A DNA stretch of 64,000 bases from assembly GCA_005518185.1 (NCBI GenBank), contig RKSN01000003.1, positions 186,001 to 250,000 on the forward strand, read 5' to 3'. Made by a program: the position numbers and the translations under genes. This document shows positions 1 to 64,000 of the stretch, piece by piece. Each line of letters starts with the position of its first letter. The stretch's first letter is position 1. This DNA comes from Chakrabartia godavariana (GTDB lineage Bacteria > Pseudomonadota > Alphaproteobacteria > Sphingomonadales > Sphingomonadaceae). The notes beneath the pieces were generated by a model that saw only the letters and a list, made by a program, of their open reading frames with translations, was not told the DNA's origin and searched no databases.

Positions 1-1
1 G

Positions 2-127
2 CATGGCTGCATGACCGGGCGCGGCGTGCGCACGCCGGGCGTCACCATGACGACGAGCCGCCTGCTCGGCTGCTTCCTAGAGGATTCCAAGACGCGCAAG
101 GAAGTGATGAGCCTGATGGGCTATTAA
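2..127 (+). CDS. folE: GTP cyclohydrolase I, C-terminal fragment (cut by window edge)
   Basis: Only the last 41 residues are inside the window; the reading frame enters from the left edge and stops at TAA 125-127. The visible tail contains HGCMTGRGVRTPG followed by TTSRLLGCF and a TRKE segment. This matches the end of FolE, where the His-x-Cys-Met segment supplies zinc and active-site residues and the R-G-V-x-x-P-G stretch follows. FolE converts GTP to dihydroneopterin triphosphate, the first step of tetrahydrofolate synthesis, in the cytoplasm. The next gene is convergent and only 12 bases away. The identification rests on the short tail alone. Confidence 0.72.
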   Translation, partial: HGCMTGRGVRTPGVTMTTSRLLGCFLEDSKTRKEVMSLMGY

Positions 128-139
128 GCCCTGACAGGC

Positions 140-595
140 TTAACGGTCGGGCAGATTGTCGAGCGTCCGGCGGATGTCGCGGATCACGCGCAGGGCGGTG
201 TCCAGTTCGGCAGGCTCAATGCCTTCGATGAACTGCGCGACTTCCGGACCGATCTCATCGAGCGCGCGGGCATGGGCTTCCCGGCCGTCATCGGTGATAT
301 CGACCCAGAGATCGCCATCCGCACCGTCGACGGGCGTCGTGCGCACCATGTCGCGGTCGGCGAGCGCCTTCACCTTCTGCGCCATATAGGCATCGTCATC
401 CTGAAACGCCCAGGCGAGCAGCGACATCCGCTCTCGCGATTTGCCGTTGCGGATGAAATGGGTGAGCACGCCGAACTGCCCGGTGGTCATGCCGGCGGGC
501 GTCGCCTTGTCATATCGGTTGCGCAGCAGATGCTCGACCATCGCGATCTCGGTAAAGAGATTCAGGACCGTCTTTTCCTCACCCGGCGTATTCAT
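140..595 (-). CDS. MarR-family winged-helix transcriptional regulator
   Basis: A 151-residue protein of the size and layout of MarR regulators: an N-terminal dimerisation helix (residues 8-25), a central winged helix with the stretch AYMAQKVKALADRDMV as recognition helix and start of the wing (about 69-84), the wing itself to about residue 100, and a long C-terminal helix. The start ATG at 593-595 is preceded on its strand by GGGAG, seven to ten bases upstream. It lies tail-to-tail with folE and runs in the same direction as the alpha/beta hydrolase 60 bases upstream, so the two could be co-transcribed. The ligand and target genes cannot be told from sequence. Confidence 0.78.
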   Translation of the reverse strand: MNTPGEEKTVLNLFTEIAMVEHLLRNRYDKATPAGMTTGQFGVLTHFIRNGKSRERMSLLAWAFQDDDAYMAQKVKALADRDMVRTTPVDGADGDLWVDITDDGREAHARALDEIGPEVAQFIEGIEPAELDTALRVIRDIRRTLDNLPDR

Positions 596-654
596 GCCTA
601 CTCCCGATGCCTGTGCGCGGGACGGGCCTTCACGACCCGCGCCGCGCCGGATGT

Positions 655-1311
655 CTAGCGGATCGTGCAGGCCGGATCGAGACGGAAGTCGAGATAACGG
701 TCGACCGACCCCATCAGTTCCGGCATTTCGCTTTCAAAAAAGTGGTTCGCGCCCTTGATCTCGTCATGATGGATCGTGATGTGGCGCTGGGTCCGCAGCT
801 TGTCGACAAGCTTCTGGACAGCGCTCGGCGTCACGACCTCGTCGCTGGTCCCCTGGATGAGGATGCCCGAAGACGGGCAAGGCGCCAGGAAGCTGAAATC
901 ATACATGTTCGCGGGCGGCGCGATCGAGATGAAGCCGCGGATCTCCGGGCGACGCATCAGCAACTGCATGCCAATGAGCGCGCCAAAGCTGTACCCGGCA
1001 ACCCAGGTCTGCTGTGCCTCGGGATGGATCGACTGCACCCAGTCGAGCGCGGCGGCGGCATCCGACAGCTCACCGATGGCGTTGTCGAACGTGCCTTCGC
1101 TGCGGCCGACGCCGCGGAAGTTGAAGCGCAGCGTGGCAAAGCCGCGCCGGACGAACGTCTGGTACAGCGCCTGCACGATACGGTTGTTCATCGTCCCGCC
1201 CGCCTTGGGGTGGGGATGGAGAATCATGGCGACAGGCGCGCGGGGACGGGGGCCGGGGTTGAAGCGCCCTTCGAGGCGGCCTTCCGGTCCGGGAAAAATG
1301 ACTTCAGGCAT
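655..1311 (-). CDS. alpha/beta hydrolase, dienelactone-hydrolase-like
   Basis: A 218-residue single-domain cytoplasmic hydrolase. The nucleophile elbow is GYSFG with Ser108. Asp157 in GTSDEVV and His190 in GANHFF complete a plausible catalytic triad. The N-terminal HPHPKAGG (about 32-39) is the oxyanion-hole loop, as in the KANL3/Tex30-like bacterial hydrolases. No signal peptide is present. It is divergent from the cysteine desulfurase gene that begins 90 bases away. The substrate is unknown; proteins of this family are usually annotated only as alpha/beta hydrolase. The start at 1309-1311 has no strong Shine-Dalgarno sequence. Confidence 0.78.
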   Translation of the reverse strand: MPEVIFPGPEGRLEGRFNPGPRPRAPVAMILHPHPKAGGTMNNRIVQALYQTFVRRGFATLRFNFRGVGRSEGTFDNAIGELSDAAAALDWVQSIHPEAQQTWVAGYSFGALIGMQLLMRRPEIRGFISIAPPANMYDFSFLAPCPSSGILIQGTSDEVVTPSAVQKLVDKLRTQRHITIHHDEIKGANHFFESEMPELMGSVDRYLDFRLDPACTIR

Positions 1312-1402
1312 GGGTCTCGCAAAGAAATTCGTGTGAAGGGGCGGCGCAACCTTTGCGCCTTGGTCGCGGCCTATATAGGAAGGGCCAGCGATTTCGCAAT
1401 CA

Positions 1403-2470
1403 TTGGGTACGCACTTGGCTGACCGGCTCTATTTTGATCACGCCGCAACGACGCCGGTTCTGGGCGTCGTGCGGGAGGCCGTGGCCGACGCCCTGACGCG
1501 CTGGGCCAACCCTTCCTCGCCCCATTCCGAAGGCCGGGCGGCGCGTGCCGCGCTCGAAGACGCCCGCGCCCGGCTGAAGGCCGCCTTGGGGTGGCAGCAC
1601 GACCTGATCTTCACGAGCGGCGCGACCGAGGCGCTCGCCATCGCGCTCGGACGCACGCAGAGCGACGCCATTCTGGTCTCGACGGTCGAACATGATGCGG
1701 TGCACCGTCCCGTGCCCGACGCCTATCGCCTGCCCGTCTCTGCCGACGGCCGCGTCGCGCCCGACGCGCTTTTCGGGCGGCTGTCGGCGCTCGGTGCAAA
1801 GCGGCCGCTCGTGGCCGTGCAGCAGGCCAACAACGAAACGGGCGTAGTCCAGCCGCTCGACGCGCTGGGCGAGGTCATTCGCGACAAGGGCGGCATCCTC
1901 ATTGCCGACTGTGCCCAGACGGCGGGCAAGATCGACCTGCCCGATGCGGACCTCATCGCTGTGTCCGCGCACAAGATTGGCGGCCCGCCCGGCATCGGCG
2001 CGCTGCTGATCCGCGACCTTGCCCTGATCTCGCCCTCGGGCGGTCAGGAAAAGGGCTATCGCGCGGGGACCGAGAACCTGCCCGGCGCCGTCGGCTTTGC
2101 CGTTGCGGCCGAGGCGGGGCGCGGCTGGATGGCGCGCGCCGCCGACCTGCGACAGCATATGGATGCAGCCATTGAGGCGGCCGGCGGGCAGATCATCGCC
2201 AAGGCCGCCGATCGCATTCCGACCATCGCGGGCTATCGCATGCCGGGCAAGGCCTCTTCCGCGCAACTCATCCAGTTCGACATGGCCGGGATCGCCGTGT
2301 CGGCCGGTAGCGCCTGTTCTTCCGGCACGCTCAAGACGAGCCGCGTCCTGACCGCCATGGGACTGGACGAGGCCGCCGCCAACGAAGTGGTCCGCGTCAG
2401 CTTCGGGCCGGACACCAGCCGCGCTGACGTCTACCGTTTTCTGGAAACCTGGCAGCGCATCCGCGGATGA
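1403..2470 (+). CDS. cysteine desulfurase (NifS/IscS family), first of a tandem pair
   Basis: A PLP-dependent class V enzyme of 355 residues that removes sulfur from cysteine as an enzyme-bound persulfide. Visible features are YFDHAATTP near the N-terminus, TSGATEA in the cofactor-binding region, the Schiff-base Lys191 in SAHKIGGPPG, and the catalytic Cys305 in SAGSACSSGT. The start is a TTG, either 1403 or 1415; both lack a well-placed ribosome site, although AGGAAGGG lies at about 1377-1384. The stop overlaps the next start as ATGA. Both catalytic residues are intact, so it looks functional. No IscU or SufB scaffold gene is next to it. It could serve iron-sulfur clusters or tRNA thiolation. 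Confidence 0.9.
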   Translation: MGTHLADRLYFDHAATTPVLGVVREAVADALTRWANPSSPHSEGRAARAALEDARARLKAALGWQHDLIFTSGATEALAIALGRTQSDAILVSTVEHDAVHRPVPDAYRLPVSADGRVAPDALFGRLSALGAKRPLVAVQQANNETGVVQPLDALGEVIRDKGGILIADCAQTAGKIDLPDADLIAVSAHKIGGPPGIGALLIRDLALISPSGGQEKGYRAGTENLPGAVGFAVAAEAGRGWMARAADLRQHMDAAIEAAGGQIIAKAADRIPTIAGYRMPGKASSAQLIQFDMAGIAVSAGSACSSGTLKTSRVLTAMGLDEAAANEVVRVSFGPDTSRADVYRFLETWQRIRG

Positions 2471-3558
2471 CCACCTATCTGGATTATCAGGCGACGACAC
2501 CGCTCGCCCCGGAAGCCCTGGCGGCGATGCGCCCCTGGCTGGAAGACAAGTTTGCCAACCCGCATTCGCCGCACCGGCTGGGTCGGGAGGCCGCCGCCGC
2601 CGTTTCCGTCGCCCGCGATGCGGTGGCCGCGCTGCTGCCGCCCGGCGGGCAGGTCTATTTCACCAGCGGCGCCACTGAGGCGCTCAACTGGGCGCTGCGC
2701 TGTGCGGGACAGGGCGGCCTTGCCGTGCTCGACACCGAACATGCGGCGGTCCGCGACACTGCGCTCTGGCTTGGGACGCAGGGGCGCGACGTCCAGCTGC
2801 TGCCGGTCGACGCAGACGGTCTTGCCGACCCGGCAGCCACGCTTCCGAAGGGCACGGGGATGGCAGCGGCGATGCTCGTCAACAATGAGATTGGCGTGAT
2901 CCAGCCGATTGCGGCGCTGGCGGACGCAGCCCATGCCGCAGGCGCGCTGTTTCTATGTGACGCGGTGCAGGGCTTCGGACGGGTCGATGTTCCCGCAGGA
3001 CCTGATCTCATCGCCATCAGCGCGCACAAGATCCACGGACCCAAGGGCATTGGCGCGCTCTGGGTCAAGGATGGCGTCGCCATCACCCCGCTGCTCCATG
3101 GCGGCGGACAGGAAGGCGGCTTGCGGTCTGGAACGCTCTCGCCTGCCTTATGTGCCGGGTTCGGGGCAGCCGCCCGGCTCGCCGCCCAGCGTCAGGCAGA
3201 CGATGCCGCCCATGTCGCCCGCCTCTGGGATGCGGCGCTTGAGACGTTGCCTGACGGCTGGTCGATCAACGGCTCGGTCACCGCGCGCTATCGGGGCAAT
3301 CTCAATATCCGGTGCGACGGGGTGCACGTCGCCCGGCTGATCTCCGATCTGCGCGACATCGCCTTTTCGGCTGGCTCGGCCTGTGCCAGCGGTTCGGGAC
3401 GGCCGAGCCACGTGTTGCGCGCGCTTGGCCTATCCGATGCCGCCGCAAAATCGTCCATACGGATCGGGTTTGGACGCTATACCACCGAAGAAGAGTTGCG
3501 TGACGCCCTTAACCGGATATGCGGGGCGGCACGGGAACAAGGGCGACCAACATCATGA
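2467..3558 (+). CDS. cysteine desulfurase (NifS/IscS family), second of a tandem pair
   Basis: A 363-residue paralogue of the preceding gene, overlapping it by four bases (ATGA). It keeps YLDYQATTP at the N-terminus, TSGATEALNW, the PLP lysine Lys188 in SAHKIHGPKG and the catalytic Cys306 in SAGSACASGSG, so both copies of the pair seem catalytically competent. Its own stop overlaps the ferredoxin start as ATGA, giving a three-gene translationally coupled unit. The coupling suggests the proteins are needed in fixed proportion, perhaps as a heteromer, which is inference. Its sequence is clearly diverged from the first copy, so this is not a recent duplication. Confidence 0.9.
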   Translation: MTTYLDYQATTPLAPEALAAMRPWLEDKFANPHSPHRLGREAAAAVSVARDAVAALLPPGGQVYFTSGATEALNWALRCAGQGGLAVLDTEHAAVRDTALWLGTQGRDVQLLPVDADGLADPAATLPKGTGMAAAMLVNNEIGVIQPIAALADAAHAAGALFLCDAVQGFGRVDVPAGPDLIAISAHKIHGPKGIGALWVKDGVAITPLLHGGGQEGGLRSGTLSPALCAGFGAAARLAAQRQADDAAHVARLWDAALETLPDGWSINGSVTARYRGNLNIRCDGVHVARLISDLRDIAFSAGSACASGSGRPSHVLRALGLSDAAAKSSIRIGFGRYTTEEELRDALNRICGAAREQGRPTS

Positions 3559-3890
3559 TTCGCGTCCATTTCATTGGCGCTGACGGGGAAAAGCGGACAG
3601 AGGCCGTGGCCGAAAGCGGCCAGTCTCTGCTGGAGGTCGCGCAGAATTGCGGCATGCCGCTTGAAGGAACGTGCGAGGGCCAGATGGCCTGTTCGACCTG
3701 CCATGTGATCGTTGAGCCCGACTGGTTCGAGACGCTGAAGCGCGCGAGCGAAGATGAGGAAGACATGCTCGATCTTGCCGCGCACGTGACGCGCCACAGC
3801 CGCCTGTCCTGCCAGATCCTGCTCGATGAGAGCCTCGACGGGCTGACGGTGCGCATCCCGCCCGAAAGCCATAACATGCAGGGCCGTTGA
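3555..3890 (+). CDS. [2Fe-2S] ferredoxin, adrenodoxin type
   Basis: A 111-residue electron carrier. The cluster ligands are Cys40, Cys46, Cys49 and Cys86, giving the adrenodoxin/Fdx spacing C-x5-C-x2-C-x36-C within GTCEGQMACSTCH and RLSCQ. The start ATG at 3555 is chosen because it overlaps the desulfurase stop as ATGA and begins the family's usual first strand (MIRVHFIG). Fdx of this type supplies electrons for iron-sulfur cluster assembly with a cysteine desulfurase, which fits its two upstream neighbours. It could alternatively serve a cytochrome P450, but none is nearby. Confidence 0.93.
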   Translation: MIRVHFIGADGEKRTEAVAESGQSLLEVAQNCGMPLEGTCEGQMACSTCHVIVEPDWFETLKRASEDEEDMLDLAAHVTRHSRLSCQILLDESLDGLTVRIPPESHNMQGR

Positions 3891-3921
3891 TTTCCGGCCA
3901 CGCCATCGCCATATGCGCCAT

Positions 3922-4012
3922 CGGGAGTCGGGCGGACGTGGTCTTCGCCAACCTGGTCAGGTCCGGAAGGAAGCAGCCACAACGAATTCGCCGCGGGTCG
4001 TTCCGGCTCCCA
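3922..4012 (+). ncRNA. ffs: 4.5S / small signal recognition particle RNA
   Basis: The invariant SRP domain IV is present: ACCTGGTCAGGTCCGGAAGG starting at 3951, with the GGAA tetraloop, followed by AAGCAGCC that forms the asymmetric Ffh-binding loop. The ends close a long hairpin: GGGAGTCGG at 3923-3931 pairs with CCGGCTCCC at 4003-4011 (one G-T wobble). The RNA binds Ffh and targets membrane proteins to FtsY. It sits between the ferredoxin and dnaX on the same strand. Exact ends are estimated from the closing stem. Confidence 0.93.
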
Positions 4013-4075
4013 CCTTCTCCCTCATTCAGCGACTATCCCTTCGACAAGCCGATGCAACGCGGCTAGAGCGGGCCC

Positions 4076-5791
4076 ATGTCCGAGGACGATGAATTTCACG
4101 ACGATGATGGCCCCGGTTTCGACCTTGGTGTGCCCGAACAGCCCGTAAAGGCGGCAGCCCCTGCCACCGCGCAGGCCTATCGCGTTCTCGCCCGCAAATA
4201 CCGGCCGCAGCGCTTTTCCGAGCTGATCGGACAGGATGCGATGGTGACGACGCTGGGCAATGCCATCAAGCGCGGTCGCCTGGCCCATGCGTTCCTCATG
4301 ACCGGGGTGCGCGGGGTCGGCAAAACCTCCACCGCGCGGCTGATCGCCAAGGCGCTCAACTGTGTCGGGCCGGACGGACAGGGCAGCGCCACAATCGACC
4401 CGTGCGGCGTGTGCGAACCGTGCCGCGCGATCGCCGAAGGCCGCCATATCGACGTCATCGAGATGGACGCCGCGTCCAACACCGGCATCGACGATATCCG
4501 CGAAATCATCGAATCCGTGCGCTATGCGGCGGTTTCCGCGCGCTACAAGATCTACATCATCGACGAAGTCCACATGCTGTCCAAGGCCGCGTTCAACGGC
4601 CTGCTGAAGACGCTGGAAGAGCCGCCGCCGCATGTGAAGTTCCTGTTCGCGACGACCGAGATCCAGAAGGTGCCCGTCACCGTCCTGTCGCGGTGTCAGC
4701 GCTTTGATTTGCGCCGCATCCCTGCCGATCTCCTCGCGGAGCATTTCGGCAATGTCTGTAAGGCGGAGGAGGTTGTCGCGGAACCCGAGGCGCTAGCGCT
4801 GGTCGCGCGGGCGGCCGAAGGCTCGGTGCGCGATGGCCTCTCCATCCTCGATCAGGCGATTGCCCATGCCGATATGGAAGGCGCGGGGATCGTCACCGGG
4901 GAACAGGTGCGCGCAATGCTCGGCCTGTCCGACCGAGGCGCCGTCCGCCGGCTGTTCGGCGTGCTGTTGCAGGCCGACGCACCCGGCGCGCTTGCCGCAC
5001 TTCGCGACCAGCATGACCTTGGCGTCGAACCGGCCGCGATCTTCAAGGGGCTTCTGGAAACCTGCCACGGCACCACGCTGGCCAAGGTCGGCGCCCCGGC
5101 AGACCCCTCCCAGTCAGCCGAGGAACGCGCCGATTATGCCAACTGGGCAGCCGGCCTGTCCTTCCAGCTGCTCCACCGCATCTGGCAGCTTCTGCTCAAG
5201 GGCCATGACGAAGTGGTGCGCGCCGCCGACCCGGCAGAGGCCGCCGATATGGCCATCCTGCGCATCATTCACGCCAGCCAGATGCCTGATCCGGGCGAGC
5301 TGGCCCGCCGCCTGGAATCAGGCGCGCCGCTGGCCATCGTCCCTGCCGCAACACCATCCGCCCCCGCAGCGGCGGCTCCTGCCGCATCGCAGAGCACCGC
5401 ACCCGCCGATTTTCCCGCGCTGATCGAGACGCTCAACGCCGGGGGCAAGATCCACATGGCGCAGCAGCTGCACGACTATGCCGGGCTGGTGCACTATTCG
5501 CCGGGCGAACTGGCAATCCGCCCGGTCAAGCCGCTGCCCGGCGAATTCACGCGCGATCTTGCCGCCGCGCTCAAATCGCTGACCGACATGGCCTGGGACG
5601 TCCGCATCAGCGATGCCGATGCGCAGCCCTCGCTCCTGCAGCAGGAACAGGCGCGCGAGGCGGCAGCGAAGGAACGCATTCTGGCGACGCCGATTGTCAA
5701 AGCGGCGATGGACGCCTTTCCCGAAGCCGAGCTGATCGACTATGAGGAAGGCGCGGAGCCGGTGATCCCACAACGGAGCATTTCGAAATGA
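4076..5791 (+). CDS. dnaX: DNA polymerase III subunit gamma/tau
   Basis: The clamp-loader ATPase, 571 residues. AAA+ features in order: Walker A GVRGVGKTS at 77-85, a zinc-binding group Cys96, Cys110, Cys113 and Cys116, Walker B IIDEVH at 161-166, sensor-1 FATTE near 191-195 and the arginine-finger motif SRCQ at 205-208. After about residue 360 comes an Ala/Pro-rich linker (roughly 415-445) and a C-terminal tau-like domain. I see no A-rich slippery sequence of the kind that makes gamma by frameshifting in Escherichia coli. It overlaps the YbaB gene by four bases, a very common bacterial dnaX-ybaB arrangement. Confidence 0.96.
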   Translation: MSEDDEFHDDDGPGFDLGVPEQPVKAAAPATAQAYRVLARKYRPQRFSELIGQDAMVTTLGNAIKRGRLAHAFLMTGVRGVGKTSTARLIAKALNCVGPDGQGSATIDPCGVCEPCRAIAEGRHIDVIEMDAASNTGIDDIREIIESVRYAAVSARYKIYIIDEVHMLSKAAFNGLLKTLEEPPPHVKFLFATTEIQKVPVTVLSRCQRFDLRRIPADLLAEHFGNVCKAEEVVAEPEALALVARAAEGSVRDGLSILDQAIAHADMEGAGIVTGEQVRAMLGLSDRGAVRRLFGVLLQADAPGALAALRDQHDLGVEPAAIFKGLLETCHGTTLAKVGAPADPSQSAEERADYANWAAGLSFQLLHRIWQLLLKGHDEVVRAADPAEAADMAILRIIHASQMPDPGELARRLESGAPLAIVPAATPSAPAAAAPAASQSTAPADFPALIETLNAGGKIHMAQQLHDYAGLVHYSPGELAIRPVKPLPGEFTRDLAAALKSLTDMAWDVRISDADAQPSLLQQEQAREAAAKERILATPIVKAAMDAFPEAELIDYEEGAEPVIPQRSISK

Positions 5792-6111
5792 AGTCGATCG
5801 ACGACATCCTGAAGATGGCGCAGAATGTTCAGGCAGAGCTGGAAAAGGCGCAGGCCAACCTTGATACCATCGAGGTGGAAGGCGCGTCCGGCGGCGGGCT
5901 GGTCAAGGTCAAGGCCTCAGCCAAGGGCCGCATCATCGGCGTTTCCATCGACGACAGCCTGATGAACGTGTCCGAGAAGCAGATGCTCGAAGACCTGATC
6001 GCCGCTGCCTTCAACGATGCGCGGGCGAAGGCCGATGCCGTGTCGAGCGAAGAGATGGGCAAGATGAAGGGCAGCATTCCACTGCCGCCCGGGTTCAACC
6101 TGCCCTTCTGA
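5788..6111 (+). CDS. YbaB/EbfC nucleoid-associated protein
   Basis: A 107-residue DNA-binding dimer of the YbaB/EbfC family. Recognisable features are the N-terminal helix with MKMAQ-like spacing (LKMAQNVQAELEKAQ), the strand GLVKVKASAKG, and the C-terminal helix followed by PLPPGFNLPF. It starts inside the dnaX stop (ATGA), so the two are translationally coupled. Family members bind DNA and shape the nucleoid; the link to dnaX and, in many genomes, recR suggests a role near replication or repair, but this is not settled. Confidence 0.93.
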   Translation: MKSIDDILKMAQNVQAELEKAQANLDTIEVEGASGGGLVKVKASAKGRIIGVSIDDSLMNVSEKQMLEDLIAAAFNDARAKADAVSSEEMGKMKGSIPLPPGFNLPF

Positions 6112-6122
6112 TCCGGCGGACG

Positions 6123-6824
6123 CTAGCGCAGGCAAGCGTCCAGCGCGTCACGCTTCACCACACCGATATTGGCCGCAATCCGGTTGCCGTGGCGGCGCGT
6201 GAAGCCTGAGGGGCTGGCTGCCTCGCGCCGCTTGGGAAGCGGGAGGACCGCGGCGATCCGCGCAGCCTCAACCGGCGTCAGCTTTGATGCGTCATGCCCA
6301 AAATAGCGCTGCGCACCGGCATTGGCGCCGTAAGTCCCGATGCCGGTTTCGGCGATGTTGAGATAGACTTCCATGATCCGGCGCTTGCCCCAGATGTTCT
6401 CAATGAGGACGGTGAACCACGCCTCGAACGCCTTGCGGACATAGCCGCCGCCCTGCCAGAGGAACGCGTTTTTCGCGGTCTGCTGGCTGATCGTGGAGCC
6501 ACCGCGGATGCGCCCGCCCTTCTGGTTACGCTTAAAGGCATTGGCGATCGCGTCGCGGTCAAAGCCGTCATGCAAGCAGAATTTGCCATCCTCGCCCGCA
6601 ATCGCGGCGCGCGCCATGTCGGGGTCCATGTCGGAAAGGCTCATCCAGTCCTTGTCGAGCCCGCGTCCGGCGACCACATCGCCCATCATCGTCATGGTCA
6701 TGGGCGGCGGGACGAAGCGGTAGACGACGACCCAGACGACCGACACGATCACGAACCAGAGCAACGCCTTGCCCAAAAAGGCGGCGACACGGGCGGGGGT
6801 CGAACGGCGGGTCTTGCTGGCCAT
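6123..6824 (-). CDS. mtgA: monofunctional peptidoglycan glycosyltransferase
   Basis: A 233-residue inner-membrane enzyme that polymerises lipid II glycan chains. A single membrane anchor spans about residues 17-37. The family 51 glycosyltransferase domain follows with AGEDGKFCLHDGFD (catalytic Glu in the E-D-x-x-F motif), GGSTISQQTAKN, and VYLNIAETG (second catalytic Glu). No transpeptidase domain is attached, which separates it from class A penicillin-binding proteins. It is tail-to-tail with the YbaB gene, 11 bases apart, and divergent from argS. Confidence 0.94.
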   Translation of the reverse strand: MASKTRRSTPARVAAFLGKALLWFVIVSVVWVVVYRFVPPPMTMTMMGDVVAGRGLDKDWMSLSDMDPDMARAAIAGEDGKFCLHDGFDRDAIANAFKRNQKGGRIRGGSTISQQTAKNAFLWQGGGYVRKAFEAWFTVLIENIWGKRRIMEVYLNIAETGIGTYGANAGAQRYFGHDASKLTPVEAARIAAVLPLPKRREAASPSGFTRRHGNRIAANIGVVKRDALDACLR

Positions 6825-6946
6825 CAGGCGCGTTTAGCCGATCCGCCGATCCGGGCAAGATGGGCCTGACCGGTGAACCACATTGCCCGATGGGCCAAGC
6901 AACGCTAAAGCGCCCGCTTTCCCGATCCTGTTGGAAGTTGTTGCCC

Positions 6947-8674
6947 GTGACCACGCTCTACGCCCGCTTTGCTGCGCACATTGATGCCGCCCTGAATGCC
7001 CTGGAGGCCGACGGCGTTCTGGCAAGCGGCGTCGACCGCCGCAACGTCACGGTGGAGCCGCCGCGCGACGCCAGCCATGGCGACCTCGCGACCAACGCCG
7101 CCATGGTGCTCGCCAAGCCCGCCGGGACCAACCCGCGCGCGCTCGCCGAAGCCTTGTCGGCCAAGCTCTCGGCGCTGGATGAGGTCGCTTCGGTCGATGT
7201 TGCAGGGCCGGGCTTCATCAACATGAAGCTGACCGAAGAGGCCTGGCGGTCGGAACTGAAGCTGATCACCGCCGCAGCGGACGCCTATGGCCGCTCCACG
7301 GTTGGCGCGGGCAAGACGGTCAACGTCGAATATGTGTCGGCGAACCCGACCGGACCGATGCACATGGGCCATTGCCGCGGCGCTGTCGTTGGCGATGCGC
7401 TCGCCTCGCTGCTCGAATATGCCGGCCACAAGGTCATCCGCGAATATTATGTGAATGATGCGGGCGGACAGGTCGACGTGCTCGCGCGCTCGGTCCATCT
7501 GCGCTACCGCGAAGCGCTGGGCGAGGACATTGGCGAGATCCCGGAAGGGCTGTATCCGGGGGCCTATCTGGTGCCCGTCGGGCACAAGCTTGCCACCCAT
7601 CATGGCGACAAGTTCGTCAATGCGCCGGAAAGCGACTGGCTGGTCCTGTTCCGCGAAACCGCTGTCGCCGACATGATGGACATGATCCGCGCCGACCTTG
7701 CGCTGCTCGGCATCCATCACGATGTCTTCTCGTCCGAAGCTGTCGTCCAGCGGGAAAAGAAGCCCGAGGCCGCCGAGGCCTTTCTGCGCGAACGCGGCCT
7801 TGTCTATGACGGCGAGCTTGAGGCGCCCAAGGGCGAGGTCGACCCCGATTGGGAGCCGGTCACGCTGCCGCTGTTCCGCTCCACGCAGTTCGGCGACGAT
7901 CAGGACCGGCCGATCAAGAAGTCGAACGGGACATGGACCTATTTCGGCGCTGACATGGCCTATCATTTCCAGAAGGCGCAGAGGGCCGATGCGCTGATCG
8001 ACATCTGGGGCGCCGACCATGCGGGCACCGTCAAGCGCATCCGCGCGGCGGTCGAGGCGCTGACGGAAGGCACCAAGCCGTTCGACGTGAAGCTTGTGCA
8101 GATGGTGCGTCTGCTGCGTGGCGGCGAGCCCGTGAAAATGTCCAAGCGCGCGGGCAATTTCGTGACGCTCGCCGATGTCGTGCGCGAAGTCGGCAAGGAT
8201 GTCGTCCGCTTCACCATGCTGACGCGCAAGGCCGATGCGCAGATGGACTTTGACTTTGCCAAGGTCGTCGAAGCGTCAAAGGACAATCCCGTCTTCTACG
8301 TGCAATACGCCCATGCGCGCATCTGCTCGCTCAAGCGCAAGATTGCCGAAGCCGGAATTGACGCGACGACGCCTGACGTCTCGAAGCTCGACGCGATCGA
8401 TCTCGAACTCGCAAAACTGGCCGCGCAGTTCCCGCGAATCGTCGAATCGGCGGCGGCCGCGCGGGAGCCGCATCGCATCGCCTTCTACCTCTATGACCTC
8501 GCAGCTGCGTTCCATGCCTATTGGAATGCGGGCAATGATGATCCGGAACGGCGCATTTTAGTAGTTAATTCGGTGGAAACCACATCCGCCCGTCTTTTCT
8601 TGGCGTCCGCAATCGGGCAAGTCATCGCCAACGGCCTGTCGATCATGGGGGTGACGGCCGCAGTGGAGATGTAG
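6947..8674 (+). CDS. argS: arginyl-tRNA synthetase
   Basis: A class I aminoacyl-tRNA synthetase of 575 residues. The GTG start at 6947 is chosen because MTTLYARFAAHID matches the start of the Add-1 domain; a longer frame exists upstream but encodes no family sequence. The HIGH signature appears as HMGH at 139-142, the KMSK loop as KMSK at 397-400, and the C-terminal DALR anticodon-binding domain fills the last 130 residues. The divergent mtgA gene begins 122 bases upstream. A SPOR-domain gene follows by four bases, so the two probably share a transcript. Confidence 0.96.
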   Translation: MTTLYARFAAHIDAALNALEADGVLASGVDRRNVTVEPPRDASHGDLATNAAMVLAKPAGTNPRALAEALSAKLSALDEVASVDVAGPGFINMKLTEEAWRSELKLITAAADAYGRSTVGAGKTVNVEYVSANPTGPMHMGHCRGAVVGDALASLLEYAGHKVIREYYVNDAGGQVDVLARSVHLRYREALGEDIGEIPEGLYPGAYLVPVGHKLATHHGDKFVNAPESDWLVLFRETAVADMMDMIRADLALLGIHHDVFSSEAVVQREKKPEAAEAFLRERGLVYDGELEAPKGEVDPDWEPVTLPLFRSTQFGDDQDRPIKKSNGTWTYFGADMAYHFQKAQRADALIDIWGADHAGTVKRIRAAVEALTEGTKPFDVKLVQMVRLLRGGEPVKMSKRAGNFVTLADVVREVGKDVVRFTMLTRKADAQMDFDFAKVVEASKDNPVFYVQYAHARICSLKRKIAEAGIDATTPDVSKLDAIDLELAKLAAQFPRIVESAAAAREPHRIAFYLYDLAAAFHAYWNAGNDDPERRILVVNSVETTSARLFLASAIGQVIANGLSIMGVTAAVEM

Positions 8675-8678
8675 GCGT

Positions 8679-9446
8679 ATGGTGGGGGACACCGAACAGA
8701 ACGGGGAACACGAACTGTCGCTGGTCGATGAAGACCGGCTGCCCTGGCTGGAAGCCGTCGAAAGCGAAGAGCCCGAACCCGGCGTTGATACCGGCAAGAT
8801 CATCGGCTTTGTCGTCGCCGCGCTGCTGGCGCTGGGCGTCATCGTTGGCGGCATCTGGTGGCTGCGCAGCCAGGAACAGACCCCCGAAGGCGATGGCCGC
8901 CTGATCGCCGCCGCCGAAGGCGACTATAAGGTCAAACCCGACGACACCGGCGGGATGAAGGTCGAAGGTCAGGGCGACGCCGCCTTTGCCGCCTCCGAAG
9001 GTGCTGACGCCAATGGCAAGCTCGACGTCGCCAGCCAGCCCGAAGCCCCGATTGACGGACAGCGCGTGACCGAAGTGAAGCCTGCCGCCCCGGTGGCCGT
9101 CGGTCCGAAGGCCAGCGCGGCGGTGGAAACCGGCGGCAAGCTCGTTGCGCCCAAGCCGACCGTTCCGGCCCCCAAGCCCGTGGCTGCACCCGCGCCCGGC
9201 AGTGCGGCCGCCACGGGCACCGGCCTGATCCAGCTCGGCGCCTATGGGTCAGAAGCGAGCGCCAATCAGGCGTGGAGCGCACTCACGCAGCGTTACGCCT
9301 TCCTTGGCACGCTGCCAAAGTCGGTGGTGCAGGCGACCGTCGGCGGCACGACGTTCTACCGGTTGCGTGTGACGGCGGGCGCACAGGCCAACGACACCTG
9401 CGCCAAGCTGAAAGCCGGCGGCGCGAACTGCATCGTCGTCAAGTAA
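8679..9446 (+). CDS. SPOR-domain membrane protein
   Basis: A 255-residue bitopic membrane protein. The N-terminal 42 residues are acidic and cytoplasmic, a membrane helix lies at about 44-66, then a long Ala/Pro/Lys-rich periplasmic linker, and a C-terminal SPOR domain from about residue 180 (GLIQLGAYGSEASANQAW). SPOR domains bind peptidoglycan lacking stem peptides at division sites, so a septal or cell-wall role is likely. It lies between argS and nagZ, a conserved neighbourhood in sphingomonads and other alphaproteobacteria. It resembles FtsN in layout but is too short and degenerate in the linker to assign that name. Confidence 0.87.
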   Translation: MVGDTEQNGEHELSLVDEDRLPWLEAVESEEPEPGVDTGKIIGFVVAALLALGVIVGGIWWLRSQEQTPEGDGRLIAAAEGDYKVKPDDTGGMKVEGQGDAAFAASEGADANGKLDVASQPEAPIDGQRVTEVKPAAPVAVGPKASAAVETGGKLVAPKPTVPAPKPVAAPAPGSAAATGTGLIQLGAYGSEASANQAWSALTQRYAFLGTLPKSVVQATVGGTTFYRLRVTAGAQANDTCAKLKAGGANCIVVK

Positions 9447-9465
9447 TCCCCAAATATCGGGCACG

Positions 9466-9499
9466 CGGGCGGCACCCCCTTCGACAAGGGGGCCGCCCG
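9466..9499 (+). terminator. GC-rich stem-loop after the SPOR gene
   Basis: GGGCGG plus CCCCCTT on the left pairs with AAGGGGG plus CCGCCC on the right, with a two-base bulge and a four-base CGAC loop. No T-run follows, so intrinsic termination is uncertain; it may protect the 3' end of the argS-SPOR message or act with Rho. Confidence 0.5.
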
Positions 9500-9515
9500 T
9501 CGCTATTGGGACGCT

Positions 9516-10523
9516 ATGAAGCCCGTCATTTTCGGCCTGTCCGGGGATCGTGTCACCGACGAGGAGCGGGCCTTTTTCCGTGACGCCGATCCCGCCGGCT
9601 ACATTCTCTTCAAGCGCAACATCGTTGACCGGGCGCAGCTGCGCGCGCTGACCGATGATCTGCGCGCGCTGTCGGGGCGTGATGATCTGGCGATCCTGAT
9701 CGATCAGGAAGGTGGGCGCGTCTCCCGCATGCAGCCGCCCATATGGCCGGCCTTCCCGCCGGGCGGCGCATTTGATGCGCTTTATGACAAGGCGCCGATG
9801 TCCGCGATCGAGGCGGCGCGCGCCAATGCCGAGGCGATTGGCCTGACCTTGTCCGAAGTCGGCATCACCGTCGATTGCCTGCCGCTGCTCGATGTCCGCG
9901 TGCCGGAGACACACGACGCCATTGGCGACCGCGCCTTTGGCAGCGAACCGCTGCGCGTGGCAGCACTTGGCCGCGCCGTCATTGAGGGATTGCGCGCCGG
10001 CGGGGTCGTCGGCATCGTCAAGCACATGCCGGGTCAGGGGCGCGCCGTGGTCGACAGCCATCATGAGCTGCCGACCGTCACCGCGAGCGACGCCGAACTG
10101 GCGCAGGATCTGGCCCCGTTCGCCGCCTTGAAGGACGCCCCGATGGGCATGACCGGCCATATCGTCTTCGAGGCATGGGACCGGGACCGCTGCGCCACCA
10201 TGTCGCCCACCGTCATCACCGACATCATCCGGGGCCGCATCGGCTTTACCGGTCTGCTCATGAGCGACGATCTCGACATGAAGGCACTGAAGGGCGATGT
10301 CCCGCAGCGCGCGGCCGATTGCGTGGCCGCCGGATGTGATGTGGCGCTCAATTGCTGGGGTCGGTTTGACGAGATGATGGCGATTGCCGCCCTTCTGCCG
10401 GACATCACGCCCGCCGCCCGTGCACGCCTTGATGCCGCAATGGCGACGATCCGACCGGTCGATCATGTCGAACGGATCGCGGCCCTCACCGAAAAGCGCG
10501 ATGCGCTGCTGGCATTGGCCTGA
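9516..10523 (+). CDS. nagZ: beta-N-acetylhexosaminidase (cell-wall recycling)
   Basis: A 335-residue glycoside hydrolase family 3 enzyme that removes N-acetylglucosamine from anhydromuropeptides in the cytoplasm. Signatures are IDQEGGRVSR near residue 65, the KHMPGQG loop with the dispensing His near HHELPT, and the nucleophile Asp in LLMSDDLDMKAL. No signal peptide is present, as expected for NagZ. Its stop overlaps the scpA start by one base (TGATG), so the genes are coupled. The nagZ-scpA-scpB-tat order is common in Alphaproteobacteria. Confidence 0.94.
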   Translation: MKPVIFGLSGDRVTDEERAFFRDADPAGYILFKRNIVDRAQLRALTDDLRALSGRDDLAILIDQEGGRVSRMQPPIWPAFPPGGAFDALYDKAPMSAIEAARANAEAIGLTLSEVGITVDCLPLLDVRVPETHDAIGDRAFGSEPLRVAALGRAVIEGLRAGGVVGIVKHMPGQGRAVVDSHHELPTVTASDAELAQDLAPFAALKDAPMGMTGHIVFEAWDRDRCATMSPTVITDIIRGRIGFTGLLMSDDLDMKALKGDVPQRAADCVAAGCDVALNCWGRFDEMMAIAALLPDITPAARARLDAAMATIRPVDHVERIAALTEKRDALLALA

Positions 10524-11290
10524 TGGCAGAACAGCTGGTCCTCGACGAATTCGACCTGCCACAGGCCGTCGATGAGGATCGCCTGAATGTCGATCTCGGA
10601 AGCTGGGAAGGCCCGCTTGACCTGCTGCTGACGCTCGCGCGGTCGCAAAAGGTCGATCTGCGGGAGATTTCGATCCTGGCGCTCGTTGACCAGTATCTGG
10701 CCTTCATCAATGACGCCAAGGCGCTGAAACTGGAAATTGCGGCCGACTATCTCGTGATGGCGGCATGGCTCGCTTATCTGAAATCGGGCCTATTGCTGCC
10801 CAAGGACCCCGAAATCGAGCCGAGCCCGGAAGAGCTGGCCTTGCGGCTCCAGCTTCGGCTTGAGCGGCTGAACGCGATGCGTGATGCGGGTGCCCGGCTG
10901 ATGGGCCGCGACCGTCTGGGCCGCGACGTCTTCGCCCGGCCCGCGCCCGAAGGTCTGCGCGTCGTGCGTAAGGCGCTTTGGGATGCGAGCCTGTTCGAAC
11001 TCATTCAGGCCTATGGCCATGTGAAGGTGCGGGCCGAGCCGCCGCTCCACGTCGTCCATCAGCGCAATGTGCTGACCCTGGAAGAGGCGATTGCCCGCGT
11101 GTCGAAACTGGTGGGCGCGGCGATTGAGTGGACGGTCATCCAGCGCTTCCTGCCCGAGAGCGACGACCCGCAGTTCCGCAAATCGGCGCTGGCCTCCAGC
11201 TTCCTCGCCACGCTGGAACTGGCACGCCAGGGCCGGATCGCGCTCCGCCAGGAAGAAGCTTTCGCCCCCCTTTACGTCCGTGCCGCATGA
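10523..11290 (+). CDS. scpA: segregation and condensation protein A (kleisin)
   Basis: A 255-residue kleisin that bridges the SMC heads and binds ScpB in the bacterial condensin. The N-terminal helical domain contains WEGPLDLLLTLARSQKVDL followed by ADYLVMAAWLAYLKSGLLLP, both hallmark ScpA segments. The C-terminal winged helix includes FLATLELARQGRI. It starts one base inside the nagZ stop and ends in an ATGA overlap with scpB, so three genes are translationally linked. The smc gene itself is not in the window. Confidence 0.95.
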   Translation: MAEQLVLDEFDLPQAVDEDRLNVDLGSWEGPLDLLLTLARSQKVDLREISILALVDQYLAFINDAKALKLEIAADYLVMAAWLAYLKSGLLLPKDPEIEPSPEELALRLQLRLERLNAMRDAGARLMGRDRLGRDVFARPAPEGLRVVRKALWDASLFELIQAYGHVKVRAEPPLHVVHQRNVLTLEEAIARVSKLVGAAIEWTVIQRFLPESDDPQFRKSALASSFLATLELARQGRIALRQEEAFAPLYVRAA

Positions 11291-11916
11291 CCGAACCGCT
11301 CACCCCGCCTGATCCCGCTGCCGACGTCACCCGCGCCGTGGAAGCGACGCTCTTTGCCGCGGCCGAGCCTTTGTCGCCGCAGGACATTACCGCCTATGTC
11401 GGCCCCGACATTGACGTGAAAGCGGCACTCAAATCGCTTCAGGCGCTCTATGCCACGCGCGGCGTCAATCTGGTGGAGCGCGGCGGCAAATGGCATTTCC
11501 AGACCGCATCGGACCTTGCCCATATCCTGCGGCGGGAGCGCGAGGAGACGCGCAAACTCAGCCGCGCCGGAATCGAGACCTTGGCCATCATCGCCTATCA
11601 CGAACCCGTCAGCCGCGCTGAAATCGAGGCGATCCGTGGCGTCCAGATTTCCAAGGGCACGCTCGACGTGCTGATGGAGGCCGGCTGGGTGCGGCCCGCC
11701 GGACGGCGGGAAACGCCGGGGCGTCCGCTGACCTTTGCAACGACGCCCGCTTTCCTGGCCCATTTCGGGCTGGAGACGCGCCGTGACCTGCCCGGCATCG
11801 ATGATCTGCGCGCCGCAGGGCTCCTCGACCCGGTCGATCTCGCATTCGAGGCGATGGAGCTGCCCGAAACCGGATCGGAGCCAGAGGAACTGGAAAGCGA
11901 TGATGAAAGCGCCTAG
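11287..11916 (+). CDS. scpB: segregation and condensation protein B
   Basis: A 209-residue protein with two winged-helix domains that dimerises and binds ScpA. The ATG at 11287 overlaps the scpA stop as ATGA and is preferred over longer in-frame starts inside scpA. Family segments visible are VEATLFAAAEPLS at the N-terminus, LSRAGIETLAIIAYHEPVS in the middle (about residues 86-104) and TRAEIE-like SRAEIEAIRGVQ. The last 25 residues are acidic and variable. Confidence 0.95.
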   Translation: MTEPLTPPDPAADVTRAVEATLFAAAEPLSPQDITAYVGPDIDVKAALKSLQALYATRGVNLVERGGKWHFQTASDLAHILRREREETRKLSRAGIETLAIIAYHEPVSRAEIEAIRGVQISKGTLDVLMEAGWVRPAGRRETPGRPLTFATTPAFLAHFGLETRRDLPGIDDLRAAGLLDPVDLAFEAMELPETGSEPEELESDDESA

Positions 11917-11979
11917 ATTGGGGCTGTCCGGCAGCGCCCGGCTGGTCTAGACGGGCCATTCTTCTCTGGGAGTCTGCAA

Positions 11980-12210
11980 ATGGGTAGTTTCAGCATCTGG
12001 CATTGGCTGGTGGTTGGCATCCTTGTGATGCTGCTGTTCGGCAAGGGCCGGTTCTCTGACATGATGGGTGACGTCGCCAAGGGCATCAAGAGCTTCAAGA
12101 AGGGCATGGCCGAAGACGATACGCCGACGCCCGCCCCGGCGCCGCGCATCGAATCGACCCCGGCGCCCACCGTGATCGAGGCGGAGAAGCAGGCCGACAA
12201 GCAAGCCTGA
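11980..12210 (+). CDS. tatA: Sec-independent protein translocase TatA
   Basis: A 76-residue single-span protein. It opens with [21 protein letters not shown], where the FG hinge (residues 20-21) separates the membrane helix from the amphipathic helix carrying [15 protein letters not shown] charged, Ala/Pro-rich tail follows. TatA oligomers form the variable pore of the twin-arginine translocon. It begins the tatABC run and is followed by tatB after 11 bases. One likely passenger, the PhoD-like phosphatase, is encoded in this same window. Confidence 0.95.
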
Positions 12211-12221
12211 AGGCCTGAGAA

Positions 12222-12533
12222 ATGTTCGACGTCGCGCCCACGGAACTTCTGCTGGTGGCGGTCATCGCGCTTGTCGTGATCGGCCCCAAGGATTTGCCAC
12301 GCGTGATGCGCGTCGTCGGCCGCTGGGTCGCCCGTGCCCGCGGCGTGGCCCGGCAGTTCCGGTCCGGCTTTGACGAGATGATCCGCGAATCCGAACTGCG
12401 CGAGATGGAAGAGAAATGGCGCGCGGAAAATGAGCGGATCATGCGCGAGCATCCCGCCATCCCGCCGCCCGAAGGCGAACCGACGCCGGTGCTTCCGCCC
12501 GAGACCCCGGCGAAGGGCACGGCCCAGCCATGA
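12222..12533 (+). CDS. tatB: Sec-independent protein translocase TatB
   Basis: A 103-residue protein with the TatB signature MFDVAPTELLLVAVIALVVI and then GPKDLPRVMR, the G-P hinge after the membrane helix. The long amphipathic and coiled segment (about residues 25-85) is rich in Arg and Glu, followed by a Pro-rich tail. TatB works with TatC to receive twin-arginine signal peptides. The gene overlaps tatC by four bases. Confidence 0.94.
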   Translation: MFDVAPTELLLVAVIALVVIGPKDLPRVMRVVGRWVARARGVARQFRSGFDEMIRESELREMEEKWRAENERIMREHPAIPPPEGEPTPVLPPETPAKGTAQP

Positions 12534-13294
12534 GCGACCTCGACGAAACCAAGATGCCGCTGCTCGATCACCTGATCGAGCTGCGCAACCGGCTGCTCTG
12601 GTGCGTCTTTGCGCTGGCAGTGGCGTTTGGCGTCTGCCTTTATTTTGCAAAGCCGATCTTCGCCTTTCTCGTCCAGCCCCTGCTGGCCGCAGGGCAAGGC
12701 AAGCTGATCTACACCGACATTTTCGAAGCCTTCTTCGTCGAGATCAAAGTCGCGTTCTTTGCGGCGACCATGGTCGCCTTCCCCGTCATCGCGACGCAGA
12801 TGTGGCGCTTCGTTGCGCCGGGCCTCTATGCGCAGGAAAAGAAGGCGTTTCTGCCGTTCCTGCTGATGACGCCCATCCTCTTCACGGCCGGGGCGGCGCT
12901 TGCCTATTACATGGCAATGCCCGTCGCGCTGAAGTTCCTGCTCGGCTATTCGGGCGATGTCGGCGGCGTGTCGCAGGAGGCACTGCCGGGCGTCGGCAAC
13001 TATCTGAGCTTTGCGACCAAGTTCCTGTTCGGCTTTGGCGTCGCCTTCCTGTTGCCGGTGCTGCTGATGCTGCTGGAGCGGGTTGGCATCCTGACGCTCG
13101 ACCAGCTCAGGTCCGGGCGCCGCTATGCCGTGGTCGGGATCGCCGCCGTCGCCGCCGTGCTGACCCCGCCCGACATCATGTCGCAGATCCTGCTGCTCGT
13201 GCCGATGTACATGCTCTACGAGCTGGCCATTATCGCGATCATGATCACCGGGCGGAAACAGAAGGCGGAAGAAGCCGCCGCCGCAGCGGAGTAG
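12530..13294 (+). CDS. tatC: Sec-independent protein translocase TatC
   Basis: A 254-residue polytopic membrane protein with about six spans. The family signature LDHLIELRNRLLW opens the protein and carries the conserved cytoplasmic Glu that contacts the twin-arginine motif; later come FVAPGLYAQEKK and FLFGFGVAFLLPV. The C-terminal tail is Ala/Glu-rich. It overlaps tatB by four bases and completes a full tatABC operon. The next recognisable element downstream is a TTCGACAGGCTCAG-type repeat. Confidence 0.95.
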   Translation: MSDLDETKMPLLDHLIELRNRLLWCVFALAVAFGVCLYFAKPIFAFLVQPLLAAGQGKLIYTDIFEAFFVEIKVAFFAATMVAFPVIATQMWRFVAPGLYAQEKKAFLPFLLMTPILFTAGAALAYYMAMPVALKFLLGYSGDVGGVSQEALPGVGNYLSFATKFLFGFGVAFLLPVLLMLLERVGILTLDQLRSGRRYAVVGIAAVAAVLTPPDIMSQILLLVPMYMLYELAIIAIMITGRKQKAEEAAAAAE

Positions 13295-13312
13295 CCGCAG
13301 TTCCAAACCTCC

Positions 13313-13374
13313 GCTCAGGCTGAGCCGGTTGAAGCCTATTGGCGCTCGCTCTTCGACAGGCTCAGAGTGCGCGC
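13313..13374. repeat. palindromic intergenic repeat, TTCGACAGGCTCAG family, copy 1
   Basis: Two partly complementary arms, 13313-13336 and 13351-13374, the second holding TTCGACAGGCTCAG. The same core recurs at 37367-37550, 39207-39298 and 43423-43506. It lies between the tatC and entericidin 3' ends and could act as a bidirectional hairpin. Confidence 0.75.
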
Positions 13375-13390
13375 AAACAGCGTCGCGAGT

Positions 13391-13519
13391 TTACTTCACC
13401 ACTTCTTCGCCAGCCTTGCCAACCGACTCGATGTCGCGGCCAAGGCCCTTCACGGTGTTGCAGGCGCTGACCATCAGCGCGGTGGCCGTCAGGGCGAGGA
13501 TCGTCCATTTGCGCATCAT
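13391..13519 (-). CDS. entericidin-family small lipoprotein
   Basis: A 42-residue lipoprotein. It begins MMRKWTILALTATALMVSAC, a short signal peptide ending in a lipobox (V-S-A-C) with the acylated Cys20, followed by NTVKGLGRDIESVGKAGEE, typical of EcnA/EcnB entericidins. The start is at 13519 or the adjacent ATG at 13516; AAGGAG lies eight bases upstream on the minus strand. Entericidins are membrane lipoproteins first described as a toxin-antidote pair in Escherichia coli, but most alphaproteobacteria carry a single copy of unknown role. No second copy is seen here. It is divergent from glnE. Confidence 0.88.
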   Translation of the reverse strand: MMRKWTILALTATALMVSACNTVKGLGRDIESVGKAGEEVVK

Positions 13520-13565
13520 GTCTCTATCTCCTTGTCAGGTTCGCTGAGCGGGTTATGCGTCCAGA

Positions 13566-16253
13566 ATGACGTCCGTATCTTGCGATAAGCTGAACGACGC
13601 CCTCCAGCGTGCCGACGCGCACGCGCCGCACCTGCGCCTGCTGATGACACGTCACGCCGATGTCCGCGATGCGCTCGCCGCTGGAAACCTTGAGGCCGCC
13701 CTTTCGTTCCACAAGGCTCCGATCGATCCTGAGGAACCCATCGGCCGCGCGCTGCGCCGGGCCAAGGGGCAGCTGGCGCTGGCCGTCGCCATTGGCGATC
13801 TGGCGGGATTGCTCGATCTGGAAGCGGTGACCCACGCGCTGTCCGACTTTGCCGATGTCGCGCTCGACCACGCCATCAACGCCGCCATCGCGCAATATCG
13901 TCCCGGCGCCGACCCACGCGGCCTCGCCGCCATTGCGCTCGGCAAGCATGGCAGCCGCGAACTCAATTATTCGTCGGACATCGACCCGATCCTGCTGTTC
14001 GACCCGCAGACGCTGCCCTGCCGCGACCGCGATGATCCGGTGGAGGCGGCGGTCCGCATCGGGCGGCGCGTCGTGGAGATCATGCAGACGCGCGACGAGA
14101 ACGGCTATGTGTTCCGCATCGACCTGCGGCTGCGCCCGACGCCGGAGGTGACGCCCATCGTGATGCCGGTCGACGCAGCAATCACCTATTATGAATCGCA
14201 GGCCGTCGCCTGGGAACGCGCGGCCTTCATCCGGTCCCGCCCCTGTTCGGGCGACCAGGCGCTGGGCCAGTATTTCTCCAATGCGCTCAAACCCTTCGTC
14301 TGGCGGCGCGGCCTCGACTTCGGGGCGATCAAGGAGATCCGCTCCATCTCCCACCGCATCCGCGACCATTATGCGAGCGGACAGGCCTTCGGCCCCGGCT
14401 TTGATCTGAAGCGCGGGCGTGGGGGTATAAGAGAATGCGAATTCTTCGCGCAGATCCATCAGCTGATCCATGGCGGGCGCGATCCCGCGCTGCGCACCCC
14501 GGCCACGGTGGATGCCCTGCGCGCGCTGGCCGATGCCGGTCATATCGGCGCCGATGAGGCCGACACGCTGATCGCGGCCTACCGGCTGTATCGCACCATC
14601 GAGCACCGCCTGCAGATGGTGGATGATCAGCAGACGCACAGCTTTCCCAAGGATCCAGCCGCGCTCGACAATGTCGCCCGGCTGCACGGACTCGACACCG
14701 CCAACACGCTCTTTGCGCTGCTCACCCCGCACATCACGGCCGTCAGCACGCTCTATGACGGGCTTGATGGCACACCCGGCGAAGCGGTGCCGCAGCAGGA
14801 AGAAAGCCTGGAGGCGATGCTGCGCGCAGCCGGCTTCACCGATGCCGCGTCCGCAGCCCAGCGCGTGGTCCACTGGCGGTCGGGCACCGTCCGCGCGCTC
14901 CGGACGCCCGCCGCGCGCGAGGCGCTGGAAGCGGTGCTGCCCAAGCTGATCGAAGGGCTCGGCAAGGCGCCCGATCCGCTCCATGCGATCAACCAGTTTT
15001 CCACGATCGTTGAGCGGCTGCCGAGCGCGATCAACCTGTTCCGCCTACTGGAGGCGCGTCCCGCCCTGCTCGCGATGCTGGCGGACATCTTGTGCCATGC
15101 CCCCACGCTTGCCGAGCAGTTGGGCCGCCGCCCCGACATGCTCGACCGGCTGATCGATGCCTCCGCGCTCGATGCGCCGGGCTCGGTCGCCGAGATTGCC
15201 GATCAGCTGCGCGGCGGCGAGACGCTGGAGGACCGGCTCGACCGCGTCCGCCGGATCGTCGGCGAGATGCGCTTCGCGCTTGGCGTCCAGCTGATTGGCG
15301 GCGTGCATGATGCGTTGGAGGTTGCCGGCGGCTATGCGCGGATTGCCGAAGCCGCGATCAATGTCGTCGCCGATGCGACCGTTGCGGAATATGAACGCGT
15401 GCACGGGAAGGTGCCCGGCGGGGAGCTCATCATCCTCGCGCTCGGCCGGATGGGCGGGGCGGAGCTGACCCATGCCTCCGACCTCGATCTCATCTATCTG
15501 TTCACCGGCGACTTTGCAGCGGAGTCCGACGGCGCCAAGCCATTGGGCGCGGTGCATTATTTCAACCGGCTGGCGCAGCGCGTGACCAACGGCCTGTCGG
15601 TCGCGACCGCCGCAGGGCCACTTTACGAGGTCGATACAAGGCTGCGTCCATCGGGCACGGACGGCCCCCTCTCGGTCTCGCTTGAAGGCTTTGCCAAATA
15701 TCAGCGCGAAGATGCGTGGACCTGGGAGCATATGGCGCTGACGCGGGCACGGCCGGTCTATGGATCGCCCGACGCCCGCGCCGCCACCCAGGCGATCATC
15801 GACGCGGTACTGGCGGCACCGCGCGACACGGCGAAGCTGATCGCCGATGCGGGCAAGATGCGCGGCGACATGGCGGCCCATAAGCCACCCAAAGGCCCGC
15901 TTGACGTTAAGCTCTGGCCGGGCGGCCTCGTCGACGTGGAATTCGTGACACACGTGACCCAGCTGCGCACCGGACAAGGGCTCAAACCACAGCTCGCCGA
16001 CGCCATCCGCGCGCTTGTGGCGCTTGGTCATCTGGAACCCTTCATGATTGACGCGCATGCGCTGATGACGCGGATGCTCGTCACGGTCCGGCTGATGGCG
16101 CCGTCACTCGACATCCCGCCCGAGATCACCAGGCCCGTGATCGCGCGCGCCTGCGGTATGCCCAATTGGGAAGCCCTCCTTGCGGAGCTCGACGCAACGC
16201 GGCAGAGGGTCGCCAAAAGCTGGATGGCCATCGTGGCCCCAAAGGGAGACTGA
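13566..16253 (+). CDS. glnE: bifunctional glutamine synthetase adenylyltransferase / adenylyl-removing enzyme
   Basis: An 895-residue protein with two nucleotidyltransferase domains. The N-terminal deadenylylating domain has GKHGSRELNYSSDID (G-S...D-x-D, about residues 125-139); the C-terminal adenylylating domain has GRMGGAELTHASDLDLIY (about residues 629-646). Both catalytic Asp pairs are intact. It adjusts glutamine synthetase activity to nitrogen status in response to PII protein. It is slightly shorter than the Escherichia coli protein (946 residues). The upstream entericidin gene is divergent, with 46 bases between them. Confidence 0.95.
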   Translation: MTSVSCDKLNDALQRADAHAPHLRLLMTRHADVRDALAAGNLEAALSFHKAPIDPEEPIGRALRRAKGQLALAVAIGDLAGLLDLEAVTHALSDFADVALDHAINAAIAQYRPGADPRGLAAIALGKHGSRELNYSSDIDPILLFDPQTLPCRDRDDPVEAAVRIGRRVVEIMQTRDENGYVFRIDLRLRPTPEVTPIVMPVDAAITYYESQAVAWERAAFIRSRPCSGDQALGQYFSNALKPFVWRRGLDFGAIKEIRSISHRIRDHYASGQAFGPGFDLKRGRGGIRECEFFAQIHQLIHGGRDPALRTPATVDALRALADAGHIGADEADTLIAAYRLYRTIEHRLQMVDDQQTHSFPKDPAALDNVARLHGLDTANTLFALLTPHITAVSTLYDGLDGTPGEAVPQQEESLEAMLRAAGFTDAASAAQRVVHWRSGTVRALRTPAAREALEAVLPKLIEGLGKAPDPLHAINQFSTIVERLPSAINLFRLLEARPALLAMLADILCHAPTLAEQLGRRPDMLDRLIDASALDAPGSVAEIADQLRGGETLEDRLDRVRRIVGEMRFALGVQLIGGVHDALEVAGGYARIAEAAINVVADATVAEYERVHGKVPGGELIILALGRMGGAELTHASDLDLIYLFTGDFAAESDGAKPLGAVHYFNRLAQRVTNGLSVATAAGPLYEVDTRLRPSGTDGPLSVSLEGFAKYQREDAWTWEHMALTRARPVYGSPDARAATQAIIDAVLAAPRDTAKLIADAGKMRGDMAAHKPPKGPLDVKLWPGGLVDVEFVTHVTQLRTGQGLKPQLADAIRALVALGHLEPFMIDAHALMTRMLVTVRLMAPSLDIPPEITRPVIARACGMPNWEALLAELDATRQRVAKSWMAIVAPKGD

Positions 16254-16260
16254 GCGGCCC

Positions 16261-16740
16261 GTGGAGAATGCTTTTAAGAAACGAATTCGGCTCGCGAGTT
16301 TTGTGTTCCTTGGCATCGTCCTGTTACTCGCGCTCGCTTTCTGGACGGAAGGCGCTTTCGGCCTACCTTCGGAGACGACGCTAAGAGTCGCTTTGGCTAT
16401 CGCTTGCCTCGTCTCCATTTATCATCTCGGACAGACCGCTTTTCCCGGCAGGAGATGGCCTCAAGCGGCGCTCCTGCTCTCGCTGCTCGTGAATGTCGGC
16501 ATCTTCTTCACGCCTTTGGTTGACCGTCCGACGTCCCGCGGTGAACTTATGATCTTTGCCCTTCCAGATGCGGTCATTTTCTTGACTGCGTGGCTTGCCT
16601 CGGTTCTGCTCGCTGGCCCCGCTTCGGACGACCACCAACGTGCTGTCCGTCAGCAACTCATCCTCGGCTTGGTGCTTGCTGTCACGTTTTGCACCATTCT
16701 ATTCCCACTGATCCTTATGCAGCCCCCACCCACAAGGTGA
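16261..16740 (+). CDS. orphan polytopic membrane protein of lower GC content
   Basis: I do not recognise this 159-residue protein. The GTG start at 16261 is chosen because it follows glnE by seven bases and opens VENAFKKRIRLASF, just ahead of the first span; AAGGGAG lies about 13-19 bases upstream. Five hydrophobic segments are visible, at roughly 13-30, 42-60, 72-92, 100-122 and 135-153. By hand count the gene is 270/480 G+C (56 percent), clearly below its neighbours, and its codons include several AT-ending ones that are rare around it. It may be a recent acquisition. It has no partner that suggests a function. Confidence 0.68.
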   Translation: MENAFKKRIRLASFVFLGIVLLLALAFWTEGAFGLPSETTLRVALAIACLVSIYHLGQTAFPGRRWPQAALLLSLLVNVGIFFTPLVDRPTSRGELMIFALPDAVIFLTAWLASVLLAGPASDDHQRAVRQQLILGLVLAVTFCTILFPLILMQPPPTR

Positions 16741-16791
16741 AATACTGTCATCGGCCGAAGTTCAAGCTCAACAACTAGTTAGGAAATCACG

Positions 16792-17247
16792 ATGCACGAA
16801 GGCGACAAGGTACCAGATCTGAAAATCGCAATGAGCGACGGGACCAGCCTTGATCTGGAGAAGCAGACCAATAGCGTTGTGCTGTATTTTTATCCGAAGG
16901 ACGACACGTCGGGCTGCACCAGGGAAGCGCAGGAGTTCACGGCCCTGGCCAGTGATTTCGCGCAGGCAAATACGACAGTCGTCGGCGTATCGAAGGACTC
17001 CCTCGCGAGCCACGCGAAGTTCGCCGCCAAATATGACCTGAAGGTCGCACTGGGCAGCGACACCGATGGCGCGGTGTGCGAGGCGTTCGGCACCTGGGTC
17101 GAAAAGTCGATGTATGGCCGCAAATATATGGGCATTGAGCGCGCCACCTTCCTGATCGATGCAGAGGGCAAGGTCGCCCGCGTCTGGCGCAAGGTGAAGG
17201 TGCCGGGCCACGCGGCCGAGGTCTTGGAGGCGGCCAAGGCGCTCTGA
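16792..17247 (+). CDS. bcp: thioredoxin-dependent thiol peroxidase (Bcp/PrxQ)
   Basis: A 151-residue peroxiredoxin that reduces hydroperoxides. The peroxidatic Cys42 lies in DDTSGCTREAQEF. The resolving Cys expected five residues later in Bcp is absent (Gln47); the only other cysteine is Cys96 in DGAVCEAF. It may therefore resolve through Cys96 or through an outside thiol. The stop overlaps the next start by one base, coupling it to a TSUP permease. Cytoplasmic, no signal peptide. Confidence 0.92.
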   Translation: MHEGDKVPDLKIAMSDGTSLDLEKQTNSVVLYFYPKDDTSGCTREAQEFTALASDFAQANTTVVGVSKDSLASHAKFAAKYDLKVALGSDTDGAVCEAFGTWVEKSMYGRKYMGIERATFLIDAEGKVARVWRKVKVPGHAAEVLEAAKAL

Positions 17248-17996
17248 TGGCGCCGCTGCTCGCCGCTTTCCTGATCGTCACGGCCTTCCTGACGGCAACG
17301 CTGTCGGGCATATTCGGAATGGCGGGCGGGCTTGTGCTGATGGGCGCGCTGGCCTTTGTCCTGCCGGTCTCGGCCGCCTTTGTGACCCACGGCCTGCTGC
17401 AGCTTGTCGCCAATGGCTGGCGCGCAGTCCTGCACCGGCGGCACATCGCCTGGCCGATCCTGCTGAACTACGCCATCGCCTCCGCCGTTGCCGGCGCAGT
17501 GGTGGCTCTGGTGTCCTTTGCGCCCTCCAGGCCGCTCCTCTTCCTGCTGCTCGGCCTCGTGCCGATGCTGGTCTGGCTGCCCAAAAGCTGGGTGCAGCTT
17601 GATGCGGGGCGCCCGGCCCATGCGTTCGTCTCGGGCTTTCTGGTGACGGCGCTTAACCTGACGGCGGGCGTGGCCGGACCGCTGCTCGACATCTTTTTCG
17701 TGCGGACCGACCTCACGCGCCACCAGATCGTCGCGACCAAGGCCGCGACGCAGGTGTTCAGCCATCTGGCAAAGATCCTTGTCTACGGCGCGCCGCTGGT
17801 CCTTGCGGGCACGACAGCCGCGCTGCCGCCGCTCTGGGTCTTCGCGCTCGCCATCCCTGCCTCGATGCTCGGCACAGCCGCGGGCGGCTGGGTGCTCGAC
17901 CGGATGAGCGATACCCATTTCAAGCGCTGGACAGCGTGGATCGTAACGCTCATCGGCGCCTTCTACCTCATGAAGGCTGCACAGCTCTGGTCATGA
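17247..17996 (+). CDS. TSUP (TauE/SafE) family permease
   Basis: A 249-residue protein with about seven to eight membrane spans and the family's glycine-rich first span (SGIFGMAGGLVLMG). TSUP proteins move sulfite, sulfoacetate, organosulfonates or related anions across the inner membrane; the substrate here is unknown. It starts one base inside the bcp stop and overlaps the DUF455 gene by four bases, so bcp-TSUP-DUF455 forms one translational unit. A second TSUP gene lies at 47559-48317 in a sulfide module, but the two are not close copies. Confidence 0.82.
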   Translation: MAPLLAAFLIVTAFLTATLSGIFGMAGGLVLMGALAFVLPVSAAFVTHGLLQLVANGWRAVLHRRHIAWPILLNYAIASAVAGAVVALVSFAPSRPLLFLLLGLVPMLVWLPKSWVQLDAGRPAHAFVSGFLVTALNLTAGVAGPLLDIFFVRTDLTRHQIVATKAATQVFSHLAKILVYGAPLVLAGTTAALPPLWVFALAIPASMLGTAAGGWVLDRMSDTHFKRWTAWIVTLIGAFYLMKAAQLWS

Positions 17997-18784
17997 CCAG
18001 CATCGCCATTGCCATTCGATCGGTGCTCGAAGCCGCGCAGCCGCGCGACAAGGTGCAGCGCGCCCGGGCCGTTGCGCGGGACTGGCGGGCGGGCCATCTG
18101 GCGCATGTCTTCGACGTGGCGATGCCCGACCGCCCCGGTCGGCCGGACCAACCGCCGCTGCTGCCGCCCAACAAGATGCCGCACCGCAGGCGGGCAGGGT
18201 CGCTCGCGGCAAAGATCGCGATGCTGCATGCCTTTGCGCATATCGAGTTCTCAGCCATCGACCTCGCCTTCGACATTGCCGGGCGATTCGGGGGCGGCCT
18301 GCCCCGCGACTTCATCGATGACTGGCTGTCGGTCGGCGCGGATGAGGCGATGCACTTCATGCTGCTTGAACGGCGGCTCCGGACGCTTGGGAGCCATTAC
18401 GGTGCGCTCCCCGCGCATGACGGCCTGTGGGGCGCCGCACAGGACACGCGCCATGATGTGCTGGCGCGGCTCGCGATCGTGCCGATGGTGCTGGAGGCAC
18501 GGGGCCTCGACGTCAGCCCGGCGACCATCGCGCGCCTCGCCAATATGGGCGACACGCGCAGTGCCACCATTTTGAACCGGATCTACACCGACGAGATTCG
18601 CCATGTCGCTTTTGGTTCCAAATGGTTCGTGAAAATCAGCGAATCATGCGGATTTTCGCCCGCCGACCATTGGAAATCGCTCGTCCGAACGCACTTTTCC
18701 GGGCCTTTGAAGCCACCATTCAACGACTCAGCGCGCAACCAAGCCGGTCTAACGCGGGAATATTACGCCGAACTTGCAGGATAG
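17993..18784 (+). CDS. DUF455 ferritin-like di-iron protein
   Basis: A 263-residue protein of the DUF455 family. The start at 17993 overlaps the permease stop (ATGA). Likely iron ligands, in order, are HAFAHIEFSAID (about residues 79-90), DEAMHF, VLEARGLDV and DEIRHVAFG, giving the E-x-x-H pairs of a ferritin-like four-helix bundle. Members are predicted oxidases or hydroxylases related to MiaE; no substrate is established. The coupling with a peroxidase and a permease is seen, its meaning is not. Confidence 0.83.
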   Translation: MTSIAIAIRSVLEAAQPRDKVQRARAVARDWRAGHLAHVFDVAMPDRPGRPDQPPLLPPNKMPHRRRAGSLAAKIAMLHAFAHIEFSAIDLAFDIAGRFGGGLPRDFIDDWLSVGADEAMHFMLLERRLRTLGSHYGALPAHDGLWGAAQDTRHDVLARLAIVPMVLEARGLDVSPATIARLANMGDTRSATILNRIYTDEIRHVAFGSKWFVKISESCGFSPADHWKSLVRTHFSGPLKPPFNDSARNQAGLTREYYAELAG

Positions 18785-18875
18785 GTCCGCGTTAAGCATT
18801 CACCCTCACTCAAGGGTCCGCCGAAAGACCGAAAGTCGGACGGGCCGGGGTCGAAATGTTTGGGGGTCGTCAATA

Positions 18876-20057
18876 ATGACGTTCGTTTCGTTCACGGCTG
18901 CGACCGGGATAGTGGAGCGCGTGCGTGAATTTTTCAGACCGAAAGAGCTGTTCTACCACGACGGCAAAGGCATGCGTCGCGTGGCTTTGAGCACCCGTAC
19001 CCAGATCTTCGCTGTCGCCGGCCTTGCGCTGTGTGCGACCTCGGGCATTGCCGGGGCGGCTGGCGTGGCGATTTCCGCCCCCGCTGTCTCTTCGACCATC
19101 ACCAATTATGCCGAGCGTGCCGACGCCGTATCCGCCATGGAACAGCGCGTGGCTTCGCTTCAGGCGGAAGTCGCGACGATCCGCAAGGATGCGCGCGCGC
19201 ACGCCGATCGCCTTGAAAAGCGTCAGGCCTTCCTCGCCAGCGTCCTCGCCGGCAAGGGCGATGCCAAGACGCTTGCCGCCCTGCTCCCGGCTGAAACCGC
19301 GGGCTCGCCCAAGTCGGCCGACATTGCCGCCGCCTATGCGCCGATTGTCGCCAAGCAGAACGTGGTTGCGGGCAAGCTCCTGGCAGCGACAGAGAATGAG
19401 TATCGCCTGAAGGCGGGGGCCGTTGCCAAGCTCGGCCTCAATCCCAAGCGCCTGAGCCTCGCCATGGGCGGCCCGTATGAGCCCGTTCCGGCGGACTATA
19501 AGGCGCCGACCGCCGAAAAGACCGATGCGCAGTTCCGCGCGCTGTTCAACAGCTGGAAGCGTCTCGACCAGCTCGATCAGGCGATGGTCGCCATTCCGTC
19601 GGCCAAGCCCGTGTCCTTCGCCATTGCGCTCACCAGCGGCTTTGGCGTCCGGTCCGATCCGTTCCGCGGCGGTGCTGCCATGCACGCCGGCGTCGACATT
19701 CCCGGCCCGATTGGCACGCCGATCTACGCGACCGCCGACGGCGTCGTGGGCCGCACCGGCTGGGTGGGCGGCTATGGCAATCTCGTCGAGATCGACCATG
19801 GCAAGGGCATCCAGACCCGCTATGGCCACCTGTCCTCGATCGTCGCGACGGCCGGAAGCCGCGTGAAGCGCGGTCAGCTGATCGGCCTGATGGGCTCGAC
19901 CGGCCGTTCCACGGGCAGCCACCTGCACTATGAAGTGCGGCTCGACGGCCGCGCCGTGAACCCGACACCCTTCCTGCGCACCGACGGCTACCTGCTCGCG
20001 ATGGAACGCCGCGCCGCCGGCAATGTCGCGCTGGGTGGCCCGGCCAAGGCCGAGTAA
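18876..20057 (+). CDS. M23 (LytM-type) peptidoglycan peptidase, coiled-coil class
   Basis: A 393-residue envelope protein. An N-terminal cytoplasmic stretch precedes one membrane span (about residues 45-70); a coiled-coil region follows (about 85-125), and the M23 domain fills the C-terminal third. Zinc-site motifs are complete: HAGVD (H-x3-D) and HLHYE (H-x-H). This is the layout of DipM/NlpD/EnvC-like cell-wall amidase activators and of true endopeptidases; intact ligands favour catalytic activity. ATG at 18876 is chosen because MTFVSFTAATG begins the conserved sequence. The upstream 90 bases hold a small GTCCG/CGGAC hairpin. Confidence 0.85.
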   Translation: MTFVSFTAATGIVERVREFFRPKELFYHDGKGMRRVALSTRTQIFAVAGLALCATSGIAGAAGVAISAPAVSSTITNYAERADAVSAMEQRVASLQAEVATIRKDARAHADRLEKRQAFLASVLAGKGDAKTLAALLPAETAGSPKSADIAAAYAPIVAKQNVVAGKLLAATENEYRLKAGAVAKLGLNPKRLSLAMGGPYEPVPADYKAPTAEKTDAQFRALFNSWKRLDQLDQAMVAIPSAKPVSFAIALTSGFGVRSDPFRGGAAMHAGVDIPGPIGTPIYATADGVVGRTGWVGGYGNLVEIDHGKGIQTRYGHLSSIVATAGSRVKRGQLIGLMGSTGRSTGSHLHYEVRLDGRAVNPTPFLRTDGYLLAMERRAAGNVALGGPAKAE

Positions 20058-20099
20058 AGCCTGACGCTTTTTCCGATACTGCCGACAGTTGCTGAAATC

Positions 20100-20248
20100 T
20101 AAATCCTCCCCGGGCGGGGGAGGTGGCTGCTCACAGAGCAGACGGAGGGGGTATCGGGCGCACGCCGCGCTTTTCACCTGCGCACCTGGCCCTGGGCCCC
20201 CTCCACCATGCTGCGCATGGTCCCCCTCCCCCGATGGGGGAGGATTTA
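20100..20248. repeat. 149-bp palindromic element with 12-bp terminal inverted repeats (CCTCCCC family), copy 1
   Basis: TAAATCCTCCCC at 20100-20111 is exactly complementary to 20237-20248. Inside the right end CCTCCCCCGATGGGGGAGG forms its own hairpin, and GGAGGGGG near 20142 faces CCCCCTCC near 20199. A related element lies at 25360-25496. It encodes nothing obvious and fills most of the gap between the M23 peptidase and the ErpA-like gene. Confidence 0.75.
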
Positions 20249-20310
20249 CAAACCGGCTTCATCGTTCAGCTTGCCTTGCCGCCTGCGCCTGCCGCGCCTA
20301 TCTGTCAGCC

Positions 20311-20637
20311 ATGCAGACTGTTGACCTGACCCCCAGCGCCGCCGCTCGCGTGTCCTTCATTGCGAACAAGCAGGGCAAACCCGCCATCTTGCGCCTGTCG
20401 GTGGAAGGCGGCGGCTGTTCGGGCTTTCAGTACCGCTTCGGGCTGGCCGACGGCATCGACGCCGAGGATCTTGTGACCGAAACCGACGGTGTGAAGCTGG
20501 TCGTTGATCCGATGAGCCTCGACCTGCTCGATGGGTCGCATGTGGACTATGTCGAATCGCTCGGCGGAAGCGCGTTTCGCGTAACCAACCCCAATGCGGC
20601 CTCGGGCTGCGGCTGTGGCGCCAGCTTCTCCGTCTGA
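20311..20637 (+). CDS. erpA: IscA/ErpA-family iron-sulfur cluster carrier
   Basis: A 108-residue A-type carrier. The three conserved cysteines are Cys36 in GGGCSGFQY and Cys100 and Cys102 in SGCGCGASF. The start at 20311 excludes upstream codons that lie inside the palindromic repeat. Proteins of this type receive [4Fe-4S] or [2Fe-2S] clusters from the assembly machinery and pass them to target enzymes. It overlaps xthA by one base. ErpA is the best fit for an alphaproteobacterial single-domain member, but SufA or IscA cannot be excluded by motif alone. Confidence 0.88.
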   Translation: MQTVDLTPSAAARVSFIANKQGKPAILRLSVEGGGCSGFQYRFGLADGIDAEDLVTETDGVKLVVDPMSLDLLDGSHVDYVESLGGSAFRVTNPNAASGCGCGASFSV

Positions 20638-21407
20638 TGCGGATCGCGACCTATAACGTCAACGGCATCAAGGCCCGCCTTCCCCGCCTTCTCGAATGGC
20701 TGGACGAGCAGAAGCCCGAGATCGTCTGCCTGCAGGAACTGAAATCGAGCGACGAGACGCTGCACGTCGCGGATATAGCCGCCGCCGGCTATCACGGCGT
20801 CTGGCACGGGCAGAAGGGATTTAACGGCGTCGCCATCCTCGCACGCGGCGAGATGCCAGCCGAAATCCAAAAGGGTTTGGGCGGTGACCCGGAAGACGAT
20901 CACAGCCGCTATATTGAGGCAGAGGTCTTCGGCATCCGTGTCGCCTCCATCTACCTGCCCAATGGCAACCCGCAGCCGGGGCCGAAATTCGACTATAAAC
21001 TGCGCTGGTTCGACCGCCTCATCGCGCGCGCCACGGACCTCATGGCGCTTGAGATTCCGGTCGTGCTGGCGGGCGATTACAACGTCATCCCGACCGATGC
21101 GGATATCGCCAACCCCAAAACGATGATGGACGATGCGCTGATGCAGCCGGAAAGCCGCGCGGCCTTCCGGCGTCTGTCGGCGCTTGGCCTGACCGATGCG
21201 CTGGAGGCGCGGCATCCCAAGGGGCGGCTGTGGACCTTCTGGGATTATCAGGCCGGCGCGTGGCAGCGCGATTCCGGGTTCCGGATCGACCATCTGATGC
21301 TGTCCCCCGAAGCCGCCGACCGTCTGGTCGATGCGGGTGTCGACAAGGACTATCGCGGCCGCGAGAAGGCGAGCGACCACGCCCCGACCTGGGCGGTGCT
21401 GGATTGA
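20637..21407 (+). CDS. xthA: exodeoxyribonuclease III / AP endonuclease
   Basis: A 256-residue Mg-dependent base-excision repair nuclease. It has the family landmarks: YNVNGIKARL near the N-terminus, LQELKSSDE with the metal-binding Glu, the catalytic GDYNVIPTDADI, and the final DHAPTW with the general-base His. It acts in the cytoplasm at abasic sites and on 3' blocked ends. Coupled by one-base overlaps to the ErpA-like gene before it and, through its TGA, to a TTG-started hydrolase after it. Confidence 0.95.
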   Translation: MRIATYNVNGIKARLPRLLEWLDEQKPEIVCLQELKSSDETLHVADIAAAGYHGVWHGQKGFNGVAILARGEMPAEIQKGLGGDPEDDHSRYIEAEVFGIRVASIYLPNGNPQPGPKFDYKLRWFDRLIARATDLMALEIPVVLAGDYNVIPTDADIANPKTMMDDALMQPESRAAFRRLSALGLTDALEARHPKGRLWTFWDYQAGAWQRDSGFRIDHLMLSPEAADRLVDAGVDKDYRGREKASDHAPTWAVLD

Positions 21408-22168
21408 GCGGCGTTGCCCCGCTCGTCTACCTCCATGGTCTGCCCGGTGGTCCCGACGAAGTGTCGCTGGTGTCGGACCTGGCCGATGCCGTCTTTGCGC
21501 CGGACCTGACCGACGGTTCGGTCACTGACCAGATCTTCACGCACTTTGGCGAAGTGCCGGTCACGCTGATCGGCTTTTCGCTCGGGGCAGCCGAAGCGCT
21601 CCGCCTGGCCGCCGACCATCCCGAGCGGATCGCGCATCTGCACCTGATTGCACCGGCTGCGCCGCTGGAGCTCGGTGATTTTCTTGGCCGGATGGCGGGC
21701 GGCCCGATCTTCCGCATGGCGCGCGACCATTCATGGCTGTTCCGAATCGTCACGCGGGTTCAGGCGATCACCGCGCAGATCGCCCCCGACTTCTTCGCGC
21801 GGCAGGTTTTTGCCCATGCGCAGGGCAAGGATGTGCCGCTGGTCGCGGACCCAACCTTCCGCAACAGCTGGGCCATGATGGCGGCGCGCTGCCTGTCGCG
21901 CGGCAACGCAGCCTATCGCCTTGCCCTTTCGGCCTATGTGAGCCCGTGGGCCGACCGGCTGGCCCAAGTCCGCACGCCGACCACGCTCTGGTATGGCTCT
22001 GCCGACAATTGGGTGCCGCCGGAGATGGCCGAGGCGCTGGCGCAGGCTCTCCCCCATATTGTCTGCGTCCGCCAGATCATGGACGGCAGCCACTATTCGA
22101 CCTTGGCCGCAGCACTGCCGCACATTGTCGGGCGCACCGCGGAGGATGACGGGGCGGCCGCCGCATGA
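21404..22168 (+). CDS. alpha/beta hydrolase
   Basis: About 254 residues from a TTG at 21404 that overlaps the xthA stop (TTGA); the frame extends further upstream but only within xthA. HGLPGG near residues 11-16 is the oxyanion loop, GFSLGA holds the nucleophile Ser, and a C-terminal DGSHYS carries the likely catalytic His. The Asp is probably in YGSADNWV. It has no signal peptide. It overlaps the methyltransferase gene by four bases. The substrate is unknown. Confidence 0.8.
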   Translation: MSGVAPLVYLHGLPGGPDEVSLVSDLADAVFAPDLTDGSVTDQIFTHFGEVPVTLIGFSLGAAEALRLAADHPERIAHLHLIAPAAPLELGDFLGRMAGGPIFRMARDHSWLFRIVTRVQAITAQIAPDFFARQVFAHAQGKDVPLVADPTFRNSWAMMAARCLSRGNAAYRLALSAYVSPWADRLAQVRTPTTLWYGSADNWVPPEMAEALAQALPHIVCVRQIMDGSHYSTLAAALPHIVGRTAEDDGAAAA

Positions 22169-22893
22169 CAGCTTTATACGACACCATCGGCCTCAACTAT
22201 CAGGACCTGCGGCGCCCCGACCCGCGCATTGCGGCGGTCATCGACGCGGCGCTGGGCAACGCGCGGACCGTGCTGAATGTCGGTGCAGGCACCGGGTCAT
22301 ACGAACCGGCCCACCGGCATGTGACTGCTGTCGAGCCTTCGGCCGCCATGATCGCCAAGCGCGCCTGCGGCGCAGCCAAAGCGGTTCAGGCCAGTGCCGA
22401 GGATCTGCCCTTTGCCGACGGCGCCTTCGATGCGGCGATGGCGGTCCTGACGATCCATCATTGGCCCGACAAGTCCGCGGGCCTGCGTGAACTCCGACGC
22501 GTGACGCGCGGCCCCATCGTCCTTTTGACGTTCGACCCGGCAAGCCGCCCATGGCTGACGGACTATCTGCCCGAACTCGCGACGCTGGATGAAGCCAACA
22601 TGCCCGCCCTATCCGACTATGCGCGCTGGCTCGGCCCGGTCCGCATTGCGCCGGTGCCCGTGCCACATGATTGTAGCGACGGCTTCCTCTATGCCTATTG
22701 GCGGCGGCCCGCAGCCTATCTCGATCCGGTGATCCGGTCTGGCAGCTCGTCCTTCTGGGCGCTGCCCAATCTTGATGAGGGACTGAACCGGCTGGAGGCA
22801 GACCTCAGGTCCGGCGCGTGGCAGGCGCGCCATGCAGAGCTGCTCGACGCCGAAACCTATGATGCGGGCTACCGGCTGGTCATCGCGGATTGA
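22165..22893 (+). CDS. class I SAM-dependent methyltransferase
   Basis: A 242-residue Rossmann-fold methyltransferase. Motif I is VLNVGAGTGSYEP (about residues 32-44), motif II has AVEP with the acidic residue binding ribose, and a UbiE/type-11 style segment AEDLPFADGAFDAAMAV follows at about 79-95. It is translationally coupled to the hydrolase upstream and convergent with the BcerS-like gene, ending eight bases from its stop. Small-molecule rather than nucleic-acid methylation is likely from the type 11 domain; the acceptor is unknown. Confidence 0.86.
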   Translation: MTALYDTIGLNYQDLRRPDPRIAAVIDAALGNARTVLNVGAGTGSYEPAHRHVTAVEPSAAMIAKRACGAAKAVQASAEDLPFADGAFDAAMAVLTIHHWPDKSAGLRELRRVTRGPIVLLTFDPASRPWLTDYLPELATLDEANMPALSDYARWLGPVRIAPVPVPHDCSDGFLYAYWRRPAAYLDPVIRSGSSSFWALPNLDEGLNRLEADLRSGAWQARHAELLDAETYDAGYRLVIAD

Positions 22894-22901
22894 CGGTCGC
22901 C

Positions 22902-24059
22902 TCAGATCGCCTTTTCGTACACCCGGTAGACCTTGTTGACCGTGCCGCCCACGGCTTCGCCGACCGAGCGCATCGGGCTGTTTGAGGCCAGGACCCAGCC
23001 GAAATCGCCCTCGGTCGCGCCGAATTTCGACACGGCATCGCGGCGGATATATTCGATCATCATCATCGCAAGCTGGCTCGCGAGACGGGTGGCCTGATGC
23101 TTTTTGAGCACGCCCATCAGCGGCACGCGCATGGTGCGCACCTTGGGCGCGCGCAGCCACCAGAGGAGCTTCGCCCAGTTGAACGGCAGGAGCGACCCGT
23201 TGAACCCCTTCAGCTGTTCGTTGATGTCGGGGATCGTCATCATGAAGGCCACCGGCTCCCCATCGACTTCGGCGACGCGGATCAGGTCCTCATAGACGAG
23301 CGGCTTCAGCTTCTTGCCCGCATAGGCGATCTCGGCCGGGGTGAAGGGCACGAAGCCCCAATTGTCCGACCAGGCGTCATTCAGGATGCCGATGATCAGC
23401 GCGGCTTCCGCGTCAAAGCGGCTTTTGTCGACGCGGCGGATGCGGATGCGCTCGCTCTTGTCGCCCATCGCGACGATGCGGTTGACGAGTTCGGGGAAGC
23501 CTGCGGCAATCGGCACCGCATAGGTGAAGAGGTCCTGCGCCCCGCCATAGCCCGCACCTTCAATCCATGCCTGATAGCTGGCGGCGTTGAAGCCCATCAT
23601 CGCAACTGGCGGCGCTTCAAAGCCATCGACCAAGAGGCCGATCTCATCCCAATAGGAGAAGCTCAACGGCCCCATGGCACGGTTCATGCCATTGGCGCGC
23701 AGCCAGTCTGCCGCAGCATCAAGCAGCGCCTGCCCTGCCGCTTCATCCTCTGCCTCGAAAAAGCCCCAGAAGCCGACGCCCGGCCCCATGCCCTGTTCGG
23801 GCGGCTGCGCCAGTGCCAGCTGATCGATATGCGCCGAAATGCGCCCGACGACCTTGCGGTCACGTTCGGCAAGGAACAGCTCGGCCTCGCCATGTTCGAA
23901 CCAGGGGTTCTTGCCCGGCGTGATGAGACCATAGACCTCATCCTTGAGCGGCGGCACCCAATTGGGGTCGTTCGCGTAGAGGCGGAAAGGCAGGTCGACA
24001 AACGCCTTGCGGTCCGCCCTGCTCTTGACCGGACGGACGTTCAAACTGATCTGGGTCAA
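22902..24059 (-). CDS. YghO/BcerS-like GNAT acyltransferase, candidate bacterial ceramide synthase
   Basis: A 385-residue soluble protein made of two GNAT-like halves. Landmarks are LYANDPNWVPPL (about residues 28-39), GRISAHIDQ, GPLSFSYWDEIGLLVDGF (about 145-162), NDAWSDNWGFVPFTP and the C-terminal YRVYEKAI. From memory, this is the YghO-type family that includes the Caulobacter ceramide synthase BcerS, which acylates 3-oxosphinganine. A sphingolipid synthase gene 12 kb away supports the assignment. In older annotations the family is called N-acetyltransferase or dATP pyrophosphohydrolase, neither demonstrated. It is divergent from a membrane desaturase. Confidence 0.68.
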   Translation of the reverse strand: MTQISLNVRPVKSRADRKAFVDLPFRLYANDPNWVPPLKDEVYGLITPGKNPWFEHGEAELFLAERDRKVVGRISAHIDQLALAQPPEQGMGPGVGFWGFFEAEDEAAGQALLDAAADWLRANGMNRAMGPLSFSYWDEIGLLVDGFEAPPVAMMGFNAASYQAWIEGAGYGGAQDLFTYAVPIAAGFPELVNRIVAMGDKSERIRIRRVDKSRFDAEAALIIGILNDAWSDNWGFVPFTPAEIAYAGKKLKPLVYEDLIRVAEVDGEPVAFMMTIPDINEQLKGFNGSLLPFNWAKLLWWLRAPKVRTMRVPLMGVLKKHQATRLASQLAMMMIEYIRRDAVSKFGATEGDFGWVLASNSPMRSVGEAVGGTVNKVYRVYEKAI

Positions 24060-24167
24060 TGCGCTGGTCCCTCTGCCACGCGAATGGAGCGCCCCAAGTC
24101 CCGCCTTCTTGAAGCGATGTCAAGGCAACCCATATGCACTCTTCCCGATCGGACGGGTCGCGCACCC

Positions 24168-24192
24168 GCCATCATCCTGCCACGATGATGGC
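24168..24192. promoter_or_regulatory. inverted repeat between BcerS-like and desaturase genes
   Basis: GCCATCAT at 24168-24175 pairs with ATGATGGC at 24185-24192 around a nine-base loop. It lies in the 164-base divergent intergenic region, 31 bases before the desaturase ATG. It may be an operator or a leader hairpin; nothing else supports either. Confidence 0.35.
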
Positions 24193-24223
24193 GTCTAAGG
24201 CCGGACGTAGAAATGGAATTGGT

Positions 24224-25327
24224 ATGAACAGTTCGCTCCTTTCCGCAGACGATGCGCCGCTGGCGACCCCGCGCAAGGCGGCGGCGATCCCGCTGTCGCA
24301 GCATCCCGACGACGCGGCCATGATCCGCGCGGCCGCCGAACTGACGCGCGACCTGTCGACCGCACGGCCGGAATATTACTGGCCTGATTTCCTTGCCTGC
24401 ACGCTGGTTGGCTATGCAGCCCTTGCGCTCGCCATCATGGCGGACAGCACCGTCGCGTTGCTCGGCTGGGCGGCGCTTGCGATGCTGACGCTGTACCGGG
24501 CAGGCCTGTTCATCCATGAACTGACGCACATTCGGCCGCAGGCACTCCCCGGCTTCCGTCTCGCCTGGAATGCGCTGGTCGGCGTGCCGCTCCTTGTCCC
24601 GTCCTTCATGTATGAAGGGGTGCACAGCCTGCACCATGCGCGGACGCGCTATGGCACCAAGGACGATCCCGAATATCTGCCGCTCGCGCTGATGAAGCCG
24701 TGGACGGTGCCGGTCTTTGTGCTGGTGTCGGCGCTCGGCCCGATTGCGCTGCTGTTCCGCTATGCCCTGCTGTCGCCGCTGTCGCTGCTGTCATCGTCGC
24801 TGCGTCGCACGGTGGTGGAGCGCTATTCGAGCCTCTCGATCAACCCCGACTATCGCCGCCGGATGCCCGAAGGCGATTTCCGGCGCATGTGGATCGCGCA
24901 GGAGACAGCGGCGAGCCTCTGGGCGATTACGCTCCTCACCCTCGTCGCCACGGGCGTCATCCCGCTGCGCGCCTTCCTGATCGCGCTGGCGATCCATGCG
25001 GGTGTCGTCATGGTCAATCAGGTCCGCACGCTTGTCGCGCACCTGTGGGAGAATGACGGCGAGGTCATGACCGTGACCGGCCAGTATCTGGACAGCGTCA
25101 ACGTGCCGCCGCCGGGCCTGCTGCCCGCGCTCTGGGCGCCAGTTGGCCTGCGCTACCATGCGCTCCACCATCTGCTGCCGGGCCTGCCCTATCACGCGCT
25201 GGGTGAGGCGCACCGCCGGCTTGTGGCGGCACTGCCTGAGACCTCACGCTATCATGCCGCAAGCTATGACGGACTGCCGGGCCTCGTCTCCACGCTGGTC
25301 AGGAGCACCTTCCAGCGGGGGCGTTGA
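24224..25327 (+). CDS. membrane fatty-acid/lipid desaturase or hydroxylase
   Basis: A 367-residue integral membrane di-iron enzyme. The three histidine boxes are HELTH at 98-102, HSLHH at 134-138 and HALHH at 312-316, separated by hydrophobic segments at about 58-92, 118-132, 165-190 and 230-260. This is the FADS-type desaturase/hydroxylase fold. The start at 24224 (MNSSLLSADD) is preferred to an upstream in-frame ATG. Divergence from the BcerS-like gene suggests it may act on ceramide or its acyl chain, but a phospholipid or carotenoid substrate is possible. Confidence 0.82.
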   Translation: MNSSLLSADDAPLATPRKAAAIPLSQHPDDAAMIRAAAELTRDLSTARPEYYWPDFLACTLVGYAALALAIMADSTVALLGWAALAMLTLYRAGLFIHELTHIRPQALPGFRLAWNALVGVPLLVPSFMYEGVHSLHHARTRYGTKDDPEYLPLALMKPWTVPVFVLVSALGPIALLFRYALLSPLSLLSSSLRRTVVERYSSLSINPDYRRRMPEGDFRRMWIAQETAASLWAITLLTLVATGVIPLRAFLIALAIHAGVVMVNQVRTLVAHLWENDGEVMTVTGQYLDSVNVPPPGLLPALWAPVGLRYHALHHLLPGLPYHALGEAHRRLVAALPETSRYHAASYDGLPGLVSTLVRSTFQRGR

Positions 25328-25359
25328 AGGACCGGCGGGACGCGCGCGCGCACTATTTA

Positions 25360-25496
25360 TCCTCCCCCGTCGGGGGAGGGGGACCGCGAAGCGGTGGAGG
25401 GGGTTTGGGGCAAAGTGCGCAATTGACACGTGCAGCGTGCGCCCGTCGCCCCCTCCGTCAGCCTTGAAGGCTGCCACCTCCCCCGATGGGGGAGGA
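25360..25496. repeat. 137-bp palindromic element, CCTCCCC family, copy 2
   Basis: TCCTCCCCC at 25360-25368 pairs with GGGGGAGGA at 25488-25496. As in the copy at 20100-20248, the right end holds CCTCCCCCGATGGGGGAGG and an internal GGAGGGGG faces CCCCCTCC. It lies between the convergent desaturase and lptG genes. Confidence 0.75.
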
Positions 25497-25512
25497 ATTG
25501 AGACGCCCCCCC

Positions 25513-26607
25513 CTATTCCTCGGTCTTGATGAGGACGTATTCGCCGATCAGCAGGAACAGGAAGAACGGCCCCCAGGCCGCGAGCAGCGGCGGGTAGACG
25601 CCGAGATCGCCCATGGCGAGGCCGAAATTGTCCGCGACGAAATAGGCAAAGCCAAGCGCCATGCCGATAACCGCGCGGACGAAGAGCTTGCCTGAGCGGG
25701 CTACCCCGAAGGCGGCGACGGCGGCGAGCAGCGGCATCAGCACCGTCGACAGCGGCCCCGAAATCTTGTGCCACAGAGAGGCCTTGAGCGACCGCGTCGG
25801 GCGGCCCGCCTGTTCCAGATCGCTGATCGCGCTCCAGAGCTGCACGAAGGACAGGCCATCGGGATCGACGCTGGCGAGCGTGAACTGGTCCGGCATGACG
25901 CCGGCCGCGACGGTGGTCGACCCGAGATTTTCGAGCACGCCGCGCTTCACGTCGAAGCGGCTTGCGCCCTCAAGCCGCCAGCCGGTGCCGAGCGGTCGGC
26001 CCGTCTTCGCCTTGATCACGGCATTCAGTTCGCCGCCGGCCCGGTCATAGACGGTTACGTCCCCCAGACGGGTCTGCGCGCCCCGCCCTTCGACGGTGCC
26101 TGCGTTGATGAGATTGGAACCGTCGCGCACCCAGATGTCGGACTGCACGCGACTGTCCATGGGAATGGGCGCATATTCAACCTTCTGCCAGCGGTTGAGC
26201 GTGGCCGTCGCGCGCGTCACAATCCGTTCGTTGAAGGCAAAGGTGAAAACCGCAACGCCAAGGCTGGCCACGATCAGCGGCGCCAGCACCTGATGCGCCG
26301 ACAGGCCCGAGGCCTTCATCGAGATGACCTCGCTGTTCTGATTGAGTGTCACCATCGTGATGAGCGTGCCGAGCAGCACCGAAAAAGGCAGGAAGCGCTG
26401 GATGATCTGCGGCGTGCGCATCGACACATATCGCCAGAGATCGCCATTGTCGTTGCCAGCCGCCGCGAGGATCTTTTCCGATTCGCCAAGCAGGTCGAGC
26501 GCCTGAAGGACGAGCACCAGCGCCGCCAGTACGGCCGCGCTCCGGACGAGGAATATCCGCGCCATATAGAAGGACATCGTCCGCGACGGGAAGAATTGCG
26601 CGCTCAT
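25513..26607 (-). CDS. lptG: lipopolysaccharide export ABC transporter permease LptG
   Basis: A 364-residue inner-membrane protein of the YjgP/YjgQ family. Three spans near the N-terminus, a large periplasmic beta-jellyroll domain (about residues 125-265) and three C-terminal spans match LptG. LPFSVLLGTLITMVTLNQNSEV and SAHQVLAPL are typical of the cytoplasmic coupling region. With LptF and the LptB ATPase it extracts lipopolysaccharide, or in a sphingomonad possibly glycosphingolipid, from the inner membrane. Its start overlaps the lptF stop by four bases. Confidence 0.91.
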   Translation of the reverse strand: MSAQFFPSRTMSFYMARIFLVRSAAVLAALVLVLQALDLLGESEKILAAAGNDNGDLWRYVSMRTPQIIQRFLPFSVLLGTLITMVTLNQNSEVISMKASGLSAHQVLAPLIVASLGVAVFTFAFNERIVTRATATLNRWQKVEYAPIPMDSRVQSDIWVRDGSNLINAGTVEGRGAQTRLGDVTVYDRAGGELNAVIKAKTGRPLGTGWRLEGASRFDVKRGVLENLGSTTVAAGVMPDQFTLASVDPDGLSFVQLWSAISDLEQAGRPTRSLKASLWHKISGPLSTVLMPLLAAVAAFGVARSGKLFVRAVIGMALGFAYFVADNFGLAMGDLGVYPPLLAAWGPFFLFLLIGEYVLIKTEE

Positions 26608-27809
26608 GCTGCGGCCTCAGGGGTTGGCTGCTTGCGGGTGAGCAGGTTGCGGATCGACTTGCCGAGCACGGCAAAGCCCTTTTCAAGCGCACCGATCGGC
26701 TGTCCGCCCGGCTTGTGCGCCAGCGTCCAGTACATCCAGCAGATGAGGAGGGCAAAAAGCAGGAACGGAGTCCAAAGCGCAAAGAACGGATCGACGCGGT
26801 TAAGCGCGCCCATGCCTTCGGCCCATTCGTTGATCTTGTGATAGGTGACGACCATCACGATCGACAGGAACACGCCAAGCGCCGAGGACGATCGTTTGGG
26901 CGGCACCGCCAGCGCGACCGCGAGCAAGGGCAGCAAAAGCATCATCGCCACTTCGACAAGGCGGAAGTGGAAATTGGCGCGGCTTTGATGACGCAGTTCA
27001 AGCGGCGAATTCGCATCCTGGCTGACGCGCACGAGTTCCGGAATGGTCAACTCCCCATCCTTGTCACCGCGCCCGCGAAACGCTTCGATCTTGGGCAGGT
27101 CGATCGGCAGATCATGCGCGGTGAAGGTCAGCACGCGGGGCTCCTGACGCTCAGGGCCGTCATGCACCAGCACACCGTTTTTGAGGCGCAGGATGATGAC
27201 GTCGGGATCATCGGTGGCCAGAAAGGTGCCACGCTCGGCGGTGACCGAGAGAGCGCGATTGTCCTTTGAGACCGCGCGCACGAAGATGCCGTGCAGGTCC
27301 TGCCCGCCATTTTCCGACCGCTCGATCCGCATCGTCATCCGCTTGCCGAACCGGGCGAATTCGCCGACCTTGATCGACGCACCGAGCGCGCCCGAGCGCA
27401 GTTCGAAGCGCAGGCCTTCATAGGCGTAACGGGCATAAGGCTGAACATAGCCGACGATGGCGAGGTTCACGCCCGCAAGCACGATTGCGTAGATGAAGGG
27501 CACGCGCAGCAGGCGCCCATAGCTCATCCCGACCGCACGGAAGACGTCGAGTTCCGACGTGGTCGCAAGCTTGCGGAAGGCCAGCAGGATGCCGAGCATC
27601 AGACCGATGGGGATGCCGAGCGAGAGATATTCGGGCAGCAGATTGGCAAGCATCCGCCACACGACGCTGACCGGCCCGCCTTCCTGCGCGACGAAGTCAA
27701 ACAGGCGCAGCATCTTGTCCAGCACCAGAAGCATCGCGGCGATCACGAGCGTCGAGAACAGCGGCAGAGCGATCAGTCGCGCGATGTAACGGTCAGTCGA
27801 GGTCAACAT
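26604..27809 (-). CDS. lptF: lipopolysaccharide export ABC transporter permease LptF
   Basis: A 401-residue partner of LptG with the same three-span, jellyroll, three-span layout. The start at 27809 (MLTSTDRYIARLIALPL) is the family's usual beginning; an in-frame extension of 107 residues upstream has no membrane-protein character and crosses the divergent promoter region. The coupling-helix region LPEYLSLGIPIGLMLGILLA is typical. Translated first in the lptF-lptG pair and divergent from the DUF2141 gene. Confidence 0.91.
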   Translation of the reverse strand: MLTSTDRYIARLIALPLFSTLVIAAMLLVLDKMLRLFDFVAQEGGPVSVVWRMLANLLPEYLSLGIPIGLMLGILLAFRKLATTSELDVFRAVGMSYGRLLRVPFIYAIVLAGVNLAIVGYVQPYARYAYEGLRFELRSGALGASIKVGEFARFGKRMTMRIERSENGGQDLHGIFVRAVSKDNRALSVTAERGTFLATDDPDVIILRLKNGVLVHDGPERQEPRVLTFTAHDLPIDLPKIEAFRGRGDKDGELTIPELVRVSQDANSPLELRHQSRANFHFRLVEVAMMLLLPLLAVALAVPPKRSSSALGVFLSIVMVVTYHKINEWAEGMGALNRVDPFFALWTPFLLFALLICWMYWTLAHKPGGQPIGALEKGFAVLGKSIRNLLTRKQPTPEAAA

Positions 27810-27945
27810 CGTGTTTCTGATTTCGGTCGGGTCCTGACCATGATTTGGCCGCAAATGAAGTTCAGATGGATCGTGCCAACGTGGATTAGGTGAGTCCGGG
27901 CGCGAGTGCAAACGGCCGGATGCATTTTTCAAGGTGGTCAGAGTG

Positions 27946-28434
27946 ATGGCGAAACTGCGTAATGGATTGCTGGTGCTGGCGACAGCGACTTTGGGATTGC
28001 CCGGGCTGAGCGCAGCACAGGCATTGGGCCCCAACCCTTCCCTGTGTTCGGGAAGCGACGAGCCCACGATTCTTGTCAGGGTGGCCGGGTTGAAGAACCG
28101 GGCAGGCACGGTCCGCGTCCGCACGTTCACCGGCAGCCCCGATACCTATTTCAACAAGAAGTTCGCACAGAAGCGCCTGGAATATGGCGTGCCGGCCAGT
28201 GGCCCGGTGGAAATCTGCGTGCCTGTCGGCGCGCCGGGGGTCTATGCGATCGACGTGCGCCATGACATCAATGGCAATGGCGATACCGACCGGGCTGATG
28301 GCATCGGCGCCTCGGGCAACCCGAAGATTTCGCTGATGTCGATCCTGTTCGGTCGCAAGCCGCCGGCGCGCGAAGTGCAGGTGACGGTCGCGCGCGGCAC
28401 GACGGTTGTCCCGATCATGGTCCGGTACCTCTAG
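27946..28434 (+). CDS. DUF2141 secreted protein
   Basis: A 162-residue exported protein with a signal peptide ending near LSAAQA (about residue 26) and one DUF2141 domain: LKNRAGTVRVRTF, then VYAIDVRHDINGNGDTD, then GNPKISL. The D-x-N-x-N-x-D stretch resembles a calcium loop. The domain is a small beta-sandwich of unknown function, frequent in sphingomonads. The ATG at 27946 has GTG alternatives just upstream. It leads a close run with the lipid kinase gene, three bases downstream. Confidence 0.83.
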   Translation: MAKLRNGLLVLATATLGLPGLSAAQALGPNPSLCSGSDEPTILVRVAGLKNRAGTVRVRTFTGSPDTYFNKKFAQKRLEYGVPASGPVEICVPVGAPGVYAIDVRHDINGNGDTDRADGIGASGNPKISLMSILFGRKPPAREVQVTVARGTTVVPIMVRYL

Positions 28435-28437
28435 GCG

Positions 28438-29406
28438 ATGGCGTTGGTCGCCCTTCTTTCGAACCCCAATTCGACGGGCAACCGCGCCATATTGCCGGGC
28501 ATCCGCTGCTTTTGCGCGCAGCATCCCGAGGTGTTCCATTATGAAGTCGAGGATGCGAGCCAGATTGGCGCTGCGCTGACCTCGATTGCGCAGGTGCGGC
28601 CGCGCGTGCTTGTCGTCAATGGCGGCGACGGCACCGTTCAGGCCGCGATCACCGAACTCTATCATGGCGGCCAGTTTGGCGACACGCCGCCGCCGGTCGC
28701 GGTGCTGCCCAATGGCAAGACCAACCTGATCGCGCTTGACCTCGGCGCCGATGGCGACCCTATCGGCCTGCTGGAGCGCATTGTGGAAATTGCGCGGCAT
28801 GATCTCAAGGACCATGTCGTCCAGCGCGAGCTGATCGCACTGACCGAAGGCGAACATAGCAACCGCCCGGTGCTGGGCATGTTCCTCGGTGGCGCGGGGC
28901 TGGCCGACACCATTCTCTATTGCCGCGAAAAGCTCTACCCGCTCGGCCTGCCCAACGGGCTGTGCCACGTGCTCGCCGGGATTGCCGCCGTCTTTGCGAT
29001 GCTGTCCGGCCTGCATGGCCGCCTGCTGCCGCCTGCGCCCAACCCCGTGTCGGTCTCGCTGATCCGCGACGGGGAGGCGACGCGCCGCTTTTCCTTCCTG
29101 ATCGTGACGACGCTTGAAAAGCTTCTGCTCAACAGCCGCACCGGCGCCGTCGGTGCCGCCGGGCTCAAGCTGCTCGCGATTGAGCAGTCCCCCCCGGCAC
29201 TCGCTCGCGCCCTCTGGGCGGCGATTGTCGGCAAGCTCGGGCGCGAGCCGGTGCGCGGCGTCCATGTGCAGCAGGGTGACCTGATCCGCATCGAAAGCAC
29301 GGGGACGAGCGTGATCCTCGACGGCGAAACCTTCCGTGCCGTGGAAGGTCGGCCCATCGTGCTGCGGTCGACACCGCCCATACCGTTCGTCAAGCTGGCG
29401 GTGTGA
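28438..29406 (+). CDS. diacylglycerol-kinase-family lipid kinase
   Basis: A 322-residue cytoplasmic kinase of the DAGKc fold. Signature segments are SNPNSTGNR at about 8-16, VNGGDGTVQAAI at about 60-71 (nucleotide loop), VLPNGKTNLIA at about 88-98 (a variant of the usual P-x-G-T-G-N-D), and LDGETF near residue 300. It would phosphorylate diacylglycerol or a related lipid such as ceramide. It overlaps the next gene as GTGA, and that gene looks like a CDP-lipid synthase, so a kinase followed by a cytidylyltransferase is a coherent two-step pathway. Confidence 0.84.
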   Translation: MALVALLSNPNSTGNRAILPGIRCFCAQHPEVFHYEVEDASQIGAALTSIAQVRPRVLVVNGGDGTVQAAITELYHGGQFGDTPPPVAVLPNGKTNLIALDLGADGDPIGLLERIVEIARHDLKDHVVQRELIALTEGEHSNRPVLGMFLGGAGLADTILYCREKLYPLGLPNGLCHVLAGIAAVFAMLSGLHGRLLPPAPNPVSVSLIRDGEATRRFSFLIVTTLEKLLLNSRTGAVGAAGLKLLAIEQSPPALARALWAAIVGKLGREPVRGVHVQQGDLIRIESTGTSVILDGETFRAVEGRPIVLRSTPPIPFVKLAV

Positions 29407-30272
29407 GCGACCTGCGCGCGCTGGTCGAAAGCGAGCTGGCGCACCCCGTCCTTCCCCAGGTCACCGATATGGCCGCAGCCATTGCCGCACGTCATGGCGA
29501 GGCCGCGCGCGCCGTCCTGTTCTACGGGTCCTGCCTGCGCGAGGCGCGGCTCGACGGGCTGATGCTCGACTTCTACCTGATCGTCTCCGACTACCCGTCA
29601 GCCTATGACAAAGGCTGGCTGGCGACGGCCAACCGCCTGATCCCGCCCAACGTCTTTCCTTTTGCGAAGGACGGGCTGGCCGCCAAATATGCGGTGCTGA
29701 GCGAGGCGGATTTTCGCGCGCTGAACCGGGCGGATGCCGACACGGTGTCGGTCTGGGCGCGATTTGCGCAGCCCTCCCGCCTCGTCTGGGCACGCAACGA
29801 GGCGGCCCGCGAGGCCGCCGTGGATGCCGTCGCGCTGGCCGCGCCTGCGCTGTTTGATCTCGCCCGCCCCGTCGCACCCTCGCTCGACCCGATGGCGGTC
29901 TGGCAGGAGGGCTTTGCACGCACCTATCAGTGTGAGCTGCGCGCGGAAAAGACGACGCGGTCGGGATCGATCGTGGACGCCGATCCGGAGCGTTATGCCC
30001 GCTTCGGCGCTGCCATTCCGCTGACGACAACGATGACGCGCCCGGCGGCCGAGCGGATCTGGCGGCGGCTACGGCGGAACGGAAAGCGCGCGAGCGTCCT
30101 CCGGCTGGCCAAGGCGAGCCTGACCTTTTCAGGGGGGATCGATTACCTCGCCTGGAAGATCAACCGGCACGCCGGCACCCAGATCGTGATCAAGCCCTGG
30201 CAGCGGCGGCATCCGCTGATCGCGGCGCTCTTCCTTGTGCCAAAGCTGCTGCGGCAGGGCGCGGTCCGCTAA
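29403..30272 (+). CDS. Tam41-like nucleotidyltransferase, candidate CDP-diacylglycerol synthase
   Basis: A 289-residue soluble protein starting at a GTG inside the kinase stop. The nucleotidyltransferase signature is FYGSCLREARLDGLMLDF (about residues 40-57): G-S, then D-x-x-x-x-D. After it come PPNVFPF and KYAVLS (about residues 80-100), placed as AGVYYN and KYGVIS are in mitochondrial Tam41, which makes CDP-diacylglycerol from phosphatidate and CTP. That parallel is from memory, not alignment. C-terminal IKPWQRRHPLIAALF may be a membrane-binding amphipathic tail. Often left as hypothetical. Confidence 0.6.
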   Translation: MSDLRALVESELAHPVLPQVTDMAAAIAARHGEAARAVLFYGSCLREARLDGLMLDFYLIVSDYPSAYDKGWLATANRLIPPNVFPFAKDGLAAKYAVLSEADFRALNRADADTVSVWARFAQPSRLVWARNEAAREAAVDAVALAAPALFDLARPVAPSLDPMAVWQEGFARTYQCELRAEKTTRSGSIVDADPERYARFGAAIPLTTTMTRPAAERIWRRLRRNGKRASVLRLAKASLTFSGGIDYLAWKINRHAGTQIVIKPWQRRHPLIAALFLVPKLLRQGAVR

Positions 30273-30290
30273 CGCCGATCCAGTAAAAAT

Positions 30291-30340
30291 GACGGCCCGA
30301 CAGGGATAGTTGCCGGGCCGTCCAGGAGGGGGCGCCCCCT
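30291..30340 (+). terminator. tandem GC-rich stem-loops after the Tam41-like gene
   Basis: GACGGCCCG at 30291-30299 pairs exactly with CGGGCCGTC at 30314-30322 around 14 bases. Next to it AGGGGGCGCCCCCT at 30327-30340 is a perfect 14-base palindrome. They follow the stop by 18 bases and sit between convergent genes. No T-run is present. Confidence 0.5.
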
Positions 30341-30405
30341 AAATGACCGAAAAGGGAAGCGCCTTGGGTCGCCTCTCCTCCATATTGGTGGGATGTGATT
30401 CGGGC

Positions 30406-30421
30406 TGTGACGGCCGTCACA
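30406..30421. promoter_or_regulatory. perfect 16-bp palindrome with CRP-like half sites
   Basis: TGTGACGGCCGTCACA is self-complementary and matches TGTGA-N6-TCACA, the Crp/Fnr family consensus. It lies between the 3' ends of two convergent genes, so an operator role is doubtful; it may be part of a bidirectional terminator. Confidence 0.4.
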
Positions 30422-30448
30422 CCCCTCAACAATCAGCGCTTTAGGGCG

Positions 30449-32005
30449 TCAGAAGTCGCGGCTGCCGCCACTGACCGGCGTCGCCAGAAGCCCGCGCAGC
30501 TTGGCGCGGAAGGCGTCGAGCTCCGGTCCGGACAGGAGCGAGGACGCCGCAAAATTCACCGAATTGAGGCTGACGGCCATGCCGCTGCGATAGACCTCGA
30601 AATGCAAATGCGGCCCAGTCGACAGGCCGGTCGTACCGACATAGCCGATCACCTGACCCTGCACGACGCGCTCGCCCGGGCGCACGGCGACGCGGCTCAT
30701 ATGCGCATAGCCGGTGCCAAGGCCGCCCGCATGGGCGAGCTTGACCATATTGCCATAACCCCCGGCCCAGCCCGCAAGCGTGACGGTGCCATCGGTGACG
30801 GCGCGGATGGGGGTGCCAGTGACGGCGGCATAGTCCGTCCCCTTGTGGAAGCGCGAATAGCCGAGCAGCGGGTGGAAGCGCATCCCGAAGCCCGAGGAGA
30901 TGCGCGCGGCCGCGACCGGACGCACCATGCCTTCGCGCCGCTGGCCGACGCCTGCGGCATCATACCAGTCGGTCCGGCCGCCAATCGTCCAGGGGATCAT
31001 CCGGATGGCGCGGTTGCCGCGATGGATGCCGACATAGAGCAGCTGGCCCGTCTTCACCTCACCGGTTTCGGCGCGCTGATGTTCGACGATCAGGTCGAAG
31101 CGGGCGTCCGGACTGAGGTCCCGGTCGAAATCGACCTTGCTGGAAATCGCACGGATAAAGGCCTGCGCCACGCCCGACGGGACGCCGGCCGCACGCGCCG
31201 AGCGATAAAGGCTGTCACCAACCCGGCCGACGATGCGCAGCGGCGTTGCATCGACGCGGACCGGCATCTGCACCATCTGCAGGCGGCCGCCGACATTGGC
31301 GATGCGGACATTGAGATCAAAGCGCGCGCGCACATCGAGCGACTGGAGCGGGCGTGCGATGTTGCGCGAGGCCCGCGGCCCGAGCACGATCGGCATCACC
31401 GTCCCCGGCTCGATGCCCGACAGGGGCGCGACCGAGGCGACGAGGCTTGCCGCGCGACTGGCTTCACCCGGCGAAACGCCCGCACGCTCCAGCACACGGG
31501 CAAAGCCGTCGCCCTGGCCGATGGTGGTCGTCAGTTCGATGGTCGGGCGTTCGGGGGCGTCCTGAAGCGGCACGACAAGGTCGTTAGCCGCCATCCGCTT
31601 GCCGCTGTTCGCCCCGAAGGCGAGCGGGGCGATGGCCTGGGCACGGGCTTCATCGCGGGCCTTGCCGGTGACGGGAGCAGGTGTCCGGCCGACGAGCGGG
31701 TGGAGACCCGGCGCCATGGCGATGGTCGCAGCGCACAGGGCAAGGCAGGTTGCAACGCCCCGGAACCAGCGCGCGGTGCCGATGTCGGCGCCCAGATCAG
31801 GCACGAGATCAAGGTGATGCAGCCGGTCGAGCGCGTGATCGATCCGGCCGCGCCAGGTCGACAGGTCGTGCGGCACCGGCATGGCATGGTCAAGCGACAA
31901 CGCCATCGTCGCGCCAAACGCGCCAAGGCCCTGCTCATTCCGTTCAAACAAGGTGTGTGAGGCCCTTCCCGACCGCGATCCCGTTATGTCTCCTGTAAAC
32001 ACCAT
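30449..32005 (-). CDS. M23 (LytM-type) peptidoglycan peptidase with opacity/LysM-like middle
   Basis: A protein of up to 518 residues. A membrane span lies at about 83-103, a middle region with a LysM/OapA-like segment (GIEPGTVMPIVLG) follows, and the M23 domain ends the protein with HKGTD and HLHFE zinc motifs intact. Likely an envelope endopeptidase or amidase activator. The ATG at 32005 is the longest start, but AGGAG lies just inside it, so translation may begin at the in-frame TTG at 31951 (LFERNEQG). The second M23 gene of the window; the first is at 18876-20057. Confidence 0.82.
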   Translation of the reverse strand: MVFTGDITGSRSGRASHTLFERNEQGLGAFGATMALSLDHAMPVPHDLSTWRGRIDHALDRLHHLDLVPDLGADIGTARWFRGVATCLALCAATIAMAPGLHPLVGRTPAPVTGKARDEARAQAIAPLAFGANSGKRMAANDLVVPLQDAPERPTIELTTTIGQGDGFARVLERAGVSPGEASRAASLVASVAPLSGIEPGTVMPIVLGPRASRNIARPLQSLDVRARFDLNVRIANVGGRLQMVQMPVRVDATPLRIVGRVGDSLYRSARAAGVPSGVAQAFIRAISSKVDFDRDLSPDARFDLIVEHQRAETGEVKTGQLLYVGIHRGNRAIRMIPWTIGGRTDWYDAAGVGQRREGMVRPVAAARISSGFGMRFHPLLGYSRFHKGTDYAAVTGTPIRAVTDGTVTLAGWAGGYGNMVKLAHAGGLGTGYAHMSRVAVRPGERVVQGQVIGYVGTTGLSTGPHLHFEVYRSGMAVSLNSVNFAASSLLSGPELDAFRAKLRGLLATPVSGGSRDF

Positions 32006-32147
32006 TGGTTAATGTCAAACTTATGATTGACCCGGATGCGTGGCATCACGCCCATCTGTGCGAAATTGCGGAAGAACCGACGCCATTCGTCCCGACCCGG
32101 CACGTTTTGCCCTTGCGAAACCGGTTGGGTGTGGCAATCTGGGACCA

Positions 32148-34655
32148 ATGAGCCAACGTGCCAGTTCCGGCATCACGGCGGTGCTCGGGCCGACCAACAC
32201 GGGCAAAACGCACCTCGCGGTTGAGCGGCTTTGTGCGCATTCTTCAGGCATCATGGGCTTTCCGCTGCGGCTTCTGGCGCGCGAGGTCTATGACCGCGTC
32301 GTCCGCATCAAGGGGGAGAAACAGGTCGGCCTGATCACGGGCGAGGAACGCATCCTGCCGCCCGACGCCCGCTGGCTTCTCTGCACGGCGGAATCGATGC
32401 CGACCGACCGCGACGTCGCCTTTGTCGGCCTTGACGAGGCGCAGCTGGGCATCGATGCCGAGCGCGGCCATGTGTTTACCGATCGCCTGCTGCAGGCGCG
32501 CGGCCGCGAGGAAACAATGATCCTCGGCTCGGAAAGCCTGAAGCCCATTGTCCGCACGCTGCTGCCCGATGCAGAGATCATCACGCGGCCCCGCTTTTCG
32601 CAGCTCACCTATGCGGGCGCCAAGAAGCTGTCCCGCCTGCCGCCGCGCACCGCCATCGTCGCCTTCTCGGCCGAGCATGTGTACGCGGTCGCCGAAATGC
32701 TGCGCCGGACGCGCGGAGGCTGCGCCGTCGTCATGGGCGCGCTGTCGCCTGCAACGCGCAATGCGCAGGTCGCGATGTATGAGGCGGGCGAGGTGGACTA
32801 TCTCGTGGCGACCGACGCCATTGGCATGGGTCTCAACATGGATGTCGGCCATGTCGCCTTTGCGAGCCTCGCCAAGTTTGACGGCAAGCGGCAGCGGCGG
32901 CTGCATCTGGCGGAAATGGCACAGATCGCGGGGCGCGCCGGGCGCCACCAGCGCGACGGGACGTTCGGCGTGCTCGCGGGTGGGCCGGATGAAGCCGCCT
33001 TTTCCGAGCAGGAGATCGAACGGATCGAGGAGCATCGCTTCAACCCGCTCGACCATCTGATGTGGCGGAACAGCGATCTGGATTTCGGGTCGCTGGAGCG
33101 GCTCGCCACGTCGCTGGAGGTCAAGCCCGACAACCCCATTCTGCGTGCGGCGCCCGAGGCGATTGATCTTGCCGTGCTGCGCCTCCTCACGCGCGACCGG
33201 GCGGTGCAGGACCGCGCACGGGACCCGCGCATGGTGAAGCGGCTCTGGGCTGCCTGTGGCCTGCCCGATTTCCGCAAGGTCGGCGCGGACCATCATGCCC
33301 GGCTGGTCGGGCAGATCTTTGCCTTCCTGTCAGAAGGCGCAGGGCAGATCCCCGCCCCCTGGTTTGCGCAGCAGATTGCGCGGCTCGACACGGTTCAGGG
33401 CGATGTCGAAACGATTGCCGCGCGGATTTCGGAAGTGCGCACCTGGGCCTATGTCGCGCAGCGCGCCGACTGGCTGGCAGACGCCCCCCTCTGGGCGGAA
33501 CGGACGCGCACGCTGGAACTGAAGCTGTCGGATGCGCTCCATGCGCGGCTGACCGAGCGCTTCGTGGACCGGCGGACCTCGGTCCTTATGAAGACCGTCG
33601 GCCATGATCCCGCCTTGCTCGACGTGCAGGTGGACGCCGATGGCCGCGTGCTTGTCGATGAGGAAATGATCGGCACGCTGTCGGGCTTCACCTTTACCCC
33701 CGATGCCGCCGCGCGCGGCAAAGACCATAAGCGGCTTCTGGCCGCGGCCGACCTTCGTCTGCCCAAGGAACTGGCGCGCCGCGCACAGAAGCTCGCCCAG
33801 TCCGCGGATGGTGCCTTTGCGCTCGTGACCGAACCCGGCACGCCCGTCCGCATCCTGTGGGACCGGGTCGAGATTGCGCAGCTGAAGCCGGGCAAGACGC
33901 TGCTCGCCCCGCGCCTCGCGCTCCCGCCTTCGATTTCGCGGCTGGATCCGGCGAGCCGGACGCTGATCGAGGACAGGCTGGACCTGTGGTTCGACCGGAC
34001 GATTGCCCCGCGTCTGGCCGCTCTGGGGAGGATCGCCGCCGCCTCGACCGATCCGCAGACGCCCGCCAGCCTGCGCGGCATCCTTGCCCAGCTTGCGGAA
34101 CATGGCGGCGTCCTGGATCGTTCGGGCGTGGATGAAGCCCTTGTGTCCCTCGACCGGTCGCACCGCCAGGCGCTCCAGCGTCTCGGCGTCACGCTGGGCG
34201 CGCTCGATCTGTTCCTGCCGGTGCTGCTGAAGCCCGAGCCGACGCGGCTGCGGCTTGCGCTCTGGGCGGTCCGCAAGGGGCAGCCCATGCCGCCCTTGCC
34301 GCTGCCCGGCCTCGGCCTGCTCGACAAGCCCGCCCCTACGCTCGCCGAGGCCGCACTCCGCGCCGGTTTCCGCCGCTTTGGCGATCAGATGCTGCGCGTC
34401 GATCTGGTCGAGCGCATCGCCCGCGCGGCGCATGATGCGCGCGGCAAGGAGCGGACGACGGCGGTCGATCCCGCACTTGCCGTCTCGCTCGGCGTGGGCG
34501 GCGCGACCTTTGCGCGCCTCATGCGCGCGCTTGGCTTCCACCCCGTGGGCGATGCGCAGGCCAATCAGTGGCGCTGGCGCGGACGCCCGCGACGGACCCG
34601 CCCCCCCACCCCGGTCAATGCGGCCTTCGCCGTGCTCGGCCAATTGAAGCGATAG
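32148..34655 (+). CDS. Suv3-like superfamily 2 RNA helicase
   Basis: An 835-residue cytoplasmic helicase. Motif I is GPTNTGKTH (about residues 14-22), motif II is DEAQ in VGLDEAQLG, motif III/IV ILGSESL and FSAEHVYAVAE, and motif VI QIAGRAGRHQ. The body beyond residue 330 has the alphaproteobacterial Suv3-like C-terminal extension. Mitochondrial Suv3 unwinds RNA in the degradosome. The start at 32148 (MSQRASSG) is preferred to an in-frame ATG 108 bases earlier, which would add a sequence with no family likeness. Its neighbour is an S4 RNA-binding protein. Confidence 0.86.
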   Translation: MSQRASSGITAVLGPTNTGKTHLAVERLCAHSSGIMGFPLRLLAREVYDRVVRIKGEKQVGLITGEERILPPDARWLLCTAESMPTDRDVAFVGLDEAQLGIDAERGHVFTDRLLQARGREETMILGSESLKPIVRTLLPDAEIITRPRFSQLTYAGAKKLSRLPPRTAIVAFSAEHVYAVAEMLRRTRGGCAVVMGALSPATRNAQVAMYEAGEVDYLVATDAIGMGLNMDVGHVAFASLAKFDGKRQRRLHLAEMAQIAGRAGRHQRDGTFGVLAGGPDEAAFSEQEIERIEEHRFNPLDHLMWRNSDLDFGSLERLATSLEVKPDNPILRAAPEAIDLAVLRLLTRDRAVQDRARDPRMVKRLWAACGLPDFRKVGADHHARLVGQIFAFLSEGAGQIPAPWFAQQIARLDTVQGDVETIAARISEVRTWAYVAQRADWLADAPLWAERTRTLELKLSDALHARLTERFVDRRTSVLMKTVGHDPALLDVQVDADGRVLVDEEMIGTLSGFTFTPDAAARGKDHKRLLAAADLRLPKELARRAQKLAQSADGAFALVTEPGTPVRILWDRVEIAQLKPGKTLLAPRLALPPSISRLDPASRTLIEDRLDLWFDRTIAPRLAALGRIAAASTDPQTPASLRGILAQLAEHGGVLDRSGVDEALVSLDRSHRQALQRLGVTLGALDLFLPVLLKPEPTRLRLALWAVRKGQPMPPLPLPGLGLLDKPAPTLAEAALRAGFRRFGDQMLRVDLVERIARAAHDARGKERTTAVDPALAVSLGVGGATFARLMRALGFHPVGDAQANQWRWRGRPRRTRPPTPVNAAFAVLGQLKR

Positions 34656-34661
34656 GAGTTT

Positions 34662-34946
34662 ATGCGGCTCGACAAATTTCTCTTCTTCGCCCGGCTCACC
34701 AAAACCCGCACGCTTGCACAGCAAATCGTGGGAGAAGGCCGGATCCGCCTCAACGGCCAGAATGTGACGCGCGCCCATACCGATGTGGGCCCGGGAAGCG
34801 TCATCACCATCCCCCTGCACGGCGCGGTGCATGTCATCCGGGTGGAGGCGCTGCCCCAAAGGCGGGGACCTGCGGAAGAAGCAAGAGGCACTTATCGAGA
34901 GCTTGCGCCCCCACAGCCGATTGACGGCGCCGTTGCCGCCTTCTAA
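34662..34946 (+). CDS. S4-domain RNA-binding protein (Hsp15-like)
   Basis: A 94-residue protein consisting of one S4 domain: [20 protein letters not shown] then GRIRLNG and a basic end. Proteins of this size are related to Hsp15, which binds nascent chain-blocked 50S subunits. It lies seven bases after the helicase and 35 before fdxA, in the helicase-S4-ferredoxin order seen in many alphaproteobacteria. RNA binding is well supported; the Hsp15 role is inferred. Confidence 0.85.
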
Positions 34947-34981
34947 CGAACCGGGAAACTACACATTCCGGAGGACCCGCA

Positions 34982-35323
34982 ATGACCTATGTCGTGACCG
35001 AAGCCTGCATCAAGTGCAAGTATATGGATTGCGTGGAGGTCTGCCCTGTCGACTGCTTCTACGAAGGCGAGAACATGCTCGTCATCAACCCCAATGAATG
35101 CATCGATTGCGGCGTGTGCGAACCGGAATGCCCGGCCGAAGCCATTCTGCCCGACACCGAAAGCGGCCTTGAAAAGTGGCTGGAGCTGAACTCCACCTAT
35201 TCGGCCAGCTGGCCCAACGTCACCCGCAAGGGCGACCAGACGCCGGCCGACGCTGACGATCACAAGGGCGAAGAGGGCAAGTACGACAAGTACTTCTCTG
35301 CCGAGCCCGGCGCGGGCGACTGA
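34982..35323 (+). CDS. fdxA: ferredoxin FdxA, 7Fe type
   Basis: A 113-residue ferredoxin with the C-terminal extension typical of FdxA. Cysteines at 9, 12, 17, 21, 25 and at 40, 43, 46, 50 provide a [3Fe-4S] and a [4Fe-4S] cluster; the second motif is [11 protein letters not shown]. Start ATG at 34982 has GGAGG eight to ten bases upstream. Low-potential electron carrier in the cytoplasm. In many alphaproteobacteria a CarD-type regulator follows fdxA; here an acyl carrier protein gene follows instead, which may be chance or a sphingolipid electron-supply link. Confidence 0.94.
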
Positions 35324-35367
35324 GCCAAGCCCTCCAGAACTGCGACGAAATGAGGCCAAATGGCATG

Positions 35368-35389
35368 CCGGGGTACCCTCGTTCCCCGG
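35368..35389 (+). terminator. stem-loop between fdxA and acp
   Basis: CCGGGG at 35368-35373 pairs with CCCCGG at 35384-35389 with a ten-base loop. It falls in the 128-base fdxA-acp gap, without a T-run. Weak support for an fdxA terminator or an acp leader hairpin. Confidence 0.35.
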
Positions 35390-35451
35390 AAACTGCCCCC
35401 TTTGCGCCGCAATCGCTTGGCAATGACGCATGACGCGTTAAGGATAGAGAC

Positions 35452-35694
35452 ATGACAGATCGACAGACAACGTTCGACAAGGTCGCAGAGCTGATTGAAC
35501 CCTTCAACAAAAAGGGTGTCGCGCTGAGCGATGCGACCACGTTCCAGCATGATCTCGAATGGGACAGCCTGACCGTCATGGATTTTGTCGCAGCGGTCGA
35601 GGATGAGTTCGACATCATCATCACGATGAACATGCAGGCCGAAATCGAAAATGTGGGCCAGCTGATCGACGCGGTGATCAAGCTGGGCAGTTAA
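35452..35694 (+). CDS. acyl carrier protein linked to serine palmitoyltransferase
   Basis: An 80-residue carrier. The phosphopantetheine attachment site is Ser39 in the EWDSLTVMDF motif (D-S-L). It is distinct from housekeeping AcpP, which is usually nearer fabF. In sphingomonads and Caulobacter the carrier beside spt delivers palmitoyl thioester to serine palmitoyltransferase (AcpR in Caulobacter), so that role is strongly suggested. A 114-base leader with three hairpins separates it from spt. No phosphopantetheinyl transferase is in the window. Confidence 0.9.
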   Translation: MTDRQTTFDKVAELIEPFNKKGVALSDATTFQHDLEWDSLTVMDFVAAVEDEFDIIITMNMQAEIENVGQLIDAVIKLGS

Positions 35695-35711
35695 GCAAGC
35701 GTTTTCCGTCG

Positions 35712-35787
35712 CCCCGGGCGTGCTTCCGGGGTCGTGTCAGCCAGAACGGGAGTCTGGCGGACAGGGTGCCGGGGGCCAAGTCGGCAC
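35712..35787 (+). promoter_or_regulatory. three consecutive stem-loops in the acp-spt gap
   Basis: Stem 1: CCCCGG at 35712-35717 with CCGGGG at 35726-35731. Stem 2: GCCAGA at 35740-35745 with TCTGGC at 35753-35758. Stem 3: GTGCCG at 35766-35771 with CGGCAC at 35782-35787. Each is a six-base perfect stem. They end 21 bases before the spt start and may attenuate, stabilise or set the acp:spt ratio. Confidence 0.4.
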
Positions 35788-35808
35788 GACGCAACGGGAA
35801 GAAAGAAA

Positions 35809-37011
35809 ATGACTGATCTTTTCTCTAAGTTTGATCCGCTGATCCAGCAGCGCGAAGGGTTGCTCGCCACCGGCGTGCGCGACCCCTTCTCGCTGGTCAT
35901 GGAAGAGGTGAAGTCGCCGACCGTCGCCGTGTGCAACGGCCGCGAGACCATCCTGCTCGGCACATACAATTACATGGGCATGACCTTTGACCCCGACGTC
36001 ATCGCGGCGGGCAAGAAGGCGTTTGACGAATTCGGCGCCGGGACAACAGGCAGCCGCGTGCTCAACGGCACCTTTCGCGACCACCGTGATGTCGAAGAGG
36101 CGCTGAAGGAATTCTACGCCATGGATCATGCCATGGTGTTCTCGACGGGCTATCAGGCCAATCTCGGCATCATTTCGACGATTGCGGGCAAGGGTGACTA
36201 TATCATCCTCGACATCGACAGCCACGCGTCCATCTATGACGGCTGCAAGATGGGCGATGCCGAAGTCGTGGCCTTCCGCCACAATGACGTGGAAGCGCTC
36301 GAAAAGCGGCTGAAGCGCCTGCCCCCGGAAGCCGGCAAGCTGGTCGTTCTGGAAGGCGTCTATTCGATGCTCGGCGATGTGGCCCCGCTCAAGGAGATGG
36401 TCCGCATCGCCAAGGAAGCCGGCGCGATGGTGCTCGTCGACGAAGCCCATTCGATGGGCTTTATCGGCGAACATGGCCGCGGCGTCGCCGAGGAACAGGG
36501 CGTCATCGACGATGTCGATTTCATCATCGGGACGTTCTCAAAATCGGTCGGCACCGTTGGCGGCTTCTGCGTGTCCAACCACCCGAAGTTTGAGGTCATG
36601 CGCCTCGTCTGCCGCCCCTATGTCTTCACAGCGGCGCTCCCGCCCAGCGTGATGGCAAGTTCGGCCACCTCGATCCGCAAACTGATGCACGGCAGCAACA
36701 AGCGCGCGCATCTGTGGGAAAATTCGAAGACCCTGCACAAGGGCCTGCGCGACCTTGGCTTCCAGCTGGGCACCGAAACGCCGCAAAGCGCGATCATTGC
36801 GGTGATCATGCCCGATCTGGAACGCGGCGCGATGATGTGGGAGGCGCTGCTCGACAACGGGCTGTACGTCAACCTCGCCCGCCCGCCGGCAACCCCTGCG
36901 GGCATGACCCTCCTGCGCTGTTCGCTCTGCGCCGAACACACGGCCGAGCAGGTGCAGGACATTCTGAAACGGTTCGCTGCGGCGGGCCGGGCGACGGGTA
37001 TTCTTTCCTAA
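35809..37011 (+). CDS. spt: serine palmitoyltransferase
   Basis: A 400-residue PLP-dependent alpha-oxoamine synthase that condenses serine with palmitoyl thioester to 3-oxosphinganine, the committed step of sphingolipid synthesis. The Schiff-base lysine is Lys245 in GTFSKSVGTVGGF. Other features are YNYMGMT, GTTGSRVLNG, DEAHSMGF and HRDVEEAL. The start at 35809 has GGGAAGAA upstream. It is bacterial and soluble, without the membrane anchor of the eukaryotic enzyme. The gene overlaps a response regulator by one base. This is the clearest marker that the host is a sphingolipid-making alphaproteobacterium. Confidence 0.93.
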   Translation: MTDLFSKFDPLIQQREGLLATGVRDPFSLVMEEVKSPTVAVCNGRETILLGTYNYMGMTFDPDVIAAGKKAFDEFGAGTTGSRVLNGTFRDHRDVEEALKEFYAMDHAMVFSTGYQANLGIISTIAGKGDYIILDIDSHASIYDGCKMGDAEVVAFRHNDVEALEKRLKRLPPEAGKLVVLEGVYSMLGDVAPLKEMVRIAKEAGAMVLVDEAHSMGFIGEHGRGVAEEQGVIDDVDFIIGTFSKSVGTVGGFCVSNHPKFEVMRLVCRPYVFTAALPPSVMASSATSIRKLMHGSNKRAHLWENSKTLHKGLRDLGFQLGTETPQSAIIAVIMPDLERGAMMWEALLDNGLYVNLARPPATPAGMTLLRCSLCAEHTAEQVQDILKRFAAAGRATGILS

Positions 37012-37358
37012 TGATCCTCGTCGTCGACGACGACGCCCGCATCCGGATTGCCACGGCGGGCGCGCTTTCAGCGATGGGGCATGAGGTGCTGTCCGCCTGT
37101 GACGGCACCGAAGCCCTCACCATCTGTTCGAGCCGCAACGACATCAAGCTCGTCGTGACTGATGTGCTGATGCCCGGCATGCGCGGGCCGGATTTCGTCG
37201 CCCGCGCCCACGCCGAACGCCCTGATCTGCGTGTCGTCTATATGAGCGGCGATATCGGCGACACGCCGCCTGAAGCCTTTGGCGGCTGGCCGCTTTTGCC
37301 CAAGCCGTTTACCGCAGCGACCTTATCCGAAGTCGTCGGGCAGGCGCTGGCAGGGTAG
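37011..37358 (+). CDS. single-domain response regulator coupled to spt
   Basis: A 115-residue receiver domain with nothing attached. Acidic pocket Asp6-Asp7-Asp8, phosphoacceptor Asp51 in VVTDVLMPG, switch Ser79 in YMSGD and conserved Lys98 in PKPF are all present. The ATG overlaps the spt stop (TAATG). No histidine kinase is adjacent. It resembles CheY-like and the C-terminal receiver domains of hybrid kinases. Coupling to spt is unusual and may mark regulation of sphingolipid synthesis, or simple co-transcription. Confidence 0.85.
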   Translation: MILVVDDDARIRIATAGALSAMGHEVLSACDGTEALTICSSRNDIKLVVTDVLMPGMRGPDFVARAHAERPDLRVVYMSGDIGDTPPEAFGGWPLLPKPFTAATLSEVVGQALAG

Positions 37359-37366
37359 ACCGCCGC

Positions 37367-37430
37367 GCTCACCCTGTGCCTGTCGAAGGGTGTTGGGGGA
37401 CAGGCTTCGACAAGCTCAGCCTGAGCGCGC
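37367..37430. repeat. palindromic intergenic repeat, TTCGACAGGCTCAG family, copy 2
   Basis: Arms at 37367-37389 and 37404-37430; the second reads CTTCGACAAGCTCAGCCTGA. It directly follows the response regulator stop and is next to another copy of the same family. Confidence 0.75.
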
Positions 37431-37457
37431 CGCTTTGCGCACGCACTAACGCCTGCT

Positions 37458-37550
37458 CCGTTTGCCCTGAGCCTGTCGAAGGGCCGTACTTCCTCTTTTT
37501 ACAAAGGTGCAAAGAAAAGGGCAGTCCTTCGACAGGCTCAGGACAAACGG
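37458..37550. repeat. palindromic intergenic repeat, TTCGACAGGCTCAG family, copy 3
   Basis: The best copy: 25-base arms at 37458-37482 and 37526-37550 that pair at 24 of 25 positions, around a 43-base loop. It ends 25 bases before the stop of the next (minus-strand) gene, so it lies between convergent genes. Confidence 0.85.
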
Positions 37551-37575
37551 ATGTTGGGATGCGCGCCCCGCCGTT

Positions 37576-39180
37576 TTACCCGAATATCCGCCCGAAGAAG
37601 CTGCGATCCGACAGCACTTCCTGCGCGCAATTGTGGCCCGGCGCCCCCGTGACGCCGCCGCCCGGATGTGAACCTGCCCCGCACATGTAGAGCCCGTCGA
37701 CCGGCCCGCGATAGGCGCCATGACCGAGCATCGGCCGCGCGGACCAGAGCTGATCGAGCGACATGTTGCCGTGCATGATGTCCCCACCCGCGAGGTTGAA
37801 CTTGCGCTCCAAACCCTTGGGCGACAGCACCTGCTGGCCAAGGATCGAGGCACGGAAGCCGGGGGCATAAGCCTCCACCGTATCGATGATCGTGTCGGCG
37901 GCCTTGCCTTCCTCCGCATCCCAGTCGCGCCCATCGGGCAGGACCGGCGCAAACTGCTGGCAGAAGAGCGAGGCGACGTGCTGGCCCGGAGGCGCAAGGC
38001 TGTCATCGACGGTCGACGGGATCAGCATCTCGACGATCGGCTTCTTCGACCAGCCATAGGCCTTTGCGTCGATGAACGCCTGATCCATGTAATCAAGCGT
38101 CGGCGCAATGATGATTCCCGACTGGTGATGCTCGCCCGGTTCGGGCAGGCAGGTGAACTTCGGCAGTTCGGACAGCGCGACGTTCATGCGGAACGTGCCT
38201 GACCCCACCTTGAAGCCCTTCATGCGGCGCTTGAATTCAGGCGCCAGATCGCCGTCTGCAAACATCTTGTCGTAGAGGATCTTGGGGCCGACGTTGGAGA
38301 TGACGCGGTCGGCGATCACCTCTTCGCCGCTTTCGAGCTTCACGCCCGCGACCTTGCCGCCGTTGACGAGCACGCGCGCGACGGGCGCCTCAAGGCTGAT
38401 CTCGACGCCCAGCGCGGTGACGACACGCGCCATCGCCTGCGTGATCGCACCCATGCCGCCAATGCTGTGGCCCCAGGCGCCCTTCTTCCCGTTCACTTCG
38501 CCAAAGACGTGGTGGAGGAGGACATAGGCGCTGCCCGGCGTGTCGGGGGAAGCATAGTTGCCGACGACCGCGTCAAATCCGAATGCGGCCTTGACCGCCT
38601 CGCTCTCAAACCAGCTGTCGAGCAGGGTGCGCGCCGACTTGGTAAAGAGGTCGAGCACGTCGCGCTGCCGTTCGAGCGAAAGCCCGGCCAGCTTGCGCCC
38701 CTGCATGGCAGCATCGATCAAGGTCTTGATCCCGCCGCCGAGATTGGGCGGCGTCTTCATCGCGAGATCGCGCAGCACGTCGGCCACGACCTCCAGCGAG
38801 TCATAATAGTCAGGCAGCACATCGGCATCGTGCGTGGAGAAGCGGCGGAACTCCGCCTGCGTCCGCTCCAGCCCGCCGCCGAGCTTCAGATAGCCGCCAT
38901 CTTCCTGCGGCAGGAAGTTGGAGATCGGCCGTTCGATGACGCGATAGCCTTCGTCCTCCAGCTTCATGTCGCGGATGACCTGCGGCTGCAGCAGGCTGAC
39001 CGTATAGCTCGCGACCGAATTGCGGAAGCCGGGGTGGAACTCCTCGGTCACGGCGGCGCCGCCCACGACATCGCGGCGCTCGACAATGCGGACCTTCAGC
39101 CCGGCCCGGGCGAGGTAGAAGGCGCAGACAAGGCCGTTATGGCCCGCGCCGATGATGACGGCGTCGTACTTGGTGGTCAT
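37576..39180 (-). CDS. CrtI/PYROXD2-like FAD-dependent oxidoreductase
   Basis: A 534-residue flavoprotein. The dinucleotide fold IIGAGHNGLVCAFYLARAGL opens at about residue 9, followed by ERRDVVGGAAVTEE; the C-terminal VDGLYMCGAGSHPGGGV completes FAD binding. The length and GSHPGGGVTGAPG end match the phytoene desaturase superfamily branch that includes PYROXD2, not classic CrtI. Start at 39180 has GAGGAGG nine bases upstream on the minus strand; a longer in-frame start reaches into the repeat. Substrate unknown. It follows a Rieske oxygenase gene on the same strand, 126 bases downstream of it. Confidence 0.83.
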   Translation of the reverse strand: MTTKYDAVIIGAGHNGLVCAFYLARAGLKVRIVERRDVVGGAAVTEEFHPGFRNSVASYTVSLLQPQVIRDMKLEDEGYRVIERPISNFLPQEDGGYLKLGGGLERTQAEFRRFSTHDADVLPDYYDSLEVVADVLRDLAMKTPPNLGGGIKTLIDAAMQGRKLAGLSLERQRDVLDLFTKSARTLLDSWFESEAVKAAFGFDAVVGNYASPDTPGSAYVLLHHVFGEVNGKKGAWGHSIGGMGAITQAMARVVTALGVEISLEAPVARVLVNGGKVAGVKLESGEEVIADRVISNVGPKILYDKMFADGDLAPEFKRRMKGFKVGSGTFRMNVALSELPKFTCLPEPGEHHQSGIIIAPTLDYMDQAFIDAKAYGWSKKPIVEMLIPSTVDDSLAPPGQHVASLFCQQFAPVLPDGRDWDAEEGKAADTIIDTVEAYAPGFRASILGQQVLSPKGLERKFNLAGGDIMHGNMSLDQLWSARPMLGHGAYRGPVDGLYMCGAGSHPGGGVTGAPGHNCAQEVLSDRSFFGRIFG

Positions 39181-39206
39181 TTCAATTCCTCCTCGCGTCC
39201 CAAATT

Positions 39207-39298
39207 CCGCTCGGGCTGAGCTTGTCGAAGCCCTGCCCTTCCGCCTTGGCGCCAAGCGAAGAACGGCCCTTCGACAGGCTCAGGGCGAGCAGTTTGGG
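39207..39298. repeat. palindromic intergenic repeat, TTCGACAGGCTCAG family, copy 4
   Basis: Arms at 39207-39232 and 39267-39298, the second containing TTCGACAGGCTCAG and flanked by GTTTGGG. It fills the gap between the Rieske gene and the CrtI-like gene, which are on the same strand. Confidence 0.75.
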
Positions 39299-39306
39299 GT
39301 ACATGT

Positions 39307-40470
39307 TTATCTCTGGCTCCACCCGACAGGCGGACGCTGTTCCAGCCGCGCTTCGGGGATGATCTCGCGCATCTTCCGGCAGAAGCTCTTGAGGCAGACT
39401 TCCTTGTCGGAGAGCGGCCCAATCGAGAAGGTCTGGCTCGCCATCCCCTCCTGCACGCGCGAAATGAGGGCGGTGTCCTCCGCATTGACCTGGCGGTTGA
39501 TCCGCCAGTTGAGGTAACGCGCCGCGCGCATCTCCCGCCGGTCATCCGGCAGAACGTAGGAGATTTCACGGATGAGGCAGCTGGTCGGGCCTGTCGGCAG
39601 CCACTGCATGAAATCGACCTGATCGGGGTAAATGTCGAACGCGACCGTCGGCCAGAGCTTGAAATAGAGCCAGTGGCGCTGGCTGGCCTCGGGCAGATGC
39701 GGCACCGGCGGCAGCAGCTTTTGATACAGGCGTTCCGACCAGTTGGACGAGGGGCGGTCTTCCATATCCCCCCACATGCGGTCGACATGCGGCTGCGCCT
39801 CCACGCCGTAGCTCTTGCCGAACAGACGCGTGAGGCCAGGATGCGAGACGGGGATGTGCAGCCCGTCCGAATAATTGTCGCCGACATTCTTCCAGTTGAC
39901 GCTGCGCGGACGCAGCGTGACGCGGCCCAGCGCCTCGAGCTTTTCAAACTGATAGGGCGCAACCATCGCCTCATAGGGCGCCATCATCTCGGCCACGCTT
40001 GGCCCGCCACTTTCGAGGCGCACGAAGATGAAGCCGCGCCAGATCTCGCACTCGACCGGCACCAGCCCGGCCTTGCCTTTGTCGAGCGTGGGGTAGGTCG
40101 CGCTGTCGGGCACCCCCGTCAGGCGGCCGTCCAGCTCATAGGTCCAGGCGTGGTAGGGGCAGATCAGCTTCTTCGCGCAGCCCGACGACCCATCCACAAG
40201 GCGGCTCCCGCGATGGCGGCAGACATTGGTGAAGGCGCGCACCACGCCGTCCGTCCCGCGCACGACGATGACGCTTTCGCCGATATAGTCGAGGCTGTGC
40301 CAGTCCCCCGTATTCGGCGCATCGCTGACATGGCAGACGACCTGCCAGCTCGGGCGGAAGACGCGATCCACCTCAAGCGCTGCAAACTCCGGATCATGAT
40401 AGGTCCAGGCCGGAAGGCTCCAGCCGTCCAGATCGTCATTTTCATTTGAAGGCGTGTATGCGGTGGCCAT
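39307..40470 (-). CDS. Rieske non-haem iron oxygenase, alpha subunit
   Basis: A 387-residue oxygenase. The Rieske cluster ligands are Cys84-x-His86 and Cys104-x2-His107 (CPYHAW). The mononuclear iron ligands are His205 and His210 in DNYSDGLHIPVSHPG. The domain order and length match the single-component-alpha type of Rieske monooxygenases, such as those that demethylate glycine betaine or carnitine. No reductase gene is adjacent. AGGGA precedes the ATG at 40470. A BetI-like TetR regulator is divergent and an operator lies between them. Confidence 0.88.
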   Translation of the reverse strand: MATAYTPSNENDDLDGWSLPAWTYHDPEFAALEVDRVFRPSWQVVCHVSDAPNTGDWHSLDYIGESVIVVRGTDGVVRAFTNVCRHRGSRLVDGSSGCAKKLICPYHAWTYELDGRLTGVPDSATYPTLDKGKAGLVPVECEIWRGFIFVRLESGGPSVAEMMAPYEAMVAPYQFEKLEALGRVTLRPRSVNWKNVGDNYSDGLHIPVSHPGLTRLFGKSYGVEAQPHVDRMWGDMEDRPSSNWSERLYQKLLPPVPHLPEASQRHWLYFKLWPTVAFDIYPDQVDFMQWLPTGPTSCLIREISYVLPDDRREMRAARYLNWRINRQVNAEDTALISRVQEGMASQTFSIGPLSDKEVCLKSFCRKMREIIPEARLEQRPPVGWSQR

Positions 40471-40506
40471 TGCGTTTCCCTGTTATACGATTGTATAACA
40501 AGTCTG
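40470..40506. promoter_or_regulatory. TetR operator/promoter between Rieske and TetR genes
   Basis: TGTTATACGATTGTATAACA at 40481-40500 is a 20-base inverted repeat with perfect eight-base arms. Within it TATAAC (40494-40499) is a good -10 box for the TetR gene, with TTGCGT at 40470-40475 as a possible -35 (18-base spacer). The TetR GTG begins seven bases after the -10, so its transcript may be leaderless. The operator lies 10 bases before the Rieske ATG. Confidence 0.72.
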
Positions 40507-41120
40507 TGAACGCCACGCAAGCCAAGGAACCACGGGCACAATTCCACCGCGCCCCCGCCGATGAGCGGCGGCTGGCGCTGATCGATGCGTGCGCGGCGAC
40601 GCTGGCCAGAAAGGGCGCGCATGGCACCTCGGTCCGCGAAATCTGCGCGGCGGCTGGCGTCTCACCCGGTCTGCTCCGGCATTATTATGCGGGCATCGAT
40701 GAACTGGTCGCCGAGACCTATCGCGTCGTCGGCGCACGGGTGCAGGCGGCGCTAAACGATGCGGTGGATGCCGCCGACGCCACCCCCGAAGCGCGGCTGA
40801 TCGCCTATCTCGCTGCGAGCTTCGCGCCACCCATTGCCGATGCCGACCTGCTGTCCACCTGGCTCGCCTTCTGGAGCCTGACGCGCACCGACGCCGGGAT
40901 CGCACGGCTGCACCATGAGATTTACGCCGAAAACCGGATCACGCTGGAGAAGCTGCTCGATGCCTATGCGCCGGGGGCCGACCACCGCCTGTCCGCCGTC
41001 GCGCTGACGGCATTGGTGGACGGCCTGTGGCTGGAGCTGAGTTTGGGCAATGCCCCGTTCACGCCGGACGAGGCAACGGCACTCGCGCGGAGGTGGCTGG
41101 CGACGCTGATCCCTGGTTGA
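40506..41120 (+). CDS. TetR/AcrR-family regulator, BetI-like
   Basis: A 204-residue repressor. The N-terminal helix-turn-helix is VREICAAAGVSPGLLRHYYA (about residues 39-58), very like BetI in its SPGLLRHYF-type recognition helix. The rest is a ligand-binding helical domain. GTG at 40506 is chosen because NATQAKEPRAQFHRA precedes the first helix; alternatives upstream run through the operator and the Rieske gene. It probably represses the Rieske oxygenase and itself at the 20-base palindrome upstream. Ligand unknown, a quaternary amine is possible from the BetI likeness. Confidence 0.85.
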   Translation: MNATQAKEPRAQFHRAPADERRLALIDACAATLARKGAHGTSVREICAAAGVSPGLLRHYYAGIDELVAETYRVVGARVQAALNDAVDAADATPEARLIAYLAASFAPPIADADLLSTWLAFWSLTRTDAGIARLHHEIYAENRITLEKLLDAYAPGADHRLSAVALTALVDGLWLELSLGNAPFTPDEATALARRWLATLIPG

Positions 41121-41140
41121 CCAACCAACCCCGTTCGTCC

Positions 41141-41188
41141 CGAGCGACGTCGAGGGACCTCTGCACAAGCGTGTCTCGACGTCGCTCG
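41141..41188. repeat. intergenic inverted repeat, CGAGCGACGTCGAG type
   Basis: CGAGCGACGTCGAG at 41141-41154 pairs exactly with CTCGACGTCGCTCG at 41175-41188 (14-base arms, 20-base loop). It lies between the convergent TetR and truncated haemoglobin genes and may terminate both. It is a different family from the TTCGACAGGCTCAG repeats. Confidence 0.75.
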
Positions 41189-41228
41189 ACACACACGGAG
41201 TTTGGCAGAACCAAAGGGAGAAAGGCCG

Positions 41229-41663
41229 TCACGCCAGCTTGCCATCCCGGTGAATGCGGATGCCCGTCAACAGGCTGTCGGCAATCTGCCGCGCCCGCGC
41301 CGCCACCATTTCCGACGCGTCGGGATGCGGCTCAATCGCCTTGAGCGTTTCATCGAACAGCATCAGCCAGCGCTGGAACTCGGGCGCCTCAATGTCGGCA
41401 ATGGCAATGTGCTTGGCCATCGGATTGCCGGTGAAGGTGCCGCTGGCGTGGAGCACAGAGGCCCAGAAATGCTTCATCTGATGCAGGTGCTTGGGCCAGT
41501 CCGTGATGCGCGCGTTGAAAATCGGACCGAGCACCGCGTCTTTCCGGATGCGGCCATAGAAGCTGTCGACCAGCAGGGCGATATAGGCCGCATCGACGCC
41601 GACCGCCTCTGCGGCGTCCCGGCGGGCCTGTCGCGCAGCGATGGCGGGTCGAACCTGATCCAT
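41229..41663 (-). CDS. group III truncated haemoglobin
   Basis: A 144-residue 2-over-2 globin of group III. The FYGRIRKDAVLGPIFN helix pair (about residues 35-50), the W-P-K-H-L segment and the MKHFWASVLHASG stretch fit the family; one of its His residues would be the haem proximal ligand. Group III globins bind O2 or NO and are linked to nitrosative stress or microaerobic respiration. The start at 41663 is an ATG; an upstream in-frame start is not needed for the fold. Convergent with TetR and divergent from the aldolase gene. Confidence 0.87.
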   Translation of the reverse strand: MDQVRPAIAARQARRDAAEAVGVDAAYIALLVDSFYGRIRKDAVLGPIFNARITDWPKHLHQMKHFWASVLHASGTFTGNPMAKHIAIADIEAPEFQRWLMLFDETLKAIEPHPDASEMVAARARQIADSLLTGIRIHRDGKLA

Positions 41664-41761
41664 GGACCCAAGATAAGGCCGCGGGGGTGATTTCCCAATG
41701 GCTTTACATCCGATAAGGCACCCATGATAATTCAGAGCACAAGATTCATGGGAGAGATGAG

Positions 41762-42556
41762 ATGGCCACAGTGATCCAGACCAACAGCGTCGCCAATGAC
41801 GACCATATCCGGGGCGCGGTGAGTGCCGAGGAGTGGGCCGTCCGCGTTGATCTCGCCGCCGCCTACCGCCTCGTTGCGCTCTATGGCTGGGACGATCTGA
41901 TCTTCACACACCTGTCCGCCCGCGTGCCGGGGCCGGAGCATCACTTCCTCATCAATCCCTATGACATGATGTTTGAGGAGATCACCGCCTCCTCGCTCGT
42001 GAAGATCGATGTCGAGGGCCAGCCGGTCGTGCCGACGTCGCACCCGGTGAACCCGGCGGGCTTCGTCATCCATTCCGCGCTGCACATGGCGCGCGAGGAT
42101 GCGCATGCCGTCATGCACCTCCACACGCCGCATGGTCAGGCGGTGAGCGCGATGGCGGACGGACTGCTGCCGCACACGCAGACGGCGATGATCGCGCAGC
42201 ATGATGTCGCCTATCATGAGTATGAAGGCATCGCGACCTACCTTGAGGAGCGCGTGCGGCTGGTCGAGGATATGGGCACCAAGAACGCCATGATCCTGCG
42301 CAACCACGGCACGCTGGCCGTGGGCGAAACCGTCGCTCAATGCTTCCTGCGCCTCTATTTCCTCGAGCGCGCCTGTGAAGCGCAGGTGAAGATGCTGAGC
42401 GCGGGACGCGATGGGCTCTACAACCCGCCGCAGGGCACGCCGGAAAAGGTCGAGTCGCAGTCCAACGGCCCGGGCATGAGCATGGTCGCCGATCACCTCG
42501 CCTGGCCTGCCCTCTTGCGCAAGCTCGACCGGATCGACCCCAGCTTCCGCAACTAG
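41762..42556 (+). CDS. class II aldolase/adducin-family protein
   Basis: A 264-residue cytoplasmic protein with the aldolase II fold. FTHLSARVPG near residue 50 and MHLHTPHGQAVSAM near 120 supply the metal-binding histidines, and LRNHGTLAVGETV near 180 carries the third. GGGAGAG lies six to eight bases before the ATG. Members cleave or form sugar-phosphate C-C bonds, but many genomic copies are uncharacterised. It precedes tryptophan dioxygenase by 56 bases on the same strand. Confidence 0.84.
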   Translation: MATVIQTNSVANDDHIRGAVSAEEWAVRVDLAAAYRLVALYGWDDLIFTHLSARVPGPEHHFLINPYDMMFEEITASSLVKIDVEGQPVVPTSHPVNPAGFVIHSALHMAREDAHAVMHLHTPHGQAVSAMADGLLPHTQTAMIAQHDVAYHEYEGIATYLEERVRLVEDMGTKNAMILRNHGTLAVGETVAQCFLRLYFLERACEAQVKMLSAGRDGLYNPPQGTPEKVESQSNGPGMSMVADHLAWPALLRKLDRIDPSFRN

Positions 42557-42612
42557 GGGCTCGGCGCAACGAGGCCGCTTCCGCCGGGCGGCGCGCAGCG
42601 TTAGGCTGGGTC

Positions 42613-43407
42613 ATGACAGACTCAGCCATGACCTATGCGCGCTACCTCGCGCTTGATGACCTGCTCGCCTGCCAGCACCCGCGTTCGGATGCCGATGACG
42701 AGCTGCTGTTCATCATCATTCACCAGACCAAAGAGCTTTGGCTCAAGCAGATCATCCGCGAATTGCGGCTGGCCAAGGCACAGGTGCAGGCGGACCAGCT
42801 CGTCCCCGCCTACAAGGCGCTCGCCCGCGTCAGCCGCATTCAGGCGGTGATGACGTTGAGCTGGGATGTCCTCTCCACGATGACGCCCAGCGACTATACG
42901 CGGTTTCGCGACGTGCTGGGGCCAAGTTCGGGCTTCCAGTCGGACCAGTTCCGCACGGTCGAATATCTGCTCGGGATCAAGGACGGCAGCTTCCTGCGCT
43001 TTCAGGAGGACCGCCCGGTGGCGCAGGCCGCGATGCGGAGCGCGCTGGAGGAACCGGGCCTGTGGGACGATGTGATCGCCGCGCTCGCCCGCGCGGGCTT
43101 TGCCCTTCCCGCCGACCTGCTCGGCCGCGACATGACGGCGGCCTACACCCCCCATCCGGCCGTCGAAGAAGCCTTCCTTGCGGTCTATCGCGCGCCCGAA
43201 CGCTGGTGGGATCTCTATCAGCTCGCTGAAAAGCTTGTCGATCTCGACGACGCAATGGCCAGCTGGCGGCACAAGCACATCCTGACGGTCGAGCGCGTGA
43301 TTGGCGGCAAACCGGGAACCGGCGGCACGGCAGGCGCGTCTTACCTCAAAGGCACACTCGCGAAGCGGGCCTTCCCCGAACTGTGGAGTTTGAGGACACG
43401 GTTGTGA
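42613..43407 (+). CDS. kynA: tryptophan 2,3-dioxygenase
   Basis: A 264-residue haem enzyme that opens the indole ring of tryptophan to N-formylkynurenine. Family marks are LDDLLACQHPRS, LLFIIIHQTKELWLKQ with the distal His37, SGFQSDQFRTVEYLLG and the C-terminal RHKHILTVERVIGGKPGTGG with the proximal His. Start at 42613 is ATG; a second ATG lies six codons on. It is followed by a kynureninase-like gene, so tryptophan would go toward anthranilate. The formamidase needed between them is not in the window. Confidence 0.93.
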   Translation: MTDSAMTYARYLALDDLLACQHPRSDADDELLFIIIHQTKELWLKQIIRELRLAKAQVQADQLVPAYKALARVSRIQAVMTLSWDVLSTMTPSDYTRFRDVLGPSSGFQSDQFRTVEYLLGIKDGSFLRFQEDRPVAQAAMRSALEEPGLWDDVIAALARAGFALPADLLGRDMTAAYTPHPAVEEAFLAVYRAPERWWDLYQLAEKLVDLDDAMASWRHKHILTVERVIGGKPGTGGTAGASYLKGTLAKRAFPELWSLRTRL

Positions 43408-43422
43408 GGTTTGAGAAAGGCG

Positions 43423-43506
43423 CGCTCGCCCTGAGCCTGTCGAAGGGCTGCCCTTGTTGTTGGCCAAGATGGAAGGACGAGGCTTCGACGAGCTCAGCCT
43501 GAACGG
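43423..43506. repeat. palindromic intergenic repeat, TTCGACAGGCTCAG family, copy 5
   Basis: Arms at 43423-43446 and 43481-43506; the second reads GGCTTCGACGAGCTCAGCCT. It fills almost all of the gap between kynA and the kynureninase-like gene, ending 10 bases before that gene's ATG. Confidence 0.75.
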
Positions 43507-43516
43507 AAGAGTAAAT

Positions 43517-44656
43517 ATGACCAGCTACAAACACCTCTTCACCCGGTCCCTCTCCGCAGCCCCGGAGCGGCTGCATTTTGCCGCACACAGCCACCATCTC
43601 TGGCCCGATGCGAGCTTTGACGGGCAGATGGCGTGCTGGAGCGATGCCGCTTCGCTGGCCGATCACAAATGGGACAAGGTGATGGGCCCCATATGGGCAG
43701 AGGCGCAGCAGCACATTGCCGCCGAGCTGTCGCTGCCCGATCCGTCGAGCATCTGTTTTTCGCCCAACACGCATGACTTCCTTGTCCGGCTTGTTTCCTC
43801 GCTGCCCGACCGGCCGGTGCGTGTGCTGGCCACCAATGGGGAGTTTCACAGCTTCTCCCGCCAGATGGCGCGCTGGGTGGAGGCAGGCGAGGTCATCCTC
43901 GATCTGGTCGCACCGCCGGATCTGATGACGGCTGCCTGGGCGGGCGGACATGATCTCATCTTTGCAAGCCAGGTGCTGTTCGGCACGGGCGAGGTCATTG
44001 CCGATCTCGATCTGCTGGCGAGCCTCGGGCGACCCGAAGGGCCGTGGGTCGTCATCGACGGCTATCACGGCTTCATGGCGCTGCCGACCGACCTGTCCCA
44101 TGCGGGCGCGCACGCCTTCTACCTGGGCGGCGGCTACAAATATGCGATGGCGGGCGAAGGCGTCGCCTTTCTCCACGCGCCGCCGGGCTTTGCGGCACGG
44201 CCCGAAATCACCGGCTGGTACGCGGCCTTTGACGCGCTGTCCGAAAGCGGCGGCGGCGTCAGCTATGCGCCCGATGGCCGCCGCTTCCTTGGGAGCACCT
44301 TCGACCCATCGGGCCTGTACCGGTTCAACGCGGTGCGCCGCAGGCTCGCGGAAGAGGGGCTGACGACCGCAGCAATTTCAGCCCATGTCACGGCGCTGCA
44401 ACAGCAGTTCGCGACAAGCGCCGCGATGCCCGGTTTCTCTCTTCTCAATCCCGTTGGCGACGGCGCGCAGGCGCGCTTTCTGGCCTATCGGGGGACGAAG
44501 GCCGCGTCGCTCCAGCAGCAGCTCACCGCCCGGCACGTCGTCACCGACGTGCGCGGCGACGTGCTCCGGATCGGCTTTGGCCTCTATCATGACGAAGAGG
44601 ATGTTGACCGGCTCGTCCGGATCGTCGCAAGGTGCGACATGGCCACAGGGGATTGA
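43517..44656 (+). CDS. kynureninase-like class V aminotransferase
   Basis: A 379-residue fold-type I PLP enzyme. The Schiff-base lysine is Lys208 in GGGYKYAMAGEG. Residues HFAAHSHHLWPD near the N-terminus and DGYHGFMALP fit the kynureninase-like branch. Sitting after kynA, it likely cleaves kynurenine to anthranilate and alanine, though it is shorter than classical KynU (about 410) and diverged, so a different class V reaction is possible. ATG at 43517 has GGAAGAG upstream within the edge of the repeat. Confidence 0.78.
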   Translation: MTSYKHLFTRSLSAAPERLHFAAHSHHLWPDASFDGQMACWSDAASLADHKWDKVMGPIWAEAQQHIAAELSLPDPSSICFSPNTHDFLVRLVSSLPDRPVRVLATNGEFHSFSRQMARWVEAGEVILDLVAPPDLMTAAWAGGHDLIFASQVLFGTGEVIADLDLLASLGRPEGPWVVIDGYHGFMALPTDLSHAGAHAFYLGGGYKYAMAGEGVAFLHAPPGFAARPEITGWYAAFDALSESGGGVSYAPDGRRFLGSTFDPSGLYRFNAVRRRLAEEGLTTAAISAHVTALQQQFATSAAMPGFSLLNPVGDGAQARFLAYRGTKAASLQQQLTARHVVTDVRGDVLRIGFGLYHDEEDVDRLVRIVARCDMATGD

Positions 44657-44661
44657 ACCAG

Positions 44662-46287
44662 ATGACTTTTCGCATTCACCGCCGCGCTCTGATCGCGACC
44701 GCAGGCTATGGCCTTGGCGGCCTGCTGCTGCCCGGCGGGAAGCTGGCGGCACAGGCGCTGCTCGGCCTGACCGGCTTTACGCACAATGTGGCCTCGGGCG
44801 AGCCGGGACCGGATACGATGCTGCTGTGGACCCGCTATGTCAGCGTGACCGGCAGCCCGTCCAAGGTGCGGGCCGAAGTGTCCGAGACGCGCGACTTTGC
44901 CAAGATCGTGACCGGCGGTCAGATGATCACCGGCCCGTGGCGCGACCACACCGTCAAGATCACGGTGGACGGTCTCCAGCCCGGCCGCACCTATTTCTAC
45001 CGCTTCATCGCGCCTGACGGAACGCTCTCCCCCATCGGGCGGACCAAGACGCTGCCCGTCGGCAAGACGTCCAAGTTCAACATCGCGATCTTCTCCTGCT
45101 CCAACATCGGCTTCGGCGAATTCAACGCCTATGGCCATGCCGCAGCGCGCGACGACATCGACCTGACGCTCCACATGGGCGACTATATCTATGAATATGG
45201 CCGCGGCGGCTATGATGGCGGTGCCAAATTTGCCGCGCGCCTCTTCCCGGCCGGCGAATGCTATTCGCTGGCCGATTATCGCCTGCGCTATGCGAGCTAT
45301 CGCGCCGATCCGCAGCTGCAGGCGCTTCATGCCAATTTCCCGATGATCGCCAACACCGACGACCATGAAACCGCCAATGACAGCTGGGAAGGCGGCGCGC
45401 AGAACCACACGCCGGACGAAGGCGACTGGCCTGTCCGTCGCAATGCCGCGATGCAGGTATGGCGCGAATGGCTGCCCGTCGGCGAACAGCCGTGGAAGGC
45501 GTATGAGATTGGCGATCTGGCCACCTATTTCCGCACCGATACGCGGGAAATTGCACGGTCCAAGCCTTATTGGGCAGGCGATCTGCTGCGCGCGGCTGAC
45601 CCGGCCAAGGCGCTCGCCGAGTTCCGGGACGGCGCGTGGCAGGATCCATCCTCGACCATGTTCGGCACCGAACAGGAAAGCTGGCTGTACCATCAGTTCG
45701 GACGCACCAAGGCGCTGTGGAGCATCCTCGGCGTGGGGACCAACATGGGCTATAATTACACGCCCGAAGAGGCGCTCAACTGGTTTGCGCCCGACGCGCC
45801 GGACTATCGGAAGAACTATGCGCGCCAGGGCATTGCCGCCGCCAAGGCCGGGCTCCCCTATAATTTCGACAATTGGGGTGGCTATCCGCAGGCGCGCAGC
45901 CGTGTGCTCTCCGCCGCGCAGAAGAATGACCTCAACCTCGTCGTCGTCACCGGCGACAGCCACAATGCCTGGGCGTTCGACCTGCCCGAAGGCGGCAAGC
46001 CCGCCGGGATCGAATTTGGCGGCCACAGCGTAAGCTCTCCGGGGCTTGAATCCTCAACTGTCGGCGTCGATCCCAAGCGGGTCGCCGCCGATATTCTGGC
46101 GCGCAACAAGCAGGAGCTGCGCTGGGTCGACACGTCCAACCGCGGCTATATGCACCTGTCGCTCACGCAGAAGGCGGCGACCAACGAATGGGTGTTCATG
46201 GACACGGTCAAGGATCTGTCGCTGCGGACGAAGCCGAGCGCCAGGATGGCCGTCCGTCCGGGCCGCAAGGTGCTTGAACAGGCATGA
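44662..46287 (+). CDS. PhoD-family phosphatase/phosphodiesterase, Tat-exported
   Basis: A 541-residue secreted enzyme. The signal peptide opens MTFRIHRRALIATAGYGLGG, with an R-R pair followed by a hydrophobic stretch, ending near LAAQA (about residue 34), so Tat export is likely; tatABC is in the window. The PhoD N-terminal domain has HNVASGEPGPDTMLLWTRY, and metal-binding motifs include SCSN, HMGDYIYE, NTDDHE and VVTGDSHNAW. PhoD enzymes hydrolyse phosphate mono- or diesters with Ca and Fe. The stop overlaps the amidohydrolase start (ATGA). Confidence 0.89.
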   Translation: MTFRIHRRALIATAGYGLGGLLLPGGKLAAQALLGLTGFTHNVASGEPGPDTMLLWTRYVSVTGSPSKVRAEVSETRDFAKIVTGGQMITGPWRDHTVKITVDGLQPGRTYFYRFIAPDGTLSPIGRTKTLPVGKTSKFNIAIFSCSNIGFGEFNAYGHAAARDDIDLTLHMGDYIYEYGRGGYDGGAKFAARLFPAGECYSLADYRLRYASYRADPQLQALHANFPMIANTDDHETANDSWEGGAQNHTPDEGDWPVRRNAAMQVWREWLPVGEQPWKAYEIGDLATYFRTDTREIARSKPYWAGDLLRAADPAKALAEFRDGAWQDPSSTMFGTEQESWLYHQFGRTKALWSILGVGTNMGYNYTPEEALNWFAPDAPDYRKNYARQGIAAAKAGLPYNFDNWGGYPQARSRVLSAAQKNDLNLVVVTGDSHNAWAFDLPEGGKPAGIEFGGHSVSSPGLESSTVGVDPKRVAADILARNKQELRWVDTSNRGYMHLSLTQKAATNEWVFMDTVKDLSLRTKPSARMAVRPGRKVLEQA

Positions 46288-47555
46288 GGCGGCTGGTCTC
46301 AGCGCTGCTGCTGGCCGCCTTCATGGCGACCAGCGCCGCTGCGGGGACCACCTATGTCCGGGCGGGCCGCCTTCTCGACGTCGAGACGGGCAAGGTCCGC
46401 ACCGGCCAGTGCATCACGATCGTCGCAGAGCGGATCACGCAGGTCGCACAGTGCGGGCCCGCACCCAAAGGCGCGACGGTCGTTGACTGGCGCAAATACA
46501 CCGTCCTGCCCGGTCTGATCGATCTGCACACGCATCTGGCCGATGTCGGCCAGGGCGCGGACATTGCCGAACCGATCAAGACGGGTCCGGCCGAAACCGC
46601 CTTTATCGGCGCGAAGAATGCGCGTGACACACTGCGGGCCGGGTTCACAACCGTGCGCGATGTCGGGACGTTCCGCGTCTTTTCCGACGTGAAGCTGCGC
46701 GACGCGATCGACAGGGGGCTGATCCCCGGGCCCCGGATGGCGGTTGTCGGCACCTATCTGACGATCCCCGGCGGGGGCGGGGAGATCAACGGCCTGCCCC
46801 CCGGGACCGTCCCCGACGAAATGCGCTTCGGCGTCGTCAGAACCCCCGAAGAGGCACGCGCTAAGGCCGAGGCGCTGTTCAAGGGCGGGGCCGATTTCCT
46901 GAAGCTGATCGCGACCGGCGCGGTCCTTGCCATCGGCACCGAACCCGGCCAGCCCGAGCTGACCGAGGCTGAGATGCGCGCGGCGGTTGAAGTGGCGAAG
47001 GCGCACGGCAGCTATGCAACCGCCCACGCCCATGGCGCCGAAGGCATCAAGGCCGCCATCCGCGCAGGCGTCCGCTCCATCGAACATGCGAGCCTCATCG
47101 ACGAGGAAGGCCTCGCGCTCGCCAAGGCCAAGGGCGTCTGGCTCGTCATGGATGTCTATAATGGCGACTGGATCGACGAAGTCGGCACCAAGGAAGGCTG
47201 GCCCGCCGAATATCTGCGCAAGAACCGCGAGACGACACAGATCCAGCGCGACATGTTCAGGAAAGGCGTGGAAATGGGGGCCCCGATCGCCTTTGGCACC
47301 GACAGCGGCGTCTATCCGCATGGCCTAAATGCCCGGCAGTTCGCCTATATGGTGCGCTATGGCATGACGCCGCTTCAGGCGATCCGCGCGGCGACACTGG
47401 ACGCCGCCAAGGTCATGATGCGCGAGACGGACGTTGGGAGCGTGTCCGTTGGCAAGTTCGGCGATCTGATCGCAGTCGCCGGTGATCCGCTGAAGGACGT
47501 CCGCGCGCTGGAAACCATGGCGGGCGTCATCAAGGGCGGCAGCGTCGTCCGCTGA
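46284..47555 (+). CDS. secreted metal-dependent amidohydrolase
   Basis: A 423-residue enzyme with a signal peptide ending near ATSAAA (about residue 18). PGLIDLHTHLADVG provides the first metal-binding H-x-H, GADFLKLIATGA the lysine segment, AHAHGAEGIKAAIRAG the next histidines and FGTDSGVYPHG the catalytic Asp. This is the imidazolonepropionase-like/prolidase branch of the amidohydrolase superfamily, often peptidase or lactonase in sphingomonads. It is translationally coupled to the PhoD gene, so both products act outside the cytoplasm. Confidence 0.88.
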   Translation: MRRLVSALLLAAFMATSAAAGTTYVRAGRLLDVETGKVRTGQCITIVAERITQVAQCGPAPKGATVVDWRKYTVLPGLIDLHTHLADVGQGADIAEPIKTGPAETAFIGAKNARDTLRAGFTTVRDVGTFRVFSDVKLRDAIDRGLIPGPRMAVVGTYLTIPGGGGEINGLPPGTVPDEMRFGVVRTPEEARAKAEALFKGGADFLKLIATGAVLAIGTEPGQPELTEAEMRAAVEVAKAHGSYATAHAHGAEGIKAAIRAGVRSIEHASLIDEEGLALAKAKGVWLVMDVYNGDWIDEVGTKEGWPAEYLRKNRETTQIQRDMFRKGVEMGAPIAFGTDSGVYPHGLNARQFAYMVRYGMTPLQAIRAATLDAAKVMMRETDVGSVSVGKFGDLIAVAGDPLKDVRALETMAGVIKGGSVVR

Positions 47556-47558
47556 CAG

Positions 47559-48317
47559 TCAGCGCAGCAGGATGTAGACGGCCACCGCGACGACGAAGCC
47601 CGCAAAGCCATAGCGCGCCACCTTGATGCGCGACGACAGCCAGCGCGAGACGGGCGCACCGACCAGCGATCCGATGGCGCCACCGCTGACAAGGGCGGCG
47701 AACAGCCCCCAATCGACCTGCCCGGATGCCGCGTAGGACGCGCTGGTCGCCCCGCCGAACAGCGTGACCGAGACGAGCGAGGAGGCCGACGCATTGGCCA
47801 GCGTCATGCCGGTGGAAGCCATCAGGCCCGGCGCGATGAGGAAGCCGCCGCCGATCCCGAAGAAACCGGCGGCGAGCCCCGCGACCAGGCCCACAGGGGC
47901 CAGCTTCAAAACCATTTTCGGCTGCAGGTGGACCGACGGGTCACCTTCCGACTTGCGGGGCAGGACCATCGAGACCGCAATGGCGATCATGGCGACGGCG
48001 AACCATTTGACGAGGTGCGCCCCATCCATCTGTTTGCCGAGGTGTGCGCCGATCAGCGACCCGGCCAGACCGGCGACCGCAAAGACGACGGCGCACGGCC
48101 ACTTCACCCGCCCGGCGCGCGCCTGCACCGCAAGGCCTGTCGCGGCGTTGACCGCGACGGCCGCGGCCGACGTGCCGATGGCGATGTGCGGATTGGCGAC
48201 CCCCACGACATAGAGCAGCCACGGCGTGGCAAGCACCGAGCCGCCGCCGCCGAAGACCGTCAGCAGCAGACCGACCAGCAGCCCGCCGAGCGATGCGAGG
48301 AGGTGCGCCATATCCAT
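47559..48317 (-). CDS. TSUP (TauE/SafE) permease of the sulfide module
   Basis: A 252-residue membrane protein with about seven to eight spans and the TSUP first-span pattern VFGGGGSVLATPWLLYVVG. The second repeat has GFFGIGGGFLIAPGLM. In BigR-controlled operons such a permease is thought to export sulfite or thiosulfate made from sulfide. The ATG at 48317 overlaps the rhodanese stop by one base. It is the last gene of a three-gene minus-strand unit and ends three bases from the amidohydrolase stop (convergent). Confidence 0.87.
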   Translation of the reverse strand: MDMAHLLASLGGLLVGLLLTVFGGGGSVLATPWLLYVVGVANPHIAIGTSAAAVAVNAATGLAVQARAGRVKWPCAVVFAVAGLAGSLIGAHLGKQMDGAHLVKWFAVAMIAIAVSMVLPRKSEGDPSVHLQPKMVLKLAPVGLVAGLAAGFFGIGGGFLIAPGLMASTGMTLANASASSLVSVTLFGGATSASYAASGQVDWGLFAALVSGGAIGSLVGAPVSRWLSSRIKVARYGFAGFVVAVAVYILLR

Positions 48318-48850
48318 CAGGCGGCAGCCCTGCGGTTCCAGGGCGCCAGCATCAAAAGTCGCGCCATGCCGCAAAAACCGGTCGCGCCCGCAAAGGTCAG
48401 CCCTGCGCCGACAAAGGCCGAAAGACCGAAAAAGGCGGGTGCGACCGCAAAGCCCAGGATCACGCCCAGCAGAACCAGCGTGCCCGCCGCAATCTGGACC
48501 TGCCGCATGATTTCCAGCGGCGCCTTGGCATCCGTCGCGACCGGCAGGCCCGACTTTGTCCAGCCATCGAGCCCGCCTGACAGGACATAGGCGGCCCCGT
48601 TCACGCGCGCGGCAAGCCGGTCACACGCGCCCGCCGTCCGCATGCCCGAACGGCATGTGAAGATGACGTCTGCTTCGGGATCAACCTTCAGATGCGCGGC
48701 TTCCCAGCCGGACAGGGGGTAGGATTGCGCGCCGGGCACGTGACTACGGGCAAATTCATCGGGTTCCCGGATGTCGATCAGCGTCGCCCGACCGGAATCA
48801 AGCCGCGCCTTGACCTCTTCGGGCGACAAGGGGGTGAGTGTGGCAGTCAT
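48317..48850 (-). CDS. rhodanese-DUF2892 membrane protein
   Basis: A 177-residue fusion. The N-terminal rhodanese domain has the persulfide-forming Cys66 in the active loop CRSGMR; the C-terminal half is DUF2892 with two membrane helices (about residues 125-165). This is the layout of YgaP, a membrane-bound sulfurtransferase. It probably transfers sulfane sulfur at the inner membrane. The start overlaps the ArsR-family regulator's stop (ATGA), and its own stop overlaps the permease start. Confidence 0.9.
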   Translation of the reverse strand: MTATLTPLSPEEVKARLDSGRATLIDIREPDEFARSHVPGAQSYPLSGWEAAHLKVDPEADVIFTCRSGMRTAGACDRLAARVNGAAYVLSGGLDGWTKSGLPVATDAKAPLEIMRQVQIAAGTLVLLGVILGFAVAPAFFGLSAFVGAGLTFAGATGFCGMARLLMLAPWNRRAAA

Positions 48851-49179
48851 ATTTGCGTCCTCATTTCTGGCGGACAGAAGAGGTCGGCGAGCGTTTCAAG
48901 CACGCGCAGAACCGCCGGGTCCGCCACACGGTAGTAGACGATCTGGCCGTCGCGGCGTGTGGCCACCGCGCCGTCTTCGCGCAGGATCGCCAGATGCTGC
49001 GACAGGGCGGATTGCGACAGGCCGATCCGCGGCTGCAATTCGCCAACGGACAATTCGCCTTCGAGGAGCTGGCACAGGATCATCAATCGGCGCTCATTGC
49101 CCAGAAGGCGCATGAGGGCCGCCGCGCGTCCGGCGCTGGCTTCAAAGAGCGAAAGCTCGAAACGTTCCAGATCAAACAT
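48847..49179 (-). CDS. ArsR-family persulfide sensor (BigR/SqrR type)
   Basis: A 110-residue winged-helix repressor. The recognition region is LSQSALSQHLAILREDGAV (about residues 54-72). It has exactly two cysteines, Cys36 and Cys102, 66 residues apart, the same spacing as the redox pair of BigR (Cys42/108) and SqrR (Cys41/107), which form a persulfide or polysulfide bridge on exposure to reactive sulfur. It likely represses both directions from an AT-rich operator in the 74-base divergent gap. Genes on both sides handle sulfide. Confidence 0.9.
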   Translation of the reverse strand: MFDLERFELSLFEASAGRAAALMRLLGNERRLMILCQLLEGELSVGELQPRIGLSQSALSQHLAILREDGAVATRRDGQIVYYRVADPAVLRVLETLADLFCPPEMRTQI

Positions 49180-49195
49180 GGGCCAAATATATCAG

Positions 49196-49223
49196 TTGAT
49201 TCTAAATTAGCAAGTGCTAATAT
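49196..49223 (+). promoter_or_regulatory. divergent operator/promoter of the sulfide module
   Basis: ATTAGCAAGTGCTAAT at 49206-49221 is a perfect seven-base-arm inverted repeat in an AT-rich island. TTGATT at 49196-49201 and TAATAT at 49218-49223 form a promoter pair with a 16-base spacer for the plus-strand hydrolase gene, so a repressor here would block RNA polymerase. Confidence 0.7.
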
Positions 49224-49253
49224 ATGACCCATCGGCAGAAGGAGCCCCACCTC

Positions 49254-50114
49254 ATGCATCCCCATGTTCACGGCATATTCGATGCGGCGACCAGCACGGT
49301 AAGCTACATTGTCCACGACCCGGCGACGCGGGCCGCGGCCATCATTGATCCGGTCCTCGACTTTTCGGCCCGCAACGCACGAGTCTCGACTGCGTCGGCC
49401 GATGCGCTGCTCGACCATGTCCGGGCGGAGGGCCTCGACCTCAAATATGTGCTCGAAACCCATGCCCATGCCGACCATCTGTCGGCGGCCCACCACATCC
49501 GGGAAAAGACCGGTGCCCCGGTCGTCATCGGGCGGCACATTATCGATGTGCAGGCGATCTTTGCCGACCTGTTCGAAGCCGACGATGTGGCGCGCGACGG
49601 CTCGGTGTTTGACCGTCTGGTCGCGGACGGAGATGCCCTGCCGCTCGGCGACCTGATGATCCAGGTGCTCCATACGCCGGGCCACACGCCGGCCTGCGTG
49701 ACCTATGTCATCGGCGATGCGGCCTTTGTCGGCGATACCGTCTTCATGCCCGATTATGGCACCGCGCGCGCCGACTTCCCCGGCGGCGATGCGCGCACGC
49801 TATACCGCTCGATCCGCAAGATCCTCGCCCTGCCACCCGAAACGCGGCTCTTTACCGGCCATGACTATCCGCCCGAGACGCGGCCAACCCCGGCCTGGGA
49901 GGCCTCCGTCGCCGAGCACCGCGCCGCCAATATCCACGTCCATGACGGGATCACCGAGGACATGTTCGTCGCGATGCGCGAAGCCCGTGACAAAACGCTC
50001 GCCGCGCCCCTGCTCATCCTGCCGTCGCTGCAGGTCAACATCCGGGCGGGCAACCTGCCGCCCGCCACCCCGGACGGCCACGTCTATCTGCGCCTGCCCG
50101 TCAATGCGATCTGA
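49254..50114 (+). CDS. persulfide dioxygenase-like metallo-beta-lactamase-fold hydrolase (Blh)
   Basis: A 286-residue MBL-fold enzyme. The metal motif is THAHADHLSAAHHI, with later histidines in HTPGHTPACVTY and FTGHDYPPE, as in ETHE1-type persulfide dioxygenases. It would oxidise glutathione persulfide to sulfite with O2. Start 49254 is chosen over an in-frame ATG at 49224 because AAGGAG lies nine bases before it. Divergent from the BigR-type sensor, which makes it the Blh of a BigR module. Followed by a SulP transporter 39 bases on. Confidence 0.88.
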   Translation: MHPHVHGIFDAATSTVSYIVHDPATRAAAIIDPVLDFSARNARVSTASADALLDHVRAEGLDLKYVLETHAHADHLSAAHHIREKTGAPVVIGRHIIDVQAIFADLFEADDVARDGSVFDRLVADGDALPLGDLMIQVLHTPGHTPACVTYVIGDAAFVGDTVFMPDYGTARADFPGGDARTLYRSIRKILALPPETRLFTGHDYPPETRPTPAWEASVAEHRAANIHVHDGITEDMFVAMREARDKTLAAPLLILPSLQVNIRAGNLPPATPDGHVYLRLPVNAI

Positions 50115-50153
50115 CCAATTGCAGGCGTTGCATCAGGGTCCTAGCGTGCGGCC

Positions 50154-51410
50154 ATGAAGCCCAAGCTGCTGACGACCCTTCCGGCCTATACGGGCGCCGC
50201 CTTCCGGGCCGACGCCCTTGCCGGGATCACGGTCGCGATGGTGGCGATCCCGCTCAGCATCGCGATTGCCATCGCGTCGGGTACGGACCCCGCCAAGGGG
50301 CTGGTCACTGCCATCATCGGCGGGTTCCTGATCTCGCTTCTGGGCGGCAGCCGGGTGCAGATCGGCGGGCCGACCGGCGCCTTCATCGTCGTCGTCTACG
50401 GCGTGATTGCAGCGCACGGCTATGACGGGCTGGTGCTGGCCACGCTGATGGCGGGCGGGCTGCTTGTGCTGGCGGGCCTGCTGCGCGCCGGTGCGCTGAT
50501 CGAACACGTGCCCGAGCCGGTCATTTCGGGCTTCACGATCGGCATCGGCATCATCATCGGCGCAAGCCAGCTGAAGGATTTTCTGGGCCTCAACATCGCG
50601 GCGCTGCCGTCGGAATTCCTGCCCAAGATGGCGGCGCTCTGGGCGGCGCGGGCATCGCTCAACCCGGCGGCGCTGGGCGTGGGCGTGGCCACCGTTCTCC
50701 TCATTGTCGGCCTGCGCAAAGCCGCCCCCAAACTGCCCGGACTGATCGTCGCGGTGGCACTGACGTCGGCGCTTGCGCTCATTCTGCCCGTTGACACGAT
50801 CAGTGCACGTTATGGTGATCTGCCCGCCCATTTGCCGTTGCCGTCCTTCCCGCCGGTGACGCTGGCCCGGCTCATCGAGTTGCTGCCTTCCGCCATCGTC
50901 ATCGCCTTTCTGGCGGGTGTAGAATCACTCCTCTCCGCAATCGTGGCCGACCGGATGATCGAAGGGTCGCACCGCCCCAATGCCGAGGTTCTGGCGCAAG
51001 GCTTTGCCAATATCGGCTCGGCACTTTTCGGGGGGCTGCCCGCAACCGGTGCCATTGCGCGCACGGCCACCAACATCCGCGCGGGCGCCCGGACGCCGGT
51101 TGCAGGGCTCGTCCATGCCGCGACGATCCTGATCGTCATGCTGGCCTTTGCCGGGCTTGCCGGGCGGCTCGCCATGCCGGCGCTCGCAGCACTCCTCCTG
51201 GTGACGGCGTGGAACATGATGGAGGTCCACCGCTGGCGCGGCTTTCTCCAACTGCCCAAGGATGAGCTGGCGCTGCTCGCGCTCACTCTGGTGCTCACCG
51301 TGCTGGCGGACCTGACCATCGCCATCGGCACGGGCGTCGTTCTCGGCCTTGTCCTGCGCCGCCTCAAGGGGCGCCACACGCCCGAGGACTGGACAGCGCC
51401 CGACCGTTAA
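50154..51410 (+). CDS. SulP-family anion transporter without STAS domain
   Basis: A 418-residue membrane transporter with about 12 spans. DALAGITVAMVAIPLSIAIA opens the protein, and GPTGAFIV and GFANIGSALFGGLPATGAIARTATN are SulP hallmarks of the substrate site. It ends at residue 418, before the cytoplasmic STAS domain that most SulP proteins carry, and no STAS coding sequence follows in another frame. Likely an anion/sodium or proton symporter for sulfate or bicarbonate; position after a sulfite-producing enzyme favours sulfur oxyanions. Confidence 0.87.
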   Translation: MKPKLLTTLPAYTGAAFRADALAGITVAMVAIPLSIAIAIASGTDPAKGLVTAIIGGFLISLLGGSRVQIGGPTGAFIVVVYGVIAAHGYDGLVLATLMAGGLLVLAGLLRAGALIEHVPEPVISGFTIGIGIIIGASQLKDFLGLNIAALPSEFLPKMAALWAARASLNPAALGVGVATVLLIVGLRKAAPKLPGLIVAVALTSALALILPVDTISARYGDLPAHLPLPSFPPVTLARLIELLPSAIVIAFLAGVESLLSAIVADRMIEGSHRPNAEVLAQGFANIGSALFGGLPATGAIARTATNIRAGARTPVAGLVHAATILIVMLAFAGLAGRLAMPALAALLLVTAWNMMEVHRWRGFLQLPKDELALLALTLVLTVLADLTIAIGTGVVLGLVLRRLKGRHTPEDWTAPDR

Positions 51411-51466
51411 GGACACTGTGACGGCTGAGAGGTTGCAATCCGGCAGGGCTGCGGCATTCTGCGTGC

Positions 51467-52828
51467 ATGACCCTACCCACTGTCTGCATCATCGGCGCCG
51501 GTTGCTCCGGCTTTACCACCGCCAAACGGCTTCAGGATTTCGGCATTCCGTTCGAAATCTTCGAAGCGTCCGACAACATCGGGGGCAATTGGTATTACAA
51601 CAACCCCAATGGCATGTCGGCCTGTTACAAGAGCCTGCACATCGACACGTCCAAATGGCGGCTGGCCTTTGAAGACTATCCGGTGCCGGAGGACTGGCCC
51701 GATTATCCCCACCACGCGCAGCTGCTTCAATATTTCCACGACTATGTGGACCATTTCGACCTCAGGAAGCACATCCGCTTCAACACCCGCGTCGAAAAGG
51801 CCGTGCGCAAGGCGGGCGGCGGCTGGACGGTCACGCTGTCGACCGGTGAGGTCCGCGACTATGACGCGCTCGCCGTCTGCAACGGGCACCATTGGGCCGC
51901 GCGCATCCCGCATTATCCGGGCCAGTTTGACGGCCCACAGATCCATTCGCACAATTATCGCAGCCCGTTCGAGCCGGTCGACTGTGTCGGCAAGCGCGTG
52001 CTCGTCGTCGGCATGGGCAATTCGGCGATGGATATCGCGTCCGAACTGTCGCAGCGCCCGATTGCGGAGAAACTCTTCGTCTCTGCCCGGCGCGGCGTCT
52101 GGGTGTTCCCCAAATATTATAAGGGCCAGCCGCTCGACAAGAATCCGGCCCCGGCCTGGATGCCCAAATGGCTGCGCCAGAAGCTGGGCGAAAAGATGAT
52201 CAAGGGGCTGGTCGGCAAGATGAGCGACTATGGCCTGCCCGAACCCGAGATCAGCCCCTTCGAAAGCCATGGGACCGTCTCTGGCGAGTTCCTGCTGCGC
52301 GCAGGCTCGGGCGACCTCAGCATGAAGCCGGGCATAGACCGGCTGGAGAAGGATGGCGTCGTCTTCACCGATGGCAGCCGAGAGGCGATCGACATCATCG
52401 TCTGGGCGACGGGCTATGACATCAAATTCCCCTTCTTCGACGATCCGGGGCTGATGGCCGATGCCGACAACCGGCCGCCGCCGCTCTACAAGCGGATCAT
52501 GAAGCCCGGCGTGCCCGACCTTTTCTATATCGGGCTGGCCCAGCCGCTGCCGACGCTCGTCAACTTTGCCGAACAGCAGTCCAAGCTCGTCGCCGCCTAT
52601 CTCGCCGGGCACTATCTGCCGCCCGACGAGGCCGAGATGCACCGCGTCATCCGCGCCGATGAGGACTATTATACCGGCCAATATTATGCGGCGCGGCGGC
52701 ACACGATCCAGCTCGACTTCGACCATTATTGCCGTGCGCTGAAGAAGGAACTGGCCAAGGGCGCGAAGCGCGCCGCCGCCAAGGGCAACCCCCTGCCCGT
52801 TGCAGGACGATCCAAAGAAGCCGCATGA
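51467..52828 (+). CDS. flavin-containing monooxygenase
   Basis: A 453-residue FAD/NADPH monooxygenase. The FAD site is GAGCSGF near residue 10, the FMO signature is FDGPQIHSHNY (F-x-G-x3-H-x3-Y) near residue 150 and the NADPH site is GMGNSAMDIA near residue 178. It would oxygenate a nucleophilic N or S or carry out a Baeyer-Villiger reaction. Start ATG at 51467. It overlaps a small secreted protein gene by four bases. Substrate unknown. Confidence 0.9.
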   Translation: MTLPTVCIIGAGCSGFTTAKRLQDFGIPFEIFEASDNIGGNWYYNNPNGMSACYKSLHIDTSKWRLAFEDYPVPEDWPDYPHHAQLLQYFHDYVDHFDLRKHIRFNTRVEKAVRKAGGGWTVTLSTGEVRDYDALAVCNGHHWAARIPHYPGQFDGPQIHSHNYRSPFEPVDCVGKRVLVVGMGNSAMDIASELSQRPIAEKLFVSARRGVWVFPKYYKGQPLDKNPAPAWMPKWLRQKLGEKMIKGLVGKMSDYGLPEPEISPFESHGTVSGEFLLRAGSGDLSMKPGIDRLEKDGVVFTDGSREAIDIIVWATGYDIKFPFFDDPGLMADADNRPPPLYKRIMKPGVPDLFYIGLAQPLPTLVNFAEQQSKLVAAYLAGHYLPPDEAEMHRVIRADEDYYTGQYYAARRHTIQLDFDHYCRALKKELAKGAKRAAAKGNPLPVAGRSKEAA

Positions 52829-53307
52829 GGCGCGCGCTGCTCGCCCCTGTCCTTGCAAGCCTTGCCGCACCCGCCTTTGCACAGGCGCTGGTCGTGCTGG
52901 GGGAGAATGAAAGCGGGCGGCAGATTCTGGTCGATGTGACGAGCCTCAGGGCCTCCCCGCCGGTCTATGGCAGTCGCGATTTCACGGCGATGCAGGTCTA
53001 TGTCGAAATGCGCAGCCCGGCCGGGCGCGGCAGCGTGGAGCGTGTCCGCTACAGCTTTGACTGCCGCAACCGGACGCTCGCGACGCTGACCTATTACCGC
53101 GCAGTCAATGGCCGGAAGTCGCACGACTGGATCGGGGCGGACATCGCCTCCAAATATGAACCGGTGGCGCCCGGATCGCTCGTCGAACAGGCGATGATCT
53201 ATGCGTGCAATGGCGGCAAGCTGCCCAAGCGGCCCGTGACCCCGGCGCTGCCGGGTGGCACGGACACAGGCACCGACGGGGACGAGAAAGACGGCGACGG
53301 CAGCTGA
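52825..53307 (+). CDS. small secreted protein, surface-adhesin-E-like
   Basis: A 160-residue exported protein. The signal peptide is MRRALLAPVLASLAAPAFAQ. A beta-rich domain follows with two cysteines, in SFDCRNRT and YACNG, and the last 20 residues are Asp/Gly-rich and probably disordered. It resembles the surface-adhesin protein E / CNP1 type of small periplasmic proteins, but the likeness is only general. The start overlaps the FMO stop (ATGA), so the two are coupled, without an obvious functional link. Confidence 0.68.
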   Translation: MRRALLAPVLASLAAPAFAQALVVLGENESGRQILVDVTSLRASPPVYGSRDFTAMQVYVEMRSPAGRGSVERVRYSFDCRNRTLATLTYYRAVNGRKSHDWIGADIASKYEPVAPGSLVEQAMIYACNGGKLPKRPVTPALPGGTDTGTDGDEKDGDGS

Positions 53308-53333
53308 CCGCACGCCGGCAAGGGGGAGAGACG

Positions 53334-54323
53334 ATGTACACACTCTATGGCGCGCTGGGATCGCCGTATTCGCTCAAGGTCCGGGCCGTGATGCGCTACC
53401 GGCGGATCCCGCACCTCTGGGTGCACGGCCATGCGGCGACGGCCGCGGCGCTCAAGCAGGTCCGCGCGCCCGTTATCCCGGTCGTCGCCTATCCCGATGG
53501 CACCCACCACAATGATTCGACCCCGCTGATCTACGATCTGGAAGCGCGCCACGATGGCCGGTCGATCGTTCCGCCCGATCCCGCAGCCGCATTCCTTGCC
53601 CATCTGATCGAAGACTTTGCCGACGAATGGCTGACCAAGGCGATGTTCGGCTATCGCTGGCTGGAGGACATTGACCAGATCCAGATGAGCCGCTGGCTCG
53701 CCTTTGACGCAATGAAGGGCGGCGGGCTGGAAACGAGCCAGGGCTTTGCCGACATGTTCCGCGCGCGGCAGGTCGGTCGCATGGCGATTGTCGGCTGCAC
53801 GCGGGAGAATTTCCCGCTGATCGAGTCGACGACGCGCGACGTCCTCGCGGCGCTCGAAGCACATGTGACCGATGCGCACTTCCTGTTCGGCACGCGGCCG
53901 AGTCTTGCCGAATTCGGCATCTATGGCCAGCTGTCGCAGCTTGCGACCGACCCGACGCCCGACGCCATGATGCGGGCCGACTTCCCTTATACCTATCGCT
54001 GGCTCAGCCATATCGACGACCTGTCGGGTATCGACGGGGACTGGGATGCCCCCGGCGCAATCAGGCCGGTGGTGAAACAGATCCTGCGCGTCGCGGGGCA
54101 GGTCTACATGCCCTTCCTGCGCGCCAATGCCGCCGCACTGGGCGCCGGGCAGGAGACATTCGCGATGGAGGTCGATGGCCTGCCCTACAGTCAGGGGGTT
54201 TTCAAATATCAGGTGAAATGTCTCGCCGATCTCAGGGCGCGCTATGCGGGGCTGGATCCCGCGGTCCGCGCCGGGATCGACCCGATTCTGGAGGAAACCG
54301 GCTGCCTGTCCGCGCTGCGTTAA
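53334..54323 (+). CDS. glutathione S-transferase-family protein
   Basis: A 329-residue protein with a thioredoxin-fold N-terminal domain: YTLYGALGSPYSLKVRAVMR, ending with PVIPVVAYPDGTHHNDSTPLI (cis-Pro and acidic residues that bind glutathione). A helical C-terminal domain longer than usual follows. The catalytic position is a Ser or Tyr near residue 9. AAGGGGGAG lies before the ATG at 53334. It is larger than ordinary GSTs (about 210 residues), so it may be a distinct membrane-associated or metaxin-like branch. Confidence 0.82.
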   Translation: MYTLYGALGSPYSLKVRAVMRYRRIPHLWVHGHAATAAALKQVRAPVIPVVAYPDGTHHNDSTPLIYDLEARHDGRSIVPPDPAAAFLAHLIEDFADEWLTKAMFGYRWLEDIDQIQMSRWLAFDAMKGGGLETSQGFADMFRARQVGRMAIVGCTRENFPLIESTTRDVLAALEAHVTDAHFLFGTRPSLAEFGIYGQLSQLATDPTPDAMMRADFPYTYRWLSHIDDLSGIDGDWDAPGAIRPVVKQILRVAGQVYMPFLRANAAALGAGQETFAMEVDGLPYSQGVFKYQVKCLADLRARYAGLDPAVRAGIDPILEETGCLSALR

Positions 54324-54381
54324 CACGGCATACGATTTCTTCCGGTTGGCATCCGCCTGCACAAACTGCTAGCGGACATTC

Positions 54382-56655
54382 ATGCCCACGAGTGCCGCGT
54401 CCGCATCACGGGAAATCCTGACCCGCCTCCACGAGGTGATGGCGGCGCGGACGAGCGCGCAAGCAAAGCTCAACCAAGTCGTTGGAATCATTGCTGACGT
54501 TCTGGAGAGCGAGGTCTGCTCCATCTATCTGCGCCGCGATGGCCTGCTGGAGCTGTTCGCCACCAAGGGCCTGAAACAGGAGGCCGTTCACGTCACCAAG
54601 ATGGCGCTGGGCGAAGGTCTGGTCGGCACGATTGCCGAACAGGTCTCGACGCTCAACCTCGATGAAGCGACGAGCCATCCCGACTTTGCCTATAAGCCGG
54701 AAACGGGTGAAGACCTGTTCCACAGCTTTGCAGGGGTCCCCATCATCCGCAAGGAGGATGCGGTTGGCGTCGTCTGCGTGCAGCATGTCGACCCGCGCAA
54801 ATATGCCGAAGAAGAGATTGAGGCGTTGCAGACGGTGGCGATGGTGCTGTCCGAGCTCATCGCCAATGCCGGGCTGATCGACAATGCCGAACGGCGCGGG
54901 TCCAAGGTGCAGGACACATCGGCGCAGACGCTGTCCGGCCTGAAGCTGGTCGATGGCATGGCCTCTGGCCGGGCGGTCTTCCACCAGCCGCGCGTCACCA
55001 TCGAGCACACCGTTGCCGAAGACATCGAGGCCGAGCGCCACCGCGTCTATGCCGCGTTCGACAAGATGCGCGAACAGATTGAGCGCATGGCGAGCGAGGC
55101 CGAGTTCGGCGTCGAGGGCGAGCATCGCGAAGTGCTCGAGATGTACAAGATGTTCGCCTATGACGAAGGCTGGCGTCGGCGCATCAACGAAGCCATCGAC
55201 AGCGGGCTGACCGCCGAAGCCGCCATTGAGCGCGTGCAGCAGCGCACGCGGATGCGGATGCGCCAGATCGACGATCCGCTGCTCGCCGACCGGATGCACG
55301 ATCTGGAGGACATGGCCAATCGCTTGCTCCGCATCGTCTCCGGCCAGCTCGGGTCCGCTGCGCAAGCGGGTCTGCGCCACGACACGATCCTGATCGCCCG
55401 CAATCTCGGCCCGGCGGAACTGCTCGAATATGATCGGCGCCGCCTGAAGGGCGTGATCCTTGAAGAAGGGTCGCTGACCGCGCACGTGACGATCGTCGCG
55501 CGCGCAATGGGTGTGCCGGTGCTGGGCCGTGTTCGCAATATCCGCCGTATGGTCAGCGAAGGCGATCTCGTCCTGCTCGATGTCGGACAGGCGTCCGCCT
55601 TCGTCCGCCCGAGCGCGGCGATGGAAGAGGCCTTTGAAGGGCGCCTGGCCACCTCGCAGAAGCGGCGTGCCGCCTATGCCGCGATGCGCAACCAGCCGGC
55701 GGTGACCAAGGACGATGTCCGCGTCACGCTGATGGTCAATGCCGGGTTGCGCGACGATGTGGCGCAGCTTGATGTGACAGGGGCGGACGGCATTGGCCTG
55801 TTCCGCACTGAATTCCAGTTCCTCGTCTCGGCCACGATGCCGCAGCGTGAGCGGCAGCAGCGTCTGTACCGCGATGTTCTGGATGCAGCCGGTGAGCGCC
55901 CGGTCGTCTTTCGCACAGTCGATATCGGCGGGGACAAGGCGCTGCCCTATCTGCGGCTCGACACTGGCGAGGAAGAGAACCCGGCCATGGGCTGGCGCGC
56001 GCTGCGCCTCGCGCTGGAACGCGACGGTCTGATGAAGGCACAGGCCCGCGCGCTGCTGGAGGCGGCGGCCGGACGCACACTGAGCGTCATGTTCCCGATG
56101 GTGTCGGAACCCTGGGAGTTTGACGAGGCCAAGGCGATCTTCGAACGCCAGCGGGACTGGATGCTGAAGCAGGGGCGCCAGACCCCGGCGCGCATCCGCT
56201 ATGGCACGATGCTGGAGGTGCCCGCGCTCGCCGAAACGCTCGACATCATCCTGCCCAAGCTCGACTTCATGTCGATCGGCACCAATGACCTGACGCAGTT
56301 CCTGTTCGCAGCCGACCGCGCCAATCCGAAGCTGGCCGAGCGCTATGACTGGCTGTCGCCCGCGATTCTCCGCTTCATCCGGCGCGTGACTTTGGCCTGT
56401 CAGGCAGCCGACGTACCCGTCACGGTCTGCGGCGAGATGGGGGGCCGGACGCTCGAGGCCATGGCGCTGCTGGGCATCGGCATCGAACGCCTGTCGATCA
56501 CGCCGGCGGCGGTGGCTCCGGTCAAGGCGATGATCCGCTCGCTCGACCTGTCGGCGCTGCGGGAGATGATGGCGGGGCTGCTTTCCAAGCCCCCGGCTGA
56601 CATCCGTCTCGCCCTGACCGATTGGGCCCGCGCGAAAAAGATCGAGATCGCTTAG
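54382..56655 (+). CDS. ptsP: phosphoenolpyruvate-protein phosphotransferase, nitrogen PTS (EI-Ntr)
   Basis: A 757-residue cytoplasmic enzyme. An N-terminal GAF domain (about residues 10-165) precedes the EI domain. The phosphorylated His368 is in SLTAHVTIVARAMG. PEP-binding motifs follow: GADGIGLFRTEFQFL, DIGGDKALPYL and SIGTNDLTQFLFAADR, with CGEMGG near the end. It passes phosphate to NPr and EIIA-Ntr, linking nitrogen and potassium status to regulation. No sugar PTS gene is nearby. It leads the ptsP-HTH-ybgF-tilS-ftsH run seen in sphingomonads. Confidence 0.95.
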   Translation: MPTSAASASREILTRLHEVMAARTSAQAKLNQVVGIIADVLESEVCSIYLRRDGLLELFATKGLKQEAVHVTKMALGEGLVGTIAEQVSTLNLDEATSHPDFAYKPETGEDLFHSFAGVPIIRKEDAVGVVCVQHVDPRKYAEEEIEALQTVAMVLSELIANAGLIDNAERRGSKVQDTSAQTLSGLKLVDGMASGRAVFHQPRVTIEHTVAEDIEAERHRVYAAFDKMREQIERMASEAEFGVEGEHREVLEMYKMFAYDEGWRRRINEAIDSGLTAEAAIERVQQRTRMRMRQIDDPLLADRMHDLEDMANRLLRIVSGQLGSAAQAGLRHDTILIARNLGPAELLEYDRRRLKGVILEEGSLTAHVTIVARAMGVPVLGRVRNIRRMVSEGDLVLLDVGQASAFVRPSAAMEEAFEGRLATSQKRRAAYAAMRNQPAVTKDDVRVTLMVNAGLRDDVAQLDVTGADGIGLFRTEFQFLVSATMPQRERQQRLYRDVLDAAGERPVVFRTVDIGGDKALPYLRLDTGEEENPAMGWRALRLALERDGLMKAQARALLEAAAGRTLSVMFPMVSEPWEFDEAKAIFERQRDWMLKQGRQTPARIRYGTMLEVPALAETLDIILPKLDFMSIGTNDLTQFLFAADRANPKLAERYDWLSPAILRFIRRVTLACQAADVPVTVCGEMGGRTLEAMALLGIGIERLSITPAAVAPVKAMIRSLDLSALREMMAGLLSKPPADIRLALTDWARAKKIEIA

Positions 56656-56736
56656 TGCCATCTTGGCAGGGCATTGACACCCGCCTTCAAGCTTGGGAAA
56701 GCTGCCATAGGGGCCTGCGTAGTTGGGGAGTGTAAA

Positions 56737-57552
56737 ATGACCGAAGCCGAGGGTGCGTCGGACGCGCTCATAGACGAACGTGTGGGCGACCGGCTGCGCG
56801 CGGCGCGCATGTCCGCCGGAGCCGACCTCTCAGATATCGCCACCAAGACGCGCATCCCGCAGCGCCATCTCGAAGCCATCGAAGCAGGCGACTATTCGGC
56901 TTTGCCCTCAATCACTTATGCGGTGGGCTTCGTGAAGGCCTATGCCCGTGCCGTCGGCGCGGACGAAGTCGCGCTCGCGCGGATGCTCCGGAGCGAATTG
57001 GGGCACGAAAGCGAATCGCGCTACGCCCAGCCGGAGGACGAAATCGCTGACCCCGCGCGCGTTCCGCCGCGCTGGCTCGCCTGGACGGCGGCCATCATCG
57101 TCCTTCTGATCGCGGGCGGATACGGCCTGTGGCGGACCGGTACGTTCGACACTGGTGCCGAACCGGTGGCAACCGAGGTGCCTGCGCCCGTCAAGAAGAT
57201 CGCCATTGCGCCCGCCCCGACGCCGACGCCTGCCGCTGGCCCTGTTGTGCTCACCGCGCAGGATGATGTCTGGTTCCGCGTCTATGACAAGACCGATAAG
57301 GTGCTGTTTGAAGGCGTAAAGAAGAAGGGCGAAACCTATCTGGTGCCCGCCGATGCCGATACGCCGATGATCCGCACCGGCCGGGCAGACCAGATTGCCG
57401 TGACGGTCGGCGGTCGGCCCGTGCCCACGCTGGGCCCGGCGGAGACCACGGTGAAGGATGTCGTCATCAGTGCGGCGGGTCTTGTCGCACGTCCGGTGCC
57501 GTCTGCCGCGCCAGCCGCCAGTGCCGCGACCACCGCACCGGCGCAGCCTTGA
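56737..57552 (+). CDS. RodZ-like helix-turn-helix membrane protein
   Basis: A 271-residue protein. An N-terminal HTH_25 domain (about residues 13-80) has VGDRLRAARMSAG and HLEAIEAGDYSALP with VGFVKAYARAVG; a membrane span lies at about 111-130; a Pro/Ala linker and a C-terminal DUF4115-like beta domain follow. This is the RodZ layout, which anchors MreB to the membrane in rod-shaped cells. ATG at 56737 has GGGGAG nine bases upstream; an earlier in-frame start lacks one. It is 81 bases after ptsP. Confidence 0.85.
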   Translation: MTEAEGASDALIDERVGDRLRAARMSAGADLSDIATKTRIPQRHLEAIEAGDYSALPSITYAVGFVKAYARAVGADEVALARMLRSELGHESESRYAQPEDEIADPARVPPRWLAWTAAIIVLLIAGGYGLWRTGTFDTGAEPVATEVPAPVKKIAIAPAPTPTPAAGPVVLTAQDDVWFRVYDKTDKVLFEGVKKKGETYLVPADADTPMIRTGRADQIAVTVGGRPVPTLGPAETTVKDVVISAAGLVARPVPSAAPAASAATTAPAQP

Positions 57553-57611
57553 TTGCCGGATCGCTCTGGTCCAGAGGTCACTCCATTAGGTCGCGAGGGG
57601 AATAAGCAGCC

Positions 57612-58613
57612 ATGCGTCATGCGTTGATTTCGATCGCTCTGTTGTCGGCAGTCGCGACTGCCCCGCTGGCGGCGCAGGATAACAGTGTCGATCTCCGGGT
57701 CGGCAAGCTCGAAAAGGAAATGAAGGCCGTTCAGCGTAAGGTCTTCCCCGGCGGCGTTCCCGTCCAGCCGGAGATTGGCCCGCTCGACACCGGCGATGCC
57801 GGCGCGGCCCCCGCGACGACCCCGCTGACCGACCTGACCTCGCGCGTCGATGCGCTGGAGGCGCAGCTCAAGATGCTGACCGGACAGGCCGAAATGGACG
57901 GCAATCGCCTGAAAAAGCTGGAAGACGCCTTCAAGGCCTATCAGACGGCGACCGATGCCCGATTGAAGGCGCTGGAGCCGCCCGTTCCGGCCGTGGTCGT
58001 AACCGATGACGCCGCAGCTGCTGTGCCGGCCAAGCCCGCCGCACTCGCGCCAGCCCCGGCGCCCGCTCTCGCACCCGCCAAGGAAGCGCCCAAGCCCGTG
58101 GCGGCAAAACCCAAGGTGGACGCACCGGCCGCCGCCGCAACGACAAAGCCGACTGTTCCGGCCAAGAACGATCCCAAGCGCAAGGCGCTGGTCGATGCCG
58201 TGGAGATCCCCGCGACGGGCGATGCGGCGGAAGACGCCTATACCTATGGGTTCCGCCTGTGGACGGCCAAGCTCTATCCCGAGGCGCAGGTGAAGCTGAA
58301 GGAGTTTGCGGCCAAATATCCCAAGCACAAGCGCGCCAGCTATGCCCAGAACCTGCTCGGCCGTGCCTATCTGGACGAAGGCAAGCCCGCGCTCGCATCG
58401 GTCGCGTTTTACGATAACTACACCAAGAACCCAAAGGGCGAGCGCGCCTCGGAAAGCCTCTATTTCCTGGGCGTGGCGCTGACCCGCCTCAAGAAGCTGC
58501 CTGACGCGTGCAAGGTCTTTGACGAGTTCAAGGATGTCTATGGCGCGAGCGCCCCTGGTGACCTCAAGGCGCGCGTGGCCAAGGCACGCACCGACGCGAG
58601 CTGCCCGGCCTGA
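57612..58613 (+). CDS. cpoB: Tol-Pal system protein YbgF / CpoB
   Basis: A 333-residue periplasmic protein. The signal peptide ends near APLAAQD (about residue 22). A coiled-coil region (about residues 25-120) precedes an Ala/Pro/Lys-rich linker and three C-terminal TPR repeats, starting AYTYGFRLWTAKLYPEA. CpoB links the Tol-Pal machine to PBP1b in outer-membrane constriction. The tol-pal genes are not adjacent here. AGGGGAATAAGC lies before the ATG. Confidence 0.88.
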   Translation: MRHALISIALLSAVATAPLAAQDNSVDLRVGKLEKEMKAVQRKVFPGGVPVQPEIGPLDTGDAGAAPATTPLTDLTSRVDALEAQLKMLTGQAEMDGNRLKKLEDAFKAYQTATDARLKALEPPVPAVVVTDDAAAAVPAKPAALAPAPAPALAPAKEAPKPVAAKPKVDAPAAAATTKPTVPAKNDPKRKALVDAVEIPATGDAAEDAYTYGFRLWTAKLYPEAQVKLKEFAAKYPKHKRASYAQNLLGRAYLDEGKPALASVAFYDNYTKNPKGERASESLYFLGVALTRLKKLPDACKVFDEFKDVYGASAPGDLKARVAKARTDASCPA

Positions 58614-58684
58614 GACACGTTTAATTCAGGGCGCTGACACAAAGCAGGTGACAGGCCCCCTGCTGCCTTGGCACACTCGCCAAT

Positions 58685-59635
58685 GTGAATCAGGTCCGCG
58701 CCATTGATGAAGCCTCGTCTGCCCGCTTTCTGCAGAATTTCCGGACCATTGCCGGGCCGGGCACCAAGCGCGTCGGCCTTGCCGTCTCCGGCGGACCGGA
58801 CAGCCTCGCGCTGCTCCTGCTGGCGGCGGACAGTCTGGACCATGTCGAGGCCGCGACCGTCGACCACGGCCTGCGCCCGGAGGCGGCATCCGAAGCGAAA
58901 TATGTGGCCGGCATCGCAAAGATGCTGGGCGTCCGGCACAGCATCCTGACGCTGCCGCCCAAGCCGAAGGGGAATGTCTCGGCCTGGGCGCGCAGGAACC
59001 GCTATGCCGTGCTCGAACAATGGGCCGACGCGCTGGGCCTCGACCTGATCCTGACCGCCCATCATGCCGATGACCAGCTGGAAACGATGCTGATGCGCCT
59101 CAACCGTGCGGCGGGCGTTGGCGGCATGGCCGGCATCCGCCCGATGCGCGGGCGCATTGCCCGCCCGCTGCTCGGCTGGCGCAAGGCCGAACTCATCCGC
59201 CTGGTGGAAGATCATGGCATCGAAGCAATCGACGACCCGTCGAACCATGACGACCGCTATGATCGCGCCCGCCTTCGCAAATCGCTCGAAAAGGCCACCT
59301 GGCTCGATCCCGTTGCGGCCGTGCGGAGCAGTATCGCCCTGGCGTCTGCCGATCAGGCGCTCGACTGGGCTGCCGCCGACTATCTGTCACGGCGCGGCGC
59401 GGTCGCCGCCGATATCGTGTCGCTCGATGCCAAAGGGCTCCCGCATGAGCTGCTGCGCCGGATCGTCCTCAAGTGCATGGAACATGTGCTGCCGCAGGCG
59501 GCCCCGCGCAGCGATGAGCTGGACCGCCTTATTTTGGCCTTGCGGACCGGCAAGACCTGCACCCTGGCAGAGGTGAAATGCTCGGGCGGGGACTTCTGGA
59601 CGTTCCAGAAAGCCCCCCCGCGTCGCAAAAACTGA
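58685..59635 (+). CDS. tilS: tRNA(Ile)-lysidine synthase
   Basis: A 316-residue PP-loop ATPase that modifies the CAU anticodon of tRNA-Ile2 to lysidine. The PP-loop is SGGPDS at residues 35-40. HAPHHADDQ-like AHHADDQLETMLMRL (about residues 120-135) and the nearby acidic pair complete the catalytic core. It is shorter than two-domain TilS and lacks the second C-terminal domain, as in other alphaproteobacteria. The GTG at 58685 begins MNQVRAIDEA. Essential for decoding AUA. Confidence 0.93.
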   Translation: MNQVRAIDEASSARFLQNFRTIAGPGTKRVGLAVSGGPDSLALLLLAADSLDHVEAATVDHGLRPEAASEAKYVAGIAKMLGVRHSILTLPPKPKGNVSAWARRNRYAVLEQWADALGLDLILTAHHADDQLETMLMRLNRAAGVGGMAGIRPMRGRIARPLLGWRKAELIRLVEDHGIEAIDDPSNHDDRYDRARLRKSLEKATWLDPVAAVRSSIALASADQALDWAAADYLSRRGAVAADIVSLDAKGLPHELLRRIVLKCMEHVLPQAAPRSDELDRLILALRTGKTCTLAEVKCSGGDFWTFQKAPPRRKN

Positions 59636-59710
59636 CGCGTTTGGCGATTCGTTGCATTGTTATTAAGTTTGCCGCGCCTATCTTGGCCGCACGAAAGGCG
59701 GAATTGACCA

Positions 59711-61654
<1,944 letters not shown>

Positions 61655-61660
61655 CGCCCC

Positions 61661-62272
61661 TTGCCGGAAATCTACTGCGATGAGTCCGGCGGCGTCGGAC
61701 GCAATGCCATGACGCTGGCCGGGCTGCGCATCGCGCAGGCCGACGCCGAACACATCATCGCCCGCTTCCGCGCCGTGACCGGCATCGATGGCGAGATCAA
61801 GGGCAGTCGCATCGAGCTTGGCGAGCGCGGATTGCTGTTCGAGCTTCTCGAAAAGACAGACGCGACCGCCACCATCGGCATTGCCCTGTCCGCCACGCGG
61901 CCCGCCCTTGGGCAGGACCGGGGCGCCCATGACGTCGATGTCTACGCCGCCTTGCTGGAGGATGTGGTGGGCGCCATGCTGCAGGAGGGCGGCGACTGCA
62001 CGCAGGTCATCATCGATGACGGCCGCTACGGGGCGGACACGCTGGCGATGATCCGGTCGGACATTGGCGCGCTCGTCGGCCCGTGCGGCACCGCACGGCT
62101 GGAGCTGAGCCACCGGGCGGCCGGCCTGCAACTAGCCGATGTCATTGCCAACACCTTCTTCACCCGCGCTTTGCCCGGTAACCGTCAGGCACGGATGGCG
62201 GCCATCGTGACCCCGATGATGAATGCGGGCCGCCTCAAGATGCGGATCCTATCCGGACAGGCCCATGGATAG
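61661..62272 (+). CDS. DUF3800-domain protein
   Basis: A 203-residue protein starting at a TTG six bases after the ftsH stop. The N-terminal IYCDESG and the C-terminal LQLADVIANTFF are the two conserved acidic/Asn segments of DUF3800, an RNase-H-like fold of unproved function often found with mobile or defence genes. Here it is in a chromosomal housekeeping setting. The last 24 bases overlap the tail of the convergent DUF3667 gene. The Asp/Glu pattern D-E...D-x-x-x-N is compatible with a metal-dependent nuclease. Confidence 0.75.
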   Translation: MPEIYCDESGGVGRNAMTLAGLRIAQADAEHIIARFRAVTGIDGEIKGSRIELGERGLLFELLEKTDATATIGIALSATRPALGQDRGAHDVDVYAALLEDVVGAMLQEGGDCTQVIIDDGRYGADTLAMIRSDIGALVGPCGTARLELSHRAAGLQLADVIANTFFTRALPGNRQARMAAIVTPMMNAGRLKMRILSGQAHG

Positions 62273-63508
62273 GATGAGCGCAAGGAAGATCATCAGCGAC
62301 GAGACCGCGAAGGCCAGCAGCAGGGATGTGCGCCAGATCGCGCCGAAGCGCGTCAGGCCATAGGCCTGCTTCAACTGCCGATACATGTGGAACGGCGGAT
62401 AGAGCGTGAGCAGGAAACCGCCGATCACCTCGGTCGCCGAAAACTGGATCGCAACGACCGAGACCGTGGCGAGCATCATCATGAACGCAATCGAATAGGT
62501 CACGAACACGGCGTGATCGAACAGATAAAACTCCCGCCGCCAGAAGAAGAGCAGCCACAGGAACGGCGTCGACAGCGGGATCAGCGCCCAGCTGAACTTA
62601 TAGGCGTTCGACTGCAGCTTGTAGATCAGCAGTTGGGGGTTCTTCGACGCATGCCTGATGGCCTCCTGAATGGCGGGCCAGCCGAAATCAAGGTTCACAT
62701 CCTGGATCTCGAACGCGCCCTCCTCCAGGTTTGACGATGCGGCATTCATGACGGCGAGACCCGTTTTCAGGGCATTGAGATCGTCCTGAACCTTCGCGGT
62801 CGGCTGACCAAGCTTCTGCGCCTCTGCCTTTTTCGCTTCGAGCTGCGCGATCTCGATTTCCATCTTGCGCCGGTTGATCTGGACCTGCCGCTGGCTGATC
62901 GCCTTGGCCGACACGTCGATGTTCCGGTCCTTTTCAAGCTGGCCGAGCAAGGCGCGCGTGCGGCCGATCTCCCCGTCGATCCAGTCGGTCTTCGCCTTGC
63001 GCGCTTCCGCATCGCGCCGGAGCGCGGCGAGATCATCGATCTTCTTGCGCAGCGCCTGCCGGTCCTGATCCAGCTGCGCCACAGCCTCCCTGGGCGTGAC
63101 GAGCTTGGTCGTGGCATCGCCCTTGGGCATCCCCCAGCTGAACACCGCGAACATCACGAAGACGCTGAACAGGAACAGCGCGAAGGGCGAGACAAATTTG
63201 GCGCGCTCACCATGGATGTAGCGGCGCGTCAGATGGCCCGGGTTCCATGCGAGCAGCGGAAGCGTGCGCCAGATCTTCCCGTCAAAGTGAAAGACGCTGT
63301 GCGCCAGATCATGCCAGAACTCGCCCAGCGTGCGGTGAATGTGCAGCTTCTGGCCACACGCACTGCAAAAGGCGCCCGATACGGGTGCGCCGCAGTTCAG
63401 GCAGGTGCCGGTGCCGCTCTCATGCGCGCCGCCTGCCCCCGGTTCGACCGCGCGCGCCAGCAGCCCGCCCGTCACCACATCTCCGATCGCCTCGATATCA
63501 CCCGGCAT
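62249..63508 (-). CDS. DUF3667 membrane protein with zinc ribbon
   Basis: A 419-residue protein. An N-terminal zinc ribbon CLNCGAPVSGAFCSACG (about residues 31-47) is followed by the DUF3667 core FWHDLAHSVFHFDGKIWRTL, one span near residues 106-124, a long coiled-coil region rich in Lys/Glu/Gln (about residues 140-245) and four C-terminal spans. The start at 63508 is preferred; an in-frame upstream extension runs into proA. DUF3667 is common in alphaproteobacteria and of unknown role. Convergent with DUF3800 and divergent from proA. Confidence 0.83.
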   Translation of the reverse strand: MPGDIEAIGDVVTGGLLARAVEPGAGGAHESGTGTCLNCGAPVSGAFCSACGQKLHIHRTLGEFWHDLAHSVFHFDGKIWRTLPLLAWNPGHLTRRYIHGERAKFVSPFALFLFSVFVMFAVFSWGMPKGDATTKLVTPREAVAQLDQDRQALRKKIDDLAALRRDAEARKAKTDWIDGEIGRTRALLGQLEKDRNIDVSAKAISQRQVQINRRKMEIEIAQLEAKKAEAQKLGQPTAKVQDDLNALKTGLAVMNAASSNLEEGAFEIQDVNLDFGWPAIQEAIRHASKNPQLLIYKLQSNAYKFSWALIPLSTPFLWLLFFWRREFYLFDHAVFVTYSIAFMMMLATVSVVAIQFSATEVIGGFLLTLYPPFHMYRQLKQAYGLTRFGAIWRTSLLLAFAVSSLMIFLALILSMGLSG

Positions 63509-63583
63509 GGGCCCGTTATTACAGCCGGATCGGCGCTTGTCATCGCTTTTGCGTTTTGGACCCCGCTTTGCTAACCGGCGGCC

Positions 63584-64000
63584 ATGCAGGAACGCGAGGA
63601 TCAAGCGCGGCAGCTGATTGCCGAGATGGGCGCCAAGGCCCGGGCCGCGAGCGCCGCACTGGCTGCCGTACCCACCGCGCGCAAGGCAGACGCCCTCAAT
63701 CTGGCCGCCGCCGAACTCCGCGCGCGCGCCGATGACGTGCTGGCCGCCAATGCGCTCGATCTGGAAGCAGGCGAGAAGAACGGGCTGACGCCCGCCATGC
63801 TCGATCGCCTGCGCCTCACGCCGGAACGGCTGGAAAGCATTGCGAGCGCAGTCGATGCCGTCGCTGTCCTGCGCGATCCCGTCGGCATGGTCATCGACGA
63901 GGCGGTGCGGCCCAATGGCCTCCATCTGTCGCGCGTGCGGGTGCCGCTCGGCGTCATCGGCATCATCTATGAAAGCCGCCCGAACGTGACGGCGGATGCC
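63584..64000 (+). CDS. proA: gamma-glutamyl phosphate reductase, N-terminal part (cut by window edge)
   Basis: The first 139 residues of ProA are present, opening MQEREDQARQLIAEMGAKAR and ending at the window edge in GVIGIIYESRPNVTADA, the cofactor-binding signature of glutamate-5-semialdehyde dehydrogenase. The enzyme reduces gamma-glutamyl phosphate with NADPH in proline synthesis. ATG at 63584. Divergent from the DUF3667 gene, with 75 bases between the starts. The catalytic Cys lies beyond the window. Confidence 0.93.
   Translation, partial: MQEREDQARQLIAEMGAKARAASAALAAVPTARKADALNLAAAELRARADDVLAANALDLEAGEKNGLTPAMLDRLRLTPERLESIASAVDAVAVLRDPVGMVIDEAVRPNGLHLSRVRVPLGVIGIIYESRPNVTADA

Follow-up and report, generated by a model that had tools for sequence, protein, structure and literature searches.

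Which lipid do two overlapping genes of Chakrabartia godavariana act upon, and what do their products make of it? A reading of the sequence alone (below, the sequence-only reading) had proposed that the first gene encodes a lipid kinase and the second a Tam41-like nucleotidyltransferase, and that together they offer a non-CdsA route from diacylglycerol, or ceramide, to an activated CDP-lipid. Having followed this up in the window (the whole stretch of 64,000 nucleotides that was analysed), in the remainder of the genome and in related loci of other Alphaproteobacteria, we think it probable that the pair takes ceramide to ceramide 1-phosphate and on to CDP-ceramide, within the cpgB-cpgC phosphosphingolipid pathway.

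The kinase gene, its partner and their neighbourhood

The 322-residue product of the first gene carries a DAGK catalytic domain by Pfam search (PF00781, 1e-12), with GGDGT at residues 62-66, which bears out the DAGK-type kinase of the sequence-only reading; ceramide would be its predicted substrate. A regular-expression search found no CxxxCxxC motif of the eukaryotic ceramide kinase in this protein, and lack of the motif is a feature of the bacterial ceramide kinase CpgB, whose Caulobacter representative (CC_1160) was shown to be a ceramide kinase (PMC10331486). It looks like CpgB by gene order and domain types, although it shares only 22-35% identity with the kinases that stand next to cpgC-like genes in other alphaproteobacteria. 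The stop codon of the kinase gene (TGA, 29404-29406) overlaps the GTG start of the second gene (29403-29405), giving the GTGA junction that had been described.

Table 1. Features of the pair and its neighbourhood, by position in the window
Feature	Position	Strand	Evidence
cpgB-like, putative lipid (ceramide) kinase, 322 aa	28438..29406	+	PF00781 1e-12; GGDGT at 28621-28635
cpgC-like, predicted Tam41-fold nucleotidyltransferase, 289 aa	29403..30272	+	model pLDDT 88.5; Foldseek top match 7ecd
Nucleotidyltransferase signature YGS...D56, single family-wide conserved acid	29523..29570	+	alignments
ELRAE; E178, R180, E182 invariant	29934..29948	+	alignments
DUF2141 protein, upstream of kinase	27934..28434	+	PF09912 1.1e-14
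LptG-like permease, start inferred	26604..27806	-	PF03739 1.2e-65
LptF-like permease	25513..26607	-	PF03739 5e-77
Fatty acid desaturase family protein	24134..25327	+	PF00487 1.3e-25
GNAT protein, putatively CerS-like by position and fold family	22902..24059	-	PF00583 4.5e-5
Acyl carrier protein of spt locus	35452..35694	+	PF00550 2.8e-8
Serine palmitoyltransferase (Spt)	35734..37011	+	NF047603 SerpalmtaseAlphaP 813.9 bits, cut-off 670

The pairing is found well beyond this genome. Among 240 alphaproteobacterial genomes searched (the class sample), a protein like the second one (CpgC-like) occurs in 28, and in 24 of these the kinase gene lies directly upstream of it, with a gap of -7 to +27 nt for the chosen start codons; such adjacency in 24/28 genomes argues that the pairing is not due to chance. 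Four genomes have no adjoining kinase (G123, G186, G202, G227; G and L are our labels for genomes and loci), G123 and G186 giving no kinase match anywhere in the 20-kb stretch, and at one locus (L014) the kinase is cut by a contig end. At the G186 locus (L123) the neighbour of the Tam41-like gene is CpgA-like, and nothing between the two matches a kinase.

A wider scan covered the best 80 of 582 loci; all titles among the 80 that specify more than Alphaproteobacteria point to Sphingomonadales. The kinase lies upstream of cpgC in 52 of these 80, and 50 of those 52 also have the DUF2141 gene, which stands near the cluster in loci L117 and L121 as well. In the flank taken from the other 28 there was no match to kinase, LptF/LptG, CerS-like or DUF2141 genes, the upstream flank being 2-3 kb in L076 and L093 and just 110 bases in L071, which cannot tell; spt and acp were matched in all 28 (L044, L049 and L051 included). 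These kinase-less loci belong mostly to Sphingobium, with a Novosphingobium and some MAGs, and in one from Sphingobium (L044) the upstream gene is, by eye, an unrelated 214-residue methyltransferase-like ORF. Thus the pairing is common but, with 28 of the best 80 of 582 loci lacking a kinase match, breaks in a mostly Sphingobium group, where the kinase/LptF/LptG/CerS-like/DUF2141 block seems to have been moved or lost.

Close relatives (L033, L035, L037, L038) have the gene set of the window (Spt, acyl carrier protein, LptF/LptG, GNAT and desaturase-family genes) around the pair, and in relatives, too, the putatively CerS-like GNAT gene adjoins the LptF/LptG block. Two loci, L113 and L114, hold a longer series: NTP_transf_3, GNAT, FA_hydroxylase, CDP-alcohol transferase, LptF/LptG and phosphoesterase, followed by a CpgA-like CDP-alcohol transferase, the kinase, the Tam41-like gene, spt, acp, an epimerase-type reductase (CerR-like) and an AMP-binding protein (AasR-like). 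Inserted genes aside, this is the order CC_1153-CC_1165 implied by the locus numbers and descriptions in PMC11324152, and the placement of cpgC between cpgB and spt (the order CC_1159-CC_1162) is found in both. The window has the kinase and CpgC genes, with spt and acp set apart from cpgC by 5.2-5.5 kb of downstream sequence that carries M23 peptidase, helicase, S4 and ferredoxin genes. Judged on gene order, neighbours and domain types, the window pair corresponds to cpgB-cpgC of Caulobacter, orthologues of which have already been reported from Sphingomonas wittichii and from Zymomonas mobilis, the latter without CC_1159 (PMC11324152).

Two further features of this neighbourhood touch on published Caulobacter work. 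The LptF/LptG pair (25513-27806) lies inside the sphingolipid cluster; in Caulobacter, second LptF/LptG copies have been proposed to serve sphingolipid transport (PMC11324152). The desaturase-family gene (24134-25327) adjoins the CerS-like gene, and its product may be the local counterpart of CC_0202, a Caulobacter DesA-family protein, encoded elsewhere, that hydroxylates the amide-linked acyl chain (PMC11324152).

Conserved residues and predicted fold of the second protein

The 289-residue protein had no match in Pfam or NCBIfam at E values up to 1. The motifs on which the Tam41 comparison was originally built are all there: YGS (29523-29531), LMLDF with D56 (29568-29570), PPNVFPF (29643-29663) and KYAVLS (29685-29702). 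To see which residues are kept we used two alignments, one of 20 sequences from across Alphaproteobacteria (the window protein and one each from 19 of the other 27 genomes), and one of 46 from Sphingomonadales (the window protein and 45 from the best 80 of 582 loci). Y41, G42, S43, D56, K95 and A97 are invariant in 20/20 of the wider set, which also has in common P82, W118, R120, Q123, P124, E178, R180, E182, K237, H256, G258 and others.

On the acidic residues we differ from the sequence-only reading, which had counted two in the signature. Only D56 is kept family-wide (20/20 and 46/46); the position two after it is Tyr in all 46 Sphingomonadales sequences and in 18 of the wider 20, and D51 is Asp or Glu in 45/46 sphingomonads but in only 9/20 of the wider set. 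Loss of two signature acids in orthologues, which had been named as evidence against the proposal, was thus a misplaced test, since one acid is conserved here and Tam41 likewise keeps one of the three usual in the nucleotidyltransferase fold, with positive residues positioning CTP (PMC11646218). The window protein family shares this single-acid trait, judged on D56 and the position two after it, and the invariant K95, R120 and R180 could be its CTP-placing positive residues.

A structure model built from the 46-sequence alignment has a mean pLDDT of 88.5 and a pTM of 0.86. When it was compared with the PDB by Foldseek, the first five ranks were all Tam41 chains, among them 7ecd (E 8.2e-9), a Firmicutes Tam41 with CTP-Mg, and 6ig2 and 6ig4, S. 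pombe Tam41. A second aligner, VIA, placed model residues 12-243 on 7ecd (Z 18.1, 215 residues, 2.9 A, 15% identity) and residues 1-219 on 6ig2/6ig4 (Z 13.8); the 7ecd alignment leaves out about 45 C-terminal residues, for which the model is less certain. The next family, aminoglycoside nucleotidyltransferases, reached a Z of about 9 over 107-114 residues, and ranks 4 to 14 had Z 8 to 9 over aligned lengths of 85-114 residues, against 215 for Tam41.

Sequence comparisons reach Tam41 from two relatives. Of the 20 aligned proteins, two match the Tam41 profile PF09139: L018 (8.9e-7, 29 bits against a cut-off of 24, residues 78-213 on profile positions 81-213) and L024 (5.3e-5), whose 23.2 bits fall just below the 24-bit cut-off. 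The stretch where the sequence-only reading had set PPNVFPF and KYAVLS against AGVYYN and KYGVIS of Tam41 is spanned both by the structural alignment and by the L018 match. At E 10 the profile matched neither the window protein nor anything in the C. godavariana genome, and the control genome, Caulobacter vibrioides, was also without a match; across 398 genomes of the phylum it gave 3 matches, none above the cut-off, and no bridge sequences. Sequence searches of the PDB with two profiles and with L018 did not find Tam41, their BAG6 and RBMX matches being at chance level, and a sequence profile met the nucleotidyltransferase-domain protein 9xbd at E 0.045. The structure prediction that the sequence-only reading had suggested as a check places Tam41 first, and the resemblance is upheld by a predicted fold match far above other nucleotidyltransferases together with, more weakly, the two relatives that match PF09139. 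A shared fold does not by itself give the substrate.

Ceramide or diacylglycerol: the reaction of CpgC

The C. godavariana genome encodes a CdsA-type enzyme (PF01148, CTP_transf_1, 1.0e-55, G000:C1:1121410-1122138), as do all 28 CpgC-bearing genomes searched. CpgC as a replacement for CdsA is rejected on this distribution. Accordingly, the proposed non-CdsA route stands as an additional enzyme and falls as a substitute: with diacylglycerol activation already covered in every one of these genomes, CpgC is an addition to CdsA, and a substrate other than phosphatidate is favoured. Of the two lipids originally offered, it is the ceramide branch that the sphingolipid neighbourhood supports, diacylglycerol being already served by the CdsA type.

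On the reading that we prefer, CpgB would phosphorylate ceramide to ceramide 1-phosphate, and CpgC, through its predicted Tam41 fold, would transfer CMP from CTP onto this product, giving CDP-ceramide and pyrophosphate. A further transferase would then place a head group (in Caulobacter, glycerate or phosphoglycerate, going by the genetics there) onto the activated ceramide, while a CdsA-type enzyme would continue to supply CDP-diacylglycerol for ordinary phospholipids. Counting against this CDP-ceramide route, the C. godavariana genome yielded no PF01066-family enzyme that would be dedicated to using its product, and the literature consulted yielded no assay of CpgC.

The sequence-only reading knew of no earlier description of the pair; it corresponds, however, to cpgB-cpgC, and in its outline the idea is already in print for Caulobacter. 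There, mutants show that both CC_1160 and CC_1161 are needed for ceramide phosphoglycerate (CPG), an InterPro CDP-diacylglycerol synthase domain was noted in CC_1161 (CpgC), and CpgC was suggested in 2024 to produce an NDP-activated ceramide (PMC11324152, 'Conclusions'). The pathway helps Caulobacter to live without LPS and confers polymyxin sensitivity (PMC12275187, PMC11324152). A literature search gave no report of CDP-ceramide in connection with bacterial sphingolipids and, by titles, nothing on Tam41 and this pathway in the bacterial sphingolipid/ceramide literature; the available portions of the Caulobacter pathway papers make no mention of a Tam41 structural match for CpgC.

Two other reactions deserve to be weighed. 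CpgC might be a bacterial Tam41 in the full sense, adding to CdsA a further synthase of CDP-diacylglycerol and acting on phosphatidate that the kinase makes from diacylglycerol; Tam41 and its Firmicutes relative do make CDP-diacylglycerol (PMC7018664, PMC11646218), and it is the Firmicutes Tam41 that gives the best structural match. Yet a CdsA-type enzyme is present throughout, cpgC occurs together with spt and the genes for ceramide, and the CC_1161 mutant loses CPG with a moderate increase in ceramide (PMC11324152), so that we regard this as unlikely. Equally, CpgC might join glycerate directly to ceramide 1-phosphate with no free nucleotide-activated lipid, as Caulobacter schemes that draw CpgC between ceramide 1-phosphate and CPG would have it (PMC12275187, PMC13228409), and the lack of an extra CDP-alcohol transferase in the C. 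godavariana genome would suit such a one-enzyme step; the direct step has, however, been called energetically not very favourable (PMC11324152). A nucleotidyltransferase fold with invariant D56, K95, R120 and R180 also points to a nucleotide, and we consider direct joining improbable. That CpgC is some other nucleotidyltransferase, an aminoglycoside adenylyltransferase or MNT-like enzyme with a small-molecule or protein target, is very unlikely indeed: enzymes of this sort come second to Tam41 in the structural comparison (Z about 6 to 9) and the profile match to 9xbd fits them, but they usually keep more acids, those at ranks 4 to 14 align over a much shorter stretch than Tam41 does, and the sphingolipid genes around cpgC speak for a lipid as substrate.

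Head-group transfer and comparison with known systems

If CpgC makes CDP-ceramide, which enzyme would use it? The C. godavariana genome (100% complete by estimate) has two PF01066 matches, in a search whose 14 controls all matched. One of these is PgsA (TIGR00560, 133.2 bits, cut-off 109.1) and the other is PssA-like (TIGR00473, 97.5 bits, under the cut-off of 107); a CpgA-like query gave no match in this genome at E 10 in a search that had no positive control, for which the PF01066 search is the better test. Exactly two PF01066 matches are found in 8 of the 28 CpgC genomes, the second being weak, as CpgA-like ones are, in three (G058, G080, G195), and both being strong in C. godavariana (G000) and four others (G026, G158, G159, G167). 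Extended regions from 18 of the 28 genomes, some cut by contig ends, gave a CpgA match in 9 and none in 9, with CpgA at about 8 kb from the pair in one locus (L130), and none of the best 80 of 582 loci, all sphingomonad, had a CpgA match. CpgA is thus not universal, being missing from part of the CpgC loci, which agrees with its second-step role in Caulobacter. Besides CpgA, the L113 and L114 loci each hold a second CDP-alcohol transferase of about 404 residues (L113:2975-4189, PF01066 3e-9; L114:15627-16838).

Elsewhere in the C. godavariana genome, a PF01943 flippase-type gene, an NTP_transf_3 gene and a TagF-like PF04464 gene lie side by side (L138:2321-6516, G000:C2). The NTP_transf_3 protein (L138:3842-4651) is 45% identical to one in the L120 cluster, and the TagF-like protein (L138:5350-6513; 24.4 bits, cut-off 22.1) is encoded 0.7 kb from it, with the flippase-type gene on the other side. 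Among 147 sampled Sphingomonadales genomes, CpgC-like proteins (down to about 35% identity) occur in 94 and TagF-like proteins in 39, all 39 of them CpgC-bearing, for which the chance probability is 6.6e-10 by genomes and 0.0022 by genera (20 within 44 of 56), shared ancestry being left in both figures. In three of the 39 genomes (G504, G613, G714) no more than about 5 kb separates the TagF-like gene from cpgC, and the same holds for G175 from the class sample; an NTP_transf_3-like gene was present in the flank taken from 13 of 29 loci (L174-L202).

As a general stand-in for CpgA the TagF-like protein is not supported: it occurs in only 5 of the 28 CpgC genomes of the class, and at least two of these five, G058 and G175, have a cluster that includes CpgA as well. 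Within the order, 55 of the 94 CpgC-bearing genomes lack it, and PF04464 also matches five control genomes, Caulobacter vibrioides included. We see it as a candidate extra head-group transferase, not a general partner of CpgC. A fuller scheme, in which CpgC makes CDP-ceramide and, in sphingomonads without CpgA, a CC_1153-like nucleotidyltransferase, in C. godavariana the NTP_transf_3 protein at L138:3842-4651, and the TagF-like PF04464 protein supply a head group unlike that of Caulobacter CPG2, is offered tentatively and seems to us on balance doubtful.

What is new here is that the search of this genome turned up PgsA- and PssA-like CDP-alcohol transferases only, CpgA not being among them, and that TagF-like proteins are confined, among the genomes sampled from the order, to CpgC-bearing ones. 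With neither CpgA nor a third CDP-alcohol transferase found, the options for the next enzyme are narrowed. Since the CpgC step was still called unidentified in papers of 2025 and 2026 (PMC12275187, PMC13228409), the fold evidence also sharpens the question of CpgC chemistry: for the step from ceramide 1-phosphate to ceramide phosphoglycerate, a Tam41 fold would reduce it to CTP and ceramide 1-phosphate. If this is true, Tam41 chemistry would be extended from phosphatidate to a sphingolipid.

Among known systems, the closest is cpgB-cpgC of Caulobacter crescentus (CC_1160-CC_1161, CCNA_01218-01219), where a lipid kinase is likewise followed by a protein with a CDP-diacylglycerol-synthase-type domain, near spt, ACP, CerS and LptF/LptG-type genes; it differs in that the spt and acp genes of the window are kilobases away and cpgA was not found in the C. 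godavariana genome. CpgD (CCNA_01210), the CTP:phosphoglycerate cytidylyltransferase, is also a CTP-type enzyme of the same pathway, but belongs by description to an IMPCT-like family, and its product is CDP-glycerate, not a CDP-lipid (PMC12275187). CdsA turns a lipid phosphate into a CDP-lipid, as CpgC is proposed to do, but is an unrelated membrane enzyme (PMC7018664) and is encoded separately in C. godavariana. Tam41 itself resembles the window protein in its nucleotidyltransferase domain, after which comes a largely helical part, in its one signature acid, and in a predicted structural match over residues 12-243; it differs in sequence (about 12-15% identity, with the window protein below Pfam detection) and in context, the window-type gene sitting with ceramide genes, in genomes that have CdsA.
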